From Aequorivita antarctica (GTDB lineage: Bacteria; Bacteroidota; Bacteroidia; Flavobacteriales; Flavobacteriaceae): a stretch of 64,000 nt of DNA. Position numbers and translations under genes: made by a program. Positions 1 through 64,000 of this stretch are shown here, one piece after another. The DNA lies in assembly GCF_007997155.1 (NCBI RefSeq), contig NZ_VORT01000002.1, positions 186,001 through 250,000 of the forward strand. The letters run 5' to 3'. The first letter of the stretch is position 1. Each line of letters opens with the position of its first letter. The notes below the pieces were generated by a model. That model was given only the letters and a program-made list of their open reading frames with translations. It was not told where the DNA came from and made no database searches.

Positions 1-72
1 ATCGAGCTTAACATTTCTTCGAAAAACTCCTTGGGCACGCGAAAAAGTGGAGCAACTTTATTTAAAAACTAA
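1..72 (+). CDS. C-terminal end of a gene cut by the window start (uncertain)
   Basis: Frame 1 is open from the first base to a TAA at 70-72, giving 23 residues that are rich in Ser, Lys and Thr. It may be the tail of a gene that starts before the window. No family can be recognised from so short a piece, and chance openness is possible. It precedes the promoter-like region of the helicase. Confidence 0.25.
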   Translation: MELNISSKNSLGTRKSGATLFKN

Positions 73-145
73 GTCAAAATAAAATATCAGAAAATTCGTT
101 CGTAATAAATTCGCTATTTCTTCGTCCAAAACCTACAAAAGGACG

Positions 146-153
146 TAGTTTTG
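146..153 (+). promoter_or_regulatory. -7 promoter box TAGTTTTG before the helicase
   Basis: TAGTTTTG matches the Bacteroidota -7 consensus TAnnTTTG. It overlaps the TTG at 151, which is therefore unlikely to be the start codon. Transcription would begin shortly before the ATG at 178. No clear -33 TTG is visible. Confidence 0.5.
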
Positions 154-177
154 CAAACCTTCACAAATGGGGACTTT

Positions 178-1731
178 ATGACCGAGGCCAAAGACGCAAT
201 TCACGAAAAAAAGACTGACAAAGAGCTATATAGTTATCAAAAAGGGGCTATTGACAGGATATTTGAAAAATTTGAAACTGCGCCCGACGACTATCATTTG
301 CTTTATCAACTTCCAACTGGGGGCGGAAAAACGGTTATTTTTTCTGAAATAGTACGCCAATATTTAAAGAACCATAACAAAAAAGTGCTTGTAATGACCC
401 ACCGCGTGGAGCTTTGCAAGCAGACTTCAGATATGTTGACCAGCTTTGGAGTTGTGAACAAAGTGGTGAACAGCACAGCAAACCTCGATGACCAGGAAAA
501 ATACAGTTGTTTTGTAGCAATGGTGGAAACTTTAAACAACCGACTAAACGATGATAAGCTGGATATTTCGGACGTTGGTTTGGTAATAATTGATGAAGCA
601 CATTACAACTCGTTCACTAAGCTTTTTAAATTTTTCGAAAAATCATTTATCCTTGGTGTAACTGCAACGCCGCTAAGTTCCAACAGAGGACTTCCTATGA
701 AGGACAATTACCAGGAATTGATAGTTGGAGAAAGCATTCAGTCATTAATTGACAATGAATTTTTGGCAGAAGTTGAGGTTTTTCAATACAATATGGGACT
801 GACTTCCTTGGAAATTGGTTCCAATGGTGATTATACCGTAAAGTCTTCCGATGATCTTTATTCCGCGGTGGGAATGTTGGATCAATTATACCAAGCCTAT
901 TTAAACCATTCCAAAGGAAAAAAGACATTGATTTTCAACAATGGAATAAATACTTCCATACAAGTTTATTATCATTTGAAAGCGGAAGGTTTGCCTATTA
1001 TGCATTTGGACAATACCGCCACCAAAAAACAACGGAAACAGATTTTGAAATGGTTCCGAGACACTCCAGATGCAATTTTGACATCAGTGAGTATTTTAAC
1101 CACTGGCTTTGATGAACCGACTATTGATACCATCATTCTGAATAGGGCAACACGGTCCTTAACGCTCTATTTCCAAATGATTGGCCGTGGGTCGCGTATT
1201 TTGAACAACAAGTCAAAATTCTCAATGATTGATTTGGGAAATAACTATCAGCGTTTTGGTCCTTGGGAAGCACCTTTGGATTGGCATGCTATTTTCCGCT
1301 CGCCCGATTACTATATGGATCGCCTGTTGAGCGATGATGAATTGGAGAGCCATTTTAGATATGAAATGCCTGAAGAACTCAGAGCAGAATTTGCAAAGAG
1401 TAATGAAGTTTATTTCGATATAAAGGGCACTTATCAGGATGCAACTTTTAGAGGTGAATCCTCCAAAGTAGTGTTGGAAAGATCCATTGAACAACATGCT
1501 TACATCTGTATTGAAAACAGTGAAGATGTTTACGATGCATTGGGCTTAGCAAAAATGCTTGGAGATGACATTGACTACCGCATCGAAAGATACTCGCAAT
1601 GCATTAGCAAAAGCACACATAATTTTATAAGTTGGCTAAAAGATGATTATCGCCTAAAACTGAGAAGTTATCTACGTGAAAATTTCGATACTGTTTTTGA
1701 AGAAATCCACGGCCATCCACCTGAAGAATAG
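178..1731 (+). CDS. DEAD/DEAH-box superfamily 2 helicase
   Basis: This is a 517-residue SF2 helicase of the ResIII/UvrB-like type. Counting from an upstream TTG at 151 (nine residues longer), the visible motifs are Walker A PTGGGKT at 55-61, the DEAH box at 148-151, TATP (motif III) at 171-174 and QMIGRGSR (motif VI) at 342-349. It therefore has both RecA-like domains and the ATP-binding and arginine-finger residues. The C-terminal 150 residues are a family-specific extension that I do not recognise. I chose ATG 178 because a -7 promoter box covers the TTG. It is a single gene closed by a terminator hairpin. The nucleic-acid substrate cannot be told from sequence; a role in DNA or RNA unwinding is inferred from the family. 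Confidence 0.85.
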   Translation: MTEAKDAIHEKKTDKELYSYQKGAIDRIFEKFETAPDDYHLLYQLPTGGGKTVIFSEIVRQYLKNHNKKVLVMTHRVELCKQTSDMLTSFGVVNKVVNSTANLDDQEKYSCFVAMVETLNNRLNDDKLDISDVGLVIIDEAHYNSFTKLFKFFEKSFILGVTATPLSSNRGLPMKDNYQELIVGESIQSLIDNEFLAEVEVFQYNMGLTSLEIGSNGDYTVKSSDDLYSAVGMLDQLYQAYLNHSKGKKTLIFNNGINTSIQVYYHLKAEGLPIMHLDNTATKKQRKQILKWFRDTPDAILTSVSILTTGFDEPTIDTIILNRATRSLTLYFQMIGRGSRILNNKSKFSMIDLGNNYQRFGPWEAPLDWHAIFRSPDYYMDRLLSDDELESHFRYEMPEELRAEFAKSNEVYFDIKGTYQDATFRGESSKVVLERSIEQHAYICIENSEDVYDALGLAKMLGDDIDYRIERYSQCISKSTHNFISWLKDDYRLKLRSYLRENFDTVFEEIHGHPPEE

Positions 1732-1794
1732 ACTTCCTAAATGCAAAGTGATAGTTATTCAAACATAATCACCTTTTTTTTCCATAATTTACAG

Positions 1795-1824
1795 TTACAA
1801 CGATTTTCTCGTTGTAATTTTATA
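1795..1824. terminator. Intrinsic terminator after the helicase
   Basis: A perfect 9-bp stem (1795-1803 with 1809-1817) and a 5-nt loop is followed by a T-rich tract. A T-rich run on the other side makes it usable in both directions. Confidence 0.65.
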
Positions 1825-1851
1825 TATTTATAACTGAAAATGAATTTATAA

Positions 1852-1889
1852 TAAAATGACTTACAGAGAGTAAGAGCATTTTATTTTTG
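1852..1889. terminator. Second hairpin, possible terminator
   Basis: An imperfect stem pairs 1852-1864 with 1870-1883, with a 5-nt loop and one bulge, and is followed by TTTTT. It lies between the helicase and the peptidoglycan-binding gene and would isolate the downstream conflict-type block from read-through. Confidence 0.4.
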
Positions 1890-2010
1890 AAGATGCATTT
1901 TTCTTTCCTCAAAATATTATCCCCAAGATTAGTATAGACTTAATGGCTTTTAATAAAAACTGATTCAATTCAAGTTCAGTTTCTATATATATTAATTAAA
2001 AACTAATTTC

Positions 2011-3249
2011 ATGAGCACTCTATTTCTTGGCAGCTGCGATCTTGGCAAAATTCCATTAGATCGCAAAAAGTATCTTTCTCCATACCACAAAGATGGTCTT
2101 ACAGCTTCGGCTGTTTCCTTTAGGGATGACGACAGGACCACTTGGCGTTCCTTTAGGCAGGAAAATGGAACTGAAGTGGCACAACTTCAACAATTTCTTT
2201 ATAAAGCAGGATTTATGCCCAGAGGAGTTGTTGATGGGGTTTTTGACTATGTAACCCAATCGGCTGCACGATTGTTTCAGGAATACGTTCGCACAATGGA
2301 TCCCGAAGGAGATAAAACTATGGTTCCTGACGGCATAGTTGGCAATGTAACGATGCAACACGTTCAAAGATGGAAAAACCAAGGAAAAGTAGCAGATTGG
2401 GGTAAATCATCTACAGCAAATCCAACAAAAGAATACAGTGATTGGATAAAGCTTCTCAATGAAGCCAAAGCGCATTACAAGTCCAATCCTGGGCCTATAA
2501 TGCAGGCTGTGAATGCACTTCCCAAAACATATTCAACCATCAAAGTAAACGATTGGAATTTTTCAACGGATAACATTCATTTAATTGGGATTCGCCGTAA
2601 ACAAGATACTGCAGCCGCCGTTCAGCGCGCCAACGACGACTTTTTTGTATTGCTTGTAAACGGAATGGTTTTCAAGTTTTGGGGCTCCACTGACCCAAGT
2701 AAAAACATGGTAAAAAACAACATCCCTCCATCGCTAGTGGAAGGACAGCACAAATATAGGTTTGGCTGGCACAAGATATCTGAAGAGCAGAAAATATATC
2801 GTGCATTAAAACCTTATGATTCGAACGGAGTAATAATTTTGCGGGATTTAGACAGAGACAATGCACTTACGGCTCATGATCTTACCGTTAAAGGCAATAA
2901 CAGCTTAGAGGTAAACAACAGCATCAATATTCATTGGTCGGGAATGGGGACTTCCAATTGGTCTGCTGGCTGCCAAGTAATTGCTGGAAAAAATTATATC
3001 AATAATAAAAACGAGTTAGTGGATTGTTCAAAATTTGCCTCTTCGGCTTACAGTGAACTCAATACCTCAGCACAAAAAACAAAAGGCGCCTATAATGTTT
3101 TGGCAGACCTGATTGTTTGTTATTCCAAGCCTGGTGTTGATTACGTTTTATACACTTTGGGTCGGGAAGAATCACTTAATCTCGACGCCAATTTCGGTTC
3201 AAATTATGCAACTGACGCCTTGAAGAAGATGAATCCCAGCGCGGTATAA
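2011..3249 (+). CDS. Peptidoglycan-binding protein with L,D-transpeptidase-like C-terminus
   Basis: The protein has 412 residues. Residues 54-120 look like a PG_binding_1 domain: a helical repeat with a DGxFDxxT core and a later PDGIVG. The C-terminal half ends in a conserved-looking INIHWSG...NWSAGCQVI segment (His308, Cys321). This recalls the His and SxGC active site of YkuD-type L,D-transpeptidases and the H...GCQ motif of phage-type wall-acting proteins; that assignment is by motif only. No signal peptide or lipobox is visible, so a cytoplasmic or specially exported protein is likely. It stands 119 bp upstream of the TIR gene on the same strand and probably belongs to that block. Its role as wall sensor or wall-damaging effector is inference. 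Confidence 0.6.
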   Translation: MSTLFLGSCDLGKIPLDRKKYLSPYHKDGLTASAVSFRDDDRTTWRSFRQENGTEVAQLQQFLYKAGFMPRGVVDGVFDYVTQSAARLFQEYVRTMDPEGDKTMVPDGIVGNVTMQHVQRWKNQGKVADWGKSSTANPTKEYSDWIKLLNEAKAHYKSNPGPIMQAVNALPKTYSTIKVNDWNFSTDNIHLIGIRRKQDTAAAVQRANDDFFVLLVNGMVFKFWGSTDPSKNMVKNNIPPSLVEGQHKYRFGWHKISEEQKIYRALKPYDSNGVIILRDLDRDNALTAHDLTVKGNNSLEVNNSINIHWSGMGTSNWSAGCQVIAGKNYINNKNELVDCSKFASSAYSELNTSAQKTKGAYNVLADLIVCYSKPGVDYVLYTLGREESLNLDANFGSNYATDALKKMNPSAV

Positions 3250-3285
3250 AAGCCTCCGTAAATTAGAAACTAGGTTAAGTAATTT

Positions 3286-3305
3286 ACTATATGTAAACAT
3301 ATAGT
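3286..3305. other. Hairpin between the wall-binding gene and the TIR gene
   Basis: A perfect 8-bp inverted repeat (3286-3293 with 3298-3305) has a TAAA loop. No T-run follows, so it is not a clear terminator. It could be an operator or an RNA processing site. Confidence 0.35.
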
Positions 3306-3368
3306 ATTCGTTAATTTTCAGTCATTTATTACTATATTGAAAATTATTTAGATTAAAAATAAAATCAG

Positions 3369-4886
3369 ATGGCGTTAATTCCAGGATATGAATACGATAT
3401 TTTCATTAGTTATGCACACGTAGATAATTTAGCTTTCCCAGGCCAGCTTGAGGGGTGGATAAAACAGTTTTACCAAAACCTTAATGTAATGCTCGCCAAA
3501 CGGTTTGGCAGAATGGATATGGTAAAAATATGGTGGGATAGTAAAAAACTGGACGGCAGCGTTCTTTTTGATGATTCTATTGAAGAAGGTATCAAGAAAT
3601 CTGCAATTATGATCTGCCTTAATTCCCCGGGGTATATTCAGTCTCCATATTGCAAGCAGGAATTGGATATATTCTATAAAAAATCACAATCTGAAAAAGC
3701 AGGGTTAAAAATAGCTAACCGTTCTCGCATTATCAATGTTCTTCTTAATAATATTCCGTTTTCACAATGGCCCGAAGAATTGGCTGGCACCAGTGGTTTT
3801 CCTTTTCACAATTCAAAAGAAAGCGAGGATTTTGGGAATACCCTAGAAATTATTTCGCCGGAGTTCATGATTGAAATGCAAAAATTAAAGGAAGCTCTTT
3901 GGAATATACTCACAGATTTTCAAAAAAATAGTAATGATGCTTTTGAGCCCGAGAAAATAGTTTCCGCAGATGGAAGTGATGTTTTCAAAGTATACCTCGC
4001 TGATGTTGTTGACACCTTGCGCACACCACGCAAGCGTATTGTCGCTGAACTTGAAAAAGAAGGGTGCCAAATTCTTGATGGAATTCCACCACCCTATGAA
4101 GAAGCCGCCCACGAAAAAACCACTAAAGACGCTATAGCGAAGTCTGATCTTGCGGTTCATTTGCTGGATCAATATCCAGGCCGTGAAATAGATGGTCTAT
4201 CAGATATTTGGTATCCGCAGAAACAGGCTGAGATTTGCTTGAATACTGATAAATCCCAAATGATTTGGGTGCCACAAGACTTGAATTCTGATGAAATAGA
4301 GGAAGAAAACTATAAAACCTTTTTGAATGAGGTTGAGGCTGGAAAAGTATCCAAAAAAGGATATGAGTTTATCCGAAGTTCAAAATGTACTATTGCAAAG
4401 GAAATAATTGATTTTGCAGAACAACTTAAAATAAAAAAGGCACAAGAAAAACACGATATAAAGACTCTTTCCGTTTTGCTGGACACACATTTAAATGACC
4501 AAATGTATGCCCTAAACCTAAGCAAAACTTTACTTGAAAATCAAATACAACCATTTATAAATCCACAAGAAGACGATCCCCGAAAAAACATCAACATGCT
4601 GGGAGACAGAATGTCACAAGTGAGAAAGTTGATATTTCTTTATGGCAATGTTTCCAAGGAATGGATGACGGAACGAATGAGTGCAGCTTTACAATTGGTA
4701 ATAACGAACAATTATCCCATAGATGATTTCTTTGTGTATATGGCTCCTCCACACAAAGAGGCAACCGATATTGTACTTAAACAAAGATTTCTGAAAATAA
4801 ATATTGTGGACAGCAGTAATAGCAAAATTATGGAGGGTGATGTAATTCAAAAGTTTTTAACCTCTCTAAAAGCTGGAGCGGCATGA
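3369..4886 (+). CDS. Protein with three TIR-like domains
   Basis: The protein has 505 residues. Domain 1 (about 1-175) is a TIR domain: YDIFISYAHVD at 9-19, and SPYCKQE ending in Glu98, the position of the catalytic glutamate in NAD-cleaving TIR enzymes. Domain 2 (about 205-350) starts KVYLADVVDTLRTPRKRI, a pattern like DUF4062 or degenerate TIR folds. Domain 3 (about 365-500) has the TIR-like core RKLIFLYGNVSKEW but no FISY motif or catalytic Glu. There is no signal peptide and no membrane segment. Its stop overlaps the start of the STAND ATPase by ATGA, so the two are translationally coupled. The family precedent is NAD+ hydrolysis or TIR-TIR signalling in defence. NADase activity is inferred only from Glu98 and its setting. 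Confidence 0.8.
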   Translation: MALIPGYEYDIFISYAHVDNLAFPGQLEGWIKQFYQNLNVMLAKRFGRMDMVKIWWDSKKLDGSVLFDDSIEEGIKKSAIMICLNSPGYIQSPYCKQELDIFYKKSQSEKAGLKIANRSRIINVLLNNIPFSQWPEELAGTSGFPFHNSKESEDFGNTLEIISPEFMIEMQKLKEALWNILTDFQKNSNDAFEPEKIVSADGSDVFKVYLADVVDTLRTPRKRIVAELEKEGCQILDGIPPPYEEAAHEKTTKDAIAKSDLAVHLLDQYPGREIDGLSDIWYPQKQAEICLNTDKSQMIWVPQDLNSDEIEEENYKTFLNEVEAGKVSKKGYEFIRSSKCTIAKEIIDFAEQLKIKKAQEKHDIKTLSVLLDTHLNDQMYALNLSKTLLENQIQPFINPQEDDPRKNINMLGDRMSQVRKLIFLYGNVSKEWMTERMSAALQLVITNNYPIDDFFVYMAPPHKEATDIVLKQRFLKINIVDSSNSKIMEGDVIQKFLTSLKAGAA

Positions 4887-7732
4887 AGACAGATAATCCC
4901 AATCCTTATGTAGGGCTTAGACCCTTCGATATTGATGAAGGTCTTTTGTTTTTTGGAAGAGCCCAACAAACCTTGGAGCTATTGCAACAACTTCACTTGC
5001 ACCATTTTGTAGCTGTAGTGGGCAGTTCCGGAAGTGGAAAATCATCGCTTTTGCGGGCTGGGCTTATTCCATTGTTGAAAGCAGGATACTTAGTTCAGAA
5101 TAGTGACCATTGGCTTGTGGCTATTATGAAGCCAGGACAAAACCCATTATATAACCTTTCTGAATCCTTGTTGTTACAAATAAACGCAAATGTTGACGAG
5201 CAAGAGGTTGAAGCTCTGGTGCAGGAAGTAAAGGAAAAAGGGGTAACGGCCATCTTGGAGTTGATTGAGCCCATTAAAAAAGAAAAGAATATTAATTTCT
5301 TTTTATTAGTAGATCAATTTGAAGAACTTTTCAGATTTGTTATGGATCAAAATAACAATGAAAGAAAAGATGAAGCCATTGATTTTGTGAACATTATGTT
5401 GGAGCTTTCACAACAAACTATAACAGCGTTCTATGTTATAATTACAATGCGATCCGACTTTATTGGCGATTGTACACAATTCTTTGGTCTTCCTGAGGCT
5501 ATGAATAAGAGTCAATATTTAGTACCACGTTTAAACCGTACCCAACTTAAAACAGTAATAGAAGGGCCTGCAAAACTCTACGGAGGTACGGTTAACCAAT
5601 CGCTAACATCAATACTTCTCAACGATTTAGGAAAAATAAAGGATGAATTACCCTTATTGCAACATGCTTTAATGCGCATGTGGGATTACAAAACGAGCAA
5701 TAGTAAAAGTGACGAATTGAGCCTTGAAGATTACGAAAGTATTGGCGGTATTGAAAATGCGCTCTCCAATCATGCAGACGAGGCTCTTGCAGGAATGGAT
5801 GATAAAGAAAGACATCTCACAAAAAAAATATTTCAGGCCCTTACAATTATTGATGAAAACGGACGTAAAACAAGACGCCCAGTCCTTTTAAGCCAATTGG
5901 TTTCCATTACAGGCGCAACTGAAAAAGAAGTGCTCCACAGCATTGAACAATTTATTAAGGATAAACGCGCATTTCTGATTATAAGCAAATCTGGAAATGA
6001 CAAAGTAATAGATATTTCACACGAAAGTTTAATACGCCAATGGAAAACCTTGAATGTCTGGGTGGACGAGGAAGCCGAAGCAGCCTATTATTATTTAAAT
6101 CTAGCTGACGCATGGCAACTTCACCAACAACAAAAAAAAGATTTTTTAACAGGAAGTGAATTACAACTTGCGCTAGAATGGCGTGATACATTTAAACCCG
6201 AAGCTCCTTGGGCAAATCGTTATAAAGAAGGATTTACAGAATGTATTGACTACCTAAACCGCAGTGAACAAGAACACAATCGGATTTTAGCTCTTGAAAA
6301 AGATAGAAGGCAAAAAAAACGTACGATGATGGGAGCAATTATGGGGCTCTTAGTTGTAATGTTGATAGGTGCCAGCGTTGGGATTTATTTTTTAGACAAA
6401 AGCAAAATTGACTTAAAGAAAAGAACAGAAGAAAAACTTATTGCCTACGACTCCTTAAACAAGCAACAAAAAATAATAGAAAACGCCCTTATTGAAACCC
6501 GTGCTGCAAAAGACGAAGCCGTGCCTTGGATAATCCGGGCAACTTGGCGAGCAGGGAATGACTATGATCCACCTGCAGCTTATGTTACTGGTATAAGAGG
6601 TATTATTGCTTATGGGGAACCCATCCTCAGTCTGGATAAAATGCAGTTTTTGTCACCCTTCAAAATTTTCAATAGTGGGCCACACGAATCACAATTCAAT
6701 TGGCATTCGGCTGATTTTGGACATTACAATCCAAATTTCGTAAAATGGATTTCGGAATATTTAATTCCTGGGGCAACAGATGAAATTTTTCGTAAAAACA
6801 CCCAGCATATTTATGAACAACACCTGTCATTGTTGGCCCGCGCCTATAGTCTTAGCTACAAAGCGTGGAAATTAGATTCAGTTACAATGGAGCAAGAAAA
6901 AACTTCCTATTTGGAACATCTCAGTCATGGAGACTTTCAAAAAAACTATTTTATGGGAGATGTTTATTCAGCATATTCCTATGCTACGGAATACAAAAAA
7001 CCGGGACTTTTGGCCGCTTATGCACACGTTGCTGCTGGATTTTGGGTACGAAGGGAGATAGATGGAACCGCAGATGAATTTATGATGGCCTTGGAAAAAT
7101 TAATTAAGACCTATGATCGTCCTCTTCATAAAGAATATCAAGAACTTTCAACCCCTTTTTCACGCACGCTTGAAGATGCCTTGATAGGTATATGGAAGCT
7201 TGGCGATTTCAAAAAAGAATATCGAAGGTTTGCCACTTTCAAAAAGAATGGTGATTTATCGATTCGTGATGGAAACGAAATTACACAGCATACATGGAAA
7301 TTTGTTAACCCAAGTACACTTCTCATTGACGGAAAAGAAGTTTCCGTTTCCACTTATGTAGGCACAATAATGATAGAAGGACTGGATGGAACTGGTAAAA
7401 GCACTCGTTTTAATAGAATGTATCCTCAGCAATCACTTTCTGAATATGACAAGGAAATGGGAGAAGTTGATGCATTCAATGCCTTAAAAGTTGTTACGAC
7501 CATTGGGACATTTCAATGCAACTATGAAGGAAAATGGGTTGGCCCAAAGGAGAATGGGCAATCAACAAATTATGAGCAAATGGGGAGATCAAGTATGGGC
7601 ATATATTTATACAATAAAACAGAAGATATCGATGTGTTTTTGAATTTCTACAATAACCAAGTATTGTTTTCAAAAGATAAAGTGCAAGGTAAATACACTG
7701 GAAATATTATGGGAAAAATAAGATATGATTAA
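4883..7732 (+). CDS. nSTAND1-type ATPase with transmembrane segment and non-WD40 C-terminus
   Basis: The protein has 949 residues. It begins with the nSTAND1 signature NPYVGLRPF (7-15) and FFGR (23-26), Walker A GSSGSGKSS (47-55) and Walker B LLVDQFEELF (141-150). A winged-helix-like region follows to about 400 (HESLIRQW at 380-387). One transmembrane helix lies at about 483-504 and a short coiled segment at 508-545. The C-terminal 400 residues are not the WD40 repeats often seen in this family. They contain a helical region (about 545-760) and a lipocalin-like beta region (about 765-850), so the sensor half appears to lie across the membrane. It is translationally coupled to the TIR protein by an ATGA overlap. 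STAND ATPases act as ligand-triggered switches, so it probably senses a signal and activates the TIR partner. Confidence 0.8.
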   Translation: MKTDNPNPYVGLRPFDIDEGLLFFGRAQQTLELLQQLHLHHFVAVVGSSGSGKSSLLRAGLIPLLKAGYLVQNSDHWLVAIMKPGQNPLYNLSESLLLQINANVDEQEVEALVQEVKEKGVTAILELIEPIKKEKNINFFLLVDQFEELFRFVMDQNNNERKDEAIDFVNIMLELSQQTITAFYVIITMRSDFIGDCTQFFGLPEAMNKSQYLVPRLNRTQLKTVIEGPAKLYGGTVNQSLTSILLNDLGKIKDELPLLQHALMRMWDYKTSNSKSDELSLEDYESIGGIENALSNHADEALAGMDDKERHLTKKIFQALTIIDENGRKTRRPVLLSQLVSITGATEKEVLHSIEQFIKDKRAFLIISKSGNDKVIDISHESLIRQWKTLNVWVDEEAEAAYYYLNLADAWQLHQQQKKDFLTGSELQLALEWRDTFKPEAPWANRYKEGFTECIDYLNRSEQEHNRILALEKDRRQKKRTMMGAIMGLLVVMLIGASVGIYFLDKSKIDLKKRTEEKLIAYDSLNKQQKIIENALIETRAAKDEAVPWIIRATWRAGNDYDPPAAYVTGIRGIIAYGEPILSLDKMQFLSPFKIFNSGPHESQFNWHSADFGHYNPNFVKWISEYLIPGATDEIFRKNTQHIYEQHLSLLARAYSLSYKAWKLDSVTMEQEKTSYLEHLSHGDFQKNYFMGDVYSAYSYATEYKKPGLLAAYAHVAAGFWVRREIDGTADEFMMALEKLIKTYDRPLHKEYQELSTPFSRTLEDALIGIWKLGDFKKEYRRFATFKKNGDLSIRDGNEITQHTWKFVNPSTLLIDGKEVSVSTYVGTIMIEGLDGTGKSTRFNRMYPQQSLSEYDKEMGEVDAFNALKVVTTIGTFQCNYEGKWVGPKENGQSTNYEQMGRSSMGIYLYNKTEDIDVFLNFYNNQVLFSKDKVQGKYTGNIMGKIRYD

Positions 7733-7943
7733 TTATCGAAATAATCGGGGGTAAAAGTATCAGAGCTATTATTGCTTCATGACTTTCCATTAGCCGAATC
7801 GCTAATCATCTGGTCAATATTATCATTTTCCAAGAATGCCAGAATACTTTACTATATAGGAAGCCGTGCGGCAGATATAATTATAATATAAAGCCTCGAA
7901 GAATCAATAAGTACATAAATGTGCGTTATTGGGCTTGAAACGC

Positions 7944-7951
7944 TACTTTTG
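7944..7951 (+). promoter_or_regulatory. -7 promoter box TACTTTTG before the DEAD-box gene
   Basis: TACTTTTG is an exact TAnnTTTG match 18 nt before the ATG, giving a very short leader. No convincing -33 TTG is visible at the usual distance. Confidence 0.55.
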
Positions 7952-7968
7952 CAGGAAATAAAAAAAGC

Positions 7969-9315
7969 ATGGAATCATTCAACGAACTTAATATTTCCAA
8001 ACAACTGCAGTATGCCATTGCCGACTTGGGTTTTGAAACACCCACGCCCATACAGGCACAGTCGTTTTCGGTAATAATGTCTGGTGCCGATATGGTGGGG
8101 ATTGCACAAACGGGAACAGGAAAAACCTTTGCGTATATGCTCCCAATTCTTCAGGATTTGAAGTTTTCAAAGCAAGTACATCCACGAGTGATGGTTTTGG
8201 TGCCAACACGCGAACTGGTTCTGCAAGTAGTTGAAGAAATTGAAAAGTTTGGAAAATATTCCTCCGTACGCGTTGTAGGAATCTATGGTGGCACAAACAT
8301 CAACAACCAAAAAGAAGCCGTTGCCCAGGGAACTGACATCATTGTTGCTACCCCGGGACGCTTGTATGATTTGATTATCAGCAGAGCCATTCAGTTAAAA
8401 ACCATTAAAAAAGTGGTGATTGATGAAGTAGATGTGATGCTCGATCTCGGTTTCCGCTTTCAGCTTACCAACATTTTGGAACTGCTCCCAGACAAGCGGC
8501 AGAACATTATGTTTTCTGCAACTATGACGGATGAGGTAAATGCTTTTATCCACGACTTCTTCATTGCGCCCACAACAGTTTCTGTTGCGGTTAGTGGAAC
8601 GCCATTGGAAAACATTTCGCAATACACTTATGCTGTTCCAAATTTTTATACGAAAGTCAATCTATTGCTTCACATTTTAAAAGACGAAAAACAATTCAGA
8701 AAAACGCTTGTTTTTGTTCCTAATAAGAAAAGTGCCGATATGGTTTTTGATCTTTTGGATGATTGCTTCGGAAGCGAGGTTGCCGTAATCCATTCAAACA
8801 AAACCCAGAATTACAGAATCCGTTCCATTGAAAATTTTAATTCTGAAAAAACCCGCATCCTTGTAACTACAGATGTTATGGCGCGTGGATTGGATTTGGA
8901 TAGAATTAGCCACGTAATTAATTTTGATACCCCCGTGTTCCCAGAAAACTATATGCACCGCATTGGTAGAACTGGAAGGGCGGAACAGGAGGGAACCGCA
9001 ATCTTGCTTTACACCGAAAAGGAAAAAGATGCCAAAGAAGCCATTGAAACTTTGATGGGTTTAAAGATTGAGGAAATAGATCTTCCCAAAGATTTAGAAA
9101 TAGCAACACAACTCACTTACGATGAGCAGCCACAAGTTATAGAAATAAACAACCCTACCAATGAAGAAGAAGCAGGGCCCGCCTTTCACGAAAAGAAAGA
9201 AAAAAACCGAAAGGAAAATCAAGGTGGCTCCTACAAGCGAATTATAAAACTTAAATACAAAAAACCAAAAACCAGAGGGGACAAAAATTTTAAAAAGAAT
9301 AAAAGGGGAAAGTAA
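7969..9315 (+). CDS. DEAD-box RNA helicase (DEVD variant), RhlE-like
   Basis: The protein has 448 residues. Visible motifs are the Q motif (GFETPTPIQ at 21-29), AQTGTGKT (46-53), PTREL (79-83), ATPGR (127-131), DEVD in place of DEAD (152-155), SAT (183-185), ARGLD (305-309) and HRIGRTGR (330-337). A lysine- and arginine-rich tail from about 400 probably binds RNA. The family unwinds structured RNA in ribosome assembly and decay, often in the cold. The Ala-to-Val change keeps both acidic residues needed for ATP hydrolysis. It is a single gene with its own promoter box. RhlE-like is the closest name I can offer; a specific gene symbol is not justified. Confidence 0.9.
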   Translation: MESFNELNISKQLQYAIADLGFETPTPIQAQSFSVIMSGADMVGIAQTGTGKTFAYMLPILQDLKFSKQVHPRVMVLVPTRELVLQVVEEIEKFGKYSSVRVVGIYGGTNINNQKEAVAQGTDIIVATPGRLYDLIISRAIQLKTIKKVVIDEVDVMLDLGFRFQLTNILELLPDKRQNIMFSATMTDEVNAFIHDFFIAPTTVSVAVSGTPLENISQYTYAVPNFYTKVNLLLHILKDEKQFRKTLVFVPNKKSADMVFDLLDDCFGSEVAVIHSNKTQNYRIRSIENFNSEKTRILVTTDVMARGLDLDRISHVINFDTPVFPENYMHRIGRTGRAEQEGTAILLYTEKEKDAKEAIETLMGLKIEEIDLPKDLEIATQLTYDEQPQVIEINNPTNEEEAGPAFHEKKEKNRKENQGGSYKRIIKLKYKKPKTRGDKNFKKNKRGK

Positions 9316-9401
9316 GAGTTAGGGTTCTCCATCTAGGCTGAAAAAGTTTCGAAGGATAAGAGTGGTCATAAATCAAAAATTTAATAATAATAAACAATAA
9401 A

Positions 9402-10349
9402 TTGAAACGAGAAACTAAAAAGCCTTTACTAATAATTCTCGCGTTCTTCTCCATTTACGTTATTTGGGGCTCCACCTATATGCTAAATAAAGTTGCGGTT
9501 GGAGAATTACCACCTTTCTTTTTGGCATCTATCCGTTTCACGACTGCTGGGCTACTTATCTTTATTATTGCCAAGGCTATGGGTAAAAGTCTCGCTATTA
9601 CCCGTAAACAGCTTATAAATGCTTTTATAGTAGGTATCTTGTTCCTTTCCTTTGGGAATGGAATTATCGTGTGGGCACTAAAATATGTAGATAGCGGTTT
9701 CGCCGCCTTGGAGATTTCCGCACAGCCATTGGTAGTTTTATTACTGATGCGGTTATTGCAAGGCAAGAAGATTAAAACAATGTCTTTGGTAGGCGTAGGT
9801 TTAGGAATCTTAGGTATTTTTCTGCTCGTTGGCCAAAAACAAATTATCGCCAACGAAGATACTTTAATGGGAATGTTGATGATTTTTGGCTGTATGCTCA
9901 GTTGGGCCTATGGCAGCCTTTTTGTTGGCAAAGCGGACCTTCCTAAAAACTTCTTCGTCAACACAGGCTACCAAATGTTCACTGCCGGAATTACGCTTGC
10001 ATTGGCCAGTTTGCTTTTTGGCGAAACATGGACTGCGCCAACCCAGTGGGGGCAACACGTGCAATTGAGTATGGTGTTGTTAATTATCTTTGGAAGCATT
10101 GTGGCGTTTACCTCTTTCAACTATTTACTGAAAACTGTTTCGCCAGACAAAGTAGCCACCTCAACGCTTGTAAACCCCATTATTGCGCTCTTCTTGGGCT
10201 GGTTTATTTTAAATGAACAGATTACCACACAATCCATTATTGCGGCGGCAGTGCTTTTAACTGGAGTCTATTTTATCAATACCACGAAGACTTCCATTAC
10301 AGTACCCCGATTTTCAGGAAAGATAAAAAAAGGTGATCCTAGGCTTTAA
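9402..10349 (+). CDS. EamA/DMT-superfamily transporter
   Basis: This 315-residue, strongly hydrophobic protein has about ten membrane helices in two EamA repeats. Near the N-terminus it carries FSIYVIWGSTYMLNKV, the usual YxxWGSxY start of flavobacterial EamA proteins, and in the second half SFNYLLKTVSPDKVA. It ends in a short basic cytoplasmic tail. Members export amino acids, metabolites or drugs across the inner membrane; the substrate cannot be predicted. The start is TTG, since no ATG lies before the first helix. It follows the DEAD-box gene by 86 bp but seems unrelated in function. Confidence 0.85.
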   Translation: MKRETKKPLLIILAFFSIYVIWGSTYMLNKVAVGELPPFFLASIRFTTAGLLIFIIAKAMGKSLAITRKQLINAFIVGILFLSFGNGIIVWALKYVDSGFAALEISAQPLVVLLLMRLLQGKKIKTMSLVGVGLGILGIFLLVGQKQIIANEDTLMGMLMIFGCMLSWAYGSLFVGKADLPKNFFVNTGYQMFTAGITLALASLLFGETWTAPTQWGQHVQLSMVLLIIFGSIVAFTSFNYLLKTVSPDKVATSTLVNPIIALFLGWFILNEQITTQSIIAAAVLLTGVYFINTTKTSITVPRFSGKIKKGDPRL

Positions 10350-10433
10350 AATCACTATAAAACATATTTGGTTTAGTAGTGAGGATTGAGTATTGAGTAT
10401 TGGGTAGTGAGTTGTGAGGTGATTTATTACTTG

Positions 10434-10697
10434 CTATAATTCATAACATCTAAACCCCATACTCAACACTTTTGCAACTACCAATTCTGGCACTGTTTCG
10501 GAACTACATTCCACTCTTAATACATGTTCCCAGTCCTCTAGGTCAACACTTATATCAACAACTCCCGAAAGGTATGCCAATTGTTCCTGAACAACTTTGG
10601 CTTTTAGTGTGCTGTCAATATTGCTTCCAAAAACCAATACTTGGGGTTGTCCAATAAAAGGGTTTGTTCTTTTTTCTAGGGTGGCAAGTTCGAACAT
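10434..10697 (-). CDS. Small ferredoxin-like-fold protein (HMA-like, no CxxC)
   Basis: The protein has 87 residues. After a short N-terminal tail, its pattern of VLVFGSNI, helix, VVDISVDL, VLRVEC, helix, RCYEL resembles the beta-alpha-beta-beta-alpha-beta layout of heavy-metal-associated domains. It lacks the CxxC metal site: a serine-rich turn replaces it. It may be a regulatory or protein-binding domain rather than a metal chaperone. It stands alone on the minus strand, convergent with the EamA transporter. Function unknown; the fold assignment is from pattern only. Confidence 0.6.
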   Translation of the reverse strand: MFELATLEKRTNPFIGQPQVLVFGSNIDSTLKAKVVQEQLAYLSGVVDISVDLEDWEHVLRVECSSETVPELVVAKVLSMGFRCYEL

Positions 10698-10824
10698 AGT
10701 ATTATATTATTTTGTTAGTATTGAAAACATTGGGCCCGATTTTAGCCTTTCTAAGATTGAAGACGAATTGGCAGGGTTTTTACTTTATATTTTTTTGTTT
10801 TTTTAGTATTAAAAATGTCTTGAT

Positions 10825-10857
10825 ACTTCGACCCTTCGACTACGCTCAGGGTAAACT
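10825..10857. repeat. Fragment of a dispersed intergenic repeat
   Basis: The stretch ACTTCGACCCTTCGAC followed by TACGCTCAGGG is of the same kind as CTTCGACTGCGCTCAG inside the repeat at 29285-29412. It lies in the spacer between the small HMA-like gene and the ECF-sigma pair and does not code. Confidence 0.45.
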
Positions 10858-10930
10858 AAGCTCAATAAAGCATTTCGCTCGACCGGATAAACTGACGATA
10901 TTAATATTTCTGAAAGCTTCACAATGATAT

Positions 10931-11272
10931 TTAGCATTTGTTGTTATTGCCACAGCGATCTTTCCATCGTTCTTTAAAAGCTGCTTTTTCTTCATCGGTC
11001 ATATTCATAAATTTCTCTTTAAAGCCCGCTTTTCCAAAGTGACGTTTTTTGCTTCCACAGTGTTTGCCTCCTACAAAGCCACCAAAGAGAATACGACTAA
11101 GAACAAACAGCCCCATTGCTTGCCAATATGTTATTGTGGACACATTCATTATCTCTGGCAAGATCCCGTTCCACAAGGCTTGTATTGCAAAGGGAAGCAA
11201 AAACAACAGCAAGAAGAAGAATAAGCCTCCGCAGAATTTTTTTCCATTTCGATTAAAAGCATTTCTTTTCAT
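10931..11272 (-). CDS. Small membrane protein paired with an ECF sigma factor
   Basis: The protein has 113 residues. Two hydrophobic segments (about 15-35 and 45-68) are followed by a basic, His/Cys-containing tail (KHCGSKKRHFGK) and MTDEEKAAFKERWKDRC. Its ATG lies 4 bp after the stop of the sigma gene, so the two are co-transcribed. It has none of the usual anti-sigma (FecR, ZAS) motifs. Its position suggests a partner or target of the sigma factor, and the metal-friendly tail could sense metals or redox state. That is inference; I recognise no named family. Confidence 0.7.
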   Translation of the reverse strand: MKRNAFNRNGKKFCGGLFFFLLLFLLPFAIQALWNGILPEIMNVSTITYWQAMGLFVLSRILFGGFVGGKHCGSKKRHFGKAGFKEKFMNMTDEEKAAFKERWKDRCGNNNKC

Positions 11273-11276
11273 AATA

Positions 11277-11831
11277 TTATAGGTTTAATTCTTTGTATAA
11301 GTGATTTAATTTTGTGCGTAAATGTTTTACGGCATAGCCTTTTCGGCTTATAATTGTTTTAATTTTTTCGCCAGTATTGTCAGCGATTTGCTGAAGTGTT
11401 AAATCTTCAATTTCGTTCCATATAAAAACTTCCCGTTGTTTTTCTGGAAGCTCTGCCAAAGCTTCCATCAATTCGTCCCAAAAGTTTTCCTTAAACAATT
11501 CTAACTCGGGGTTATTAGTGTCGTCCAATAACAACAATTCCTTAATCAACCCATTTTCATCCTCATTATTTTCGTAAACATAGTCTTCCAATGAGTCTGT
11601 TGTTTTTTTTCGATAACGGTCAGTCACACGGTTCCGTGCTACTCTATAAAGCCAAGCGCCCACATTCTCCAAATCGGCTACATTCGCAAAATTGCTCAGT
11701 TGATACCAAACGTCTTGCAGGATATCTTCAGCATCCTCTTCATTCCGGACCCGTTTTCGAATAAACCCAAACAGTTTCCCGCCAAATTGCTGAATGGAAT
11801 CGGTAACAAGAATTTCTTTTTGGTCCTTCAT
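11277..11831 (-). CDS. ECF-type RNA polymerase sigma-70 factor
   Basis: The protein has 184 residues, the usual size. Region 2 (about 15-85) contains EEDAEDILQDVWYQ and VGAWLYRVARNRVTDRYRK, the core-binding and -10 recognition helices. Region 4 (about 125-180) contains LPEKQREVFIWNEIEDLTLQQIA and a helix-turn-helix ending in the C-terminal basic helix. A long acidic linker joins the two. It directs polymerase to a small regulon. It is co-transcribed with the membrane protein downstream; no classical anti-sigma gene is adjacent. Confidence 0.92.
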   Translation of the reverse strand: MKDQKEILVTDSIQQFGGKLFGFIRKRVRNEEDAEDILQDVWYQLSNFANVADLENVGAWLYRVARNRVTDRYRKKTTDSLEDYVYENNEDENGLIKELLLLDDTNNPELELFKENFWDELMEALAELPEKQREVFIWNEIEDLTLQQIADNTGEKIKTIISRKGYAVKHLRTKLNHLYKELNL

Positions 11832-12025
11832 GGAGGTTTTAAATGGCCTTATAATAGGGAAGACGAATAGCTTGGTGTTTTACTTTATTTATTTTAAAAG
11901 TAAAGTTTTAAAATGAAGAAGGGATAATAATTACTGATGTTGGAATATTGTGTTTTGGACTAAATCTTTTTATTGAAAAGTTTTGAAAAGAATCAGTAGT
12001 ATCGGTGAATAATTAGATAGAGCCA

Positions 12026-12060
12026 ATAAAAAAGCTTCTAAAAATAAACTTAGAAGCCTT
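12026..12060 (-). terminator. Intrinsic terminator of the lmo0937-type gene
   Basis: A 7-bp stem (12034-12040 with 12051-12057) is followed, on the minus strand, by a T-run corresponding to the A-tract at 12028-12033. Confidence 0.6.
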
Positions 12061-12083
12061 TGTAAAAATTAGAGGTTAAAAGA

Positions 12084-12239
12084 TTAAACCTTTCTGCCGG
12101 TAAGTAATTTGTAAATTATCAATATTACTGCAATTACCAGTAAAAGGTGAATAAGCCCACCTACTGCAGGAAATAGAAAAAATCCGCCGAGCCAGCCTAT
12201 TACAAGCAAGACTACAATAATCCATAAAATGTCTCCCAT
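12084..12239 (-). CDS. lmo0937-family small membrane protein
   Basis: This 51-residue protein is too short for the usual ORF cut-off. It starts MGDILWIIVVLLVIGWLGG and ends LIIYKLLTGRKV. Two hydrophobic helices are separated by a FFLFPAVGGLIH turn. This is the pattern of the lmo0937 family, tiny membrane proteins common in Bacteroidota and often stress-inducible. A terminator follows closely. It is monocistronic and divergent from the alcohol dehydrogenase. Its molecular function is unknown. Confidence 0.8.
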   Translation of the reverse strand: MGDILWIIVVLLVIGWLGGFFLFPAVGGLIHLLLVIAVILIIYKLLTGRKV

Positions 12240-12568
12240 TTTTTTAATTTTTAATTGTTAATAATGTGAATATAATCTATTTTAAAGCGTCAACTTAACT
12301 TATATTCCTTAAATATTAGCCAAAAAAATAATGAAACCATACTTTCCCAGTATCCTGCTGCAGTTATTAGGTTTACAGGAAAATGTAAAAACCATAAAAG
12401 GTTAGCTGAAACAAACAACCATTATTAATTATTCATTAATAATTCTATTAACACGTCCTTAACCTCTTATCTACACCAGTATAGATACCTTTACATAATT
12501 CAAAAAAACTGATGCTGGATTTCTTTCCCAATCAGGCAAATTCAATAAACACATAAATTAAAAATTCA
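12240..12568. other. Divergent promoter region
   Basis: The 329-bp AT-rich spacer between the divergent lmo0937-type and alcohol dehydrogenase genes has no gene that I can support. TACCTTTA at 12487-12494 on the plus strand is a fair -7 box for the dehydrogenase. Confidence 0.35.
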
Positions 12569-13621
12569 ATGGCTACAAGCACAAAAGCATACGGCGTACA
12601 AAACGAAAAAGACAACTTAAAACCAATGGACATAAAGCGCAGGGAAGTGGGCGATGACGATGTTAAATTAGACATCACATACTGTGGTGTATGCCATAGC
12701 GATATCCACACCGCGCGCAACGAATGGGGCGGCTCAAAATATCCAGTGGTTCCTGGGCACGAAATTATTGGTCATGTTACCGCCGTTGGCAAAAACGTAA
12801 AAAACTTTAAAGAGGGCGATGTAGTAGGAGTAGGCTGTATGGTAGATTCCTGCCAAGAATGTGCCCAATGCAAAAATGATTTGGAACAATTCTGCGAAAA
12901 AGGTGCAACTTTCACTTATAACAGTGAAGACAAACACCTAAAAGGACAGCAAACCTTTGGTGGCTATTCCACCAGCGTAGTAGTGGACAAAGAGTTTGTT
13001 CTCAATATCCCAAAAAATCTTGACGAAGCTGGTGCAGCACCTTTGCTATGTGCTGGTATTACCACTTGGTCGCCACTTAGCCATTGGAAAGTAAAAAAAG
13101 GAGATAAAGTAGGCGTTATTGGCCTTGGCGGTCTGGGCCATATGGGGGTTAAATTTGCCCATGCTTTGGGTGCGAATGTAGTGATGATTACCACTTCGCC
13201 TTCAAAAGCGGAGGATGCTAAAAAACTAGGGGCCCACGAAGTACTTATCAGCAAAAACGAAGAGGAAGTGGCGAAACACCAAGGCACTTTTGACTTTATT
13301 TTGAACACCATACCCGTAGGGCACAAGATGGATCCATATATAGGCCTTTTAAAAGTTGATGCCACAATGGTGCTAGTTGGCGCTGTAGAGCCTTTAGAAC
13401 CCTTCCATGGTGGCGGGATTATTATGGGTCGCAAGCGTATTGCTGGGTCGTTGATTGGCGGTATTAAAGAAACTCAGGAAATGCTGGATTTCTGTGGCAA
13501 ACACAATATTGTTTCAGATATTGAACTTATAGACATCAAAGATATAAACACCGCTTATGACCGCGTGGTAAAAGCAGATGTGAAGTATCGTTTTGTGATT
13601 GATATGGCTTCGCTTAAATAA
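12569..13621 (+). CDS. Zinc-dependent NAD(P)-alcohol dehydrogenase (YahK/CAD-like)
   Basis: This 350-residue medium-chain dehydrogenase/reductase carries the catalytic zinc ligands Cys39 and His64 (in VPGHE) and Cys158. The structural zinc cysteines are 92, 95, 98 and 106. The Rossmann motif is GLGGLGHMG at 182-190, and TTSPSK after the second strand favours NADP(H). The family interconverts aldehydes and primary alcohols, typically as broad-range aldehyde reductases in the cytoplasm. The gene is monocistronic and closed by a very strong terminator. The exact substrate cannot be told from sequence. Confidence 0.92.
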   Translation: MATSTKAYGVQNEKDNLKPMDIKRREVGDDDVKLDITYCGVCHSDIHTARNEWGGSKYPVVPGHEIIGHVTAVGKNVKNFKEGDVVGVGCMVDSCQECAQCKNDLEQFCEKGATFTYNSEDKHLKGQQTFGGYSTSVVVDKEFVLNIPKNLDEAGAAPLLCAGITTWSPLSHWKVKKGDKVGVIGLGGLGHMGVKFAHALGANVVMITTSPSKAEDAKKLGAHEVLISKNEEEVAKHQGTFDFILNTIPVGHKMDPYIGLLKVDATMVLVGAVEPLEPFHGGGIIMGRKRIAGSLIGGIKETQEMLDFCGKHNIVSDIELIDIKDINTAYDRVVKADVKYRFVIDMASLK

Positions 13622-13655
13622 AGAGACAAGAGCCAAGAGTTAAGAACTCAGATAT

Positions 13656-13698
13656 ACCCCCTAAAACTATTTGCATAAATAGTTTTAGGGGGTTCTTT
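13656..13698. terminator. Strong intrinsic terminator after the alcohol dehydrogenase
   Basis: A perfect 17-bp stem (13656-13672 with 13677-13693) with a GCAT loop is followed by TCTTTATT. It is one of the longest stems in the window. Confidence 0.8.
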
Positions 13699-13871
13699 AT
13701 TAATTTAAATTGTAATTGGGAGCGAAGTGTGGCAAATCGAAGATTCAATAGCGTTAATCTCAAAACGCTACTCTAAAGTGAATAAAAAATGCCATACATT
13801 AATACCTTATCTTCACTGTTTTAAATCAATAACCAATTATCTTAAACAACTATTTCCTAAACCAACCAATC

Positions 13872-14627
13872 ATGAACAGTACCTTAAAAATTTCAGTAAT
13901 TGCCTTTGCATTTTTGGCCTTTACAGCCTGTAAACAAGAACAAAAATCAGAGAAACCAGAAGCACCTCAAGAGGTAATCGTTGAGGAGGTAACTGATGGT
14001 GGAGTTGAAGAAGTTATGACCAAAGAAGAGCAATCCCTGCTAACTCCAGATGGTGTAATACAATCCTTTAAAGAAGGAAACGAGCGGTTTGCCAGCAATA
14101 ACCTAACCCCAAGAAACAAATCGAAGCAAGTTATAAATAGCGCTGGTGGTCAGTATCCTGAGGCGGTAATACTATCGTGTCTAGACAGTCGGGTTCCTGT
14201 TGAAAAAGTATTCGATAGAGGTATAGGCGACCTATTTGTAGCTCGTGTAGCCGGTAATTTCTCCAATGAAGATATGCTTGGGAGTATGGAATATGGATGT
14301 AAAGTTTCTGGGGCAAAGCTTATTTTAGTAATGGGTCACCATAGTTGTGGGGCCATAAGAGCGGCTGTTGATGACGTTAAGCTGGGTAATATTACAGCAA
14401 TGCTTCAAAAAATAAAACCTGCAATTGCAATGGTAGACTACAAAGGTGAAAAGAATTCATCTAACGCTGAATACGTAGAATTGGTTTGCGAAAGCAATGT
14501 GCATAACACTATTGCTAATATCAGGAAAAACAGCCCTATCCTTAAAGAAATGGAGGATAATGGCGAAATAAAAATAGTAGGCGCCATTTATGACGTTGAA
14601 AACGGAAAGGTAGCGTGGTTTGATTAA
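13872..14627 (+). CDS. Beta-class carbonic anhydrase, lipoprotein
   Basis: The 251-residue protein has a signal peptide ending in a lipobox-like FTAC (Cys20), followed by a charged linker (KPEAPQEVIVEE), so it is likely anchored in the periplasm or outer membrane. The beta-CA zinc site is complete: Cys103, with Asp105 and Arg107, and GHHSCG with His156 and Cys159. It interconverts CO2 and bicarbonate. A cell-envelope beta-CA could supply bicarbonate or CO2 to the DAB uptake system encoded 45 kb away; that link is inference. It is a single gene followed by intergenic repeats. Confidence 0.92.
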   Translation: MNSTLKISVIAFAFLAFTACKQEQKSEKPEAPQEVIVEEVTDGGVEEVMTKEEQSLLTPDGVIQSFKEGNERFASNNLTPRNKSKQVINSAGGQYPEAVILSCLDSRVPVEKVFDRGIGDLFVARVAGNFSNEDMLGSMEYGCKVSGAKLILVMGHHSCGAIRAAVDDVKLGNITAMLQKIKPAIAMVDYKGEKNSSNAEYVELVCESNVHNTIANIRKNSPILKEMEDNGEIKIVGAIYDVENGKVAWFD

Positions 14628-14727
14628 AACGTTCTCCTTCAAGATAATTGTTGTACAGAACCGTAATTGCGAGCGCAGCAAAACAATTTAATGATTCAAA
14701 ATAGCCTGCCCCGAGCGGAGTCGAGGG

Positions 14728-14826
14728 GTCATTGCGAGCGCAGCGTGTCAATCTCATGAAGCTACTTGCCATCATGATTAAAACTACACCACGGCAGATT
14801 GCTTCAGTCGCTCCTTCGCAATGACG
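14728..14826. repeat. Intergenic palindromic repeat, copy 1
   Basis: It begins GTCATTGCGAGCGCAGCG and ends CTTCGCAATGACG, so the ends are inverted copies. The middle includes CAATCTCATGAAGCTACTTG and GGCAGATTGCTTCAGTCG. It is non-coding and next to a second copy. It matches REP-like or MITE-like elements spread over bacterial genomes. Confidence 0.75.
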
Positions 14827-14846
14827 TTTGGAATGATGTGCAGACT

Positions 14847-14963
14847 CGTCATTGCGAGGCCGATAGGTCGTGTCAATCTCATGAAGCTACTTGTTATCAT
14901 GATTGAAACTACACCTCGGCAGATTGCTTCAGTCGCTCCTATGGTCGCTCCTTCGCAATGACG
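14847..14963. repeat. Intergenic palindromic repeat, copy 2
   Basis: The ends (CGTCATTGCGAGG and CTTCGCAATGACG) match copy 1, and the middle is nearly the same. An internal partial duplication (GTCGCTCCTATGGTCGCTCC) lengthens it. It is directly repeated in the same orientation, 20 bp from copy 1. Confidence 0.75.
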
Positions 14964-14978
14964 ATTTATATAAGTTTA

Positions 14979-15452
14979 TTAAATAAACAGCAGCTGGCAG
15001 CCCTCTTCATCGGCTCTATTGTAGAAATCACCAATGGTTAAGATGCCATCTAGTTCATCAATTAGATCTTCTCTTTCAAGGTGAAACATATCCACAGCCA
15101 ACTTGCATCCCCATAGCTTACAGCCAGAATCGGAAAGAATCTCTAAAAATTCGCCAATGGGTGGCATATCCAGTTTCTCCATTTCTTTCTTCATCATTTT
15201 GGTTGCCATGGCTTCCATACCGGGTAAGCCTCCCAACATGGTAGGTATGTGCATAGCAGGATTACCAACCGTTGCTACATGCAAATGCGCTAGTTTTTTC
15301 TTTTGAATTACCTCCAAACCAAAAAACGTAAAAAATATTTCAGACTCTATGCCCTCCATGCGTGCGCCATTTGCCATTATGAAGGCTGCATAGGCATTCT
15401 CAATCGTTGCTTTCGATAATATGAAAAGCATTTTTCTAACTTTTGTGCTCAT
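14979..15452 (-). CDS. DsrE2-like sulfur-transfer protein (DsrE/DsrF/DrsH-like family)
   Basis: The protein has 157 residues, starting KMLFILSKATIENAYAAFIMANGA and containing GLPGMEAMATKMMKKEMEK, the usual pattern of the DrsE_2 family. Three cysteines (111, 116, 152) could carry persulfide. It is the last gene of the operon SQR - TusE/DsrC - DsrE2. In sulfur oxidisers DsrE2 passes sulfane sulfur between carriers, and here it would accept sulfur released by sulfide oxidation. No membrane segment is obvious. The family call is firm; the exact donor and acceptor are inferred from the neighbours. Confidence 0.85.
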   Translation of the reverse strand: MSTKVRKMLFILSKATIENAYAAFIMANGARMEGIESEIFFTFFGLEVIQKKKLAHLHVATVGNPAMHIPTMLGGLPGMEAMATKMMKKEMEKLDMPPIGEFLEILSDSGCKLWGCKLAVDMFHLEREDLIDELDGILTIGDFYNRADEEGCQLLFI

Positions 15453-15472
15453 AATGTTTTGCTTTTATTTTA

Positions 15473-15781
15473 TTAAATACAGCTCTTTGGTTTTGGTACA
15501 CCGGCTATTTTAGTTGATATTTTTAATGGTCCACCAGGGAACAGATTGTAAAATTCCTTGATATCTATTATCCCACTTTTTTTAATACCTCTTATAGATA
15601 AGGCAACGTCGCTTTTAACTTGTTCTTGAATCCAATTAAGTACTTCCCAGTGCTTATCAGTTAATTCAATATTGTTCTCTTTAGCTATTTCTTTAGCTAT
15701 TTCCTTGTTCCATTGAGATAGATCTGTTAAATAACCATCTTCTGTAACATCTAATCTACTTCCTGCTATGTTTAAATCCAT
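15473..15781 (-). CDS. TusE/DsrC-family sulfur carrier
   Basis: The protein has 102 residues, the typical length. It has the C-terminal arm IAGVPKPKSCI with the penultimate cysteine (Cys101) that carries sulfur in TusE/DsrC. The second cysteine of true DsrC, about ten residues earlier, is absent: the segment reads LKISTKIAG. The protein therefore fits a one-cysteine, TusE-like carrier and not the trisulfide-forming DsrC of dissimilatory sulfite reductase. Its neighbours are SQR upstream and DsrE2 downstream, which makes it a likely sulfane-sulfur relay in sulfide oxidation. Confidence 0.88.
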   Translation of the reverse strand: MDLNIAGSRLDVTEDGYLTDLSQWNKEIAKEIAKENNIELTDKHWEVLNWIQEQVKSDVALSIRGIKKSGIIDIKEFYNLFPGGPLKISTKIAGVPKPKSCI

Positions 15782-15792
15782 AATAATTGTTT

Positions 15793-17025
15793 TTAATTAA
15801 TTTTTTTTCCTTTTAAACTCATATTTCTACTTACCATTGGTATAGGTATTCCCTTTAAAAGCATATTCCAATAAATCCACCTAAAGGCTAATTTACCCCA
15901 ATGATTGAAAATACTTTCTTTTAAAAGCTTTAGAGGGCCAATACCAGCAATTGGAAAAGTACCTTCTAATGGTTCATATTTGTAATTGAAATCAATCAAC
16001 AATGCTTTGTTATTGCCGGTTTCAATAAAACAGTTTGCATGACCATCAAACTCTTCTTTTAAAGGTTTACCTGCTATATATAATAAAATGTTATCAGTTA
16101 AAGTTTCTGATGCAAAATGGGCAACAGAACCAGCTTTAGATGCCGGAACATTAGTAGCATCACCGATTACAAATACGTTTTCATTATCAAGCGATTGCAA
16201 TGTGGTATGATGCGTAGGAACATAATTTAAATCGTCTCCCATTCCAGAGCGTTCAATAACTTCATCGCCCATATTGGTTGGTACCGTAACAAGTAAATCA
16301 AAGTCAACAGTGGTATCGCCATAATCAACAATTTGATTTTTCTCATTATCAACTCTTTCAATATTGAAGTCTGTAACAACCTTAATGTTTTTCTCTTTCA
16401 TTAAATGGCTTAGAGCTGCTGTTGCTTTAGGTTTGGTAAATGCACCTCCAAGCGGAGTAACATAGGTTAGGTCAACTTTGTCTCTCATTCCTTTTTTTGT
16501 AAAATAAGAATCAGCTAAAAAAACAAACTCTAGCGGTGCTACAGGGCATTTAATAGGCATTTCGGTAAAGTGAACAACCATTTTACCGCCTTTCCAGTCT
16601 CGTAGTTTGTTTCGCAGAGCCAAGGAACCTTCATAGGTATAAAAATCGAATACGGTTTTATGCCAATTTTCCCCCTTCATTCCTTCAGTTTCTTGTGGTG
16701 CAATTTTACAGCCCGTTGCAACAATTAAAATGTCATATTGTAACGTTTCGTCTTCCAATTCAACTTTGTTTTCCTTCGGGAAAATTTGTTCAATTTTCTT
16801 CTGAATATAGTTCACGCCTTTGGGAATGAATTTTTTACCAACTTTTTTTACTTGATCTTCTGTGTAAATATCAAAGGGTAAAAACAAAAAACCGGGTTGG
16901 TAGTAATGTGTTTTATATTGATCTACTATAGTGATGTTCCAATCCTTTTTATCAAGTTTAGAAACTAAATGATTGGCCATCATGGTACCCGAGGTACCTG
17001 CTCCTAGAATGACTAAATTTTTCAT
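15793..17025 (-). CDS. sqr: Sulfide:quinone oxidoreductase-type flavoprotein
   Basis: The protein has 410 residues. The FAD-binding GAGTSG is at 8-13, the second nucleotide motif is VFVIGDATNVP (about 284-294), and there are redox-active cysteines Cys160 (PIKCPVAP) and Cys332 (DGHANCF), the two positions expected in SQR. The enzyme oxidises sulfide at the membrane surface, hands electrons to quinone and makes polysulfide or persulfide. An amphipathic C-terminus (WGKLAFRWIYWNMLLKGIP) fits peripheral membrane attachment. It leads an operon with TusE/DsrC and DsrE2, and a -7 box (TAACTTTG) lies just upstream. A flavocytochrome c subunit is less likely because no cytochrome is nearby. Confidence 0.85.
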   Translation of the reverse strand: MKNLVILGAGTSGTMMANHLVSKLDKKDWNITIVDQYKTHYYQPGFLFLPFDIYTEDQVKKVGKKFIPKGVNYIQKKIEQIFPKENKVELEDETLQYDILIVATGCKIAPQETEGMKGENWHKTVFDFYTYEGSLALRNKLRDWKGGKMVVHFTEMPIKCPVAPLEFVFLADSYFTKKGMRDKVDLTYVTPLGGAFTKPKATAALSHLMKEKNIKVVTDFNIERVDNEKNQIVDYGDTTVDFDLLVTVPTNMGDEVIERSGMGDDLNYVPTHHTTLQSLDNENVFVIGDATNVPASKAGSVAHFASETLTDNILLYIAGKPLKEEFDGHANCFIETGNNKALLIDFNYKYEPLEGTFPIAGIGPLKLLKESIFNHWGKLAFRWIYWNMLLKGIPIPMVSRNMSLKGKKIN

Positions 17026-17042
17026 AATTCATTTATTTGTGA

Positions 17043-17050
17043 CAAAGTTA
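17043..17050 (-). promoter_or_regulatory. -7 promoter box of the sulfide-oxidation operon
   Basis: On the minus strand this reads TAACTTTG, an exact TAnnTTTG match ending 17 nt before the ATG at 17025. The leader would be very short. No good -33 TTG is seen. Confidence 0.5.
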
Positions 17051-17304
17051 AGACGTTAGATTTACTCTTTTTATGATAAAAATCAATTTTGGGCAGATAA
17101 GCTAAAAGATCTGCTAATTTATATATTGAATAATGCTTAAACAATGAAAGAAAGTATGGAAATCGTAAATATTTTTAAAAGGGCTCGTGACTTTTGTCAT
17201 ATTTAAATAATTAATATCCAAATACCTTTATAGTGTTTAAATAAGATAATAACCATGTAGTTTTTGAAAAATTAAACTCAAATATTACAGCAAACCAAAT
17301 AATT

Positions 17305-18636
17305 ATGAAACCATTTTTCTTAAAATTATTGTACGTGCTTTTTTCAGTTTCAGCTATGGCTCAAACTGGTCACATTATGCAAGGTGTAGGGTCGGTTAAT
17401 ATGTCAATGGGTGGTGCTGCAACAGGACAACCATTAGATATATCAGGTGCTTTACAATGGAATCCTGCTTCAATTTCTACTTTTGATGGAACGATAGCAA
17501 GTTTTGATATTGGACTATTCTCCTCATCACCTACCTTATATTCAACAGTACCAGAATTTGACACTATGGGGCAACCTACAGGTAATTTCTTTTCTGGAGA
17601 AACTAAGGATGATAGAGGTCTTTCTCCTATGCCGGCTTTGGCAGTGGTTTGGGGAAAAGAGAATAGCAAACACACTTTTGGGGCGTCTGCATTCGGCATC
17701 AGTGGATTTGGAGTCACATTTCCCGAAAGTATGACTAATCCTATTAATATGCCTCAGAGTATGGGGGGATTTGGCGGTATTGAATCTGACTATATTTTAT
17801 TGCAAATTGGCTTTACTTGGGCTTATGAACTAAGCGACAATCTTTCTATTGGTGTTGAACCCACTTTTAATTATGCTACGCTGGAGCTTATGCCAAATCC
17901 AACTGCAAATCCAACACAAGCAGGTTATCCATCAACAGATAAAGCTACAGCAACAGGTTTTGGAGGGCAAATAGGTTTATTTTATGATTCTAACTCTGGA
18001 TTTAAAGCAGGAGTATCCTATAAAACGCCACAATCTTTTAGTGACTTTGAATTCGACAATACGTATTTAGATAATTCAACTGGTACTAATAAATTTAATA
18101 TGGACTATCCAGCTATTTATTCCATTGGTTTAGGGTATTCAAAATCTGATTTTGATATTGCTTTAGATTATAGGTTAATAGATTATGAAAACACAGATGG
18201 TTTTTCTACAACAGGTTGGACTCCAACGGCATCAGTAAGTGGCTTTGGATGGCAAAATGTTTCAGTGATTTCTGCAGGTGTTCAATACAAGGGAATAAAT
18301 AGATTACCTGTTCGTATTGGTTACACATACAGTTCAAACCCTATAAGTGATGAAGTTACATTTTTTAATATACCAGCAACAGCTATTATTAAAAATGCCT
18401 TCCAAATAGGATTTACTTATGAAGTTACAGATAAACTTAACTTAAATGCTGTTTACCATCATGGCGATAGTGGTGGAAAAACATCTGGTCAATTATTAAA
18501 TCCAAATTTCATTCAAAACTATCCTCCATACGGAGCTATCCCTGGAAGCGAAGTGTCTTATGACATGACAACAGATTTATTAATGGTTGGATTTAATTAC
18601 ACTTTTAGAAAAAAGCAAGCTGAGAGTAACGACTGA
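17305..18636 (+). CDS. OmpP1/FadL/TodX-family outer-membrane porin
   Basis: The 443-residue protein has a signal peptide ending in AMAQ (about 1-20). The mature start TGHIMQGVGSVNMSMGGAA and NPASIS are the typical FadL hatch region. The rest alternates polar and hydrophobic residues as in a beta-barrel and ends FNYTFRKK. The family takes up hydrophobic compounds across the outer membrane. It is divergent from the SQR operon, so it may be co-regulated, for example for uptake of a hydrophobic sulfur or hydrocarbon substrate. That link is inference. Confidence 0.88.
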   Translation: MKPFFLKLLYVLFSVSAMAQTGHIMQGVGSVNMSMGGAATGQPLDISGALQWNPASISTFDGTIASFDIGLFSSSPTLYSTVPEFDTMGQPTGNFFSGETKDDRGLSPMPALAVVWGKENSKHTFGASAFGISGFGVTFPESMTNPINMPQSMGGFGGIESDYILLQIGFTWAYELSDNLSIGVEPTFNYATLELMPNPTANPTQAGYPSTDKATATGFGGQIGLFYDSNSGFKAGVSYKTPQSFSDFEFDNTYLDNSTGTNKFNMDYPAIYSIGLGYSKSDFDIALDYRLIDYENTDGFSTTGWTPTASVSGFGWQNVSVISAGVQYKGINRLPVRIGYTYSSNPISDEVTFFNIPATAIIKNAFQIGFTYEVTDKLNLNAVYHHGDSGGKTSGQLLNPNFIQNYPPYGAIPGSEVSYDMTTDLLMVGFNYTFRKKQAESND

Positions 18637-18680
18637 TAAAACTTTTGAAACATAAGTGTTTGAAAAAACATCAGGTCGAA

Positions 18681-18770
18681 ATGAAAGATGAAGAATTTAT
18701 GAGCATGCTGAATAAGGAAGTGCATCCTTCAGTAGCCAATGTATGTCTAGAATGGAACAAAGCCGATTAA
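18681..18770 (+). pseudogene. Short ORF, possible gene remnant
   Basis: A 29-residue ORF begins MKDEEFMSMLNKEVHPSV and ends LEWNKAD, with the frame open further upstream without a start. Its composition is protein-like and it looks like the C-terminal end of a lost gene. No family is recognised. It lies between the FadL gene and a terminator. Confidence 0.25.
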
Positions 18771-18840
18771 TACAAAGCCTATCGCTAAAAACGGTAACAC
18801 ATTAGTACAACCCCATACTATTTAAAAACCGAATATATAT

Positions 18841-18869
18841 AAGCCGCTTTAAGCGGCTTTGTTTTTTTG
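18841..18869 (+). terminator. Intrinsic terminator
   Basis: An 8-bp GC-rich stem (18841-18848 with 18852-18859) is followed by a T-run. It closes the FadL transcript about 200 bp after its stop. Confidence 0.7.
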
Positions 18870-19182
18870 TTCAGGCTTGCGTATAATATTGAGACCTTTT
18901 AAAAGAGTGCTTTACGTTTGTGGATGGACATTTTGGTTAGAAGAGTAGAATGAGGTACGAAGTACGAAAGACGAAGTAAGAGGTTTGAAAAGTTTGTTGG
19001 TTATATAATTATAGGAAAAGTATCGTATATACGTAACACCCCAACCAAATTGTAAAAAGTAATTTGGTAAGCTTTGTTTGGCAATGAAAATACCTGACTA
19101 AATTTTACTATTTTTAAAATTCATAAACACACTGTAAATCGGAGTGTTAGGCTAACCAAAAACGAACCATAAACCAGCTATC
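18870..19182. other. Intergenic region without a recognised gene
   Basis: AT-rich spacer of 313 bp. I see no ORF, RNA gene or repeat that I can support. It should hold the promoter of the TPR gene, but no exact TAnnTTTG box stands out. Confidence 0.3.
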
Positions 19183-20856
19183 ATGACAAAAAAAGTACTA
19201 TTTATTTTATTACTGATTATAATAAACCCGGTCTTTGCGCAACATGATCACAGTGACCATGGTAAAGAAATAAATCATGTGATGGCATGTAGAAGTGGTG
19301 TAAATTATATTGAAAACCTGCCTGCGCCAAAACTTATGAGTGGTGTGGGGTCTTCAACATTAAAAATAAAAACTTCGTCAGAACTGGCGCAAAAATATTT
19401 TAGCCAAGGCGTTAGTCAGTTGCACTGTTTCTGGGACTTTGAGGCCTATAGATCCTTTAAGGAGGCTATTCGAATTGACTCTACTGCAGTGATGCCTTAT
19501 TGGGGTATTCTTCACACAATTTTATTTATCGATAATGAAGAGTTTGATGCAGAAAAAGAAAAGGCTACAGAAAAGCTTAAAGCGCTAAGTGAAACTGCGG
19601 AAGGATATGAAGCAATTTATAGCAAAGGAATTTTAGATTTTGTTGAAACTGAAAATCCGGAAGGGTATTTAAAACAGTTAGAAAATATCGTACATCAATA
19701 TCCTGATGATGTAGATGCAAAACTTTTCTTGGCATTGTTTAATATGTCTGGATACGATGAGCACATGGACCCTAAGAAAGGAACCATTTATAGTGAATAT
19801 TTATTGCGAGATCTTCTTATTTCGAACCCAGAAAATCATGGGGTGCATCATTACTGGATTCACCAAATGGAAAACTGTTGCCCTGAAGAAGCCATTGCGA
19901 GCGCAGATAAGTTGGCAGCTTTAGCACCAGAATCAGGTCACATTGTTCATATGCCAGGACATATATATTATAAATTGGGCGATTACAAAAAGGCACATGA
20001 TCAATTCATTATGGCTATGAAAGTAGACTCCACCTATATGGCCGATCAAAATATTAAAGAGATTGATAATTGGAATTACATACATAACCTTAATTATTTG
20101 TTAGCCAATTGCGCGCAAGACGGTCGCTATAAAGAGGGACTTTACTACGCAAAAAAACTTGAAAAAATGGTTGCCGTTGCAGACAGGGTTGACATGCACC
20201 GCGGAGCCTACTTTTATCAAGGAATAATTACCCCTCCAATTATGGAGATGCGTTTTGGTTTTTGGGACAAAGCGGTTGAAAAATTTGAAGCAATAACAGA
20301 CAAAGACACCTTGTATGGAAGGGCCGCGATGGATTATAAAACAGCGCTCACTCTTTTTTCTTCAGGAATGCAAGCTTTAGCAAAGAATGATGTTAGCACA
20401 GCCAAAATAAAATTAGACCAACTAGACGCATTATTTTGGAGAAACTCCATATTGGAAGAGGACAAAGAAAAGTTAAATGAATTTCAATTGAAAACACTGC
20501 GCGTTACTTCAGTTGAATTAGAAGGGAATATTCTGGTTGCTGAAAACGACTATGAAAAAGGGATCCCTACGCTCGAAAAAGCTGTTAAAATGGAGAAAGA
20601 TTTAGGCTATTCAGAACCTCCATATTATCCAAGGCCGACCTTATTAAGTTTAGCTGCTGCGTACATTAAAAAAGGGGAGTTTGAAAAAGCGGAATCTTGT
20701 TACGAAAAAATACTTGACAAACACCCTAATAGTGCTATAGCCTATTGGGGCCAAATGAAGCTTTACAAAGCACAGAAACAACAGGATAAATACGAAGGGA
20801 TTAAGTCAAAATTTGATGCTATAACCCAATATGGTGATAAAGCTGTTTTTAAATAG
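19183..20856 (+). CDS. Secreted TPR-repeat protein
   Basis: The 557-residue protein has a signal peptide ending VFAQ and then a His-rich stretch HDHSDHGKE. It has many tetratricopeptide helices: AQKYFSQGVSQLHCFWDFEAY near 70, a pair around 230-290 containing ESGHIVHMPGHIYYKLGDY, and classical TPRs near 510-545. The conserved histidines and PGHI recall a family of large TPR proteins found in Bacteroidota and Acidobacteria, whose function is unknown to me. Probably periplasmic. It is followed at 37 bp by a small lipoprotein gene, likely the same transcript. The N-terminal His cluster could bind metal; that is speculative. Confidence 0.75.
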   Translation: MTKKVLFILLLIIINPVFAQHDHSDHGKEINHVMACRSGVNYIENLPAPKLMSGVGSSTLKIKTSSELAQKYFSQGVSQLHCFWDFEAYRSFKEAIRIDSTAVMPYWGILHTILFIDNEEFDAEKEKATEKLKALSETAEGYEAIYSKGILDFVETENPEGYLKQLENIVHQYPDDVDAKLFLALFNMSGYDEHMDPKKGTIYSEYLLRDLLISNPENHGVHHYWIHQMENCCPEEAIASADKLAALAPESGHIVHMPGHIYYKLGDYKKAHDQFIMAMKVDSTYMADQNIKEIDNWNYIHNLNYLLANCAQDGRYKEGLYYAKKLEKMVAVADRVDMHRGAYFYQGIITPPIMEMRFGFWDKAVEKFEAITDKDTLYGRAAMDYKTALTLFSSGMQALAKNDVSTAKIKLDQLDALFWRNSILEEDKEKLNEFQLKTLRVTSVELEGNILVAENDYEKGIPTLEKAVKMEKDLGYSEPPYYPRPTLLSLAAAYIKKGEFEKAESCYEKILDKHPNSAIAYWGQMKLYKAQKQQDKYEGIKSKFDAITQYGDKAVFK

Positions 20857-20893
20857 AATGAACTACAAGCCTATCATAGCTAAAATCAAAAGT

Positions 20894-21391
20894 ATGAAAA
20901 AAATGATTCCATTCATTTTAATTCTTTTTATCTCTGCATCTTGTAAAAAAGAATTTGATGAATCAGAAGCGAAAAAGAAGATTTTAGAATTGCATGATGC
21001 CCAAAGGGATTATCATTTTAATAAAGATTCAATTTCATTTGCAAACCAGTTTTCTGATAATTTTATAGCTGTAAATAAAGGAATGATTAGTATTCCTACA
21101 AAAGAAGAAACGATTTCTCGGTACAATAACTATTTCTCATCAGTAGTATTTATTAAATGGGATGATGTAGCTGAACCCATAATTAAGTTTTCAGACGATG
21201 GAAGTATGGCTTATACAATAGTTGATAAAATTGTGACTTTAACTTATAAAGATCAAATGGGAGATACTGTTCAAGAAAACACACATTTTGCTTGGACGGC
21301 AATCTATAAAAAATACGGTGAGCAATGGAAAATTGATTGTATTACCTCAACTGAAAAACCAGCAGCTAATACTAAAAACGAAGGACTATAA
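20894..21391 (+). CDS. NTF2/SnoaL-like lipoprotein
   Basis: I start at ATG 20894, which gives a clear lipoprotein signal MKKMIPFILILFISASC; an upstream ATG at 20831 lies inside the TPR gene. The mature 148 residues have the SnoaL/DUF4440 pattern: an N-terminal helix with LHDAQRDYHFNKD, then FSDNFIAVNKG, and late strands with HFAWTAIYKKYGEQWKI. Such NTF2-like domains bind small ligands or act as enzymes. It would be tethered to a membrane on the periplasmic side. Probably co-transcribed with the TPR gene. No specific substrate can be named. Confidence 0.75.
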   Translation: MKKMIPFILILFISASCKKEFDESEAKKKILELHDAQRDYHFNKDSISFANQFSDNFIAVNKGMISIPTKEETISRYNNYFSSVVFIKWDDVAEPIIKFSDDGSMAYTIVDKIVTLTYKDQMGDTVQENTHFAWTAIYKKYGEQWKIDCITSTEKPAANTKNEGL

Positions 21392-22110
21392 TCTATATAG
21401 TTTATTTACCATCACTGTTGCGAGTGTTTTATTGCCCCCCGCTCCCACGCGATTGTATCGCATGGCAATCCAAAATTAGTAGTATTCCAAACTATCATTC
21501 AAAATACTGAAAAACTACCACATCCTGTAGCAGTCCATTTCTCCAGCATAATCCGTAGCACTGCTATATATTTCTAAACAGCTGTGTGTCAAAACGGCAA
21601 CGTTGAGATGTTACAGCCATCTCTTCAAATAAAAAAAATAGCTAAAACGTAGGTTGCAAGTTTATGGTAATGGTTACGGTACTGCAAGATTTAAGTTCTT
21701 GGTTTTAAGACAGTATTGGCAATGTTTTAGTATTAGAGCCGTATACTGTCAATGTACATTTAAAAACCATAAATATGGGAATTATTGAAGATAGATTGAA
21801 ATTTAGAAGAACAACAGAACAGACTAATCCAACAAATCCAACTGGAAATGTTAACCAACTAACCAACCACTTTGCGATTGATAAAACAACAATAAAAAAA
21901 CAACAAAACAAAAAATGATTATTGCTTAAACTTTTAGAGAGTAACCAACAGAAGGCAACACAAAGCACATTAGCTGCACACGGTAATCTTTAGCTCACCA
22001 AAAAAGTTCAAAAAAGAAACGTCAAACAAAATGCCTTACAGGCTTAAAATAGAATTTATTAAAAGCAAGCTTACTTTAAAGCTGCTTTAATTTTTTGAAA
22101 CATATAGACA
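21392..22110. other. 719-bp gene-poor region with possible remnant
   Basis: No solid gene is visible. A 47-residue ORF at 21775-21918 (MGIIEDRLKFRRT...) is polar and might be a remnant or a chance frame. An 8-bp inverted repeat pairs GACAGTAT at 21709-21716 with ATACTGTC at 21743-21750. GC-richer patches near 21436-21465 contrast with the AT-rich rest. The region looks like decayed accessory DNA. Confidence 0.3.
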
Positions 22111-22314
22111 ATGGAATCTCAAAATAAAATTATTGAAAATATCCGATTGACCACCTTAAAAATTCATGAGGAGTATCCAGAATTGATTGATGATATGACC
22201 GAAGTATCCAAAACATTTCTATCGGACACGAAAAATGGAACAAACAACAAAAAACTAAAGGGGTATTTAGACTCCTTAGATGGCATCATAGAAACTTATA
22301 AAAAAGAACAATAA
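22111..22314 (+). CDS. Small conserved-type hypothetical protein
   Basis: The 67-residue, mostly helical acidic protein starts MESQNKIIENIRLTTLKI and contains IHEEYPELIDDM and KLKGYLDSLDGIIETYKKE. It has no signal or membrane segment. It lies 14 bp before the HPF/RaiA-type gene and is probably in one operon, which suggests a stress or stationary-phase role. Its function is unknown to me. Confidence 0.6.
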   Translation: MESQNKIIENIRLTTLKIHEEYPELIDDMTEVSKTFLSDTKNGTNNKKLKGYLDSLDGIIETYKKEQ

Positions 22315-22328
22315 AAAACGATTCTAAA

Positions 22329-22643
22329 ATGACAATACAAATAAATACAGATAAGACTATTTCTGGAGAAAAAAGAACGGAAGATTTTTTTACTTCTCAA
22401 ATTGAGGAAGCCTTACAGCGGTTTGAATCTCATATTACTAGAGTAGAGGTTCACTTAAAAGATGAAAATGGAAAAAAGGATGGATTTAATGCTATTTCCT
22501 GTTTATTAGAAGCCAGACTTGAAGGCAGACAGCCCATCGCTGTCACTAATCAAGCAGACAGCATAGATCTCGCCTTAACAGGTGCTATTGAAAAAATAAA
22601 AACCGCTGTTGAAAGCATTCTTGGAAAGCTAGAAAAACATTAA
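22329..22643 (+). CDS. HPF/RaiA-family ribosome-associated protein
   Basis: The protein has 104 residues. The pattern of TSQIEEALQRFESHITRVEVHLKDENG, then LEARLEGRQPIAVTNQADSIDLALTGAIEKIK, matches the HPF/RaiA (sigma-54 modulation) fold of beta-alpha-beta-beta-beta-alpha. The short form binds the 30S subunit and shuts down or dimerises ribosomes in stress. A C-terminal dimerisation domain of long HPF is absent. It is the second gene of a two-gene unit closed by a terminator at 22664-22710. Confidence 0.8.
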   Translation: MTIQINTDKTISGEKRTEDFFTSQIEEALQRFESHITRVEVHLKDENGKKDGFNAISCLLEARLEGRQPIAVTNQADSIDLALTGAIEKIKTAVESILGKLEKH

Positions 22644-22663
22644 AATTAATACAGCTAATAAGC

Positions 22664-22710
22664 ACGGCATTCGTGTGGTCTATACGACCCAACAAGAATG
22701 CCGTTTTTTA
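22664..22710 (+). terminator. Intrinsic terminator after the HPF/RaiA gene
   Basis: A 9-bp outer stem (22664-22672 with 22696-22704) with an inner GGTC/GACC helix is followed by TTTTTT. Confidence 0.75.
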
Positions 22711-22873
22711 TGAACTAGTTGGTAGAAAAACTTAGTTTTGGTTTAGGCTTTTTTTAGGATGAGACAAAGACATAAAAATGAATTTAAAACAACTGTTTTC
22801 TTCCTCGTTACAGATAAAGTCCTGATTATAACCTTCAAAATCTTTAATAAACAGTTTAAAAAAATAGCATTTT

Positions 22874-22957
22874 TTACTATATTTGGTTTAAAACAAAGAT
22901 ATATTCTCCCCTTTATAACTAAAACCCAAGAACGGTTTGTGTTCTTGGGTTTTTATA
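22874..22957 (+). promoter_or_regulatory. Promoter-plus-terminator element A (sRNA or attenuator candidate)
   Basis: A 16-nt block at 22874-22889 contains TATATTTG (22878-22885), an exact -7 box. After 35 nt comes a perfect 13-bp terminator stem (22921-22933 with 22941-22953) and a T-run. The SRPBCC gene begins 65 bp later. The same 16-nt block, spacing and terminator recur at 26982-27066. The element could make a roughly 70-nt RNA, or gate read-through into the SRPBCC gene. It occupies a 374-bp gap with no other gene. Confidence 0.5.
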
Positions 22958-23017
22958 TACTACATAAAATTCTTTTACATACGCCTATTGCCAACAAGCT
23001 GAAAAACAGAACGAACT

Positions 23018-23512
23018 ATGGACGATTACAATTGGAAAACCTTCACAAAGAAAATTGCTGTTAAGGCAAGTATTTCAGAAATATACAACGCTTGGACCAT
23101 CCCTCAGGAAATTGAAAAATGGTTTTTGAGCAAAGCTGTATTTGAGAATGCAGCGGGCAAACAAATACCAAAGGACAAAAACATTGAAAAAAATAGCAGC
23201 TATCACTGGTCTTGGTATTTGTATGATACTGTAGAATCGGGAAAGATTATAGAAGCCAATGGGATAGACCTGTTGCAATTCACTTTTGCTGGAGACTGCC
23301 TTGTAGAAGTTAAACTTACTCAAGATCAGGATGATGTACTTGTGGAATTAACACAAAGTAATATTCCAACAGATAACCAATCAAAAAGAGGAATTAGGCT
23401 GGGCTGCGATTCCGGATGGTCGTTTTTCCTTGTCAACTTAAAAGCAGTGTATGAAGGTGGTATTGATTTGCGGAACAAGAATACGGCCTTAAAAGGAATG
23501 TTGAATAATTGA
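23018..23512 (+). CDS. SRPBCC/AHSA1-domain protein
   Basis: The protein has 164 residues. The start VKASISEIYNAWTIPQEIEKWFLSKA is the usual first helix of START/AHSA1 domains, and the end SGWSFFLVNLKAVYEGGIDLR is the long C-terminal helix. These domains bind hydrophobic ligands or Hsp90-type partners. It has no signal peptide. It lies downstream of promoter-plus-terminator element A and 52 bp before an unknown gene. Ligand unknown. Confidence 0.85.
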   Translation: MDDYNWKTFTKKIAVKASISEIYNAWTIPQEIEKWFLSKAVFENAAGKQIPKDKNIEKNSSYHWSWYLYDTVESGKIIEANGIDLLQFTFAGDCLVEVKLTQDQDDVLVELTQSNIPTDNQSKRGIRLGCDSGWSFFLVNLKAVYEGGIDLRNKNTALKGMLNN

Positions 23513-23564
23513 AAAAAGCAGCTACCCACTTCTTGAATCTTCTAATGCCTTAAACCAAAATCCA

Positions 23565-24365
23565 ATGAATCAAATTACTTATAAACCTATTTGTTCTGTA
23601 CAGGTTTTTCATTCCTATTTTGAGAACACCCTTATGCGTGGTTTAAATTTTACTCCCGCTGGTCATTTTAAAGAGATTATTGGGCAAATGGGCATCGTGC
23701 TAAAACAGACAGCAAATGGCTTTCAATTATTTGCCCCTACAGATGAAACTGTTTCTTCCTATTTAACGCAACTTAACAACACCTTCGGTATCACGGCCTT
23801 TGATTTTGATATTACTGTTCAAGACCCCTTGTTTTATAATTACACAGACCTTCCCTTAGACAGGATGGTTTCCTTGTCTTTTTCTAGCGCAGACACCCAA
23901 AATGAAACCGTTGGAAACCAAACAATACTCCATCCAAGCTTGAATGAAAGGGAGGATAGTAACCTTCTTGGCAAATTACATATCGCCTTTGATGATATAC
24001 TGGCTTTAGCAACCAATGATGCCCCAATTCCCTTTGTTATTTCGTTTACCGTAAGAGCCACACAGTGGTACTATTATTTCATCAATACTAATTCACAGCC
24101 TCTAGATGGTTTACGAATAGCCAGTGATGCTGGGATTCAATTCAGCGATCCTATTGATGCTGTTTTGCCAAATGGAACAAAAGCACTTTTAATGACAAGT
24201 AATGTATTAATTCCGTTGTCTAATTATGGTAAGTATAGGTTCGATTTGCTAAATAATGATAAGATTATAATAAAAGGACTGCCAACTGCATCTCCAAGTC
24301 AAATAGGAATAGATAAAAGCGATGGTTCGCAATGGGCAACGTCAAGTATGTATGTTTATATATAG
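23565..24365 (+). CDS. Unrecognised all-beta-type protein
   Basis: The 266-residue protein has no signal peptide, membrane segment or motif that I recognise. The N-terminal half starts YKPICSVQVFHSYFENTLMRGLNFTPAGH and speaks of beta-strands with aromatic residues. The middle contains PFVISFTVRATQWYYYFINT, and the end GSQWATSSMYVYI is strand-like too. It might be a structural protein of a phage-tail-like or injection system, but I have no direct match. It lies between an SRPBCC gene and a DUF6326 gene on the same strand. Confidence 0.55.
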   Translation: MNQITYKPICSVQVFHSYFENTLMRGLNFTPAGHFKEIIGQMGIVLKQTANGFQLFAPTDETVSSYLTQLNNTFGITAFDFDITVQDPLFYNYTDLPLDRMVSLSFSSADTQNETVGNQTILHPSLNEREDSNLLGKLHIAFDDILALATNDAPIPFVISFTVRATQWYYYFINTNSQPLDGLRIASDAGIQFSDPIDAVLPNGTKALLMTSNVLIPLSNYGKYRFDLLNNDKIIIKGLPTASPSQIGIDKSDGSQWATSSMYVYI

Positions 24366-24480
24366 TTGAACTAAAAATGGGAGCCACAAGCTGAAAACAA
24401 TTTACTAATAAAAACCTAGGCAACTATTTGCAGCGGTTTTGCGTCTTTATAATTAGAGACACTCAAAATTGAACTGCGTT

Positions 24481-24897
24481 ATGTTGGAAAACCAAAAAGT
24501 AAACATCAAAATAAAACTTGCTGCCTTATGGGCCTCCGTAACCTTCTGCTACTTATATGGAGACTATTTTGAACTGTACACCCCAGGGAAAATAAATGGT
24601 TTACTTACGGGTGAAAATATATTGGACAGTCCCACCAAATTATTGATAGCAACCCTAATTTTAGCGATTCCCTCGGTAATGGTTGCGGCATCTGTTCTCC
24701 TCAAACCAAGCTTGAATAGAATCCTCAATATAGTATTTGGGATATTATTTACGTTAATGATGCTCTTTATAGGAATTAACTCAATGACCGAGTGGTATGG
24801 CTTTTATGCTTTTATGGCATTTTTAGAAAGTATCCTTACTTTTTTAATTGTTTGGAATGCCTTTAAGTGGCCAAAAAATCAAGATGCATCAGTATGA
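24481..24897 (+). CDS. DUF6326-like small membrane protein
   Basis: I take ATG 24481 over a TTG at 24469. The protein has 138 residues and four membrane helices, with the start MLENQKVNIKIKLAALWASV and the family-like YLYGDYFELYTPGKINGL after the first helix. Its stop overlaps the next start by ATGA, so it is coupled to the DUF4386 protein and the two probably act in one membrane complex. Function unknown. Confidence 0.7.
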   Translation: MLENQKVNIKIKLAALWASVTFCYLYGDYFELYTPGKINGLLTGENILDSPTKLLIATLILAIPSVMVAASVLLKPSLNRILNIVFGILFTLMMLFIGINSMTEWYGFYAFMAFLESILTFLIVWNAFKWPKNQDASV

Positions 24898-25604
24898 AAT
24901 CAAGAAATAAGAAAGCTAGGGTAGCGGGGTTGTTATATTTACTGCTAGTGATAACCGGAATGATTTATCTTGTGTACATTCCTTCTCAATTAATAGGCGA
25001 GAGCGCAACAACAACAGTAGCTAACATACGAAATTCTGAATGGTTGTTTCGACTGGAAATTATAGTTGGTATCATCTCTTCTGTCATTTTTATATTTTTA
25101 CCCTTGGCTTTGTACAGACTTTTACACGAAGTAAATAAAACCCACGCAAGCCTAATGGTGTTATTTGCTTTACTAAGCGTACCTATTTCTTTTGTAAACT
25201 TTCTAAACAAATTTTCAGTTTTAACCCTTATTACGAAACCAGAATATTTAGAAAAACTTGGAGAAAGCAACCTTCAAACCCAAGTGATGTTACAGCTTGA
25301 AAATTATAGCACTGGACTAACAGTTTTACAAGTATTTTGGGGTCTTTGGTTGTTCCCGTTTGGCTATTTAGTGTATAAATCAGGGTTCCTTCCAAAGCTC
25401 CTTGGTATTTTTTTAATGGCGGGTTGCTTTGGGTATTTAATAAACTTTTTTGGAGGTTTTCTATATTCAGGTTTCCACACAACGATTTTATCTGACATAA
25501 CGGGAATGCCAGCACCCCTTGGTGAAATTGGAATCTGTTTGTGGCTTTTAATAATGGGAACTAATAAACTGAGCTTTGGAAAAACAGCAGTAGCAAAGAC
25601 CTGA
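24894..25604 (+). CDS. DUF4386-family membrane protein
   Basis: I take ATG 24894, which overlaps the previous stop as ATGA. The protein has 236 residues and about six helices. The N-terminal ARVAGLLYLLLVITGMIYLVYIPSQL and the later VFWGLWLFPFGYLVYKSGFLPKLLGIFLMAGCFGYL match DUF4386. The family is widespread in Bacteroidota and Actinobacteria and has no known function. Coupling to a DUF6326 protein suggests a two-component membrane unit. Confidence 0.8.
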   Translation: MKSRNKKARVAGLLYLLLVITGMIYLVYIPSQLIGESATTTVANIRNSEWLFRLEIIVGIISSVIFIFLPLALYRLLHEVNKTHASLMVLFALLSVPISFVNFLNKFSVLTLITKPEYLEKLGESNLQTQVMLQLENYSTGLTVLQVFWGLWLFPFGYLVYKSGFLPKLLGIFLMAGCFGYLINFFGGFLYSGFHTTILSDITGMPAPLGEIGICLWLLIMGTNKLSFGKTAVAKT

Positions 25605-25897
25605 GGTAAAAAACAACTGTTGTCTTCATTAATTTTCAACCCCCAGCTAGCGCTCCTCCACTAAGCTTGTAACTATTTCAAATAAAATAGTTGTTCGTTC
25701 ACTTGTCAATACTTGAATGGCAACGCAGATTTGTTTACGCACCTGACTATATAAAGCAATAAGAAGGGCAAATTCATTTAGAATTTTAATCTTCTTTTTT
25801 TATAATTTATAATTATTATTTAATGATGAATAGGGCATAATTTTTGATTGTATCGAGCTCATTACCAGAAAATTAAATAATTTAAACCTTAGAAATT

Positions 25898-26647
25898 ATG
25901 AAAACAAAAATCATTACAATAGCCCTAGTTGCTATTACAAGTATCTCGAGTCATTTAGTTGCACAAGAAGTAGCTGCAAAATCGGCAGGATATGACTTAA
26001 AAAAAAATGTTAAGTGCCGAGTAAACCCCACAGAAACGGGATTTTCTATTATGTTTGAATATGATGCAAAAGCACCAATAGATGTTACGGTTAATCAGGC
26101 ATCAGGAAAGAAAGGTTACGATTACTATAAAGCAATGTCAGAATACAGTGTAAATTCTTTAGATAATTCTGTTACGGAAGTAAAAAGCCCAAGAGATGCG
26201 ACGAGTGGAATGGCAACGGGAAAAAGAATGCATGAACCAGTTCGCATAGAAAAAAAAATAGACAAAAGTACACCTCTGTTGGCTAAAGAAGTATCAAGTA
26301 ATATAACAAATGAAGATTCATGGACAGTAGGACGATCTGATGGTGGTGTAGGAAAAGTTAGTATGCAAGATATAAGTTTTACAAAAAGATGTGCTGGTAA
26401 TACAACAGTATTTTCGGTTGAAGATGGTGATTGTGTAATACCAACAGGGGATTGCCCAAACGGAGACTGTAAATTGAAGATAGAGTGGACTTGGAATGAT
26501 GGTTCAGTTAGTCAAGAATCAGTTGCTGGCAGTAGTAATTCGGTTGATTTTTTATTAAAAATAGAGGACGGAGTTTGTACCGCAATGGCAATTAACGAAA
26601 AAGGATTGCCAGGTGATAAACCTAGAAAAACCAAAACCAAAAATTAA
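25898..26647 (+). CDS. Secreted protein with a tail-tube/Hcp-like signature
   Basis: The 249-residue protein has a signal peptide ending LVAQ (about 1-23). Residues 97-114 read SPRDATSGMATGKRMHEP, followed by EKKIDKSTPLL. This resembles the DAASG..TGKR.H.P signature of phage-tail-tube/Hcp-like proteins of Bacteroidota. The C-terminus has a Cys-rich GDCVIPTGDCPNGDCKLKIEW and a basic tail. The fold match is by motif only. The Sec signal is odd for a tube protein, which would normally be cytoplasmic. It is a single gene with a strong terminator. It may be an adapted, exported relative. Confidence 0.55.
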   Translation: MKTKIITIALVAITSISSHLVAQEVAAKSAGYDLKKNVKCRVNPTETGFSIMFEYDAKAPIDVTVNQASGKKGYDYYKAMSEYSVNSLDNSVTEVKSPRDATSGMATGKRMHEPVRIEKKIDKSTPLLAKEVSSNITNEDSWTVGRSDGGVGKVSMQDISFTKRCAGNTTVFSVEDGDCVIPTGDCPNGDCKLKIEWTWNDGSVSQESVAGSSNSVDFLLKIEDGVCTAMAINEKGLPGDKPRKTKTKN

Positions 26648-26651
26648 AAGC

Positions 26652-26685
26652 AAAACAGGAAGTTCTTTACTTCCTGTTTTCTTTT
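26652..26685 (+). terminator. Intrinsic terminator after the tail-tube-like gene
   Basis: A perfect 12-bp stem (26652-26663 with 26669-26680) with a TCTTT loop is followed by CTTTT. Confidence 0.75.
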
Positions 26686-26707
26686 ACAACAGAATCTAAA
26701 ACTATAA

Positions 26708-26896
26708 AATATCAGTTTCTGTAAGTTGGGAATGGGTTTGATTTTAGCACAAATTGTTGCAGAGACTCATGGTGGAGATATAAACCATGTAAGCGATAAA
26801 AAAACGGGTACTACGAATAGAATTACTTTAATCAAACACTTCAACGAGCCAGGAAAGAAGCGTGCAAAACTATCTTTTGTAGTAGTAAACATTTAG
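26708..26896 (+). pseudogene. Remnant of a histidine-kinase ATPase domain
   Basis: The frame is open for 62 codons to TAG 26894-26896, with an ATG at 26732. The segment GMGLILAQIVAETHGGDI followed by KKTGTTNRITL resembles the G2 box and last strands of HATPase_c domains (GLGLAI...AHGG...GT.F.I.L). The rest of a kinase is missing upstream, where another gene and its terminator lie. I read it as a decayed C-terminal fragment. Confidence 0.4.
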
Positions 26897-26981
26897 TTTA
26901 TAAAAATACCCTCGAGCATCACCAGTGTAATCTGTAATTGTTAAAATCTTAGAAAAAGATAAGTTAAATGCCTAACTATTA

Positions 26982-27066
26982 TTACTATATTTGGTTTGAT
27001 GCTTAGCACTTTATTCAATAATTTAATTTGAAACCCACGAACAGTTTATGTGTTCTTGGGTTTTAT
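26982..27066 (+). promoter_or_regulatory. Promoter-plus-terminator element B (sRNA or attenuator candidate)
   Basis: The same 16-nt block as element A occurs at 26982-26997, with TATATTTG at 26986-26993. A 12-bp stem with one mismatch (27031-27042 with 27052-27063) and a T-run follow after 37 nt. The DUF5996 gene begins 76 bp later. The middle is not conserved with element A, but the layout is. Confidence 0.5.
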
Positions 27067-27138
27067 ATTTTTGAAAGCATAATTATAAAAAACTAAAGCT
27101 TGGATTTATAGACATATGTATTATTAAAGATTGTAAAA

Positions 27139-28050
27139 ATGGGAAATGAAAAGAACTGGCCAGTTTTAAATTTTGCAGAAATGCAAGACACCATTGAAAC
27201 ACTGCACCAATGGATTCAAATTGTTGGAAAAATACGTTTAAAGACGATGCCGTGGCAAAATCATTCTTGGCATACCACGCTTTATATAACCCCCACAGGC
27301 TATTCAACCAATGCAATTTCCTTTGAAGGGCGAATATTCCAAATAGATTTTAACTTTAAAACGCATAAACTGCTTATTCAATGTTCCAATGCCGAAACGG
27401 TGACGATGGACTTAAAACCCAGAACTGTGGCAAGTTTTTATGAAGAGCTTTTTGAAAAGTTAGCAAGCATTGGACTAGCAATTAGAATTCACGCAAGTCC
27501 AAATGAAATGGAGCCAGCAATTCCATTCGCAGAGAACGTGATTAACAAGGCCTACAATCCAGAGGTGGCGAATGCACTTTGGAGAGCTATGGTTAAAGTG
27601 AATGCCGTTTTTCTTGAATTCAGAAGTGAGTTTATAGGAAAGGCGAGTCCGGTACACCTATTTTGGGGCGCATTTGACTTGGCTGTTACTCGATTTTCAG
27701 GAAAACCCGCGCCGCTTCATCAAGGCGGCATGCCCAATATGCCTTTGGACGTAATGCAGGAAGCTTACTCACAAGAGGTCTGCAGTGCCGGGTTTTGGCC
27801 TGGCTCTAAAGATTCGCCTATCCCTGTTTTTTATGCCTATGCATACCCCAGTGATGCGCGTTTTGGAGAGCAGAAGGTTTTGCCGAAAGAGGCATTCTAC
27901 AGCCCCGAAATGGGGGAGTTTTTCTTAAAATATGAAGATGTACAAACCTCAGATAATCCAGAAAAAAACTTGCACGACTTTTTACAAACAACTTATATAG
28001 CAGCAACCAAAACTTCTAAATGGGATAGAACTAGCTTAGAAAAGATGTAG
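27139..28050 (+). CDS. DUF5996-family protein
   Basis: The 303-residue protein starts WPVLNFAEMQDTIETLHQWIQIVGKIRL, with MPWQNHSWHTTLYIT and the later GKASPVHLFWGAFDLAVTRFSG, the patterns of DUF5996. It looks cytoplasmic. The conserved His and Trp residues suggest an enzyme or ligand-binding protein, but none has been characterised to my knowledge. It lies downstream of promoter-plus-terminator element B and is followed by a 2OG-Fe(II) oxygenase gene 78 bp later. Confidence 0.85.
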   Translation: MGNEKNWPVLNFAEMQDTIETLHQWIQIVGKIRLKTMPWQNHSWHTTLYITPTGYSTNAISFEGRIFQIDFNFKTHKLLIQCSNAETVTMDLKPRTVASFYEELFEKLASIGLAIRIHASPNEMEPAIPFAENVINKAYNPEVANALWRAMVKVNAVFLEFRSEFIGKASPVHLFWGAFDLAVTRFSGKPAPLHQGGMPNMPLDVMQEAYSQEVCSAGFWPGSKDSPIPVFYAYAYPSDARFGEQKVLPKEAFYSPEMGEFFLKYEDVQTSDNPEKNLHDFLQTTYIAATKTSKWDRTSLEKM

Positions 28051-28128
28051 AATACAATACCTTATCTTTTAGCTTACAACTTATTAATAATACCCTAATT
28101 TTAAATTTTTATAGAAACATTTTATTTT

Positions 28129-28716
28129 ATGTCAATAAACTATTCATTTGGTCTTCCACTCAAACACAACTTTGCAGAATACGTATACTATCAAGGATTA
28201 TTTCTCCCCCATGAAATAGATAACATACTAAGCTTTTGGGATGATGACAAAACAATAAAAGCAACTGTAGCTGGAGAAAGTGAGTATAGAGATGAGTTAA
28301 GGAAAAGTTCTGTAATGTTTATTGAAAACAGCAAAGACAATGATTGGATTTATAATAAGCTGGCAGGGCTTGCTGTTAATTGTAATAATGAAAGATATTG
28401 GTTTGATTTATTGGGCTTTCACCAGGAGTTGCAGCTTACAAGATATTCAACAGGCGATTTTTTTGAATGGCACTTAGATTTCGGTGCGGGAGAAATTTCA
28501 GCGCGTAAGCTAAGTATGACCATTCAGTTATCAGATCCAAATGATTATGAAGGAGGAGATTTACAGTTTATGATTAATCAGAACATAGTAAATGCCCCAA
28601 GAGAGAAGGGGACTGTAATAATTTTCCCATCATTTATTATGCATCGGGTTACCCCTATAACCAAGGGAACACGGCAATCAATTGTTGGTTGGGTTTCAGG
28701 CCCACCTTATAGATAA
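28129..28716 (+). CDS. 2-oxoglutarate/Fe(II)-dependent oxygenase (prolyl 4-hydroxylase-like)
   Basis: The 195-residue protein has the iron triad His115 and Asp117 (EWHLDFG) and His172 (FIMHRVTP), with Arg182 (GTRQSIVGW) to bind 2-oxoglutarate. EGGDLQFM at 141-148 is typical of the double-stranded beta-helix of PKHD/P4H proteins. The family hydroxylates protein or small-molecule substrates; this one is unknown. It is cytoplasmic and followed by a GNAT gene at 49 bp. Confidence 0.88.
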   Translation: MSINYSFGLPLKHNFAEYVYYQGLFLPHEIDNILSFWDDDKTIKATVAGESEYRDELRKSSVMFIENSKDNDWIYNKLAGLAVNCNNERYWFDLLGFHQELQLTRYSTGDFFEWHLDFGAGEISARKLSMTIQLSDPNDYEGGDLQFMINQNIVNAPREKGTVIIFPSFIMHRVTPITKGTRQSIVGWVSGPPYR

Positions 28717-28765
28717 TGTACTGCATGTTGTTTTGGAAAAGTAATACTAAAAACTTATAGAAAAA

Positions 28766-29197
28766 ATGATTTTTAGAAAAGCATTAGCGGCGGACATAAA
28801 GAAAATTCAAATAGTAAGAAATGCTGTAACCGAAAATACACTGTCTAACCCTGCTTTAGTTACAGACGAGGATTGTTTGGAGTTTATAACAAAAAGAGGA
28901 AAAGGATGGGTATGTGAAATAGACACTAAGATAGTTGGCTTTTCGATAGTGGACTTACAAGAAAACAATATTTGGGCGCTATTTGTACATCCAAGCTATG
29001 ACAAACAGGGAATAGGAAAACAATTGCAAAAGCTTATGCTGGATTGGTATTTTAAACAAACCAAAATGAATGTTTGGCTGGGAACTGCTCCCAATACAAG
29101 AGCTGAAAGTTTTTACAGGAAAACGGGTTGGAAAGAAATTGGAACACACGGAAAGGGCGAAGTTAAATTTGAAATGACTTATGAGAATTGGAAATGA
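28766..29197 (+). CDS. GNAT-family N-acetyltransferase
   Basis: The 143-residue protein starts MIFRKALAADIKKIQIVRNAV. The acetyl-CoA site reads LFVHPSYDKQGIGKQLQKLM (the Q/RxxGxG/A loop) and the end is NTRAESFYRKTGWKEIG, both typical of GNAT enzymes. It transfers an acetyl group from acetyl-CoA to an amine; the substrate is unknown. It is the last gene before a repeat-rich intergenic region. Confidence 0.9.
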   Translation: MIFRKALAADIKKIQIVRNAVTENTLSNPALVTDEDCLEFITKRGKGWVCEIDTKIVGFSIVDLQENNIWALFVHPSYDKQGIGKQLQKLMLDWYFKQTKMNVWLGTAPNTRAESFYRKTGWKEIGTHGKGEVKFEMTYENWK

Positions 29198-29284
29198 TGC
29201 GTTGTCTTCATTGTGAGCGCAGGTAGCACTCTCCTGCTTCAAACCCTCATTGCAAAAGCAGCGAGGCAATCTCATGAACCAACT

Positions 29285-29412
29285 CGTCATTGCGAGCGTA
29301 GCGTTGCAATCTCTGGAAGCTATTTGCCATCATGATTAAAACTACACCACGGCAGATTGCTTCACTTCGACTGCGCTCAGTACAAGGCAGTCGTGCCTCC
29401 TTCGCAATGACG
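29285..29412. repeat. Intergenic palindromic repeat, copy 3
   Basis: The ends are CGTCATTGCGAGCG and CTTCGCAATGACG, inverted, with the shared middle (CCATCATGATTAAAACTACA). It carries an insertion, CTTCGACTGCGCTCAG, relative to copy 1. Degenerate repeat sequence extends on both sides (about 29207-29280 and 29440-29510), so this is a nest of eroded copies. Confidence 0.75.
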
Positions 29413-29656
29413 AGGTTTTAGGCAGATTTATTAAGTTTATATTCGATTTGCTTCCTTTCGACTTTACTCATTACGGGCAGTCTCTTCTTTGGTTGTTCTT
29501 TCGCAATGACTTTGCAAATTAATTACTTTGAACATTCAAAGGGAATCCAACGCAATTAACTACCTTTCGGCTATGATAGAGCTATTAAAACGGCTGTTTA
29601 TTTAGACCGTTGTGTGGTAATTGTTTAATAGAAATTTTAGTAAAGAAAAGTATAAA

Positions 29657-30250
29657 ATGTGGTGGCAATATATATTAGTTTTTTTAGGTGCACTACTATT
29701 TGATATAGTCCCTTTTCCTTTCCCACCAGCATTTACAATAATGATGTTTTTTCAGATCATTTTTGAATTGAATGTGTGGTTAGTAATTATAATAGGAGTT
29801 GTTGGCTCGGTCTTGGGTAGATACATTTTGCTTTTATATGCTCCATTATTAGCAACTAAGTATTTAAAAGAATCAAAAAATAACGACATTCAGTTTCTTG
29901 GCGATAAAATGAGAGAAAATAAATGGAAGGGACAAGCGATTGTTCTTGCGTATTCCTTATTGCCACTTCCCACCACACCACTTTTTTTAGGGGCGGGCAT
30001 TTCCAGAATAAAACCCATTTATATTATACCTGCATTTATCATAGGTAAATTTACGAGTGATAGTATTGCATTACATCTTGGTAAATACGCCTCAGAAAAC
30101 ATTGAAAGTATAATAGAGAATACATTTTCTTGGGAATCAATTGCAAGTTTAATATTAAGCTTAGTGCTTCTTTTCTGCCTTTTCTTTATAGACTGGCGAA
30201 AATTGATCCAAACAAAGAGGTTGGTGATAAACTATAAAATATTGAAGTAG
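29657..30250 (+). CDS. Small VTT/DedA-like membrane protein
   Basis: I take ATG 29657 over a TTG at 29621. The protein has 197 residues and about five hydrophobic segments, starting MWWQYILVFLGALLFDIVPFPFPPAF. VVGSVLGRYILLLYA and LLPLPTTPLFLGAGISRIKP resemble the re-entrant G-rich loops of VTT/SNARE-associated (DedA) proteins. The family is implicated in lipid scrambling and membrane homeostasis. The call is moderate because the canonical GRxxG is reduced to LGRY. Confidence 0.55.
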   Translation: MWWQYILVFLGALLFDIVPFPFPPAFTIMMFFQIIFELNVWLVIIIGVVGSVLGRYILLLYAPLLATKYLKESKNNDIQFLGDKMRENKWKGQAIVLAYSLLPLPTTPLFLGAGISRIKPIYIIPAFIIGKFTSDSIALHLGKYASENIESIIENTFSWESIASLILSLVLLFCLFFIDWRKLIQTKRLVINYKILK

Positions 30251-30402
30251 AAGCATTATTCTAAATCATAGGACGCAATGTCGAGATAGAATAGCTGATT
30301 TACCAAAGAGTGTACGGAGGTTTTGTGAATTAACCAAACAGAAAACTCGGACCACAGCGCCAAGTTCCTGACATATTTATCCCTTTCCACCAAAACCCTG
30401 AC

Positions 30403-30410
30403 TATCTTTG
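30403..30410 (+). promoter_or_regulatory. -7 promoter box TATCTTTG before the tandem helicases
   Basis: TATCTTTG, an exact TAnnTTTG match, ends 14 nt before the ATG at 30425. The resulting leader would be almost absent. Confidence 0.45.
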
Positions 30411-30424
30411 CCGAAAATTTTACT

Positions 30425-31780
30425 ATGCCCAATACCTTTTCCTCTTTAGGAATCAACCCTTCATTACAGCAAAGTTTAGCAGAGTTAAACATTGTAGTGC
30501 CCACAGACATTCAACAAAAAACAATTCCACTCATTTTGACCGAAACTAAGGATGTAGTGGCCTTGGCAAAAACTGGGAGCGGGAAAACGGCAGCCTTTGG
30601 ATTGCCATTGTTACAACTTATAGATCCTAAGAATACCAATATTAAAGCCATCATCCTGGCACCTACGCGAGAACTTGGTCAGCAAATACACGCCAATTTA
30701 GAGGCCTTCGCCACGCACAGTCCCGAAATACGTATTGCCTCCCTTTGTGGCGGTATCCCTATAAAACCGCAGATAGAGCGTTTAAAAAATGCCACCCACA
30801 TAGTGGTGGCAACACCTGGACGTTTGGTAGATTTAATAAAGCGGAATGCCATTGATCTTAAAAATGTAGCCTATTTGGTTCTGGACGAGGCAGATGAAAT
30901 GGTTACTGCCCTAAAAACCGATTTGGACAACATTATTGCTGAAATTCCAAAAGGCAGAAGAACGCTTCTGTTTACCGCTACAATGCCCGGAACCATCAAG
31001 CAATTGGTTCAAAACTATATGAGCAAGCACGTGCTACACATAGAAGCCAATATGGAAACGATGGGCCATCAGGGCATAGACCATCGATTTATGGTGGTGG
31101 AACCCATTGAAAAGCTAGAGGTATTGCTACACTTTTTAAGTTCTAAGGAAGGGGAGCGGGGTATTATTTTCTGTAAAACAAAAGCTGCGGTCAATAAACT
31201 GGCAAAGAATCTAGCCATTAATAAATTCTCTTCTGGCGCCATTCACGGGAGTCTTACCCAAGCCATCCGCGATCGGGTGATGGGTCAGTTTAGGGAAGGA
31301 AATATAGACATACTTGTAGCCACAGACCTTGCCGCGCGGGGACTGGATGTTAAGGAAATCAGTTATGTAATCAATTATCACTTGCCAGATACTTATGAAA
31401 CGTATGTTCACCGAAGCGGTCGGACGGCTAGGGCAGGAGCAGCAGGACTTTCGGTAACGATACTCCAGCAAGAGGAGGTTTTTGAAATCCCAGAGTTTGA
31501 AGAAGAACTAGGGATCGTTTTTACGGAAATGAAAAAGCCAGACGCCCAAAGCACAGAGGAAAGCAATACATTTTTATGGGCAAAAAAAATCTTTAAAACA
31601 AAACCCAACCGAACCATTTCAGCGGAATTTAAGGAAAAAATTAGCACAGTATTCCATCATTTGACTAAGGAAGAGTTGGTGGATAAGATATTGGCACATC
31701 AACTTGCGCAAACATCTATTATTCCTCCAAAAGCAGAAACACCCGCAAAGCCAACAAAGAAAAAGAAGAAACAGAAATAA
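30425..31780 (+). CDS. DEAD-box RNA helicase
   Basis: The 451-residue protein has the Q-motif region IVVPTDIQ at 23-30, AKTGSGKT (48-55), DEAD (154-157), an ATPGR (129-133), ATDLAARGLD and a C-terminal HRSGRTARAG. The last 100 residues are a basic extension ending in a lysine run (PTKKKKKQK). It unwinds RNA, probably in ribosome assembly or cold response. Its stop overlaps the next start by one base (TAATG), so the two helicases are translated together. Confidence 0.9.
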   Translation: MPNTFSSLGINPSLQQSLAELNIVVPTDIQQKTIPLILTETKDVVALAKTGSGKTAAFGLPLLQLIDPKNTNIKAIILAPTRELGQQIHANLEAFATHSPEIRIASLCGGIPIKPQIERLKNATHIVVATPGRLVDLIKRNAIDLKNVAYLVLDEADEMVTALKTDLDNIIAEIPKGRRTLLFTATMPGTIKQLVQNYMSKHVLHIEANMETMGHQGIDHRFMVVEPIEKLEVLLHFLSSKEGERGIIFCKTKAAVNKLAKNLAINKFSSGAIHGSLTQAIRDRVMGQFREGNIDILVATDLAARGLDVKEISYVINYHLPDTYETYVHRSGRTARAGAAGLSVTILQQEEVFEIPEFEEELGIVFTEMKKPDAQSTEESNTFLWAKKIFKTKPNRTISAEFKEKISTVFHHLTKEELVDKILAHQLAQTSIIPPKAETPAKPTKKKKKQK

Positions 31781-33093
31781 TGGCAAACGAAATAAAGGAC
31801 CAACAGGATATTCTTGCAAAACTCAACATTGCGGCCTTAAACCCTATGCAGGAGGAGGCTATTGCCGTAATTGAAAAGACAGCAAACACCATCTTGTTAT
31901 CACCAACTGGCACTGGGAAAACATTGGCTTTTCTGTTGCCCATAATTAAAAGTTTAAATATAGATAACCACGAGGTACAAGCTTTGATTGTTGTTCCCAC
32001 GCGTGAACTTGCCATACAGATTGAACAAGTAGTTCGGAATATGGGGTCCGGCTTTAAGGTTAATGCAGTTTATGGCGGTAGGGCCAAGAGCAAGGACAAG
32101 ATAGAATTGAAGCATACCCCTGCTATTTTAGTAGGTACACCTGGGAGAATCTTAGATCACTTTGACGATGACCGTTTTTCAAAAGCGAGTATCAATACCT
32201 TGGTGTTGGATGAATATGACAAGTCGCTAGAGATAGGTTTTGAAAGCGAAATGAGTGAAATATTGAGTGAACTTTCTGGTGTAAGTAAACGCATATTAAC
32301 ATCTGCCACACAGGGAGTTGGAATCCCTAAGTTTGTAAAATTAGACAAACCAACGGTACTAGATTATTTATCGGAAAAGACAGATCCAAAACTTGCCATC
32401 AAAACGATAATTTCACCAGATAAAGACAAATTGGAGACCTTACTGAAACTTGTGCTTTACCTTGGTAATCAACCTGGAATAATCTTTTGCAACTTTAGGG
32501 ATAGTATTGAAATTGTGAGTGATTTTCTAAATAAAAACAAGATAAGCCACGCGTGTTTTTCGGGCGGAATGGAGCAAAAAGACAGGGAACGGGCGCTTAT
32601 AAAATTCAGAAATGGCACCAGCCAGATATTGGTGGCCACCGATCTTGCGGCTAGAGGGATTGACATTCCCGAATTAAAATTTATTATCCATTACGAGCTG
32701 CCCCATTCGGCAGTAGAATTTACGCATAGAAACGGCAGAACGGCTAGGGTTAATGAAAAAGGTACCGCCTATGTGCTAAAGTGGAAAAACCAGCTATTGC
32801 CTGAATTTATTGAAAAAACAGAACCGATAGAAATTCCTCAAGCATCGCCATTAGTGCCACAATACTGGGAAACGCTCTTCATTTCGGGAGGGAGGAAAGA
32901 CAAAATCTCAAAAGGCGATATTGCGGGGCTATTCATCAAACAGGGAAACATAACCAATGAACAATTGGGCGCTATAGAACTAAAACAGGATTGTGCCTTT
33001 GTTGCAGTACCGCTAGCTCTTGCCAATCAATTGGTAGTTAAACTGAACAACAGTCGCCTTAAAAAGAAGAAGGTTCGGATTTATATCCTTTAA
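31780..33093 (+). CDS. DEAD-box RNA helicase (DEYD variant) with DbpA-like RNA-binding end
   Basis: The 437-residue protein has SPTGTGKT (41-48), PTREL (73-77), TPGR (120-123), DEYD for DEAD (144-147), TSAT (174-177), ATDLAARGID and HRNGRTAR. Residues about 370-437 (KISKGDIAGLFIKQGNI...) match the DbpA RNA-binding domain that in E. coli targets 23S rRNA. It is translationally coupled to the preceding helicase. Working as a pair on ribosome assembly is a reasonable inference. DEYD keeps both acidic residues but differs from the consensus, so reduced or specialised ATPase activity is possible. Confidence 0.88.
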   Translation: MANEIKDQQDILAKLNIAALNPMQEEAIAVIEKTANTILLSPTGTGKTLAFLLPIIKSLNIDNHEVQALIVVPTRELAIQIEQVVRNMGSGFKVNAVYGGRAKSKDKIELKHTPAILVGTPGRILDHFDDDRFSKASINTLVLDEYDKSLEIGFESEMSEILSELSGVSKRILTSATQGVGIPKFVKLDKPTVLDYLSEKTDPKLAIKTIISPDKDKLETLLKLVLYLGNQPGIIFCNFRDSIEIVSDFLNKNKISHACFSGGMEQKDRERALIKFRNGTSQILVATDLAARGIDIPELKFIIHYELPHSAVEFTHRNGRTARVNEKGTAYVLKWKNQLLPEFIEKTEPIEIPQASPLVPQYWETLFISGGRKDKISKGDIAGLFIKQGNITNEQLGAIELKQDCAFVAVPLALANQLVVKLNNSRLKKKKVRIYIL

Positions 33094-33102
33094 TTATTAA
33101 CT

Positions 33103-33232
33103 GTCATTGCGAGGTCGATAGGCCGCGGCAATCTCATGAAACTTTTAGTACCAGATTGGAATTCTGCCACGGCAGGTTGCTTCAATTGGACTGCGCGTAA
33201 TACAGGCAGTTGCGTCTTTCTGAACAATGACG
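33103..33232. repeat. Intergenic palindromic repeat, copy 4 (diverged)
   Basis: It begins GTCATTGCGAGGTCGATAGG and ends GAACAATGACG, with the middle GGCAATCTCATGAAAC conserved but other parts changed. It lies 10 bp after the helicase stop and could also act as a transcript end. Confidence 0.7.
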
Positions 33233-33566
33233 TTTTTGATTATAAATTTGTAAATCAATCCTTTAACATATAAAATGGAGATGCCCCGTTATTTTAGTCT
33301 ACTTTTACAGAAATCAATGATTTAGTCAGCTTATCTTTTTTTAATCTCCATCGAATTTTAATTAATCCTTCGCTTTCTACTATACTTTAACAGTCGTAGT
33401 GCATCAGGCGTTTTATGGTAAAACCAATAGGATTAACAACAATAGTTATCTTCAAAAAGTTTTCTTCATAATAAATTCGCTAAACACTGCGCCATTCTTT
33501 AACCAATGATAAAACCCCTTGTTTTTGAGGGATATTCTTGGTTTCGGCATGTTAGCAAATAAACTC
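33233..33566. other. Intergenic region before the desaturase
   Basis: AT-rich, without a gene. TAATAAATTCGCTA at 33469-33482 is an exact copy of 103-116 in the first promoter region. TATTCTTG at 33533-33540 is a weak -7-like box that favours the desaturase start at 33567. The sequence repeatedly contains short T-runs but no clear terminator. Confidence 0.3.
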
Positions 33567-34676
33567 ATGAGTAACAGCGTACATAATCCAAAATTTTCGA
33601 GAAAAAAAAATGCCACTTTTTCTAAGACATTGCGGAGTAGGGTAAATGCCTATTTTAAAACAAATGACATCAGTAGGAACGCCAATGCAAACATGGTGAC
33701 GAAAACTGTGGTTATGCTTTCTTTCTTTTTTGTCCCAATCATTCTGTTATCTACGGGTTTAATTACATCGGTATGGGCCCTTTTTACAGCCTATTTAATA
33801 GCTGGCCTTGGCATGTCTGGTATAGGAATGGGCATTATGCACGATGCTATTCACGGGTCTTATTCCAGAAATAAAAAAGTAAATACCATTTTGGGGTACA
33901 CCTTTAATCTTATAGGTGCTAATGATGCGGTATGGAAAGTACAGCACAATGTATTGCACCACAGCTTTACAAACATAGAGCATGCAGATGATGATATTAA
34001 TGCACCGTTCTTTTTAAGGTTTTCGCCCCACGCAAAACACTATTGGCTCCACCGTTTTCAGCATATTTATATATGGTTTTTTTACGGGATATCTACCATA
34101 TCGTGGATTACCACAAAAGATTTTGTGCGCCTTACACGCTATAAAAATATGGGGTTCTTCAATAAAAAACACGAATTCAAAAAAGTGTTAAGCTCTATGA
34201 TAGGCTGGAAGCTACTTTATTATACTTACGCATTGGTGTTGCCATTGATTATGGTACCGCAGGCTTGGTGGATTATATTGCTAGCCTTTTTTAGTATGCA
34301 TTTTGTAACAGGGCTTTTGGTGAGTACCGTTTTTCAAGTAGCCCATATTATGCCTGAAAATGAATTTCCACTTCCCAATAAAGAAGGGGATATGAGTGAC
34401 GACTGGTACAGCCACCAATTTAACACAACCACTAATTTTTCACCCAAAAGTAAATTTTTATCATGGATGATAGGAGGGCTGAACTATCAAGTGGAACACC
34501 ACATATTACCAGATGTATGCCATGTGCATTATAAAAAATTGACCAAGATTGTAGCAGAAACCGCAGAAGAATACGGTATGGAGTATCATGTTAAGAAAAA
34601 CTTTGGGCTTGCAATAGTAGCCCATATTAAAATGCTCCGATTGTTAGGGCGAAAACAAACTGTTGTCAGCCAATAA
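33567..34676 (+). CDS. Membrane fatty acid desaturase (acyl-CoA/acyl-lipid type)
   Basis: I take ATG 33567, 16 residues into the longest frame (TTG 33519; another ATG at 33549). The protein has 369 residues. The three histidine boxes that bind the di-iron centre are HDAIH (92-96), HNVLHH (127-132) and QVEHH in NYQVEHHIL (about 309-313), separated by membrane helices. It introduces double bonds into acyl chains, which raises membrane fluidity in the cold. Neighbours are a cold-shock gene and a CFA-synthase-like gene on the same strand. The head-group and position specificity cannot be told. Confidence 0.9.
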   Translation: MSNSVHNPKFSRKKNATFSKTLRSRVNAYFKTNDISRNANANMVTKTVVMLSFFFVPIILLSTGLITSVWALFTAYLIAGLGMSGIGMGIMHDAIHGSYSRNKKVNTILGYTFNLIGANDAVWKVQHNVLHHSFTNIEHADDDINAPFFLRFSPHAKHYWLHRFQHIYIWFFYGISTISWITTKDFVRLTRYKNMGFFNKKHEFKKVLSSMIGWKLLYYTYALVLPLIMVPQAWWIILLAFFSMHFVTGLLVSTVFQVAHIMPENEFPLPNKEGDMSDDWYSHQFNTTTNFSPKSKFLSWMIGGLNYQVEHHILPDVCHVHYKKLTKIVAETAEEYGMEYHVKKNFGLAIVAHIKMLRLLGRKQTVVSQ

Positions 34677-34766
34677 AGCGAAGACAACAATTTTCTAATT
34701 AAAATGACAAAAACAATGTTAAAAAAATTTATAAATAAACTAATAAATATTAAAAAAGTAAATGTA

Positions 34767-34958
34767 ATGAAAGAAGGTACCGTAAAATTTTTCAATGAAG
34801 CTAAAGGTTTTGGCTTTATAAAAGTAAAAGACACAGACCAAGACATTTTTGTTCACTCAACTAATCTAATTGACAACATCCGTGAAGATGATAAAGTGCA
34901 GTTTGATGTGGAGCAAGGAGAAAAAGGTCTGAGCGCTGTAAAAGTAAGATTGCTATAA
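34767..34958 (+). CDS. Cold-shock domain protein (CspA-type)
   Basis: I take ATG 34767, inside a longer frame that starts at 34704 with an unrelated basic stretch. The 63-residue protein is a single CSD: MKEGTVKFF, RNP1 KGFGFI (14-19), RNP2 IFVH (28-31) and the last strand LSAVKVRLL. It binds single-stranded RNA and melts structures. It lies 90 bp after the desaturase and has its own terminator. The gap upstream could be a structured, thermosensing leader. Confidence 0.92.
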   Translation: MKEGTVKFFNEAKGFGFIKVKDTDQDIFVHSTNLIDNIREDDKVQFDVEQGEKGLSAVKVRLL

Positions 34959-34980
34959 CAGTCTTAAAGTCAAACAGTAA

Positions 34981-35010
34981 AAAAACCATCTTAACGGATG
35001 GTTTTTTTTA
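34981..35010 (+). terminator. Intrinsic terminator after the cold-shock gene
   Basis: A 10-bp stem (34981-34990 with 34997-35006), A-tract on the left and T-tract on the right, with a TTAACG loop. Confidence 0.75.
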
Positions 35011-35054
35011 CATACTAAAAACGCATTTAAGAAAACCAACTAACAACCGGGCAT

Positions 35055-35960
35055 ATGGCTGAAAAAAAAGATTTAGACTTTACATATACCACCATTGACG
35101 AAATATTTCGTTTAAGTATGGGTGAATCTTCAGATTATAGCGGTGCAAAATATGATGGAGATTTTTCAATGTCTTTAGAAGAAGCGCAAAAAGAAAAACA
35201 TAAATTCATAGCCGATAGCCTCCACATTAAAAAGGGAAGTAAAGTACTCGATATGGCTTGTGGTTGGGGACCTTTTATCAATTACATAAATACCGAGAGG
35301 GGATCCAGAAGTATAGGTTTAACCTTGTCTGAAGGACAGGCAAAAGCATGCCAAAACAATGGTATGAAGGTCTTCGTAAAAGATTGCCGTACGGTAAAAC
35401 CTGAAGATTTTGGAACCTTTGACGCCATTAGCTGTATTGGTGGGTTGGAGCATTTCTGTTCAATAGAAGAATGGAAAGACGGAAAACAAGAAAAAATCTA
35501 TAGTGACTTCTTTCAAACACTTTACAACTTGCTGCCCATTGGTGGCAGATTTTATATGCAGACCATGACCTTTGGCAAAAATATGATCGACTTTAAAGAT
35601 ATAGATGTAAATGCCGAAAAAGGATCAGCGGCGCATGTGATGGCTTTAATGATTAAACAATTTCCCGGCTCGTGGCTTCCGTATGGACCCGAAATGGTAA
35701 TACGCAATGCCGAACCCCATTTTAAACTTATCTCTCAAAGTAGTGGCAGGTTAGACTATATTGAAACCATAGCCCAGTGGAGAAAAAAGTTCCGGAAGTT
35801 CAATTTCAAAAAGTATCTCTTATACCTTTCCCTGCTTCCAAAATTAATTACTGATACGGAATTTAGACATCAAGTAGCAGTTTTTAAAATAAGCCCTAAT
35901 CGGGTGTGTTTTGAAAAAGAAGTAATGGAACATTACAGGCTGGTATTTGAAAAAATATAG
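35055..35960 (+). CDS. Cyclopropane-fatty-acid-synthase-like SAM methyltransferase
   Basis: The protein has 301 residues. Motif I is VLDMACGWGPF (about 64-74), then GLTLSEGQAKAC, typical of CFA synthases (GCGWG ... GITLS), and CIGGLEHFC. In CFA synthase this class methylates double bonds of phospholipid acyl chains to make cyclopropane rings or branched chains, on the cytoplasmic face of the membrane. The region after 190 differs from classical Cfa, so a related lipid methyltransferase is possible. It sits between a cold-shock gene and an ice-binding protein gene and has its own terminator. Confidence 0.75.
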   Translation: MAEKKDLDFTYTTIDEIFRLSMGESSDYSGAKYDGDFSMSLEEAQKEKHKFIADSLHIKKGSKVLDMACGWGPFINYINTERGSRSIGLTLSEGQAKACQNNGMKVFVKDCRTVKPEDFGTFDAISCIGGLEHFCSIEEWKDGKQEKIYSDFFQTLYNLLPIGGRFYMQTMTFGKNMIDFKDIDVNAEKGSAAHVMALMIKQFPGSWLPYGPEMVIRNAEPHFKLISQSSGRLDYIETIAQWRKKFRKFNFKKYLLYLSLLPKLITDTEFRHQVAVFKISPNRVCFEKEVMEHYRLVFEKI

Positions 35961-35985
35961 CTAAAAAACAAAATACATTCATAAT

Positions 35986-36030
35986 TAAAAGAGAGCCTTG
36001 TCTGCAAATGGTAAACAAGGCTCTCTTTTA
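35986..36030. terminator. Strong intrinsic terminator
   Basis: A perfect 16-bp stem (35986-36001 with 36015-36030) has a 13-nt loop, with T-rich ends on both strands. Confidence 0.8.
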
Positions 36031-36163
36031 TGTAGATTACATTAGTAGATTGATAAACATGGGAATGGTTTAACTTAAGGAAAGCAGTAATTAACATTAA
36101 AGGGATTTCGAAAACCTACCTTACGCCTGTGACAATTATTCACACTCATTTAAACCTATACAT

Positions 36164-37564
36164 ATGAAAATCAAAAATGTATTACCTGCCTTTGCATTAG
36201 CATTGGTTACATTATTTACAGCCTGTTCAGAAGATGAAACTACTGAAACAAATATTCCTCCAACAATAAATTCTACCCATCCGGCAAGCAATGCCATTGA
36301 GGTGCCCCGTAATCAAGTTATTACAATAGAGTTTAACGAAGCTATGGATCCTACAACTATCAATGCCACATCTTTTAGTTTAACGGACGGTGATAATAGT
36401 ATAACTGGAGATGTTAGTTTTTCAGGTACAACCGCAAGTTTCACACCTACAGCTAATTTGAATCCTTTATCAAATTATACGGCAATGTTAACAACAGATG
36501 CTAAAGATTTAGGAGGAAAAGCAATTGAAACAGAACAAGTATGGAGTTTTACTACTGGTACTTCAACTGAAGCAGATGTCATTGCACCAACCGTCTTATC
36601 AACCGATCCGGAAGCTAATGAGATTGACGTTGCAAGAAATAAAGTTATCTCTGTAAACTTCAGTGAAGCAATGGATTCCTCCACTATAAATGCTTCAACT
36701 TTTTCAGTAAAACAAGCAGACCTTCAATTAGAGGGAACTGTTTCCTATTCAGGAACTACTGCAAAGTTTATTTCAGAAACACTTTTAGGTCCTGATACTA
36801 GCTACACGGTAACAATAGCTACTGGAGTAACAGACGTAGCCGGAAATGCGCTTGAAGCTAACACCGAATTGAGCTTTACAACGAGAGCCAGCGAACCCGG
36901 TTTAGGAATTGTTGATCTTGGCGACGCAGGAAATTATGTAATTCTAGCGAAAACAGCTATCAATAACGTTCCGACTTCTGCTGTTACAGGTAACTTAGGC
37001 TTAAGCCCTGCAGCCACATCGTATATCACCGGATTGGCCTTAACAGATTATACCGGTTACGCTACATCTGCTCAGGTAACGGGAAAAATATATGCAGCAG
37101 ATATGGCAGCACCAACCCCGATAAAATTAACCACAGCGGTTGAAAATATGATTACGGCATACAATGATGCAGCGGGACGTCCTACGCCTGACTTTGTAGA
37201 ACTTGGGGCAGGAAATATCGGTGGATTAACATTAACTACAGGTCTTTACAAATGGACTAATACTGTAATAATGCCTACTGATGTAACTATTTCGGGAACA
37301 GCAGATGATGTATGGATTTTCCAAATTGCTGGAGATCTAAATATGAGTTCTGCCGTAAACATAACTTTAGAAGGAGGGGCAAAAGCTTCGAACATTTTCT
37401 GGCAAGTAGGCGGGGAAGCAACCCTTGGAACTACTGCGCATTTTGAAGGTGTTATCCTGTCAATGACTGGTATTACATTACAAACAGGAGCTTCTTTAAA
37501 CGGAAGAGCCTTAGCGCAAACTGCAGTAATCCTTGACGGAAATACTGTGGTTCAACCGCAATAA
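36164..37564 (+). CDS. Ice-binding (DUF3494) lipoprotein with two Big_5 domains
   Basis: The 466-residue protein has a signal peptide with lipobox-like FTAC (Cys21). Residues about 30-135 and 138-240 are two similar Ig-like Big_5 domains, each with VPRNQVITIEFNEAMD- or VARNKVISVNFSEAMD-type cores and ending SFTT. From about 245 to 466 it has the DUF3494 beta-solenoid (VDLGDAGNYVILAKTAI, SPAATSYITGLAL, the VWIFQIAG core and the end LNGRALAQTAVILDGN). Such proteins bind ice crystals and inhibit recrystallisation. It would be tethered to the cell surface. It is the last gene of the cold-related stretch. Confidence 0.92.
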   Translation: MKIKNVLPAFALALVTLFTACSEDETTETNIPPTINSTHPASNAIEVPRNQVITIEFNEAMDPTTINATSFSLTDGDNSITGDVSFSGTTASFTPTANLNPLSNYTAMLTTDAKDLGGKAIETEQVWSFTTGTSTEADVIAPTVLSTDPEANEIDVARNKVISVNFSEAMDSSTINASTFSVKQADLQLEGTVSYSGTTAKFISETLLGPDTSYTVTIATGVTDVAGNALEANTELSFTTRASEPGLGIVDLGDAGNYVILAKTAINNVPTSAVTGNLGLSPAATSYITGLALTDYTGYATSAQVTGKIYAADMAAPTPIKLTTAVENMITAYNDAAGRPTPDFVELGAGNIGGLTLTTGLYKWTNTVIMPTDVTISGTADDVWIFQIAGDLNMSSAVNITLEGGAKASNIFWQVGGEATLGTTAHFEGVILSMTGITLQTGASLNGRALAQTAVILDGNTVVQPQ

Positions 37565-37584
37565 AGCATAGTATAAATAATAGC

Positions 37585-37620
37585 AAAGGAGGTATCTGTA
37601 AGGGATACCTCCTTTTTTTT
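37585..37620 (+). terminator. Intrinsic terminator after the ice-binding protein gene
   Basis: A perfect 12-bp stem (37585-37596 with 37604-37615) is followed by a run of eight T. The rest of the 314-bp gap to the next gene shows only its promoter box. Confidence 0.8.
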
Positions 37621-37848
37621 ACTTTTTTAGCACTTTGCGTTAATTAAAAGTATTATAATATAATTTGATTCGTTAGGATGTTTTTCGCAAACGCTTCACA
37701 AAAAAAGTCATATAGTGCTGTATAAGCAAGCTTAAATTCATGATCCTTTGCAACGGTTTTTTGTTTTAAATAGATTTAAAACGCTGGGCGCAAACATAAC
37801 ACATGAATATTATGATTATAAAATTACTTTTTCCTCATAATTAAACAC

Positions 37849-37856
37849 TACTTTCG
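37849..37856 (+). promoter_or_regulatory. -7-like promoter box TACTTTCG
   Basis: It differs from TAnnTTTG by one base and lies 22 nt before the ATG of the KTSC gene, the same spacing as for other boxes here. Confidence 0.4.
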
Positions 37857-37878
37857 CGGCCGCTAAAGAAATAAGCTA

Positions 37879-38328
37879 ATGAAACGCATCAACGAATACA
37901 AAAAACTCTTTGGGGTTGAAAAGGAAATAGAGCTAAAAGCACTAAAAACCAGTTACCGCAATTTGGTAAAAGAGTGGCATCCAGACAAGTTCCAAGATGG
38001 AGATGCGTTGCGTGAAGAAGCTGAAATAAACAGCCGTAAGATTATAGATGGCTATCACTTTCTGGTAAGCGTTGCCCCAGAAACCAAAGCTGCAAACCTT
38101 GAAGAATACACAGAAACTATCACTAATTCTGGCATTGCAGATTTTCAGCATAAAGGAATGCTCTTGGAGATTACCTATTTGGATGGCAATACCTACGAAT
38201 ACTTCGGAGTTACTAGACAGATATATATAAAAATGGTAAACAGCGATAAACTGAACCGTTTTGCAAAGCGTACTATTTATCCAAATTACCTTTATAGAAA
38301 ATCTAAACGCACTATGGAGAATGCTTAA
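37879..38328 (+). CDS. J-domain plus KTSC-domain protein
   Basis: The protein has 149 residues. Residues 6-75 form a DnaJ-like domain with the Hsp70-activating HPD at 34-36 (VKEWHPDKF). Residues about 82-142 form a KTSC domain (YLDGNTYEYFGVTRQIYIKM). The combination is common in Bacteroidota and is likely a small DnaK co-chaperone that may bring RNA- or ribosome-linked clients. It is cytoplasmic. A promoter box lies just upstream. Confidence 0.85.
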   Translation: MKRINEYKKLFGVEKEIELKALKTSYRNLVKEWHPDKFQDGDALREEAEINSRKIIDGYHFLVSVAPETKAANLEEYTETITNSGIADFQHKGMLLEITYLDGNTYEYFGVTRQIYIKMVNSDKLNRFAKRTIYPNYLYRKSKRTMENA

Positions 38329-38471
38329 AAAGCATATCCACTGCAACCCAAAACCGAACCTATTAGGTACTTAAGGTTAAACCAATCGTTTAGGAAACAA
38401 AAAAAATCAAAAACTTTTCCCAAAACATATTTAACCCTAAAATATATTGTCATAGATTTGTCCCTATAATT

Positions 38472-38590
38472 ATGAAACAATTTCGCTCAAATAATATTTG
38501 TAAGATGCACGGAGAAACTTCCGGGGTATAGGGCGATTATATATAAAATATAAAAAGCGTTCCTCCCCAAAGAGGAACGCTTTTTTTGTT
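38472..38590 (+). ncRNA. Candidate small RNA or leader with short ORF
   Basis: The 441-bp gap between the KTSC and YitT genes holds an 18-codon ORF at 38472-38528 (MKQFRSNNICKMHGETSGV). It is followed by a strong terminator (38552-38588). Nothing else explains that terminator, which implies a short transcript made here. It could be an sRNA or a peptide-coding leader. No known riboswitch pattern is recognised. Confidence 0.35.
38552..38588 (+). terminator. Strong intrinsic terminator in the gap before YitT
   Basis: A perfect 14-bp stem (38552-38565 with 38572-38585), CCCAAA loop and T-run. It does not follow any long gene on the plus strand within 220 bp. Confidence 0.8.
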
Positions 38591-38606
38591 TAAGAAATAT
38601 TTGAAA

Positions 38607-38727
38607 ATGAAAAATACAACACACTCCATTTATTTTAATTGCAGTATGCATAAGCGTATTCGCAAGCATATACCCATACCTCAAAGTGAATGATAAAACC
38701 ATACTAATCGTTTTAAAGTCCCTTTGA
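38607..38727 (+). pseudogene. Small membrane ORF, perhaps frameshifted
   Basis: An ATG at 38607 opens MKNTTHS... in one frame. From 38626 the +1 frame reads a hydrophobic helix (PFILIAVCISVFASIYPYL, then KVNDKTILIVLKSL) to TGA 38725-38727. Joining them needs a frameshift near 38626. A small single-pass membrane protein, intact in relatives, is plausible. The terminator after it fits. Confidence 0.3.
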
Positions 38728-38755
38728 TAAATACAAAATCAAAGGGATTTTTTTT
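38719..38755 (+). terminator. Intrinsic terminator immediately before the YitT gene
   Basis: A 9-bp stem (38719-38727 with 38739-38747) and a run of eight T end only 15 bp before the YitT ATG. It either ends the small ORF or acts as an attenuator of YitT. Confidence 0.7.
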
Positions 38756-38769
38756 ATAATACAATCAAG

Positions 38770-39627
38770 ATGAAAAGAGTTTTCGCCATCAAGTTAGAAA
38801 AGCAAATTGTGCTCACCGAGCTAAAAAGCTATACCTATGTGTTTCTGGGTTCCTTGTTATTATCCGTTGCCTATGCCTTGCTTATTATTCCCCACCACAT
38901 CGTACCTGGGGGTATTTTGGGTTTGAGTATTGTTATCAAGGAACTTACGAGCTTTTCTGTAGGTTGGATTGCGCTGTTAATCAATATTCCTTTGTTGCTT
39001 TGGGGTACAAGGGTCTTGGGAGCTAAAACAGGGGTGAAGACTTTGTTCTCTATGATCTTGGTTTCCTTCTATATAGACCTTATAACCTCCATAACTGGAG
39101 GAAAGGTGTTTATCAACGATGTGTTGATGTCTTCTGTATTTGGGGGTGTAATCATAGGTGTGGCGGTATCTATAGTGATGAATGCAGGTGCTACCACAGG
39201 CGGAAACGACATTTTGGTGCGTATTCTTTCCACTAAAATAAGATTGCCTTACAACCAGCTTATCTTGATTGTGGATGGTGTTGTAATCCTTTTAGGAACG
39301 GTTGTTTTTGCAGATTTCACGATGGCAGCTTATAGTATTGTTGCAATTGTTGCAATCAGTAAAACTATTGAATATTTTATGAAGAAATCTGTTCAAAATA
39401 AAATCATTTTGGTGTTTTCAAGCAAAAACCTCTTGATACAGGAAGAGATTCTGCTAAACAAGAAAAGCACTGATGGTATCTTAAAGCTGATTCACCACGA
39501 TAGTAATGAAAAGATGATTTTGGTAACCCGCAATACCAAGAAGCTAGAAGTAGTGAAAAACATAATCTATAAAATTGATCCCAATGCAAATATTACCGTA
39601 TTGGAGTCAAACAATGTTATGGCTTAA
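38770..39627 (+). CDS. YitT-family membrane protein (DUF161 + DUF2179)
   Basis: The 285-residue protein has about six membrane helices with the conserved HHIVPGGILGLSIV and VSIVMNAGATTGGNDI loops of YitT. The C-terminal soluble DUF2179 domain starts around 215 (QNKIILVFSSKNLLIQEEIL). The family is thought to transport small substrates; it is poorly characterised. It begins 15 bp after a terminator, so its expression may rely on read-through or a very short leader. Confidence 0.88.
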   Translation: MKRVFAIKLEKQIVLTELKSYTYVFLGSLLLSVAYALLIIPHHIVPGGILGLSIVIKELTSFSVGWIALLINIPLLLWGTRVLGAKTGVKTLFSMILVSFYIDLITSITGGKVFINDVLMSSVFGGVIIGVAVSIVMNAGATTGGNDILVRILSTKIRLPYNQLILIVDGVVILLGTVVFADFTMAAYSIVAIVAISKTIEYFMKKSVQNKIILVFSSKNLLIQEEILLNKKSTDGILKLIHHDSNEKMILVTRNTKKLEVVKNIIYKIDPNANITVLESNNVMA

Positions 39628-39653
39628 TATTTTATGAATCAATACCACAGATA

Positions 39654-39694
39654 AAAGCTTTGGATGGACACTAAATGTGTTTCTCCAAAGCTTT
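39654..39694. terminator. Bidirectional terminator between convergent genes
   Basis: An 11-bp stem (39654-39664 with 39684-39694) encloses a smaller ACAC/GTGT helix. It has T-rich flanks. Confidence 0.7.
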
Positions 39695-39715
39695 CTTTAT
39701 GTTGTTTCTTTAATT

Positions 39716-40150
39716 TTATTGTAGCCATCCATTTCGTGCAGCTCCTTTGCTATAGAAATATTCAAAAATAGCAATGGCAATAACAATAAGAGGCATAATC
39801 AGTGATTGAGGTCCCATAACACCTACGGAATCCATGCCAAAAATCCAGTATCCCATTTGTATTAAAATGGCCAATAAAGAAATTCCGAAGATAGCGACGG
39901 CCATTTTCTTGCGCATCAGTAACAGGATACTTGCCAATAGTCCACCAAATACGGCGATTCCATAGACATAAATCCCCCATGATGGCGCACTGTTTATTAG
40001 TTCAAGTTCTTCGGGTGGGTAGGCAGCTTTCATTTCTTCGGTCATTAAAAAGTGTTCCATTATCCAAAAAAAAACACCTATTATGTTCCATAGAAGTGCG
40101 AGAATAGCGATTATCCAAAAAGCTGTGTTTGGTTTTGTTGTTGCATTCAT
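39716..40150 (-). CDS. Four-helix membrane protein, unknown
   Basis: The 144-residue protein has four hydrophobic helices and starts NTAFWIIAILALLWNIIGVFFWIMEHF. It has an acidic loop AAYPPEELELINSAP between the first and second helices. The pattern is common in Bacteroidota hypothetical membrane proteins. No function is known to me. It is convergent with the YitT gene and its start lies near the divergent DUF2461 promoter. Confidence 0.7.
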   Translation of the reverse strand: MNATTKPNTAFWIIAILALLWNIIGVFFWIMEHFLMTEEMKAAYPPEELELINSAPSWGIYVYGIAVFGGLLASILLLMRKKMAVAIFGISLLAILIQMGYWIFGMDSVGVMGPQSLIMPLIVIAIAIFEYFYSKGAARNGWLQ

Positions 40151-40239
40151 ATTAAATTGGTTTTAAGGTTGTTGTCATAAATATAAGTAATTTTATCTAT
40201 TCTATCAATTACTAATTATTCATTACTAATTGTACATTG

Positions 40240-40247
40240 TATCTTTA
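40240..40247 (+). promoter_or_regulatory. -7-like promoter box TATCTTTA before the DUF2461 gene
   Basis: It is one base from TAnnTTTG and lies 17 nt before the ATG at 40264. Confidence 0.4.
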
Positions 40248-40263
40248 CTATCCAAAAAAACTA

Positions 40264-40950
40264 ATGATGAACCCAACTATTCCCAAACCTGCTTTCGATT
40301 TCTTGTTAAAACTAAAGGAGAATAACAATCGTGAATGGATGCAGGAGCATAAGAAGGAGTATTTGGCAAATGAAAAGGTGCTGAAGGAGTTTTATGCTGC
40401 TGTAGAAAAGGGGTTGAATGTTACCGATGAAATAGCCACCACAAAAGTATTTAGAATCAATCGTGATATCCGTTTCAGCAATGACAAAACACCTTATAAC
40501 TTTCATAGAAGCGTGAGTTTTAGTAGGGCGGGAGCACAACGGCGTGGCGGATATTACCTGCGGTTGGAACCTGGAAATAGTTATATGGCAGGAGGTTTTT
40601 TTGATCCAAATCCAGCCGATCTTTTAAGGATACGGAAAGAATTTGAAATGGATAGTTCTGAAATACGGGAGATTTTGGCCCAAAAGGACTTCAAAAAAGC
40701 CTTTGGAAATTTCAACCAGGAATACGCTGTAAAGACAGCTCCCAAGGGTTTCAGTAAAGAAGATGAAAATATAGATTTAATTAGGCTTAAAAGCTTCTTT
40801 GTAAACCATCGCTTCACCGATAAAGAAATATTCGCTGCTGATTTTATAGACAATTTGATTCACCATTATCAGCTGCTCCGTCCCTTTTTCAACTATATGA
40901 GCGATGTTTTGACCACCGACCTAAACGGGGAATCAGTATTAGTGAGTTGA
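40264..40950 (+). CDS. DUF2461-family protein
   Basis: I take ATG 40264 (a second ATG is at 40267) because the upstream part of the frame holds a promoter box. The 228-residue protein has the family start KPAFDFLLKLKENNNREWMQEHKKEYL and the conserved RINRDIRFSNDKTPYN and GGYYLRLEPGNSYMAGG. It is cytoplasmic and widespread, with no known biochemical activity. Confidence 0.88.
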   Translation: MMNPTIPKPAFDFLLKLKENNNREWMQEHKKEYLANEKVLKEFYAAVEKGLNVTDEIATTKVFRINRDIRFSNDKTPYNFHRSVSFSRAGAQRRGGYYLRLEPGNSYMAGGFFDPNPADLLRIRKEFEMDSSEIREILAQKDFKKAFGNFNQEYAVKTAPKGFSKEDENIDLIRLKSFFVNHRFTDKEIFAADFIDNLIHHYQLLRPFFNYMSDVLTTDLNGESVLVS

Positions 40951-40996
40951 GAGTTGGAAAAAATACAACTATTCGCTCATCACTTTTCACTAATAC
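40936..40996. terminator. Inverted repeat between convergent genes
   Basis: A perfect 10-bp inverted repeat (40936-40945 with 40987-40996) brackets the DUF2461 stop and the short gap. The loop is long (41 nt), so it is only a possible terminator. Confidence 0.35.
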
Positions 40997-41004
40997 CTAT
41001 TTAA

Positions 41005-41409
41005 TCATGCAAAATCATACTCCAAAAGCTGAATATTGCTTTTCAACCGTTCCTTAACTATGTCCATCATCCGCTTGTTTAGGGAAGAAGAGTTTTGGAT
41101 ATAGGCGTCAAACTCTTCCAAAGTAAATTGGCCAATGATGATTCCCTTTAGCGAGTTCCGGAATTTCATGTCTTTGTGGATAGCGTTTTCAATATAATCC
41201 AGCTTCTTTTCAATAGAAAGATCATAAAAAACGTTTTTGTGTTTTGCCACGTAGTTTCTAAAAACTGCCAGCAACAAATCGTTCTGAAGTTTTGCCACAG
41301 GTCGTAATGTTTTGTTTTGAAAACATTCGTCGGAAGACATATCCGGGCTTATTTTGGCAGAAGGAATGTCGGGGCGCATTTTTAGAAGTAAACTATCTCT
41401 GGTTTCCAT
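41005..41409 (-). CDS. Conserved hypothetical protein (family sometimes labelled glyoxalase)
   Basis: The 134-residue protein is helical and polar: METRDSLLLKMRPDIPSAK, then FQNKTLRPVAKLQNDLLLAVF and FRNSLKGIIIGQFTLEEFD. It is highly conserved in Flavobacteriaceae as I recall, and some databases label it glyoxalase, but I see no glyoxalase metal site. Function unknown. It is divergent from the NAD(P)HX-repair gene. Confidence 0.75.
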   Translation of the reverse strand: METRDSLLLKMRPDIPSAKISPDMSSDECFQNKTLRPVAKLQNDLLLAVFRNYVAKHKNVFYDLSIEKKLDYIENAIHKDMKFRNSLKGIIIGQFTLEEFDAYIQNSSSLNKRMMDIVKERLKSNIQLLEYDFA

Positions 41410-41507
41410 GATATGGTTTTTTTTAAAATTAAAAATTATCAGTCGTTTTTTTTGTTGCTCCGCAATTAGTTATAAACCTTCTTTTCAACAATGCGAAGGA
41501 ATGTTGT

Positions 41508-41515
41508 TATCTTTG
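41508..41515 (+). promoter_or_regulatory. -7 promoter box TATCTTTG before the NAD(P)HX-repair gene
   Basis: An exact TAnnTTTG match. It lies 71 nt before the ATG at 41587, farther than the other boxes here. A TTTTC lies near the expected -33 site. Confidence 0.4.
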
Positions 41516-41586
41516 AATGTATTGGTGCAATTAACACGCCAATCCCAATTATTTTTAGAATCGAATTATCAAAATAGATTTTTTAT

Positions 41587-43131
41587 ATGAAAATATTTTC
41601 CTCAGAACAGTTATACGAAGCCGATAAAGCCACCGTTGAAAGACAAGAAATTACTTCGGAAGCTTTGATGGAGCGTGCTGGCACGCAAATATTCAACTGG
41701 TTGCACCAGCGAATGCAAGGGGCTCCCGTGCCAATTCATATTTTTTGTGGTATTGGCGATAACGGCGGTGATGGTTTGGTGGTGGGTAGATTGCTGATAG
41801 AGCATGGCTATAATGTGATTGTATATGTGGTGAATTGCAGCGACAAACGTTCAAAAAACTTTTTACTCAATTACGGGAAGATCAAAAACGCAACCAAAAA
41901 ATGGCCGATTTTGATGAAAAGTGAAGCTGATTTTCCAGAAATCAACAATGAAGATATTATTGTAGACGCCATCTTCGGAATTGGTTTAAACCGATGCCCT
42001 GTCGGTTGGGTGAAAAAACTTATTCAATACCTTAACGAAAACAAAGCCTTTAAACTTGCCATAGACATTCCTAGTGGCTTGTTCTCCAACTCGCCTTTAG
42101 AAGACAAGGAGGCTGTTGTGAACGCCAATCATACCTTAACTTTCCAAACACCCAAACTGGCTTTCTTTTTACCAGAAACAGCTTCTTTTGTTTCCAACTT
42201 TGACGTTTTGGATATTGGTTTAGATTTGGAATTTCTGCAAAATACCGAGCCTTTGGCACAGCTTATTTCAAAACCGGAGGCACAACGATTTTATAAGCCA
42301 CGTGATAAATTTGGACATAAAGGTACCTACGGTCACGCGTTGATAGTTGCGGGAAGTTACGGAAAGATTGGTGCTGCTGTGCTTTCAACTGCCGCAGCTT
42401 TTAGAATTGGCGCCGGCATGGTTTCTACTTTTGTGCCCAAATGCGGCTACAATATTCTGCAGACTTCAATTCCCGAAGCAATGGTTATTACCGATAAAGA
42501 GGAAGCATTTATAAGTGATATTACAGTAGATTTTGAACCCTCAGCCATTGGAATTGGTATGGGCATTGGAAAAAACAAAGCTACCGTTGAAGCCTTGAAA
42601 AGTATATTTCAGAAAAAAAACATTCCTTTTGTTATTGATGCCGATGCTTTGAACAATATTTCCGAAAATAAGGAGTTGCTCAAACTCATTCCTAAGAATT
42701 CCGTTTTAACACCACATCCTGGCGAATTGAAGCGGCTTATTGGTGAATGGAAAGATGATTATGACAAACTTGAAAAAGTAAAGAAATTTTCAGGCAAACA
42801 CGGGCTTGTGGTAATTATAAAAGGTGCATATACAATAATAGTTTACGGCGATAAACTTTATATAAACACCTCTGGAAACCCTGGAATGGCAACCGCAGGC
42901 AGTGGTGATGCCCTTAGTGGTGTGATTACCGGACTGCTTTCGCAGGGCTACGACCCACTGTTGGCTTCGGTTTTTGGGGTTTATATACACGGTCGCGCTG
43001 GCGACATAGCTTTTGGGCAAATGGGTTATGAAGCTGTAATGGCAGGCGATATAATTGATAATCTGGCAGAAGCGTATTTAGACTTGTTAGAACAACCCGA
43101 GATAGAAAACGAATCGAATGGGGAGCAATAA
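41587..43131 (+). CDS. nnr: Bifunctional NAD(P)H-hydrate epimerase/dehydratase
   Basis: The 514-residue protein has an N-terminal YjeF_N epimerase domain (about 1-215, with CGIGDNGGDGLVVGR at 56-70 and the DAIFGIGL loop). The C-terminal ADP-dependent dehydratase domain (about 225-505) has KFGHKGTYGHALIVAGS, HPGELKRL and the nucleotide-binding NPGMATAGSGDALSGV. Together they repair hydrated, damaged NAD(P)H. It is cytoplasmic, full-length and the usual fused form. It runs into a small inverted-repeat element at its 3' end. Confidence 0.93.
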   Translation: MKIFSSEQLYEADKATVERQEITSEALMERAGTQIFNWLHQRMQGAPVPIHIFCGIGDNGGDGLVVGRLLIEHGYNVIVYVVNCSDKRSKNFLLNYGKIKNATKKWPILMKSEADFPEINNEDIIVDAIFGIGLNRCPVGWVKKLIQYLNENKAFKLAIDIPSGLFSNSPLEDKEAVVNANHTLTFQTPKLAFFLPETASFVSNFDVLDIGLDLEFLQNTEPLAQLISKPEAQRFYKPRDKFGHKGTYGHALIVAGSYGKIGAAVLSTAAAFRIGAGMVSTFVPKCGYNILQTSIPEAMVITDKEEAFISDITVDFEPSAIGIGMGIGKNKATVEALKSIFQKKNIPFVIDADALNNISENKELLKLIPKNSVLTPHPGELKRLIGEWKDDYDKLEKVKKFSGKHGLVVIIKGAYTIIVYGDKLYINTSGNPGMATAGSGDALSGVITGLLSQGYDPLLASVFGVYIHGRAGDIAFGQMGYEAVMAGDIIDNLAEAYLDLLEQPEIENESNGEQ

Positions 43132-43133
43132 AA

Positions 43134-43231
43134 TTGTCCGTTCGCGCCTTGTTGTTCACTCAGGATAAACTGAAGTCGAGACAAAAATGACATCAGAATT
43201 TCTAAGTTCTCGACTACTCTCGAACGGACAA
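43134..43231. repeat. MITE-like element with 11-bp terminal inverted repeats
   Basis: A 98-bp segment is bounded by TTGTCCGTTCG (43134-43144) and CGAACGGACAA (43221-43231), perfect inverted copies. Inside it carry GTTCACTCAGGATAAACTG-type sequence found in dispersed repeats. It fills the convergent gap between two genes and could also act as a transcript end. It has no coding capacity. Confidence 0.55.
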
Positions 43232-43244
43232 AAGCTGTTTTAAA

Positions 43245-44612
43245 TTACATCAACCCGTCAAATATCTTTCTCAATTTTGGGTCTGAAGGTCTCGGCGCAT
43301 CGGCAGAAATGATGTTTCCTTGCGGATCGATCAAAATAAACCTCGGGATTCCCATAATAGCGTAATCTTCCACAAATTTTGATTTCCAATTATTATCCGC
43401 CATTAGCTGGATTCCACCCAATTCCTTTTCAGAAACCATTGCTTTCCATTTGTCATAATCTTTGGGTTCGTCTATAGAAAGGCTTACAAAATCCACATTT
43501 TTGTTGTGATAATCTTTCTCAACTTCTTTTAAGGCAGGTATTTCGCGCAAGCAAGGCCCACACCAAGTGGCCCACACATCTATATACACATACTTGCCTT
43601 TTAAAGTAGCCAAATCAGTTGTTCCGCCTTTGTGGTTTTCATAATTGAAAGTAGGTGAGGGGTTTCCTGCTGTAATGGTTTTCAATTTGTTATAGCGCTC
43701 GGTAAGTGTTGCAAGATTCTCAGGATTTGGGTTGCTGTTTTTGTAAATATTGTAGGCCTCATCTAAGGTTTCATCTGGTTTAAGCCCAAACCTTAAGTAG
43801 GAACTCATCATTTTATCTTTCGCATAACCGTTAGGCAAAGCTTCATTGACTTTTTTTAGATACATAACCGTTTGGTTGTTATTGCCACTTTCAAAAGTTT
43901 CTTCATTCACCAATCTATTAAAATGGGCTTCCAGTAAATTTTGATACCCTACAGAATTTCTAAATGCTAGAGTATCTTTAAAATTTATGTCTTTAAGTCC
44001 ATCATAAAAATCGCCTGAAACCCTATAAGTCTCATCTCCTGAATAATAGCGATGTGCATCTTTGTAATTTTCAACCATAAGTGCGTGGGAATAGTTATCC
44101 TCATCAGCCAACTTTGCTTTAAAATTTTCATTTTCAATTTTATTTACAACGTATAAACTGTCGATGCTTTTTTGGTTTTGATCCAATCGCTCCTTAAACT
44201 TGTTCTCATCCAGTAAGTACACCTCTTTATTATCCATCTTTTGCTCATTCCACAGATATTTAGCTGCTAAAAAGTTATTGATATTAGCTAAATCACCCGA
44301 GTATTTTAGGCTCTCGTCAAACTCGTCTGCATTTAAGTTAACGGAAAGGTTTTTTCCCTTTTCGAGATAAATTTCCGTGCGTTCGCGACCTACAGAAAGA
44401 TCATAAAAACCATCGACCTTTATGTGAAGTGTATCTGTAAAAACCCCCTTTTCATTAATAGAAAAACTGGCTTCAAAATCATTTCCGCGGATAAGAGCAG
44501 TTTCGGCGGTGTTGTTTTCAACGGTTCCATTAATAACGGAATAATCTGGTTTTTCTTCTTGTTTGCAAGAAATTGCGAAGAGCACCAAAACGAATAAACT
44601 TAATCTTTTCAT
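43245..44612 (-). CDS. TlpA-like thioredoxin-fold lipoprotein
   Basis: The 455-residue protein has a lipoprotein signal (MKRLSLFVLVLFAISC, Cys16). The N-terminal region (about 20-120) is a DUF4369-like beta domain. A helical middle follows, and a thioredoxin domain from about 310 has WCGPC near 349-353 and the cis-proline segment GIPRFILIDP. It is a periplasm-facing disulfide reductase or oxidase, common in many copies in Bacteroidota. It is convergent with the nnr gene across the inverted-repeat element. Confidence 0.9.
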   Translation of the reverse strand: MKRLSLFVLVLFAISCKQEEKPDYSVINGTVENNTAETALIRGNDFEASFSINEKGVFTDTLHIKVDGFYDLSVGRERTEIYLEKGKNLSVNLNADEFDESLKYSGDLANINNFLAAKYLWNEQKMDNKEVYLLDENKFKERLDQNQKSIDSLYVVNKIENENFKAKLADEDNYSHALMVENYKDAHRYYSGDETYRVSGDFYDGLKDINFKDTLAFRNSVGYQNLLEAHFNRLVNEETFESGNNNQTVMYLKKVNEALPNGYAKDKMMSSYLRFGLKPDETLDEAYNIYKNSNPNPENLATLTERYNKLKTITAGNPSPTFNYENHKGGTTDLATLKGKYVYIDVWATWCGPCLREIPALKEVEKDYHNKNVDFVSLSIDEPKDYDKWKAMVSEKELGGIQLMADNNWKSKFVEDYAIMGIPRFILIDPQGNIISADAPRPSDPKLRKIFDGLM

Positions 44613-44850
44613 CTGTTTAAAATATTTAAGAAATAGGAAGATGGAATGCCCACATATACATCTTCGATTAGTTTATAATTTAATAATGGGCATTTCATTT
44701 TATACGAATTTTAACTTCAACGTAAAATTACGTAATGAATAAACAATTCTATCCACGATATTTTGTTAATTTTTCATATAGATTCAATGAAAGAAAGTAA
44801 GCTAATCTGCTTTTGAAACGAAGAAAGATAGCGCAGCAATTTAAAAGTAG

Positions 44851-44858
44851 TATTTTTG
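44851..44858 (+). promoter_or_regulatory. -7 promoter box TATTTTTG before hutH
   Basis: An exact TAnnTTTG match 19 nt before the ATG, giving a short leader. Confidence 0.5.
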
Positions 44859-44877
44859 CCTAAAGAATACCAACCCA

Positions 44878-46389
44878 ATGCAAGAAATACATTATATCAG
44901 TTCTGAAATCCTTGATTTAGCTTCCGTCAAGGAAATCATTGAAAACCATAAAACCTTGGAACTTTCTGAAGAAGCGCAGCTTAATATAAAGAAATCAAGA
45001 GAGTATTTAATCCATAAAATGAAGGATAACGAAACCCCTGTTTATGGTATAAACACAGGCTTTGGTTCTTTATGTAATGTGAAAATTTCTTCTGAAAACC
45101 TTTCCAAATTACAAGAAAACCTGGTGATGTCACACGCTTGTGGAACTGGCGAATTCGTACCAAAGCCTATTGTAAAACTGATGCTTTTACTGAAAATACA
45201 ATCGCTCAGTTATGGCTATAGCGGTGTTCAAATTGAAACTGTTGAAAGGCTAATTGATTTTTATAACAACGATATTCTGCCTGTAATTTACAACCAGGGA
45301 AGTTTGGGCGCTTCGGGCGATTTGGCACCATTGGCACATCTTTCGCTGCCGTTGCTCGGCAAAGGGGAAGTGTATTACGGGGGCGAAAGAATTTCATCAG
45401 AAAAAATGCTTAAAAAATTCAATTGGGAACCCATTACACTGCAGGCCAAAGAAGGGCTCGCATTATTGAATGGAACCCAGTTTATGAGTGCTTATGGTGT
45501 GTATTGTCTTCTGAAAAGTTATAAGCTTTCCTATTTGGCCGATTTGATTGGCGCTGTTTCAGTAGATGCTTTTGATTGTAATATGAGTCCGTACAACGCG
45601 CTTGTTCATTTGGTGCGACCACACAGAGGCCAGGTTAAAACCGCCGAACAGATTTTGGCATTTTTGGAAGGAAGTGAAATGGGACTTTCTGAAAAGAAAA
45701 ACGTGCAAGATCCATATTCTTTCCGCTGCATTCCACAAGTTCATGGAGCCACGAAGGATACATTGCATTTTGTACATAAAACGTTTAAGACTGAAATAAA
45801 CTCAGTAACTGATAACCCCAACATATTTGTAAACGAAGATCTTATTATATCTGGCGGAAATTTTCACGGGCAGCCTTTGGCATTGGCACTCGATTATTTG
45901 GCGATTGCCATGGCAGAATTGGGCAATATTTCTGAGAGGAGAACCTATCAATTGGTTTCCGGTCTAAGGGAATTGCCTGCTTTTTTGGTAAATAATTCCG
46001 GACTGAACAGTGGATTTATGATTCCTCAATATACCGCCGCAAGCATCGTGAGCCAAAATAAACAATTGGCTACTCCTTCCTCTGTAGATTCTATTGTTTC
46101 GTCAAATGGTCAAGAAGACCACGTGAGTATGGGAGCCAACGGCGCCACAAAATGTTTACGTGTAATTGAAAACATAGAAACCATACTTTCTATTGAGTTA
46201 ATGAATGCTTCACAAGCGTTGAAATTTAGGGAGCCGAAAAAGTCTTCACCATTTATTGAGTCTTTTCTAAAACCCTATCGCTCCATTGTGCCATTTATTG
46301 AGAATGATAGATTGATGGCAGATGATATTCACGCAAGTGTTGCATTTCTACAATCTTTGGATATTGACGCAGATATCTTATTTGGTTAA
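44878..46389 (+). CDS. hutH: Histidine ammonia-lyase
   Basis: The 503-residue protein has the Ala145-Ser146-Gly147 triad (in GSLGASGDLAPL) that forms the MIO cofactor, and the typical GTQFMSAYGVY, PQVHGATKD, TDNPNIF and NFHGQPLAL motifs. It removes ammonia from histidine to make urocanate, the first step of histidine use. No other hut gene is adjacent, so the rest of the pathway is elsewhere. Cytoplasmic. A tyrosine or phenylalanine ammonia-lyase is less likely, since the His pocket motifs fit HutH. Confidence 0.92.
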   Translation: MQEIHYISSEILDLASVKEIIENHKTLELSEEAQLNIKKSREYLIHKMKDNETPVYGINTGFGSLCNVKISSENLSKLQENLVMSHACGTGEFVPKPIVKLMLLLKIQSLSYGYSGVQIETVERLIDFYNNDILPVIYNQGSLGASGDLAPLAHLSLPLLGKGEVYYGGERISSEKMLKKFNWEPITLQAKEGLALLNGTQFMSAYGVYCLLKSYKLSYLADLIGAVSVDAFDCNMSPYNALVHLVRPHRGQVKTAEQILAFLEGSEMGLSEKKNVQDPYSFRCIPQVHGATKDTLHFVHKTFKTEINSVTDNPNIFVNEDLIISGGNFHGQPLALALDYLAIAMAELGNISERRTYQLVSGLRELPAFLVNNSGLNSGFMIPQYTAASIVSQNKQLATPSSVDSIVSSNGQEDHVSMGANGATKCLRVIENIETILSIELMNASQALKFREPKKSSPFIESFLKPYRSIVPFIENDRLMADDIHASVAFLQSLDIDADILFG

Positions 46390-46416
46390 ATTTAATTATT
46401 GAAACGAAATTATATT

Positions 46417-47301
46417 ATGAAAAAAATAGTATTGTTTACGTGTTTTATCTTTTTTGGTATTTCAGTTTTTTCACAAAGCTATAAGCCATTACTGGATAAT
46501 CTTAATGAATGGCATTTTACAACCTGTTACTTCGGATGTTTAACAGATGTGTATTTTACAGATGGCGACACCATTGTTGATGGGAAAAATTATAAAATTT
46601 TGGATGGGTATCATTACATTTCCCGCACCTTTTTACTCCGGGAAGATGTGGCAAATAAAAAAGTTTATTTGAATGTAGTTTCTCAAGGATTCAATGAGGA
46701 GTTTTTATTATATGATTTTTCACTGAGCCAAGGTGATATATTCAATATGCAAAATCCCATTAGTCCATTTCCGCATGATGGCGGACCTTTTTTACTGGAT
46801 TCCATTGTTGAAAGACCATTGGTAGATGGGAATGAATACAAGCATTTTTATTTTTCCCCAGCACCTGGCAATACTATCAGTACAGAAAATGCTGTGTGGG
46901 TAGAGGGTGTAGGGTCTCTTTCAATAATAAATGCTCCTGGAGGTCACCCAGATATTAATGAAGCGGGGCATTTGAGTTGCTTTTTTAAAAATACAGAGCC
47001 CTTTTATGCAAATTTAGACTCCATTAGTGATTGTATTCCATTAGTGCTAGAAACTAAAAAGCATAATCTAGAGGAGGTTATTGCTTCAAAACAGGCTAAT
47101 AACAACAATTGTGTTTTGAGCAATACTCAAGAAGTGAAAGGGGTAACTATTTTCGACCTTGCAGGGAAAAAACTTGAAACGATAACCAATAATGGAAATA
47201 CTTCCATTACCATTGATTTTTCAAATTATCAGAATGGACTGTATATTCTTATGGCCACTGGGTTTGGAAATACTAAAAAGTCATTTAAGATTATAAAATA
47301 A
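46417..47301 (+). CDS. Secreted protein with type IX sorting domain
   Basis: I take ATG 46417 over a TTG at 46399. The 294-residue protein has a signal peptide ending SVFSQ. A beta-rich region with repeated YxxF patterns and a GDTIVDGKNYKIL segment follows. The last 75 residues carry the T9SS type A domain (VKGVTIFDLAGKKLET, SNYQNGLYILMA, KKSFKIIK). It is exported by the type IX system and probably anchored or released at the surface. Its function is unknown. It lies 27 bp after hutH, perhaps by chance. Confidence 0.8.
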   Translation: MKKIVLFTCFIFFGISVFSQSYKPLLDNLNEWHFTTCYFGCLTDVYFTDGDTIVDGKNYKILDGYHYISRTFLLREDVANKKVYLNVVSQGFNEEFLLYDFSLSQGDIFNMQNPISPFPHDGGPFLLDSIVERPLVDGNEYKHFYFSPAPGNTISTENAVWVEGVGSLSIINAPGGHPDINEAGHLSCFFKNTEPFYANLDSISDCIPLVLETKKHNLEEVIASKQANNNNCVLSNTQEVKGVTIFDLAGKKLETITNNGNTSITIDFSNYQNGLYILMATGFGNTKKSFKIIK

Positions 47302-47310
47302 TCTGTTTTT

Positions 47311-47694
47311 TTAGAATTTTGGAGATGCGTTTTCAATCATTTCATTTATCCAATTTTTTGCTTCATCCAGACTGGTAAAATGTTTGAGTGGTTTTTTCAA
47401 GAATCGCTTTTCAACTTCCAAATTGCTAGCTTTCAATCCACTTGCAGAAACCACTGCGAATGCGGCTAGATTTTCGATTTCCGAGGTTTTTAAGTAAACC
47501 ATTGGGTTTACGGCATAGCTGTTTATACGGTAAGTGATATAGCCAAATTTTCTTCCTTTATAATATTTTTCCGCAATATCAGCCAAATCATCATTATATT
47601 CAGGCTTTACGGTAATTCCTTCTTTCATGACCACTACCACAAAATTTTCAAAAACGCGAATTTCTCCAAATTCAAAATGTAAATTATCAATCAT
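47311..47694 (-). CDS. STAS/SpoIIAA-like small protein
   Basis: The 127-residue protein starts MIDNLHFEFGEIRVFENFVVVVMKEG and ends HFTSLDEAKNWINEM, the usual shape of the STAS/SpoIIAA-like family of flavobacterial proteins. KPLKHFTSLDEAKNWI is the last helix. The fold often serves as an anti-sigma-antagonist-like or lipid-binding module. No signal peptide. It is downstream of clpC and separated by a terminator. The fold call is moderate. Confidence 0.6.
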   Translation of the reverse strand: MIDNLHFEFGEIRVFENFVVVVMKEGITVKPEYNDDLADIAEKYYKGRKFGYITYRINSYAVNPMVYLKTSEIENLAAFAVVSASGLKASNLEVEKRFLKKPLKHFTSLDEAKNWINEMIENASPKF

Positions 47695-47734
47695 AATAAA
47701 CTTATTTGGTCTTTCTAATTTACGAATTTTTAAA

Positions 47735-47765
47735 ATAAAAAAATCCCCAAGTGTTACTTAGGGAT
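47735..47765 (-). terminator. Intrinsic terminator after clpC
   Basis: A 10-bp stem with one G-U pair (47743-47752 with 47756-47765, GTT loop) is followed on the minus strand by a T-run. Confidence 0.7.
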
Positions 47766-47786
47766 GTTTAAGGTAAAAAACGGAAG

Positions 47787-50339
47787 TTAAGATTCGGTTG
47801 TTTTCTTCTGTTTTTTTATTTTTATTGTAAGCTCGTTTGTCTTTTCATCAAGATCCATTGTTATTGCATCACCTTCCTGCAAATTACTGTTGATGATTTC
47901 TTCCGCCAAGGCATCTTCAATATATTTTTGAATGGCTCTGTTTAGTGGTCTTGCACCGTATTGCTTGTCAAAACCTTTGTCGGCAATGTAATCTTTTGCT
48001 TTTTCGGTAAGTTTGAGCTCGTATCCCAAATCTGAAATTCGAAGAAAAAGTTTGTCCAGTTCAATATCGATAATTTTATGGATATCCTCTCTTTCCAATG
48101 CATTAAAGACCATAACATCATCAATTCGGTTTAAGAATTCAGGCGCAAAGGTTTTCTTCAAAGCATTTTCTATCACACTTTTTGTATGCGTATCTTCTTG
48201 GCTCTTTTTTGCAGCTGTTCCAAAACCAACACCTTGTCCAAAATCTTTAATTTGGCGGGCTCCAATATTGGAAGTCATAATGATAATAGTATTTCTAAAA
48301 TCAATTTTTCTTCCAAGGCTGTCTGTCAAGTATCCGTCATCCAAAACTTGAAGAAGCATATTGAAAACATCTGGATGCGCTTTTTCAATTTCGTCCAAAA
48401 GAAGTACAGCATAAGGTTTTCTTCTTATTTTTTCAGTTAACTGTCCGCCTTCTTCGTAGCCCACATATCCTGGAGGTGCACCAACTAAGCGTGAAATGGA
48501 GAATTTTTCCATATACTCGCTCATATCAATTCTAATCAACGCGTTGTCAGAATCAAACAATTCACGAGCCAATACTTTTGCAAGTTGGGTTTTACCTACA
48601 CCGGTTTGTCCCAAGAAAATAAAGGAACCAATTGGTTTGTTTGGGTCTTTCAATCCCGCACGGTTCCGTTGGATTGCTTTTACCACTTTAGCAACAGCCT
48701 CATCCTGTCCAATCACCTTACCTTTTATTCGGTCGGGTAGGGCTGCAAGCTTGGTGCTTTCAGTCTGTGCTATTCTGTTCACGGGTATTCCGGTCATCAT
48801 TGAAACCACTTCTGCAACATTTTCTTCGGAAACGGTTTCTTTGTGAAGTTTTGAATCTGCATCCCACTGCTCCTGTTGGATCGCAAGTTCCTTTTCAAAG
48901 TTCTTTTCGTCATCCCGAAGTTTTGCGGCTTCTTCGTATTTCTGTTTTTTTACGACAGTATTTTTAAGTTCACGAACTTCTTCCAATTGTTTTTCAAGTT
49001 CCAAAATTTTATCGGGAACGTGAATATTAGTTATGTGAACGCGTGAGCCAGCTTCGTCTAAAGCATCAATAGCTTTGTCTGGAAGGAAACGCTCAGTCAT
49101 ATACCTATTTGTAAGCTTCACGCAAGCTTCAATGGCCTCATCTGTATAAATTACATTGTGGTGAGCTTCGTATTTATCCTTTATATTCATAAGAATCTCG
49201 ATAGTTTCTTCAACAGAAGTGGGTTCAACCAATACTTTTTGGAAACGTCTTTCGAGGGCACCGTCTTTTTCAATATACTGTCTGTATTCATCCAAAGTGG
49301 TTGCGCCAATACATTGAATTTCACCCCGTGCTAATGCAGGTTTGAACATATTTGAAGCATCTAATGAACCTGTAGCGCCACCAGCACCAACAATAGTGTG
49401 AATTTCATCTATGAAAAGAATAATGTCGTCATTTTTTTCAAGCTCGTTCATCACGGCTTTCATGCGTTCTTCAAACTGACCGCGGTATTTGGTTCCGGCC
49501 ACAAGGCTTGCCAAATCTAAAGTAACCACTCTTTTGTCATAAAGAATCCGTGAAACTTTTCGCTGGATTATACGCAGGGCCAAGCCTTCTGCGATTGCAG
49601 ATTTACCAACGCCAGGCTCACCAATTAGTAAGGGGTTGTTTTTCTTTCTCCTGCTTAAAATCTGTGAAACACGTTGAATTTCGCTTTCGCGACCTACAAC
49701 AGGATCAAGTTTTCCTTCTTCTGCCATTGCAGTAAGATCCCTTCCGAAGTTATCCAAAACAGGTGTTTTGGACTTTTTGTTCGTTTTTGCTGTGGTTCCT
49801 GAAAATAAGTTTTCTTTTCCAGCATCTTCAGCCGAAGTGTCATCTTCATTCGGGAATGATTCAGCACTTGGCGTATCTATATAATCGTCATCGTTTGTGA
49901 TCATAAGTTTAAATTGGTCTTTTACCACGTCATAATCTATCTTCATTTTGTTCAACAATTTCGTAGTTGGGTCGTTTTCATTCCGAAGAATGCACAACAA
50001 CAAATGAGCCGTATTAATGGAATTGCTCTGAAAAAGTTTTGCTTCCAAAAATGTGGTCTTCAGCGCTCTTTCCGCTTGACGGGTAAGGTGAAGATTCTTT
50101 TTATCGTTCGTATTTGTTGTAACGCCCGGATTAGCGGGGCTCAATATCTCCACCTTTCTTCGCAGGTGGTTTAAGTCTATCGCAAGTGCGTTCAGTATAG
50201 TTACCGCTTTGCCGTTGCCGTCTCTTAAAAGACCGAGCATTAAGTGCTCAGTGCCAATAAAATCGTGACCTAAACGCAACGCTTCTTCTTTACTGTAAGC
50301 AATTACATCTTTAACTCTTGGGGAAAAATTATCATCCAT
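47787..50339 (-). CDS. clpC: ClpC-type ATP-dependent protease ATP-binding subunit
   Basis: The 850-residue protein has two Clp_N repeats (about 1-145). The first AAA+ module has GEPGVGKS near 239 and [13 protein letters not shown] coiled middle (about 440-500) and a second AAA+ module with GQTGVGKT near 576 and the ClpB/C C-terminal domain follow. It unfolds proteins for degradation by ClpP and serves in stress tolerance. A promoter with both -33 and -7 boxes lies directly upstream. Its middle domain is shorter than ClpB's, which supports ClpC. Confidence 0.92.
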
Positions 50340-50360
50340 ATTTTAAATATCCTCTCTTCT

Positions 50361-50391
50361 TAAAAGTACTAAATTAACCAAAATAGGACAA
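50361..50391 (-). promoter_or_regulatory. clpC promoter with both boxes
   Basis: On the minus strand TTG (50389-50391) is followed by 20 nt and TACTTTTA (50361-50368), a near-consensus Bacteroidota promoter. It ends 21 nt before the clpC ATG. Confidence 0.6.
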
Positions 50392-50595
50392 AAACTGTTC
50401 CTCTTTGATATCATTTTAGTAAAAGGACAAAATATATAGTGGAATTCAAAGGATATGCAACGATACTTATTAACGATTTTGACCCCCAATTTTGTTAATA
50501 AATTCGTGAATAACGAATGCTAAAACCCCTGTTAAACCTACGAAAAAGTGTATCTTGCTCCATTAGTTTAACAACGATAATTAAACCTATTTTTT

Positions 50596-53127
50596 ATGGC
50601 TGAAGGTGAGAAAATAATCCCTATAAACATTGAAGATGAAATGAAGTCTGCCTACATCGATTATTCGATGTCGGTCATAGTGTCACGTGCGCTGCCAGAT
50701 GTTCGCGATGGAATGAAACCCGTACATAGAAGGGTTTTGTTCGGAATGCACGAACTGGGCATTAAAGCTACGGGCGCTCATAAGAAATCCGCTAGAATTG
50801 TGGGAGAGGTTCTCGGTAAATATCACCCCCATGGTGATACATCAGTTTATGATGCCATGGTGCGTATGGCACAAGAATGGAGCTTGCGATATATGTTGGT
50901 GGATGGTCAAGGTAACTTCGGTTCCGTAGATGGCGATAGCCCTGCAGCAATGCGTTATACTGAAGCAAGAATGCAGAAAATTTCTGAAGATATGCTTGCT
51001 GATATTGACAAAGAAACAGTTGACCATCAATTAAACTTTGATGATACTTTAAAAGAACCAACTGTTCTTCCAACGCGTGTTCCCGGACTTTTGATTAACG
51101 GAGCAAGCGGAATTGCGGTGGGAATGGCAACAAATATGCCGCCTCACAACCTTACGGAAGTTATAAACGGAACTATTGCCTATATTGAGGATAACGATAT
51201 TGATATTGATGGGTTGATGCAGCACATCAAAGCTCCTGATTTTCCAACGGGCGGGACCATTTACGGATACGAAGGTGTTCGTGAAGCCTTCCATACCGGG
51301 CGAGGGCGCGTTGTGATGCGTGCAAAAGCGAGTTTTGAAGAAGTACAGGGACGGGAGTGTATCATCGTTACTGAAATTCCATATCAAGTAAACAAAGCGG
51401 ACATGATTAAAAAGACCGCTGATATGGTAAACGACAAGAAAATTGAGGGCATTTCAAACATCCGTGACGAGAGTGATAGAAATGGGATGCGCATCGTTTA
51501 CATTTTGAAGCGAGATGCCATTCCAAACATTGTTTTAAATACCTTATATAAATTTACAGCATTGCAGTCCAGTTTCAGCGTGAACAATATCGCGTTGGTA
51601 AAAGGAAGGCCACAGATGTTGAATTTGAAAGAATTGATTCATTATTTTGTGGAACACCGCCACGAAGTAGTGGTTCGTCGTACCGAATATTTGCTTCGTA
51701 AAGCTGAGGAACGCGCACATATACTGGAAGGATTGATTATTGCTTCAGATAATATTGACGAAGTAATCCGCTTAATTCGTGCTTCTTCCAATGCCGATGA
51801 GGCAAGAGAGAAATTGATGGAGTCCTTCAAGCTTACAGAAATTCAAGCCAAGGCCATTGTTGAAATGCGTCTTCGTCAGTTGACGGGTCTGGAGCAAGAT
51901 AAACTGCGCACGGAATATGAAGAATTGATGAAAACTATCGGAGATTATAGAGAAATTCTTGCGAGCAAAGAACGCAGAATGCAAATAATCAAAGAAGAAC
52001 TTGAGGAAATTCGCGCAAAATATGGCGATGAGCGACGTTCAGTTATTGAATATGCTGGTGGCGACGTAAGTATTACAGACTTGATTGCGGACGAACAAGT
52101 GGTTTTAACCATTTCGCACGCAGGTTATATTAAACGTACTTCACTTTCAGAATACAAAACCCAAAATAGGGGTGGGGTTGGACAAAAAGCTTCAGCCACG
52201 CGAAATGAAGATTTCTTGGAACACCTATTCGTTGGAACCAATCACCAGTATATGTTGTTCTTCACACAAAAAGGAAAATGTTTCTGGATGCGTGTTTTTG
52301 AAATTCCCGAAGGAACAAGAACTTCAAAAGGAAGAGCTATTCAAAATCTTATAAATATTGAACCGGATGATAAAGTGAAAGCTTTCATCTGTACACAAGA
52401 TTTAAAGGATGAAGATTACATAAACAGTCATTATGTAATTATGGCCACCAAAAAAGGGCAAGTGAAGAAAACACCTTTAGAACAATATTCTAGACCAAGA
52501 ACAAACGGTATCAATGCTATCACTATTCGTGAGGATGATGAATTGCTTGAAGCAAAATTGACAACAGGCAAAAGCCAAGTGATGTTGGCAGTACGCTCAG
52601 GAAAAGCCATTCGTTTTGAAGAGGAAAAAACCAGATCGATGGGAAGAAACGCTTCCGGGGTACGTGGTATTAGGCTCGGTGACAAAAACGACGAGGTTAT
52701 AGGGATGATTGCGGTAGATGAAAATGATTCAGACATACTTGTTGTTTCCGAAAACGGTTATGGAAAACGTTCATCAATTGATGATTACCGAATTACCAAT
52801 CGAGGTGGAAAGGGAGTAAAGACTATTAATATTACCGAAAAAACCGGTAAATTAGTGGCCATAAAAAATGTAACCGATGATGATGATTTGATGATCATCA
52901 ATAAATCTGGTATTGCTATCAGAATGGCTGTTGCAAACCTTCGCGTTATGGGCCGCGCCACACAAGGTGTACGTTTAATAAAGGTAAGGGAAGATGACGC
53001 AATTGCTGCAGTTGCAAAAGCAATGAAGGATGAAGACGAAGAAGACCTAGACTTAGAAATCAGTGACGAAAACAACGATGGCACTAATCTTGATAATAAC
53101 GAAACTCAAACCGAAAATAACGAATAA
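50596..53127 (+). CDS. gyrA: DNA gyrase subunit A
   Basis: The 843-residue protein carries the catalytic tyrosine Tyr121 ([10 protein letters not shown]), the quinolone-region motif [12 protein letters not shown] (78-89) and six C-terminal beta-pinwheel blades. A variant GyrA box, QNRGGVG, is near 522-528. It breaks and rejoins DNA to introduce negative supercoils. At the E. coli Ser83 position it has threonine (Thr82), as in several wild-type bacteria. An acidic C-terminal tail ([14 protein letters not shown]) is present. A TPR gene follows 10 bp later and is probably co-transcribed. Confidence 0.95.
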
Positions 53128-53137
53128 ACTTTAACAC

Positions 53138-54397
53138 ATGAAAACACGAATTTTAATAACAGGACTGGCTTTTGTATCTGCTATTTCATTTGCTCAAAAA
53201 AAGGAAATAAAAAAAGCTGAAAAGGCCATACAATCAAACGAATACAGTGAAGCATTAAGCTATTTGAGTGAAGCTGAACCTTTGTTAGGTACAGTCGATA
53301 ATGCCTTAAAAGCACAATATTACGCAGCAAAAGGAGAAGCATTATTAGGTTCCGGTGGTTCAGATTACACTAAATTAAAGGGTGCTGTAGAAGCATTTAG
53401 TAAAGCACTCGAGATGGATCCGAAAATGGAAGCCCAGTTAGCTGGTCCAATACAGAATCTTCGTGCCGCCTTGATTAATAGTGCTGTAAAAGATCAAACC
53501 GCTGGTCAGTACCAAATGGCAACGGATAAACTGTATACTAGTTATAAGTTAACCAAAGATCCTTCCGATTTGTATTATGCTGCTAGCAATGCAGTTAATG
53601 GGAAAGATTATGATTCTGCATTAAAGTATTATCAAATGGTATTGGATTCTGGCTTCACGGGTGAAACCGAAGAATTTGTTGCAACTAATAAAGAAACTGG
53701 TGAAGTGGAAGCTTTTGAAAATGAAAACGTTCGAAATATAGCTGTAAAGTCAGGTCAATTTATTAAGCCTGAAAAACGTGTAACAGAATCTAAAAAAGGT
53801 GAAATTCTTAGAAATATGACCCTTATTTATATTGAAAACGGCGATAACGAAAAAGCAATGGGATTAATGAAGGATGCCCGCGCGGAGAGTCCTAACGATG
53901 TTTATTTAATGCGTGCGGATGCCGATATGAGTTATAAAATGGGTGATATTGCAAGGTATAATGAATTGATGGGCAAAATCGTGGCATCTGACCCTGAAAA
54001 CCCAGAAATCTATTTCAACCTTGGTGTTGGAAGTGCCGAAATAGGCAACAATGAAAAAGCTATTGAGTATTATGAAAAAGCTTTAGAATTAAATCCAGAT
54101 TATGAAGCAGCATTAATTAACATAGCAGTTTTGAAACTTTCTGGCGAAGATGCCTTGGTTGAAGAAATGAACAGCTTAGGAAATTCTAGAGCAGACAATC
54201 AAAAGTATGATCAATTGAAACAACAGCGTAATGACGTATACTCAGATGCGTTGCCGTATTTGGAAAAAGCATTTAAATTGAAGCCAGACAGTCAAGAGGT
54301 TGTTAGAACTTTAATGAACATTTATGGACAACTTGCCGATGATGTAAAATATAAAGAAATGAAAGCTAAACTTGAAGCTTTGGAAAAGCAAGGATAA
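53138..54397 (+). CDS. TPR-repeat protein, secreted
   Basis: The 419-residue protein has a signal peptide ending SFAQ. Several tetratricopeptide repeats are visible: near 25-95 (AIQSNEYSEALSYLSEAEP), around 150-170 (AASNAVNGKDYDSALKYY) and a strong one at 287-330 (PEIYFNLGVGSAEIGNNEKA). It probably holds protein partners in the periplasm. It directly follows gyrA (10 bp), an arrangement I recall in other Flavobacteriaceae. Its partners are unknown. Confidence 0.82.
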   Translation: MKTRILITGLAFVSAISFAQKKEIKKAEKAIQSNEYSEALSYLSEAEPLLGTVDNALKAQYYAAKGEALLGSGGSDYTKLKGAVEAFSKALEMDPKMEAQLAGPIQNLRAALINSAVKDQTAGQYQMATDKLYTSYKLTKDPSDLYYAASNAVNGKDYDSALKYYQMVLDSGFTGETEEFVATNKETGEVEAFENENVRNIAVKSGQFIKPEKRVTESKKGEILRNMTLIYIENGDNEKAMGLMKDARAESPNDVYLMRADADMSYKMGDIARYNELMGKIVASDPENPEIYFNLGVGSAEIGNNEKAIEYYEKALELNPDYEAALINIAVLKLSGEDALVEEMNSLGNSRADNQKYDQLKQQRNDVYSDALPYLEKAFKLKPDSQEVVRTLMNIYGQLADDVKYKEMKAKLEALEKQG

Positions 54398-54414
54398 TAT
54401 TTATTTCAAATATT

Positions 54415-54456
54415 AAAAAAGCAAAACCCCTGAAATTTCAGGGGTTTTGCTTTTTT
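54415..54456. terminator. Bidirectional palindromic terminator
   Basis: A perfect 21-bp palindrome (54415-54435 with 54436-54456) with A/T tracts on both ends. It lies between the convergent TPR and NlpC/P60 genes and touches the stop of the latter. Confidence 0.85.
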
Positions 54457-55204
54457 ATATAATTCTTTTAATTACTCGCAGTTTGTGTGTGTGGTTGCGC
54501 AATTCATAATTAAAAATACCACTGTGGTCCAGCCTGTCAATACGTACTTTTCCGTGGGCGTGAATAATGTAGTTATCTTTCATAATGATGCCCACGTGGG
54601 TGATTTTTCCTTCGTCATTATCAAAAAAAGCTAAATCTCCAGGCTCGCTTTCTTCAATGAAACTCAGCGCTTCGCCCTGTGTTGCTTGTTGACTAGCGTC
54701 GCGGAGTAATTTGTATCCATTCAGTTTGTAAACCATTTGGGTGAAACCACTACAATCAATACCAAATGGAGTTTTGCCTCCCCATAAATAAGGAGTATTT
54801 AGGTAGATTAATGCAGTTTCAATAAGATGTTCCTTAGGAAGTACTTTAGAAATTGACTTTCCTTCAAAATGATGTCTCAAATATTCCGAGGCCGAGATAT
54901 TGCTTCCCAAACAGATAGAAAAAAGTTGATTGTCTGAAGCAGTTACAAAGTCTACCAAATCTGATGAGAGTTTCAATTCCTGTTTTTCAAAATCTGAATA
55001 ATTCTCTTCAGCAATAGTTATATATTGTTTGTTGTCTATCCACCCTTCATAGTTGTCAAAAGCCAAACGGATGCGACTCCATTTTTTACGAGTTTCCAGT
55101 ATTTTGAAATGTTCTCCATAAAGTAGCTGCGTTACCATTTCACTCACATCGGAAGCCTCGGCTCGAAGTGGGACAACGCTTAAATTGCAGATACCGTAAT
55201 CCAT
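54455..55204 (-). CDS. NlpC/P60-family peptidase with SH3-like domains
   Basis: The 249-residue protein has an N-terminal SH3b-like region (about 5-65: VVPLRAEASDVSEMVTQLLYGE and WSRIRLAFDNYEGWI). A C-terminal NlpC/P60 domain (about 125-245) has the catalytic Cys in DCSGFTQ near 150 and two histidines in ITHVGI and IHAHGK. It cuts peptide bonds in peptidoglycan stems. No signal peptide is visible from this start, as is common for this flavobacterial family, so it may act on recycled wall peptides in the cytoplasm or be exported in another way. Confidence 0.88.
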   Translation of the reverse strand: MDYGICNLSVVPLRAEASDVSEMVTQLLYGEHFKILETRKKWSRIRLAFDNYEGWIDNKQYITIAEENYSDFEKQELKLSSDLVDFVTASDNQLFSICLGSNISASEYLRHHFEGKSISKVLPKEHLIETALIYLNTPYLWGGKTPFGIDCSGFTQMVYKLNGYKLLRDASQQATQGEALSFIEESEPGDLAFFDNDEGKITHVGIIMKDNYIIHAHGKVRIDRLDHSGIFNYELRNHTHKLRVIKRII

Positions 55205-55228
55205 TCAGAAATTATTGAAATATACGGT

Positions 55229-56407
55229 TTAGATTCTTTCAATTACCATTGCAGAAGCACCACCACCGCCGTTGCAGATTGCTGCGGCGCCAATTTTAGC
55301 ATCGTTTTGTTTCAAGACATTCAGAAGGGTAATTAAAATACGAACACCACTACAGCCAAGTGGATGCCCCAAAGAAACAGCGCCTCCGTTTACATTTACG
55401 TTGCTATCGTTAAGACCCAAAATTTTCATATTTGCAAGACCTACAACTGCGAATGCTTCGTTGAACTCAAAATAATCTACATCTTTAATATCTAGCCCAG
55501 CTTTAGCAATTGCTTTTGGAAGTGCTTTTGAGGGCGATGTGGTAAACCATTTTGGCTCTTGCGCAGCATCGGCATAACTTTTTATGTAAGCCAAGGGAGT
55601 AAGTCCTAATTCTTTTGCTTTTGCCTCGCTCATCAAAACCATTGCTCCTGCACCGTCATTGATGGTTGATGCATTTGCAGCAGTAACAGTTCCGTCTTTT
55701 GAAAAGGCAGGACGCAAAGTAGAAATCCTGTCCATTTTTACATTTTTGAACTCTTCATCTTCGGAAACTATAACTGGTTCTCCACGACGCTGTGGCACTT
55801 CAACAGGAACAACTTCCTCATTAAATTTTCCATCGGCCCAAGCTTTTGCAGAGCGTTCGTATGATTTTATGGCGAAAGCATCTTGGTCCTCACGAGAGAA
55901 TTTATATTCTGTAGCACATAGATCGGCACAGGTTCCCATTGCGTTATGATCGTAAGCGTCTACCAAACCGTCTTTTTGCATGCCATCAATCAGAGTAGCT
56001 GGCCCAAATTTTGTTCCACTGCGCATATGCACATAATGAGGAATGTTGCTCATACTTTCCATTCCGCCAGCAATTACTACATCGGCATCGCCAAGAGCAA
56101 TAGCTTGTGCAGCATTCATAACGGCTTTCATTCCAGAAGCGCAAACTTTATTAATAGTTGTAGCAGGAACAGTGTCAGGAATACCAGCACCTAAAGCAGC
56201 TTGACGTGCTGGAGCTTGTCCAACACCAGCTTGCACTACGTTGCCCATATAAACTTCTTGCACCAAAGATGGATCAAGATTTATTTTTTCCAATGCACCT
56301 TTTATGGCTGCTGAACCCAATTGGGTTGCAGTTAATGATGAAAGGCCTCCCATAAAACTTCCGATGGGGGTTCTGGCTGCGGATACGATAACTACTTTAT
56401 TACTCAT
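55229..56407 (-). CDS. Acetyl-CoA C-acyltransferase (thiolase)
   Basis: I take the ATG at 56407; the longer frame adds an untypical 24 residues. The 392-residue protein has the active-site Cys in NKVCASGMKAV, GGMESMSN, NEAFA and GGAVSLGHPLG-CSG, and the final catalytic Cys in CNGGGGASA. It condenses two acetyl-CoA or cleaves 3-ketoacyl-CoA in fatty acid or short-chain metabolism. Cytoplasmic tetramer by family. It is 24 bp upstream of the NlpC/P60 gene and may share its transcript. Confidence 0.92.
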   Translation of the reverse strand: MSNKVVIVSAARTPIGSFMGGLSSLTATQLGSAAIKGALEKINLDPSLVQEVYMGNVVQAGVGQAPARQAALGAGIPDTVPATTINKVCASGMKAVMNAAQAIALGDADVVIAGGMESMSNIPHYVHMRSGTKFGPATLIDGMQKDGLVDAYDHNAMGTCADLCATEYKFSREDQDAFAIKSYERSAKAWADGKFNEEVVPVEVPQRRGEPVIVSEDEEFKNVKMDRISTLRPAFSKDGTVTAANASTINDGAGAMVLMSEAKAKELGLTPLAYIKSYADAAQEPKWFTTSPSKALPKAIAKAGLDIKDVDYFEFNEAFAVVGLANMKILGLNDSNVNVNGGAVSLGHPLGCSGVRILITLLNVLKQNDAKIGAAAICNGGGGASAMVIERI

Positions 56408-56488
56408 GCTACTAGTTTTTATATTTGAAATAAGGACTGCGAAATTACGGATTTCCATCTTAAAAATCAATCTTTGCAAGTAATGGTT

Positions 56489-56520
56489 TTGGGATAACTC
56501 GTTCCTTATTTATACCTTTA
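56489..56520 (+). promoter_or_regulatory. Promoter of the PgpH-type gene with both boxes
   Basis: TTG (56489-56491), then 21 nt, then TACCTTTA (56513-56520), which ends 17 nt before the ATG. Confidence 0.55.
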
Positions 56521-56537
56521 CTCTAAGTAATCATTTT

Positions 56538-58583
56538 ATGAAGAACCTTTTTTCTTTGTTCGCCAAAAACCAATCCCTTATTTATAAGGTTTTTCTTTTC
56601 ATAATTTCCACACTCTTAATCATTTATTTATTGCCTAAGGGCGGTCAGTTTAAATATAATTTCCAGAAAGGAAAACCCTGGCAGTATGAAAACCTGTATG
56701 CACCTTTCAGTTTCACAATAAAGAAAAACGAAGATACTTTAAAGAGAGAGCGACAAGAAATTCGAGCCAATGCCATTCCCTATTTTGAATATAATAGTGA
56801 AATAGAGGAAAATGTTATCGAAAACTTCAACAATAATCTTGAAACCAAATATATAGATAGCCTCTATAAAACTCCCGAAAAAGCAATTGAGAGATTAGCC
56901 GATGTTTTTATTTCCGAAGTTTATAAAAATGGCGTTACCGATGAGATTCATACTTACGACGATGATAGGCTTATTTACCTGAAAAAAGGAAACGAGATTG
57001 AAGAACGCAACTATTCCCAATTGTTCAAAAAAGAGAATTTGAACAAAAAGGTACGGGAGTTGGTAGAAAAAAATAAAGTCGAAGACGTTCAGGTGCTTCT
57101 TTACAATCTTTTATACGAAGTTTTTGAACCCAACGTAAAGTTAAATTCAAAACTAACGGAAGCCTCAATAGATGCTGAAATAAAAGCACTTAATCCAAAC
57201 CGCGGAATCATTGAAAAAGGTGGACGTATTATAGCAAAGGGCGAAGTGGTTGAAGGTGATAAATTTCAGATACTGGAATCGTTGAAAGCTGAATTTCAAA
57301 GCCAAATTTGGAGCAAAAACAATTACCTGTGGCTTTTGGTAGGCTATTCTATGCTCGTTTCTTTGGTTTTTTTAATGCTTTTTCTTTTTCTGAAAAATTA
57401 TAGACCATATATATACAACAACAATACAAAAGTAACCTTTATATTCTTCAACATCTTTTTGATGGTTTTCCTTACCACACTTGTATTGAAAGTTCATTCT
57501 GATTATGTTTATGTGGTGCCAATCTGTATTCTGCCGCTTATCCTGAAAGCTTTTTTTGATCCGCGTGTTGGGCTTTTTGTACACGTTTTGACCATACTAT
57601 TGCTTGGCTTTATCGTGCCCAACAGTTTTGAATATATGTTCCTTCAGTTTATTGCAGGAATTGTTACCATTCTTACCGTTTCGGAATTGTATAAAAGAGC
57701 AAACCTGTTTATCTCAGTGGGGCAGATAACGCTGATTTACATTCTTGGTTACTTTGCATTCTTTGTAATCCAAGAAGGAAATATACAAACCCTTCAGTGG
57801 GAAAATTTCGGGTATTTTATCCTTTGTGGTTTGGCCACTCTTTTTGCCCATCCTTTGATTTATTTTTATGAAAAAATATTTGGGTTGGTTTCTGACGTTT
57901 CCTTATTGGAACTGAGCGATACCAATTCAAAATTACTCAAAGAGCTTTCAAACAAAGCTCCTGGAACTTTTCACCATTCATTGAACGTAGCAAATTTAGC
58001 CGAAGCTTCCGCCAATGAAATTGGTGCAAACAGCATGTTGGTTAGGGTAGGGGCACTCTATCACGATGTTGGCAAAATGCTGAATCCTACAATGTTTACT
58101 GAAAACCAAGCCAATTCAATAAACTCACATAACGAATTGGATCCGAAGGAAAGTGCTAAAATAATTATAGATCACGTAATAAAAGGGATAGAAATAGCTC
58201 GAAAAAATAACCTTCCAGACAGAGTGATAGATTTTATACGTACCCATCACGGAACAAGCTTGGTGTATTATTTCTATAAAAAAGAAAGAGAACAACAGGG
58301 CGAGGCCAACAAAGAAGATTTCATCTATCCAGGACCCATTCCTTTTTCAAAAGAAACTGCAATTTTGATGATGGCAGATAGTGTAGAAGCCGCTAGTAAA
58401 AGTTTAAAAGAACCCTCTTCTACAATTATAGACGAGTTTGTTGAAAAGATAATCAACAATCAAATGGCGCAGGGGCAGTTTTTAAATGCGAATATTACTT
58501 TTAAGGAAATTGAGACCATAAAAAAGGTTCTTAAGAAGAAATTGAACAATATCTATCACCTTCGCGTAGAGTATCCGGAATAG
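56538..58583 (+). CDS. PgpH-like HD-domain phosphodiesterase (7TMR-HD)
   Basis: The 681-residue protein has an N-terminal membrane helix, a 7TMR-HDED sensor domain (about 50-275) facing out, seven helices (about 285-470) and a cytoplasmic HD domain (about 490-665) with HHSLNVANLAE, GALYHDVGKM and the distal THHG. In PgpH this domain degrades cyclic di-AMP. It probably sets second-messenger levels in response to a cell-envelope cue. A two-box promoter precedes it. Cyclic di-AMP as substrate is inferred from PgpH. Confidence 0.9.
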   Translation: MKNLFSLFAKNQSLIYKVFLFIISTLLIIYLLPKGGQFKYNFQKGKPWQYENLYAPFSFTIKKNEDTLKRERQEIRANAIPYFEYNSEIEENVIENFNNNLETKYIDSLYKTPEKAIERLADVFISEVYKNGVTDEIHTYDDDRLIYLKKGNEIEERNYSQLFKKENLNKKVRELVEKNKVEDVQVLLYNLLYEVFEPNVKLNSKLTEASIDAEIKALNPNRGIIEKGGRIIAKGEVVEGDKFQILESLKAEFQSQIWSKNNYLWLLVGYSMLVSLVFLMLFLFLKNYRPYIYNNNTKVTFIFFNIFLMVFLTTLVLKVHSDYVYVVPICILPLILKAFFDPRVGLFVHVLTILLLGFIVPNSFEYMFLQFIAGIVTILTVSELYKRANLFISVGQITLIYILGYFAFFVIQEGNIQTLQWENFGYFILCGLATLFAHPLIYFYEKIFGLVSDVSLLELSDTNSKLLKELSNKAPGTFHHSLNVANLAEASANEIGANSMLVRVGALYHDVGKMLNPTMFTENQANSINSHNELDPKESAKIIIDHVIKGIEIARKNNLPDRVIDFIRTHHGTSLVYYFYKKEREQQGEANKEDFIYPGPIPFSKETAILMMADSVEAASKSLKEPSSTIIDEFVEKIINNQMAQGQFLNANITFKEIETIKKVLKKKLNNIYHLRVEYPE

Positions 58584-58735
58584 TTAAATCCGGATACAAT
58601 TTCAAATATTTTCTTAGATTGATTTTCTTTTAAATTCAAAAAAATGAAGGAAATAAAGCCGTGGGAAATAAGCGAACCATAAATTAATTTAATGCTTATG
58701 ATATAAAATATAAATAAAAATTTATAAAAAGGTTT

Positions 58736-58762
58736 TTGGAAATTTGTCGCGTTGATAATTTG
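58736..58762 (+). promoter_or_regulatory. Possible promoter of the DAB operon
   Basis: TTG (58736-58738), then 17 nt, then TAATTTG (58756-58762), one base short of TAnnTTTG. It is followed by a small TGATAA/TTATCA hairpin that could be a regulator site. The ATG is 45 nt downstream. Confidence 0.35.
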
Positions 58763-58806
58763 GTTATCAGCTCAAAATTTCAATTTTTTAAAAAACCTTA
58801 AAAATT

Positions 58807-60288
58807 ATGCAGGTCACCCTGAAACAACCCACCAACCCACAATTACTTCACAGCCCTCAAACCACCAACCATTTAAACATTTTTACATTCGTTCCTCTCT
58901 TAATTTGGTTACTTTTCGCTGTCAATCTTCTAACAATTATTTATTTTTTTCCACAAACACCTTCTTGGTATTGGGAGGACGTTTTCAGAATTAATGGATT
59001 TACCATTTTAATTTGGACAACAGTTACATTTTTTAGCGCCATTGTAAGTAATTACTCGAAAAATTATTTAAAAGGATTTTCCCATCAACTGGGTTTCACG
59101 CTCCACAGTTTGGGATTTTTATTTTCAGTAATGCTTCTCGTAATGTCCAACCACATTATACCTTTTATAGGTTCGTGGTTGCTAATGGGAATATTTATGG
59201 CGCAATTAATAGGAATAAACAGGTCTTGGGCAGAGGCCCGGCAAGCAGCTAAATACGCTCAAAAGTATTTTCTATTGGGCACTTTATTTCTTGGAGCAGG
59301 ATTAATCCTTTTAGCTACGCAAACCGACACCTATAATATTGAAGGTATTATTCCCAAACTTAGCCTACTTCCTGCCCACATAAAAATAGTTGCTGCTGTA
59401 TGTATTATTATGGCTGCAATAATCCAATCTGCAATGTACCCTTTTCAGCGGTGGTTGCTTTCAGCTATGACTTCGCCAACTCCAGCTTCGGCACTTATGC
59501 ACGCTGGTTTTGTGAATGGCGCCGGAATATTACTCGCATTTTTTTCGACACTGCTTTTTGAATCACACACACTAACACTTCTGTTTATAATTGGCGGAAT
59601 TACTGCTGTAACGGCACAGTTCACGAAATTGCTTCAAGTGAACGTAAAACAAAAACTGGCTTGTTCCACAATTGCCCAAATGGGTTTTATGATTATGCAA
59701 TGCGGATTGGGTTTTTTCAATGCTGCCGTAGCCCACCTTATTTTGCACGGATTTTATAAGGCTTATTTGTTTCTTTCTTCGGGTGAAGAAATTCAACAAA
59801 CTAATCCCACAAAGCCCTATAAAATTGTAATTACACCATTACAAACTTTAGTTGTACTACTGTTTGGAGCTATGGGAGCTGTACTTTTTTCATATCTCAC
59901 AGGAAAAGGAACGGCAATGGATAGCGGAATAATACTAACGCTTATTGTAGCAATAACGGTTGGTCAGATAACTTACAATATTGTGAAACAGGAGATTTTT
60001 TCATCCATTCAAAAAATCGTTTTTCCGATACTGCTTTTTACCATTGGCATTGTGCTTTATGCAATGCTATACAACGCTGTAACAATCTTAATGGCAGACA
60101 TGCCAATGGTTGATGCGCCAGTGTCTATCTCCGCAGCACATATCATCTTCGGAATCATTTTCCTAATCGGTTTCTTTATAATGAAACTAGGTGTTTATAG
60201 GAAAGTGCCGTGGCTCTATGTAAAATTGATGAACGATTCACAACCTTATAAAAAAACCATTCTAACTTCAAATAAGAAATCTTTATAA
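58807..60288 (+). CDS. dabB: DabB-like proton-translocating membrane subunit (NuoL/MrpA-type)
   Basis: The 493-residue protein has about thirteen membrane helices of the Proton_antipo_M fold, with conserved HPP-free core segments such as SAMYPFQRWLLSAMTSPTPASALMHAGFVNGAGI (195-225). It resembles NuoL-type subunits but sits next to DabA (DUF2309), not in a Nuo operon. In DAB systems, DabB couples cation flow to CO2 hydration by DabA, trapping bicarbonate inside. Its stop overlaps the dabA start by one base (TAATG). The gene name follows this context. Confidence 0.88.
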   Translation: MQVTLKQPTNPQLLHSPQTTNHLNIFTFVPLLIWLLFAVNLLTIIYFFPQTPSWYWEDVFRINGFTILIWTTVTFFSAIVSNYSKNYLKGFSHQLGFTLHSLGFLFSVMLLVMSNHIIPFIGSWLLMGIFMAQLIGINRSWAEARQAAKYAQKYFLLGTLFLGAGLILLATQTDTYNIEGIIPKLSLLPAHIKIVAAVCIIMAAIIQSAMYPFQRWLLSAMTSPTPASALMHAGFVNGAGILLAFFSTLLFESHTLTLLFIIGGITAVTAQFTKLLQVNVKQKLACSTIAQMGFMIMQCGLGFFNAAVAHLILHGFYKAYLFLSSGEEIQQTNPTKPYKIVITPLQTLVVLLFGAMGAVLFSYLTGKGTAMDSGIILTLIVAITVGQITYNIVKQEIFSSIQKIVFPILLFTIGIVLYAMLYNAVTILMADMPMVDAPVSISAAHIIFGIIFLIGFFIMKLGVYRKVPWLYVKLMNDSQPYKKTILTSNKKSL

Positions 60289-62675
60289 TGTATTCAAAAT
60301 TGCAGCAAAGTATAGACGAAGCCTCAAAAATTGTCGGCACAACTTGGCCTCTTTATTCTTTTGTAACTTCCAATCCGCTGGTAGGTTTCGAGGAAAGCCA
60401 TTTTTCGGAAGCTGTGATACAAGCTGAAAAACTTTTTGGATCAAGATCTTTTCCCGAAGTTTCCGTTTATCGCCAAGCTTGGAACCGCAAAGAAATTGAA
60501 GAAAGTGAAGTGACAAATCTTTTAAAAGAAAATGGATTTGAAATTACGCCTTTGGAATCTCTAAAAAAGATGGAGTCTGAAAAAACTATTTGCAAAAGAA
60601 GCCACAATACCGACATTGACCGAATTGTTTCGAAATGGCTTGCCGCCTTTATGGACGAAGGACTCGCAGAGTGGGAAATGCCAAACAAAAACGAAGGCTT
60701 TTTTAATTCTTGGCGAAAGCTTGCCAAATACGACACTGAAATTAACCTTAAAAATAGCAATGAAATTCCAGAAACCGCGGCTGATGCCTTAATGGTTTTA
60801 GTAAAAAATTATTCAGAAGAGGAATGTGTTGAAATTTTCAAGTATCATCTAGCGGCGTTACCGGGCTGGATGGGCTACATAAAACATCGAAATGACGCTA
60901 ACACAGCTTGGCAGAAAGAATATCCCATTACAATGCTAGATTATTTGGCGGTGCGTCTTTTCATTGCAGATAATTTGAATATAGATTTTCTGCCAAAAAA
61001 TTTGACTGCGGATAAAAATACAGCAATTAACTCGCTTCGCCATCTTTGGTTAAAAGCGTGGGAGCAGAGTTGGCAGAAAAAATTAGCCAAGACGCTAGAA
61101 GAAAATAACATAGCGCTGAATTCTAAAGTTAGAAAAATACAAATTCCGGATGCTCAATTTGTACTGTGTATTGATACACGTTCAGAATTGATGCGAAGAC
61201 ATATAGAAAATGTTGGTCATTACGAAACATTCGGTTATGCGGGATTCTTCGGAATAGCGATGGATTATAAAAACGAGAATGATTCAATTGTTCGCAAATC
61301 TTGTCCTCCAATAGTTGGCTCGGCCTATATTGTTTCTGAAATTCCTCAAAAAGACAAATCGGAGAAGGCTGAGAAATTCGCAAAGCGAAATACGCTAAAA
61401 AACTTCAGTGAATATTTCCTTCGAAGAATGAAGAATATGCTTCCTTCAGCGTTTGGCTACGTAGAAGGTTCGGGTGTTTTTTACGGATTTTCATTAATAG
61501 GAAGAACGCTTTTTTCGGGCTATAATTACCGAAGAAACAATCGGAAAATTACTGATTACGAAGAAATATATGAACCGAAAATAAATACCTGCACTAATGA
61601 AAACTACTTGCATACAGATAGCATTCCCTTAGAGGAAAAAGTGGCGATTGTAAAAGGAGCTTTTGATCTCACCGGTTGGCAAACTTTTGCGCCAATTGTT
61701 TTATTTGTGGGTCACGGAAGTCATACGGCAAACAACCCTTTCGGTTCAAGTTTGGATTGTGGCGCATGTGCCGCAAGTCCGGGAAGACACAATGCGCGAA
61801 TGCTAGCAAAATTGGCAAACTTGAAAGAAGTACGAGAAATATTGCTGAAAAATTATTCCTTCGAAATTCCTCGCGAAACAATTTTTATAGGAGCTGAGCA
61901 TAATACAACAACTGATGAAATTGTGATTTTTGATTCAGAAGTTCCTAAAACACATTCGCAATCGGTGCAAATTTTAAAAGAAAACCTTGCGAAGGCGCAA
62001 AAAAATGCAACAGCAGAACGTTTGGGTGAAAAGGACAAAAGCATATCGCAAGCGCAGAGCAAAGCAAACAGTTGGTCCGAAACTCGTCCAGAATGGGGTC
62101 TCGCCAAAAACGCAAGTTTTATAGTCGCACCAAGAGAACTGACCAAAAATTTAAACCTTGGCGGACGTTGTTTTTTACATTCGTACGATTGGGAATTAGA
62201 TACGGAAGGCGCCGCACTGGAAGGAATAATGCAGGGTCCGATGGTAGTAACACAATGGATCAATAACCATTATTACTTCTCAACTGTTGATAATGATACT
62301 TTTGGTGGCGGTTCAAAAATAACCCATAATATCACTGGAAAATTTGGGGTAGTTCAAGGCAATGGTGGCGATTTGAAAATGGGACTTCCAAAGGAATCGG
62401 TTAAACAAAGCGATACTGAAATGTACCACCAACCACTGCGACTTTCGGTTATTATTAAAGCTCCAATTCAAGGAGTGGAAAAAATACTACTCAACAATGA
62501 AAACTTAAGAAGTCTTTTAGATAACGAATGGATTTATTTGATGGTTATGGATGTGAAAGACAACGATACTATTAAAAAATACAATCGAGGAATGAAATGG
62601 GAAAATTTTTCAAATAGCCTGAAACCATTTGTAAAGAAGGATGAAATGAAGGTTAAATTAACAGCTACGGTTTGA
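60288..62675 (+). CDS. dabA: DabA-like (DUF2309) inorganic carbon uptake protein
   Basis: The 795-residue, full-length DUF2309 protein has the putative zinc site made of Cys294, Asp296 and Arg298 (LCIDTRSE), His476 (VGHGSHTANN) and Cys491 (SLDCGACAA). The His-to-Cys spacing of 15 fits the published DabA site (His524/Cys539). It is a beta-carbonic-anhydrase-like protein that turns CO2 into bicarbonate on the cytoplasmic face, driven by its DabB partner, to which it is coupled by a TAATG overlap. In heterotrophs it feeds carboxylation reactions at low CO2. Confidence 0.92.
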   Translation: MYSKLQQSIDEASKIVGTTWPLYSFVTSNPLVGFEESHFSEAVIQAEKLFGSRSFPEVSVYRQAWNRKEIEESEVTNLLKENGFEITPLESLKKMESEKTICKRSHNTDIDRIVSKWLAAFMDEGLAEWEMPNKNEGFFNSWRKLAKYDTEINLKNSNEIPETAADALMVLVKNYSEEECVEIFKYHLAALPGWMGYIKHRNDANTAWQKEYPITMLDYLAVRLFIADNLNIDFLPKNLTADKNTAINSLRHLWLKAWEQSWQKKLAKTLEENNIALNSKVRKIQIPDAQFVLCIDTRSELMRRHIENVGHYETFGYAGFFGIAMDYKNENDSIVRKSCPPIVGSAYIVSEIPQKDKSEKAEKFAKRNTLKNFSEYFLRRMKNMLPSAFGYVEGSGVFYGFSLIGRTLFSGYNYRRNNRKITDYEEIYEPKINTCTNENYLHTDSIPLEEKVAIVKGAFDLTGWQTFAPIVLFVGHGSHTANNPFGSSLDCGACAASPGRHNARMLAKLANLKEVREILLKNYSFEIPRETIFIGAEHNTTTDEIVIFDSEVPKTHSQSVQILKENLAKAQKNATAERLGEKDKSISQAQSKANSWSETRPEWGLAKNASFIVAPRELTKNLNLGGRCFLHSYDWELDTEGAALEGIMQGPMVVTQWINNHYYFSTVDNDTFGGGSKITHNITGKFGVVQGNGGDLKMGLPKESVKQSDTEMYHQPLRLSVIIKAPIQGVEKILLNNENLRSLLDNEWIYLMVMDVKDNDTIKKYNRGMKWENFSNSLKPFVKKDEMKVKLTATV

Positions 62676-62688
62676 TTTTATATTGAAA

Positions 62689-63549
62689 ATGAAGAAATAT
62701 AACGGTGTTGAAATTTTCAGAAAAAGGGACGTAATTATTGCTACAATGCACCGTAAGGAGAAGATTATAGCACCTCTTTTTAAAAATGAATATCAAATGA
62801 AATGTGAAGTGCCAAAGGGTTTCAATACGGATCAATTTGGCACTTTTAGTGGAGAGATTGAACGAATAAAAAATCCATTAGAAACTGCTCGGGTCAAGGC
62901 GCTCGCTGCCCTTTCAAATACCAGCGCAACTTTGGCGATTGCAAGTGAAGGTTCTTTTGGCCCAAATCCGGAAAGCCCATTTATTACTGGTAATGAGGAA
63001 TTGGTTATACTTATAGATGTAAAAAACGATTTTGAAATAATAGGGCGGCATTTCACCGAAAAGACAAATTTCAATCATCAAAAAATTGAAAACTTGAATG
63101 ATCTAAAGGAATTTACTACCCGAGTTGGATTTCCAGAACACGGCGTAATATTGAAATCTAGCGATAATACTCTTCCGGAAATAATTATAAAAGATTTTCT
63201 AAACTTCCTTTCATTAGAAAATCAAGTTATTGAACTTTTGAATAAAGGGAAAATTATCACCGCCGAAACCGATATGCGAGCGATGAACAATCCTACAAGA
63301 ATGGAAGCAATTCACTTGGCAACAAAAAACTTAATAGCTAATATAAATTTGCTTTGCCCAGAATGCAATGCGCCAGGCTTCAACATTGTTAACGCTATTC
63401 GAGGTTTAACTTGTAGCCTTTGTAAGCTGCCAACAAAAGGTATAAAAGCCTACAGTTTTTCCTGCAAAAAATGTTGTTTTAATTGTAACCGTGAAAAGAA
63501 TGGAGTAACATTCCAAGATCCCACATTCTGTGACTATTGCAACCCTTAA
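62689..63549 (+). CDS. DUF6671-like protein with zinc-ribbon end
   Basis: I take ATG 62689 (TTG 62683 is three bases less likely). The 286-residue protein has a beta-rich N-terminal part (FRKRDVIIATMHRKEKIIAP, SEGSFGPNPESPFI) matching DUF6671. Its Cys pairs LCPECN, LTCSLCKLP, CKKCCFNCN and FCDYCNP form zinc ribbons at 230-285. It follows dabA by 13 bp, so it is the third gene of the DAB operon. A role in regulating or assembling DAB is suggested by position only. Confidence 0.72.
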   Translation: MKKYNGVEIFRKRDVIIATMHRKEKIIAPLFKNEYQMKCEVPKGFNTDQFGTFSGEIERIKNPLETARVKALAALSNTSATLAIASEGSFGPNPESPFITGNEELVILIDVKNDFEIIGRHFTEKTNFNHQKIENLNDLKEFTTRVGFPEHGVILKSSDNTLPEIIIKDFLNFLSLENQVIELLNKGKIITAETDMRAMNNPTRMEAIHLATKNLIANINLLCPECNAPGFNIVNAIRGLTCSLCKLPTKGIKAYSFSCKKCCFNCNREKNGVTFQDPTFCDYCNP

Positions 63550-64000
63550 TATTTTTCTAACCAACTGTAATGAGCTTTTATTACAGATTCAATGTTTTCA
63601 TTCAAATATCCAAGATAAGCTAGGGCAGCAGGAGAGAATTTTTTTCCTTTTAACCAAATTAAATTCCAAGCAGTTTTTATAGGAAGTCCATTTACAGGAA
63701 CTATACTTATTTCATTGTCGTTAAGTTCATTTTTTAATCCTATTAAAGGCATTATACTAAAACCCAATCCTGCCAAAACCGCCTGTTTGACCGCTTCGTT
63801 AGAAGTAAGCTGAATTTTTTTATTCACTTGAATATTCTTATTCGCTATAAAACGCTCCATCGCCTGTCTTGTCGCAGAGCCTTCTTCGCGGTAAATCCAA
63901 GGTAAGTCATCAAAAATATCTTCAGTTTTATTTGAAAATGTTTTCGCCAATTCAGGGTTTGCTACCAAGAACAATTTGTTTTCCATAATGCTAATTTTCT
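63546..64000 (-). CDS. LysR-type regulator, C-terminal part (cut by the window end)
   Basis: At least 150 residues of the substrate-binding domain are visible. The frame stays open beyond an internal Met at 63986, so the gene continues past the window edge. Pattern: LFLVANPELA, WIYREEGSATRQAMERFI, VKQAVLAGLGFSIMPL and FSPAALAYLGYL are typical of LysR effector domains. It is convergent with and overlaps the DUF6671 stop by 4 nt. LysR regulators (CbbR-like) often control carbon-uptake genes, so control of the DAB operon is a fair inference. Confidence 0.85.
   Translation of the reverse strand, partial: KISIMENKLFLVANPELAKTFSNKTEDIFDDLPWIYREEGSATRQAMERFIANKNIQVNKKIQLTSNEAVKQAVLAGLGFSIMPLIGLKNELNDNEISIVPVNGLPIKTAWNLIWLKGKKFSPAALAYLGYLNENIESVIKAHYSWLEKY

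Follow-up and report, generated by a model that had tools for sequence, protein, structure and literature searches.

The window analysed here is a stretch of 64,000 nt from Aequorivita antarctica (GCF_007997155.1, contig NZ_VORT01000002.1, positions 186,001–250,000 of the forward strand). Three genes at 2011–7732 encode a lysin-like wall-binding protein, a TIR protein and an nSTAND1 ATPase, with the following features:

2011–3249, + strand: gene of the lysin-like protein ("PGB"), 412 aa, with a conserved N-terminal stretch, PG_binding_1 and a phrog_3000-type domain
2164–2283, + strand: PG_binding_1 domain of the lysin-like protein, residues 52–91 (Pfam, E 2.9e-7)
2569–2991, + strand: phage-type putative catalytic domain of the lysin-like protein, residues 187–327 (phrog_3000 and hhalign)
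2932–2973, + strand: His308 ... Ser318-Ala-Gly-Cys321 motif, candidate active site of the lysin-like protein (from conservation)
3250–7890, + strand: segment missing in five other Aequorivita, from the lysin gene to the DEAD-helicase gene (alignment breakpoints)
about 3285–3306, + strand: 9-bp AT-rich hairpin in the gap upstream of the TIR gene
3369–4886, + strand: TIR protein gene, 505 aa; AlphaFold models three beta/alpha domains
3660–3662, + strand: codon of Glu98 in the TIR domain (from conservation)
4883–7732, + strand: nSTAND1 ATPase gene, 949 aa, with a membrane helix and a C-terminal extension
6338–6397, + strand: nSTAND1 transmembrane helix, about residues 486–505 (hydropathy)
6443–7729, + strand: variable C-terminal region of nSTAND1, probably extracytoplasmic (blastp against 80 loci)

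The three same-strand ORFs and the ATGA coupling of the TIR and nSTAND1 genes (4883–4886) are as an earlier note on this DNA had described them. So is the hairpin in the 119-nt gap before the TIR gene, which scored z −2.4 and was equalled in 2 of 200 shuffles. A consensus scan of the gap, with site rates near chance, returned one promoter-like site (3337–3365) and no terminator-like site on the + strand. Inspection of 2011–7732 by eye revealed no holin-like small membrane gene.

The TIR protein was matched by TIR_2 (Pfam, E 1.8e-12), and its AlphaFold model was good (mean pLDDT 89), matching plant, animal and SPARTA TIR structures in Foldseek (RUN1, MAL and the SPARTA TIR). The protein had been described as a triple TIR; three successive beta/alpha domains are indeed present in the model, but a search of the whole protein recognised TIR only in the N-terminal one. 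Glu98, to which the earlier note had drawn attention and which we take to be catalytic as in other TIR domains, is invariant in 72/72 aligned sequences, the window's included. The TIR fold and this conserved catalytic-type residue make the protein a putative NADase. In its partner, nSTAND1 (PF20703) was matched over residues 8–420 (Pfam, E 3.4e-97) and a Walker A motif, GSSGSGKSS, could be read from the sequence. Hydropathy placed a membrane helix after the nSTAND1 core in 53 of 66 relatives, 48 of these 53 having an excess of K/R before versus after the helix; around the window's own helix, K/R are nearly even. The sole match to the C-terminal region among the 80 loci searched by blastp was from Ulvibacter.

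Relatives of the pair were sought by scanning genome contigs with an alignment as the query, a single TIR sequence having matched nothing, and 80 TIR relatives were kept from one scan. A same-strand nSTAND1 gene lies downstream of the TIR gene in 66 of these, and at four further loci the two are fused or deeply overlapping. TIR-nSTAND1 is thus a widespread cross-phylum gene pair, which bears out the pairing proposed from the window. What surrounds it varies, and includes SLATT and TrkA_N proteins, patatin and lysin. Conflict-type genes are among the immediate neighbours (SLATT 8/122, TPR-S 7/122), and the control of 71 distant genes gave 0/71 for these families among the matches listed; blastp with one query each for SLATT, caspase, patatin and lysin also found none among the 71. 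Since 25 of the 98 control families are listed, one unlisted match per family is possible and p may exceed 0.05 (worst case of 1/71: 0.16 for SLATT, 0.26 for TPR-S, 0.06 for TrkA_N), so that enrichment of conflict genes beside the pair is not firm. A lysin match occurs in the flanks of only 4/80 TIR loci, three of the four being Aequorivita. The closest TIR relative found, from Mariniphaga (65%), has a patatin gene and no lysin match in its flanks.

In the wall-binding protein, PG_binding_1 is also matched by 19/19 homologues at E ≤ 1. The second domain matches phrog_3000 (E 1.2e-7 over residues 203–347) and aligns with phage-type proteins in hhalign at probability 98.3, E 2e-14 and 36% identity over 125 columns; endolysin phrog_33083 was matched by 3/3 phage-type relatives tested. 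By sequence comparison, this domain is homologous to phage phrog_3000 and endolysin phrog_33083 proteins. His308 and Ser318-Ala-Gly-Cys321 are invariant in 19/19 homologues, and the His and SAGCQV motif is likewise invariant in 5/5 phage-type relatives. The protein therefore looks like a putative phage-type lysin, with catalysis predicted. The phage homologues are mostly annotated as hypothetical, and four phages examined had no annotated lysis cassette around them. The AlphaFold model of the lysin was poor (pLDDT 37 with 5 sequences) and was set aside. The earlier note had called the protein L,D-transpeptidase-like, and the His...SxGC motif is one that we take to resemble the motif of those enzymes. 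That identity was dropped, as YkuD is absent from the eight Pfam families matched by the 19 homologues at E ≤ 1 and phage families match instead. The claim that a signal peptide is lacking appears to hold, with no hydrophobic leader visible by eye and no upstream in-frame start (TAA at 1993–1995); such a lack would fit the homology to phage endolysins.

Within the genus, the lysin gene tracks the pair. Among 28 Aequorivita genomes, seven have both lysin and TIR, two lysin only, one TIR only and 18 neither (Fisher p = 2.2e-4; 6.1e-4 without the window's own genome), and a test of correlated evolution gave LR 15.5 (p 0.004). In five sister pairs, one member has both lysin and TIR-STAND and the other has neither. 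The species marker was the other EF-G paralogue, available in 27/28 genomes (G411 was left out, with no full-length match among the matches listed); EF-G2, beside the locus, was unfit for this purpose, having no close match in several genomes. Lysin and TIR-STAND mostly occupy a slot each, one to the left and one to the right of a conserved helicase gene, and both slots are empty in 7/8 negative genomes examined. Alignments to five other Aequorivita end at 3236–3250 and restart at 7888–7907, so TIR-STAND appears to be an insertion with the lysin gene on one side and the DEAD-helicase gene on the other. In the HEL gene tree the window's genome is grouped with G413 instead of G409, its sister by EF-G, indicating that the segment has recombined; lysin and TIR-STAND can thus move together.

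This mobility admits a second explanation, in which recombination is concentrated in the HEL-EamA interval, the two TIR-STAND genes are a complete defence by themselves, and the lysin-like gene rides along as an unrelated passenger with the same flanks. The recombined segment in the HEL tree speaks for it, as do the scarcity of lysin beside TIR loci and the infirm neighbour enrichment given above, and the two parts do occur singly: G406 and G400 carry lysin without a TIR match (the ORF in G400, 406 aa, is near full length), and G417 carries TIR-STAND without lysin. Mere passage, however, sits poorly with the use of different slots separated by a conserved helicase gene, and with G416, where lysin and TIR-STAND co-occur 390 kb apart. 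Together with the Ulvibacter locus described below, these observations lead us to consider hitch-hiking unlikely, while giving it real weight.

Elsewhere in the family, the wall-binding gene is usually found without TIR-STAND, a pattern that the earlier note had itself set against its proposed link and that holds literally at this level: 15/17 strong relatives lie at loci without a TIR relative, 11 of these 15 being covered by a genome-wide TIR search. Family-level co-occurrence is weak (2/299, p 0.024; p 0.19 without the window's genome). The proposed link to the pair is supported in part: the gene tracks with it within Aequorivita, and is rarely beside it across the family. Giant CHAT-protease genes adjoin the lysin gene at 9/15 of the TIR-free loci, and at 12/15 other conflict-type genes are adjacent or within a few kb; the lysin seems to be a part that can be exchanged between conflict systems. 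The Ulvibacter lysin gene lies 12 bp downstream of the STAND gene, in the same orientation. A lipoprotein and an FAD oxidoreductase gene lie near this Ulvibacter lysin gene, and both also accompany CHAT-type lysin loci. It is this direct succession of STAND and lysin, in company known from CHAT-type loci, that a chance passenger would not readily explain.

The earlier note had suggested a sensor role for the wall-binding protein, with TIR-STAND triggered by wall damage or by a phage signal borne on the wall. A PG-binding domain is present and the gene adjoins the pair in two genera, as such a sensor would have it; yet the active-site-like residues are invariant, their domain is one of the phage lysin kind, and the gene also stands beside unrelated CHAT/caspase modules. 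Moreover, with no export signal evident, the protein would miss the wall in an intact cell. We regard a sensor role as very improbable. The protein's likeness to phage lysins makes the wall a more probable target than trigger.

Contractile systems offer a further explanation, that the lysin-like protein is eCIS cargo or a producer-lysis factor, with TIR-STAND and CHAT modules guarding or timing release. In G209 a CHAT-lysin-patatin array is followed by a same-strand eCIS operon, with about 7 kb between its sheath gene and the lysin; G013 also has an eCIS, at a distance of about 15 kb; in Arenibacter TIR-STAND lies downstream of eCIS_core and tape-measure genes; and the absence of an evident signal peptide would suit such cargo. 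The sheath gene, however, is present in 26/32 genomes tested, including 8/8 Aequorivita without lysin, and the window's genome carries it on a different contig from the locus. eCIS_core was found in 6/17 lysin genomes, this one not among them. We consider an eCIS role improbable. Delivery by a T6SS was rejected, VipB being found in 0/17 lysin-bearing genomes, a count that a divergent Bacteroidota T6SS could escape. A phage- or plasmid-borne system was also rejected: pattern scans gave no relative in viral contigs, no lysin match was found in phages or plasmids, and TIR matches in plasmids were only partial (2 plasmids).

Several known systems share parts of this logic. Thoeris, AVAST and TIR-NLR anti-phage systems use a TIR NADase or a STAND sensor, and the AVAST (Avs) effector forms an N-terminal fusion with a STAND protein that has a TPR sensor. 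Here, unlike AVAST, TIR is a separate gene, no Avs model was among the PADLOC matches of the TIR or STAND protein, and no TPR family was among the Pfam matches of the STAND protein at E ≤ 1. PADLOC matches of the TIR protein were weak (ThsB, E 1.3e-4). Like the phrog_3000 and phrog_33083 proteins of crAss-like and other phages, the lysin has the putative catalytic domain with the His and SAGCQV motif; unlike them, it is encoded on the chromosome at conflict-type loci, and the domain is combined with PG_binding_1 and a conserved N-terminus.

Kaur, Burroughs, Iyer and Aravind, writing on nSTAND1-centred and related conflict systems (PMC7159879, eLife 2020; PMC8195603, eLife 2021, where nSTAND1 is named), describe STAND ATPases whose effectors include TIR, caspase and trypsin; the 2020 paper also proposes that lysozyme- and papain-like domains attack peptidoglycan in EAD1 systems and notes wall-associating domains in iSTAND systems. 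Compared with what is described there, TIR here is a separate gene and the wall-acting partner a separate phage-type lysin homologue; at E ≤ 1, Pfam gave no EAD match for any of the three proteins, as far as its families cover EADs. LypABC of Caulobacter, as presented in PMC13236601, is a CARD-NLR-like system with peptidases that controls cell lysis, its authors having found no canonical holin-endolysin genes in the genome. The present locus resembles this lysis control hub in its NLR/STAND-type immune module and differs in having TIR and an endolysin-like protein in place of peptidases. The nuclease-protease pairs that recur in Hachiman, AVAST and canu loci, according to PMC12799240, are one effector module across unrelated systems; the lysin likewise seems to recur across unrelated immune systems, although the effector there is a protease-gated nuclease and here a putative lysin. 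A literature search found no description of a TIR-nSTAND1-lysin system, which is not proof of absence.

Our preferred interpretation, to which we give about an even chance, is that TIR-nSTAND1 forms a two-protein membrane immune receptor, with a neighbouring cytosolic lysin that is shared across conflict modules. The STAND ATPase would use its variable C-terminal part to sense a cue linked to infection, oligomerise on ATP and gather the TIR protein, a separate chain with a Glu98 domain that would destroy or convert NAD+. The host-encoded, signal-less lysin would wait in the cytosol and, after the membrane is breached, cut the wall and thereby lyse the dying cell. This lysin would be the shared component, joined in different lineages to TIR-STAND, to CHAT/caspase proteases or to other conflict modules.

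A broader and more tentative proposal, which we think possible though doubtful, is that Flavobacteria captured a phage-type lysin as the common executioner for TIR-nSTAND1, CHAT giants and caspase/patatin arrays, so that the immune decision ends not in silent NAD+ starvation but in programmed wall lysis, which may also serve to release contractile injection particles. With the cross-phylum TIR-nSTAND1 pair and its varied neighbours, it becomes possible to test why STAND immunity is so often located at the membrane. If the interpretation is true, hosts would be turning the lysis chemistry of phages into an immune effector, a single lysin would serve several unrelated bacterial immune receptors, and cell lysis may be tied to immunity in some bacteria.

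The three same-strand genes reported in the earlier note, encoding a wall-binding protein, a TIR protein and an nSTAND1 ATPase, are present in the window as given there:

2011-3249 (+), peptidoglycan-binding, lysin-like gene (here the lysin gene), 412 aa
3369-4886 (+), TIR gene, 505 aa
4883-7732 (+), nSTAND1 gene, 949 aa

An ATGA overlap joins the TIR and nSTAND1 genes, while the lysin and TIR genes are separated by 119 bp containing a 9-bp AT-rich hairpin.

Species genomes were scanned once with a profile built on six TIR relatives; of the 202 relatives that this found, the best 80 loci were used, and by record title they include Bacteroidota, Calditrichota, Acidobacteriota, Cyanobacteria, Verrucomicrobiota, Proteobacteria and Nitrospirota. 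A TIR ORF could be called in 76 of these 80. In 66 loci a same-strand nSTAND1 gene lay ≤460 bp downstream, mostly overlapping or within a few bases, and in four more it was fused to TIR or more deeply overlapping; four contigs ended too early to judge, and no nSTAND1 was detected at the remaining two. The TIR plus STAND pairing claimed previously is thus a conserved gene pair. Glu98, proposed as the catalytic residue, was invariant (72/72 aligned sequences, window included). The AlphaFold model of the TIR protein was good (mean pLDDT 89), and its TIR matches include the RPP1, MAL, RUN1 and SPARTA TIR domains. Hydropathy placed a membrane helix C-terminal to the STAND core in 53 of 66 proteins; lysine and arginine were richer before than after the helix in 48 of these 53, which points to a cytosolic ATPase with its C-terminus outside. 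This bias is nearly even in the window protein. The STAND C-terminal part is variable: the window's version is common to Ulvibacter, a shorter one to Robiginitalea and some others, and one MAG carries WD40-like repeats (by eye).

Among 122 immediate neighbours of the pair, matches included SLATT (8), TPR-S (7), TrkA_N (10) and the caspase family (3), none of which appeared among the 25 of 98 families listed for 71 control genes taken at a distance of five genes. Against 0/71 controls, p was 0.028 for SLATT, 0.048 for TPR-S and 0.014 for TrkA_N; allowing one unlisted match (1/71), the values became 0.16, 0.26 and 0.06. Because only 25 of 98 control families were listed and the loci are non-independent, this enrichment is only suggestive. 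RyR was matched by three of the 122 neighbours, and TrkA_N or RyR carriers were read from gene size and position as loci L057, L061, L067, L073, L085 and similar. Patatin relatives flanked four of the best 80 (of 202) TIR loci; for lysin relatives the count was also four (Ulvibacter and three Aequorivita).

The first gene had been described as L,D-transpeptidase-like, a designation that did not hold: YkuD was matched by 0/19 aligned homologues. All 19 matched PG_binding_1, and His308 and Ser318-Ala-Gly-Cys321 were invariant in all of them. Residues 203-347 matched phrog_3000 (unknown function; E 1.2e-7), and endolysin phrogs matched the peptidoglycan-binding part. A stand-alone relative in genome G567 lies on a contig resembling a mobile element (by eye), and 26 phage records, crAss-like phages included, hold relatives of it (annotated as hypothetical in 23, as ‘peptidoglycan-binding domain 1 protein’ in one, and not at all in two). 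Endolysin phrog_33083 was matched by 3/3 phage-type proteins tested, and profile comparison of these proteins with the lysin family gave a probability of 98.3 (E 2e-14). In four phages the gene lay upstream of the terminase gene (2), among tail genes (1) or near the record end (1), with no annotated lysis cassette beside it. Since the phage rows are mostly hypothetical and no such cassette is nearby, the name ‘lysin’ rests on homology, and the protein resembles a lysin of phage type. AlphaFold modeled the window protein poorly (pLDDT 37).

Within Aequorivita (genus assigned from named relatives; TIR-STAND presence judged by TIR), the lysin gene occurred in 9 of 28 genomes and TIR-STAND in 8, with 7 genomes carrying both, 2 the lysin alone, 1 TIR alone and 18 neither (Fisher p 2.2e-4; 6.1e-4 with the window's own genome removed). 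When 27 genomes were arranged by an EF-G tree, those with both genes were scattered, five sister pairs differed in both simultaneously, and a dependent model of evolution outperformed an independent one (LR 15.5, 4 df, p 0.004).

The locus has a shared backbone with small variations: EF-G2, SDR, RadD-like helicase (HEL), slot A, DEAD helicase, slot B, EamA, ADH. Its occupancy in the window and in Aequorivita genomes (G numbers) was as follows:

Window: slot A, lysin gene then TIR-STAND pair (~4.6 kb); slot B empty
Window 9316-9401: the empty slot B, DEAD helicase to EamA, where several relatives hold another TIR-STAND subtype
G397, G398, G402, G414: slot A, lysin gene; slot B, divergent TIR-STAND pair, reversed
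G413: lysin and STAND genes in place, TIR gene on a different contig
G416: TIR-STAND pair 390 kb away, beside EamA
G406, G400: lysin gene present, pair absent
G417: pair present, lysin gene absent

Both slots were empty in seven of the eight negatives examined (those readily located via EF-G2, of 18 in all); the eighth was G409, whose examined stretch contained no DEAD gene. The slot-B TIR proteins of G397, G398, G402 and G414 share about 42% identity with the window TIR, which, among the best 80 of 202 loci, has its nearest relative in Mariniphaga (65%; flanks there without a lysin match) and is 55–61% identical to those of Ulvibacter, Robiginitalea and Arenibacter; the window STAND C-terminal region is closest to Ulvibacter. 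By sequence, then, the window pair is a different subtype from the slot-B pair. The window lysin, at 92% to that of G413 and 72% to that of Ulvibacter, is of Aequorivita type, so two TIR-STAND subtypes occur in association with the lysin gene. On the HEL tree the window's genome groups with G413, not with its EF-G sister G409, a conflict indicating that the locus recombines; lysin and TIR-STAND genes could accordingly have moved together by block transfer.

Across the family, strong lysin relatives were found in 17 of 397 genomes (with a weak 18th match), and 6 of 299 genomes, taken from handle numbers as a subset of the 397, had a full-length TIR relative; both occurred in 2 of 299 (p 0.024; 0.19 with the window's genome removed). 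A phylum sample yielded near-full-length lysin relatives in 3 of 395 genomes, two already known. The suggested link between wall-binding protein and pair stands as co-occurrence within the genus and does not extend to the 15 other family lysin loci, none of which had a TIR relative within about 20 kb; two had distant nSTAND1 proteins. At nine of the 15, a very large CHAT-protease gene (1780–1859 aa) adjoins the lysin gene, in seven of the nine on its strand and 3–12 bp upstream (CHAT assigned by Pfam in three; the others 63–81% identical to one of these). At G289 a patatin gene is adjacent, and genes for caspase, SLATT-like, SIR2-TIR and nSTAND1 proteins are close by; at G240 and G377 an endonuclease-phosphatase gene is adjacent, with patatin or Tle1-like genes nearby; no evident partner was seen at G039, G190 and G329 (the last in two pieces). 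FAD oxidoreductase and lipoprotein-like genes were present at 7 of 15 loci (about 7 kb off in G240) and at the Ulvibacter TIR-STAND locus; they accompany the lysin gene at L124, L125, L126, L127, L129, L130, L133 and L018. The window's own genome also encodes a solitary 1827-aa CHAT giant on another contig (L164:4952-10435), with no adjoining lysin gene and 32% identical to the lysin-adjacent giant of other genera.

Alternatively, the lysin might belong with extracellular contractile injection systems (eCIS). In three flavobacteria (L248–L251, L028), eCIS operons neighbour lysin, CHAT and patatin genes, or a TIR-STAND pair. The lysin array of G209 precedes a same-strand eCIS operon, with about 7 kb between sheath gene and lysin; the eCIS of G013 begins about 15 kb away, and in Arenibacter eCIS_core and tape-measure genes precede a TIR-STAND pair. 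However, of 32 genomes tested 26 had a sheath gene, among them each of the 8 Aequorivita tested that lack the lysin; in the window's genome the sheath gene lies on a different contig from the lysin. eCIS_core was present in 6 of 17 genomes with the lysin and absent from the window's genome.

Given the pairing, conservation, homology and co-occurrence described here, we favor a STAND receptor, a TIR NADase and a swappable lysin effector, whose activity, coupling and order of events we infer. Two published accounts offer precedents: LypABC (PMC13236601), where lysis is under NLR-type control, and the conflict systems of Kaur 2020 (PMC7159879), for which effectors attacking the wall are proposed. 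A membrane STAND receptor would activate a separate TIR protein, the putative NADase, and the lysin of phage type, a second effector that could be exchanged between systems, would open the wall of the dying cell.
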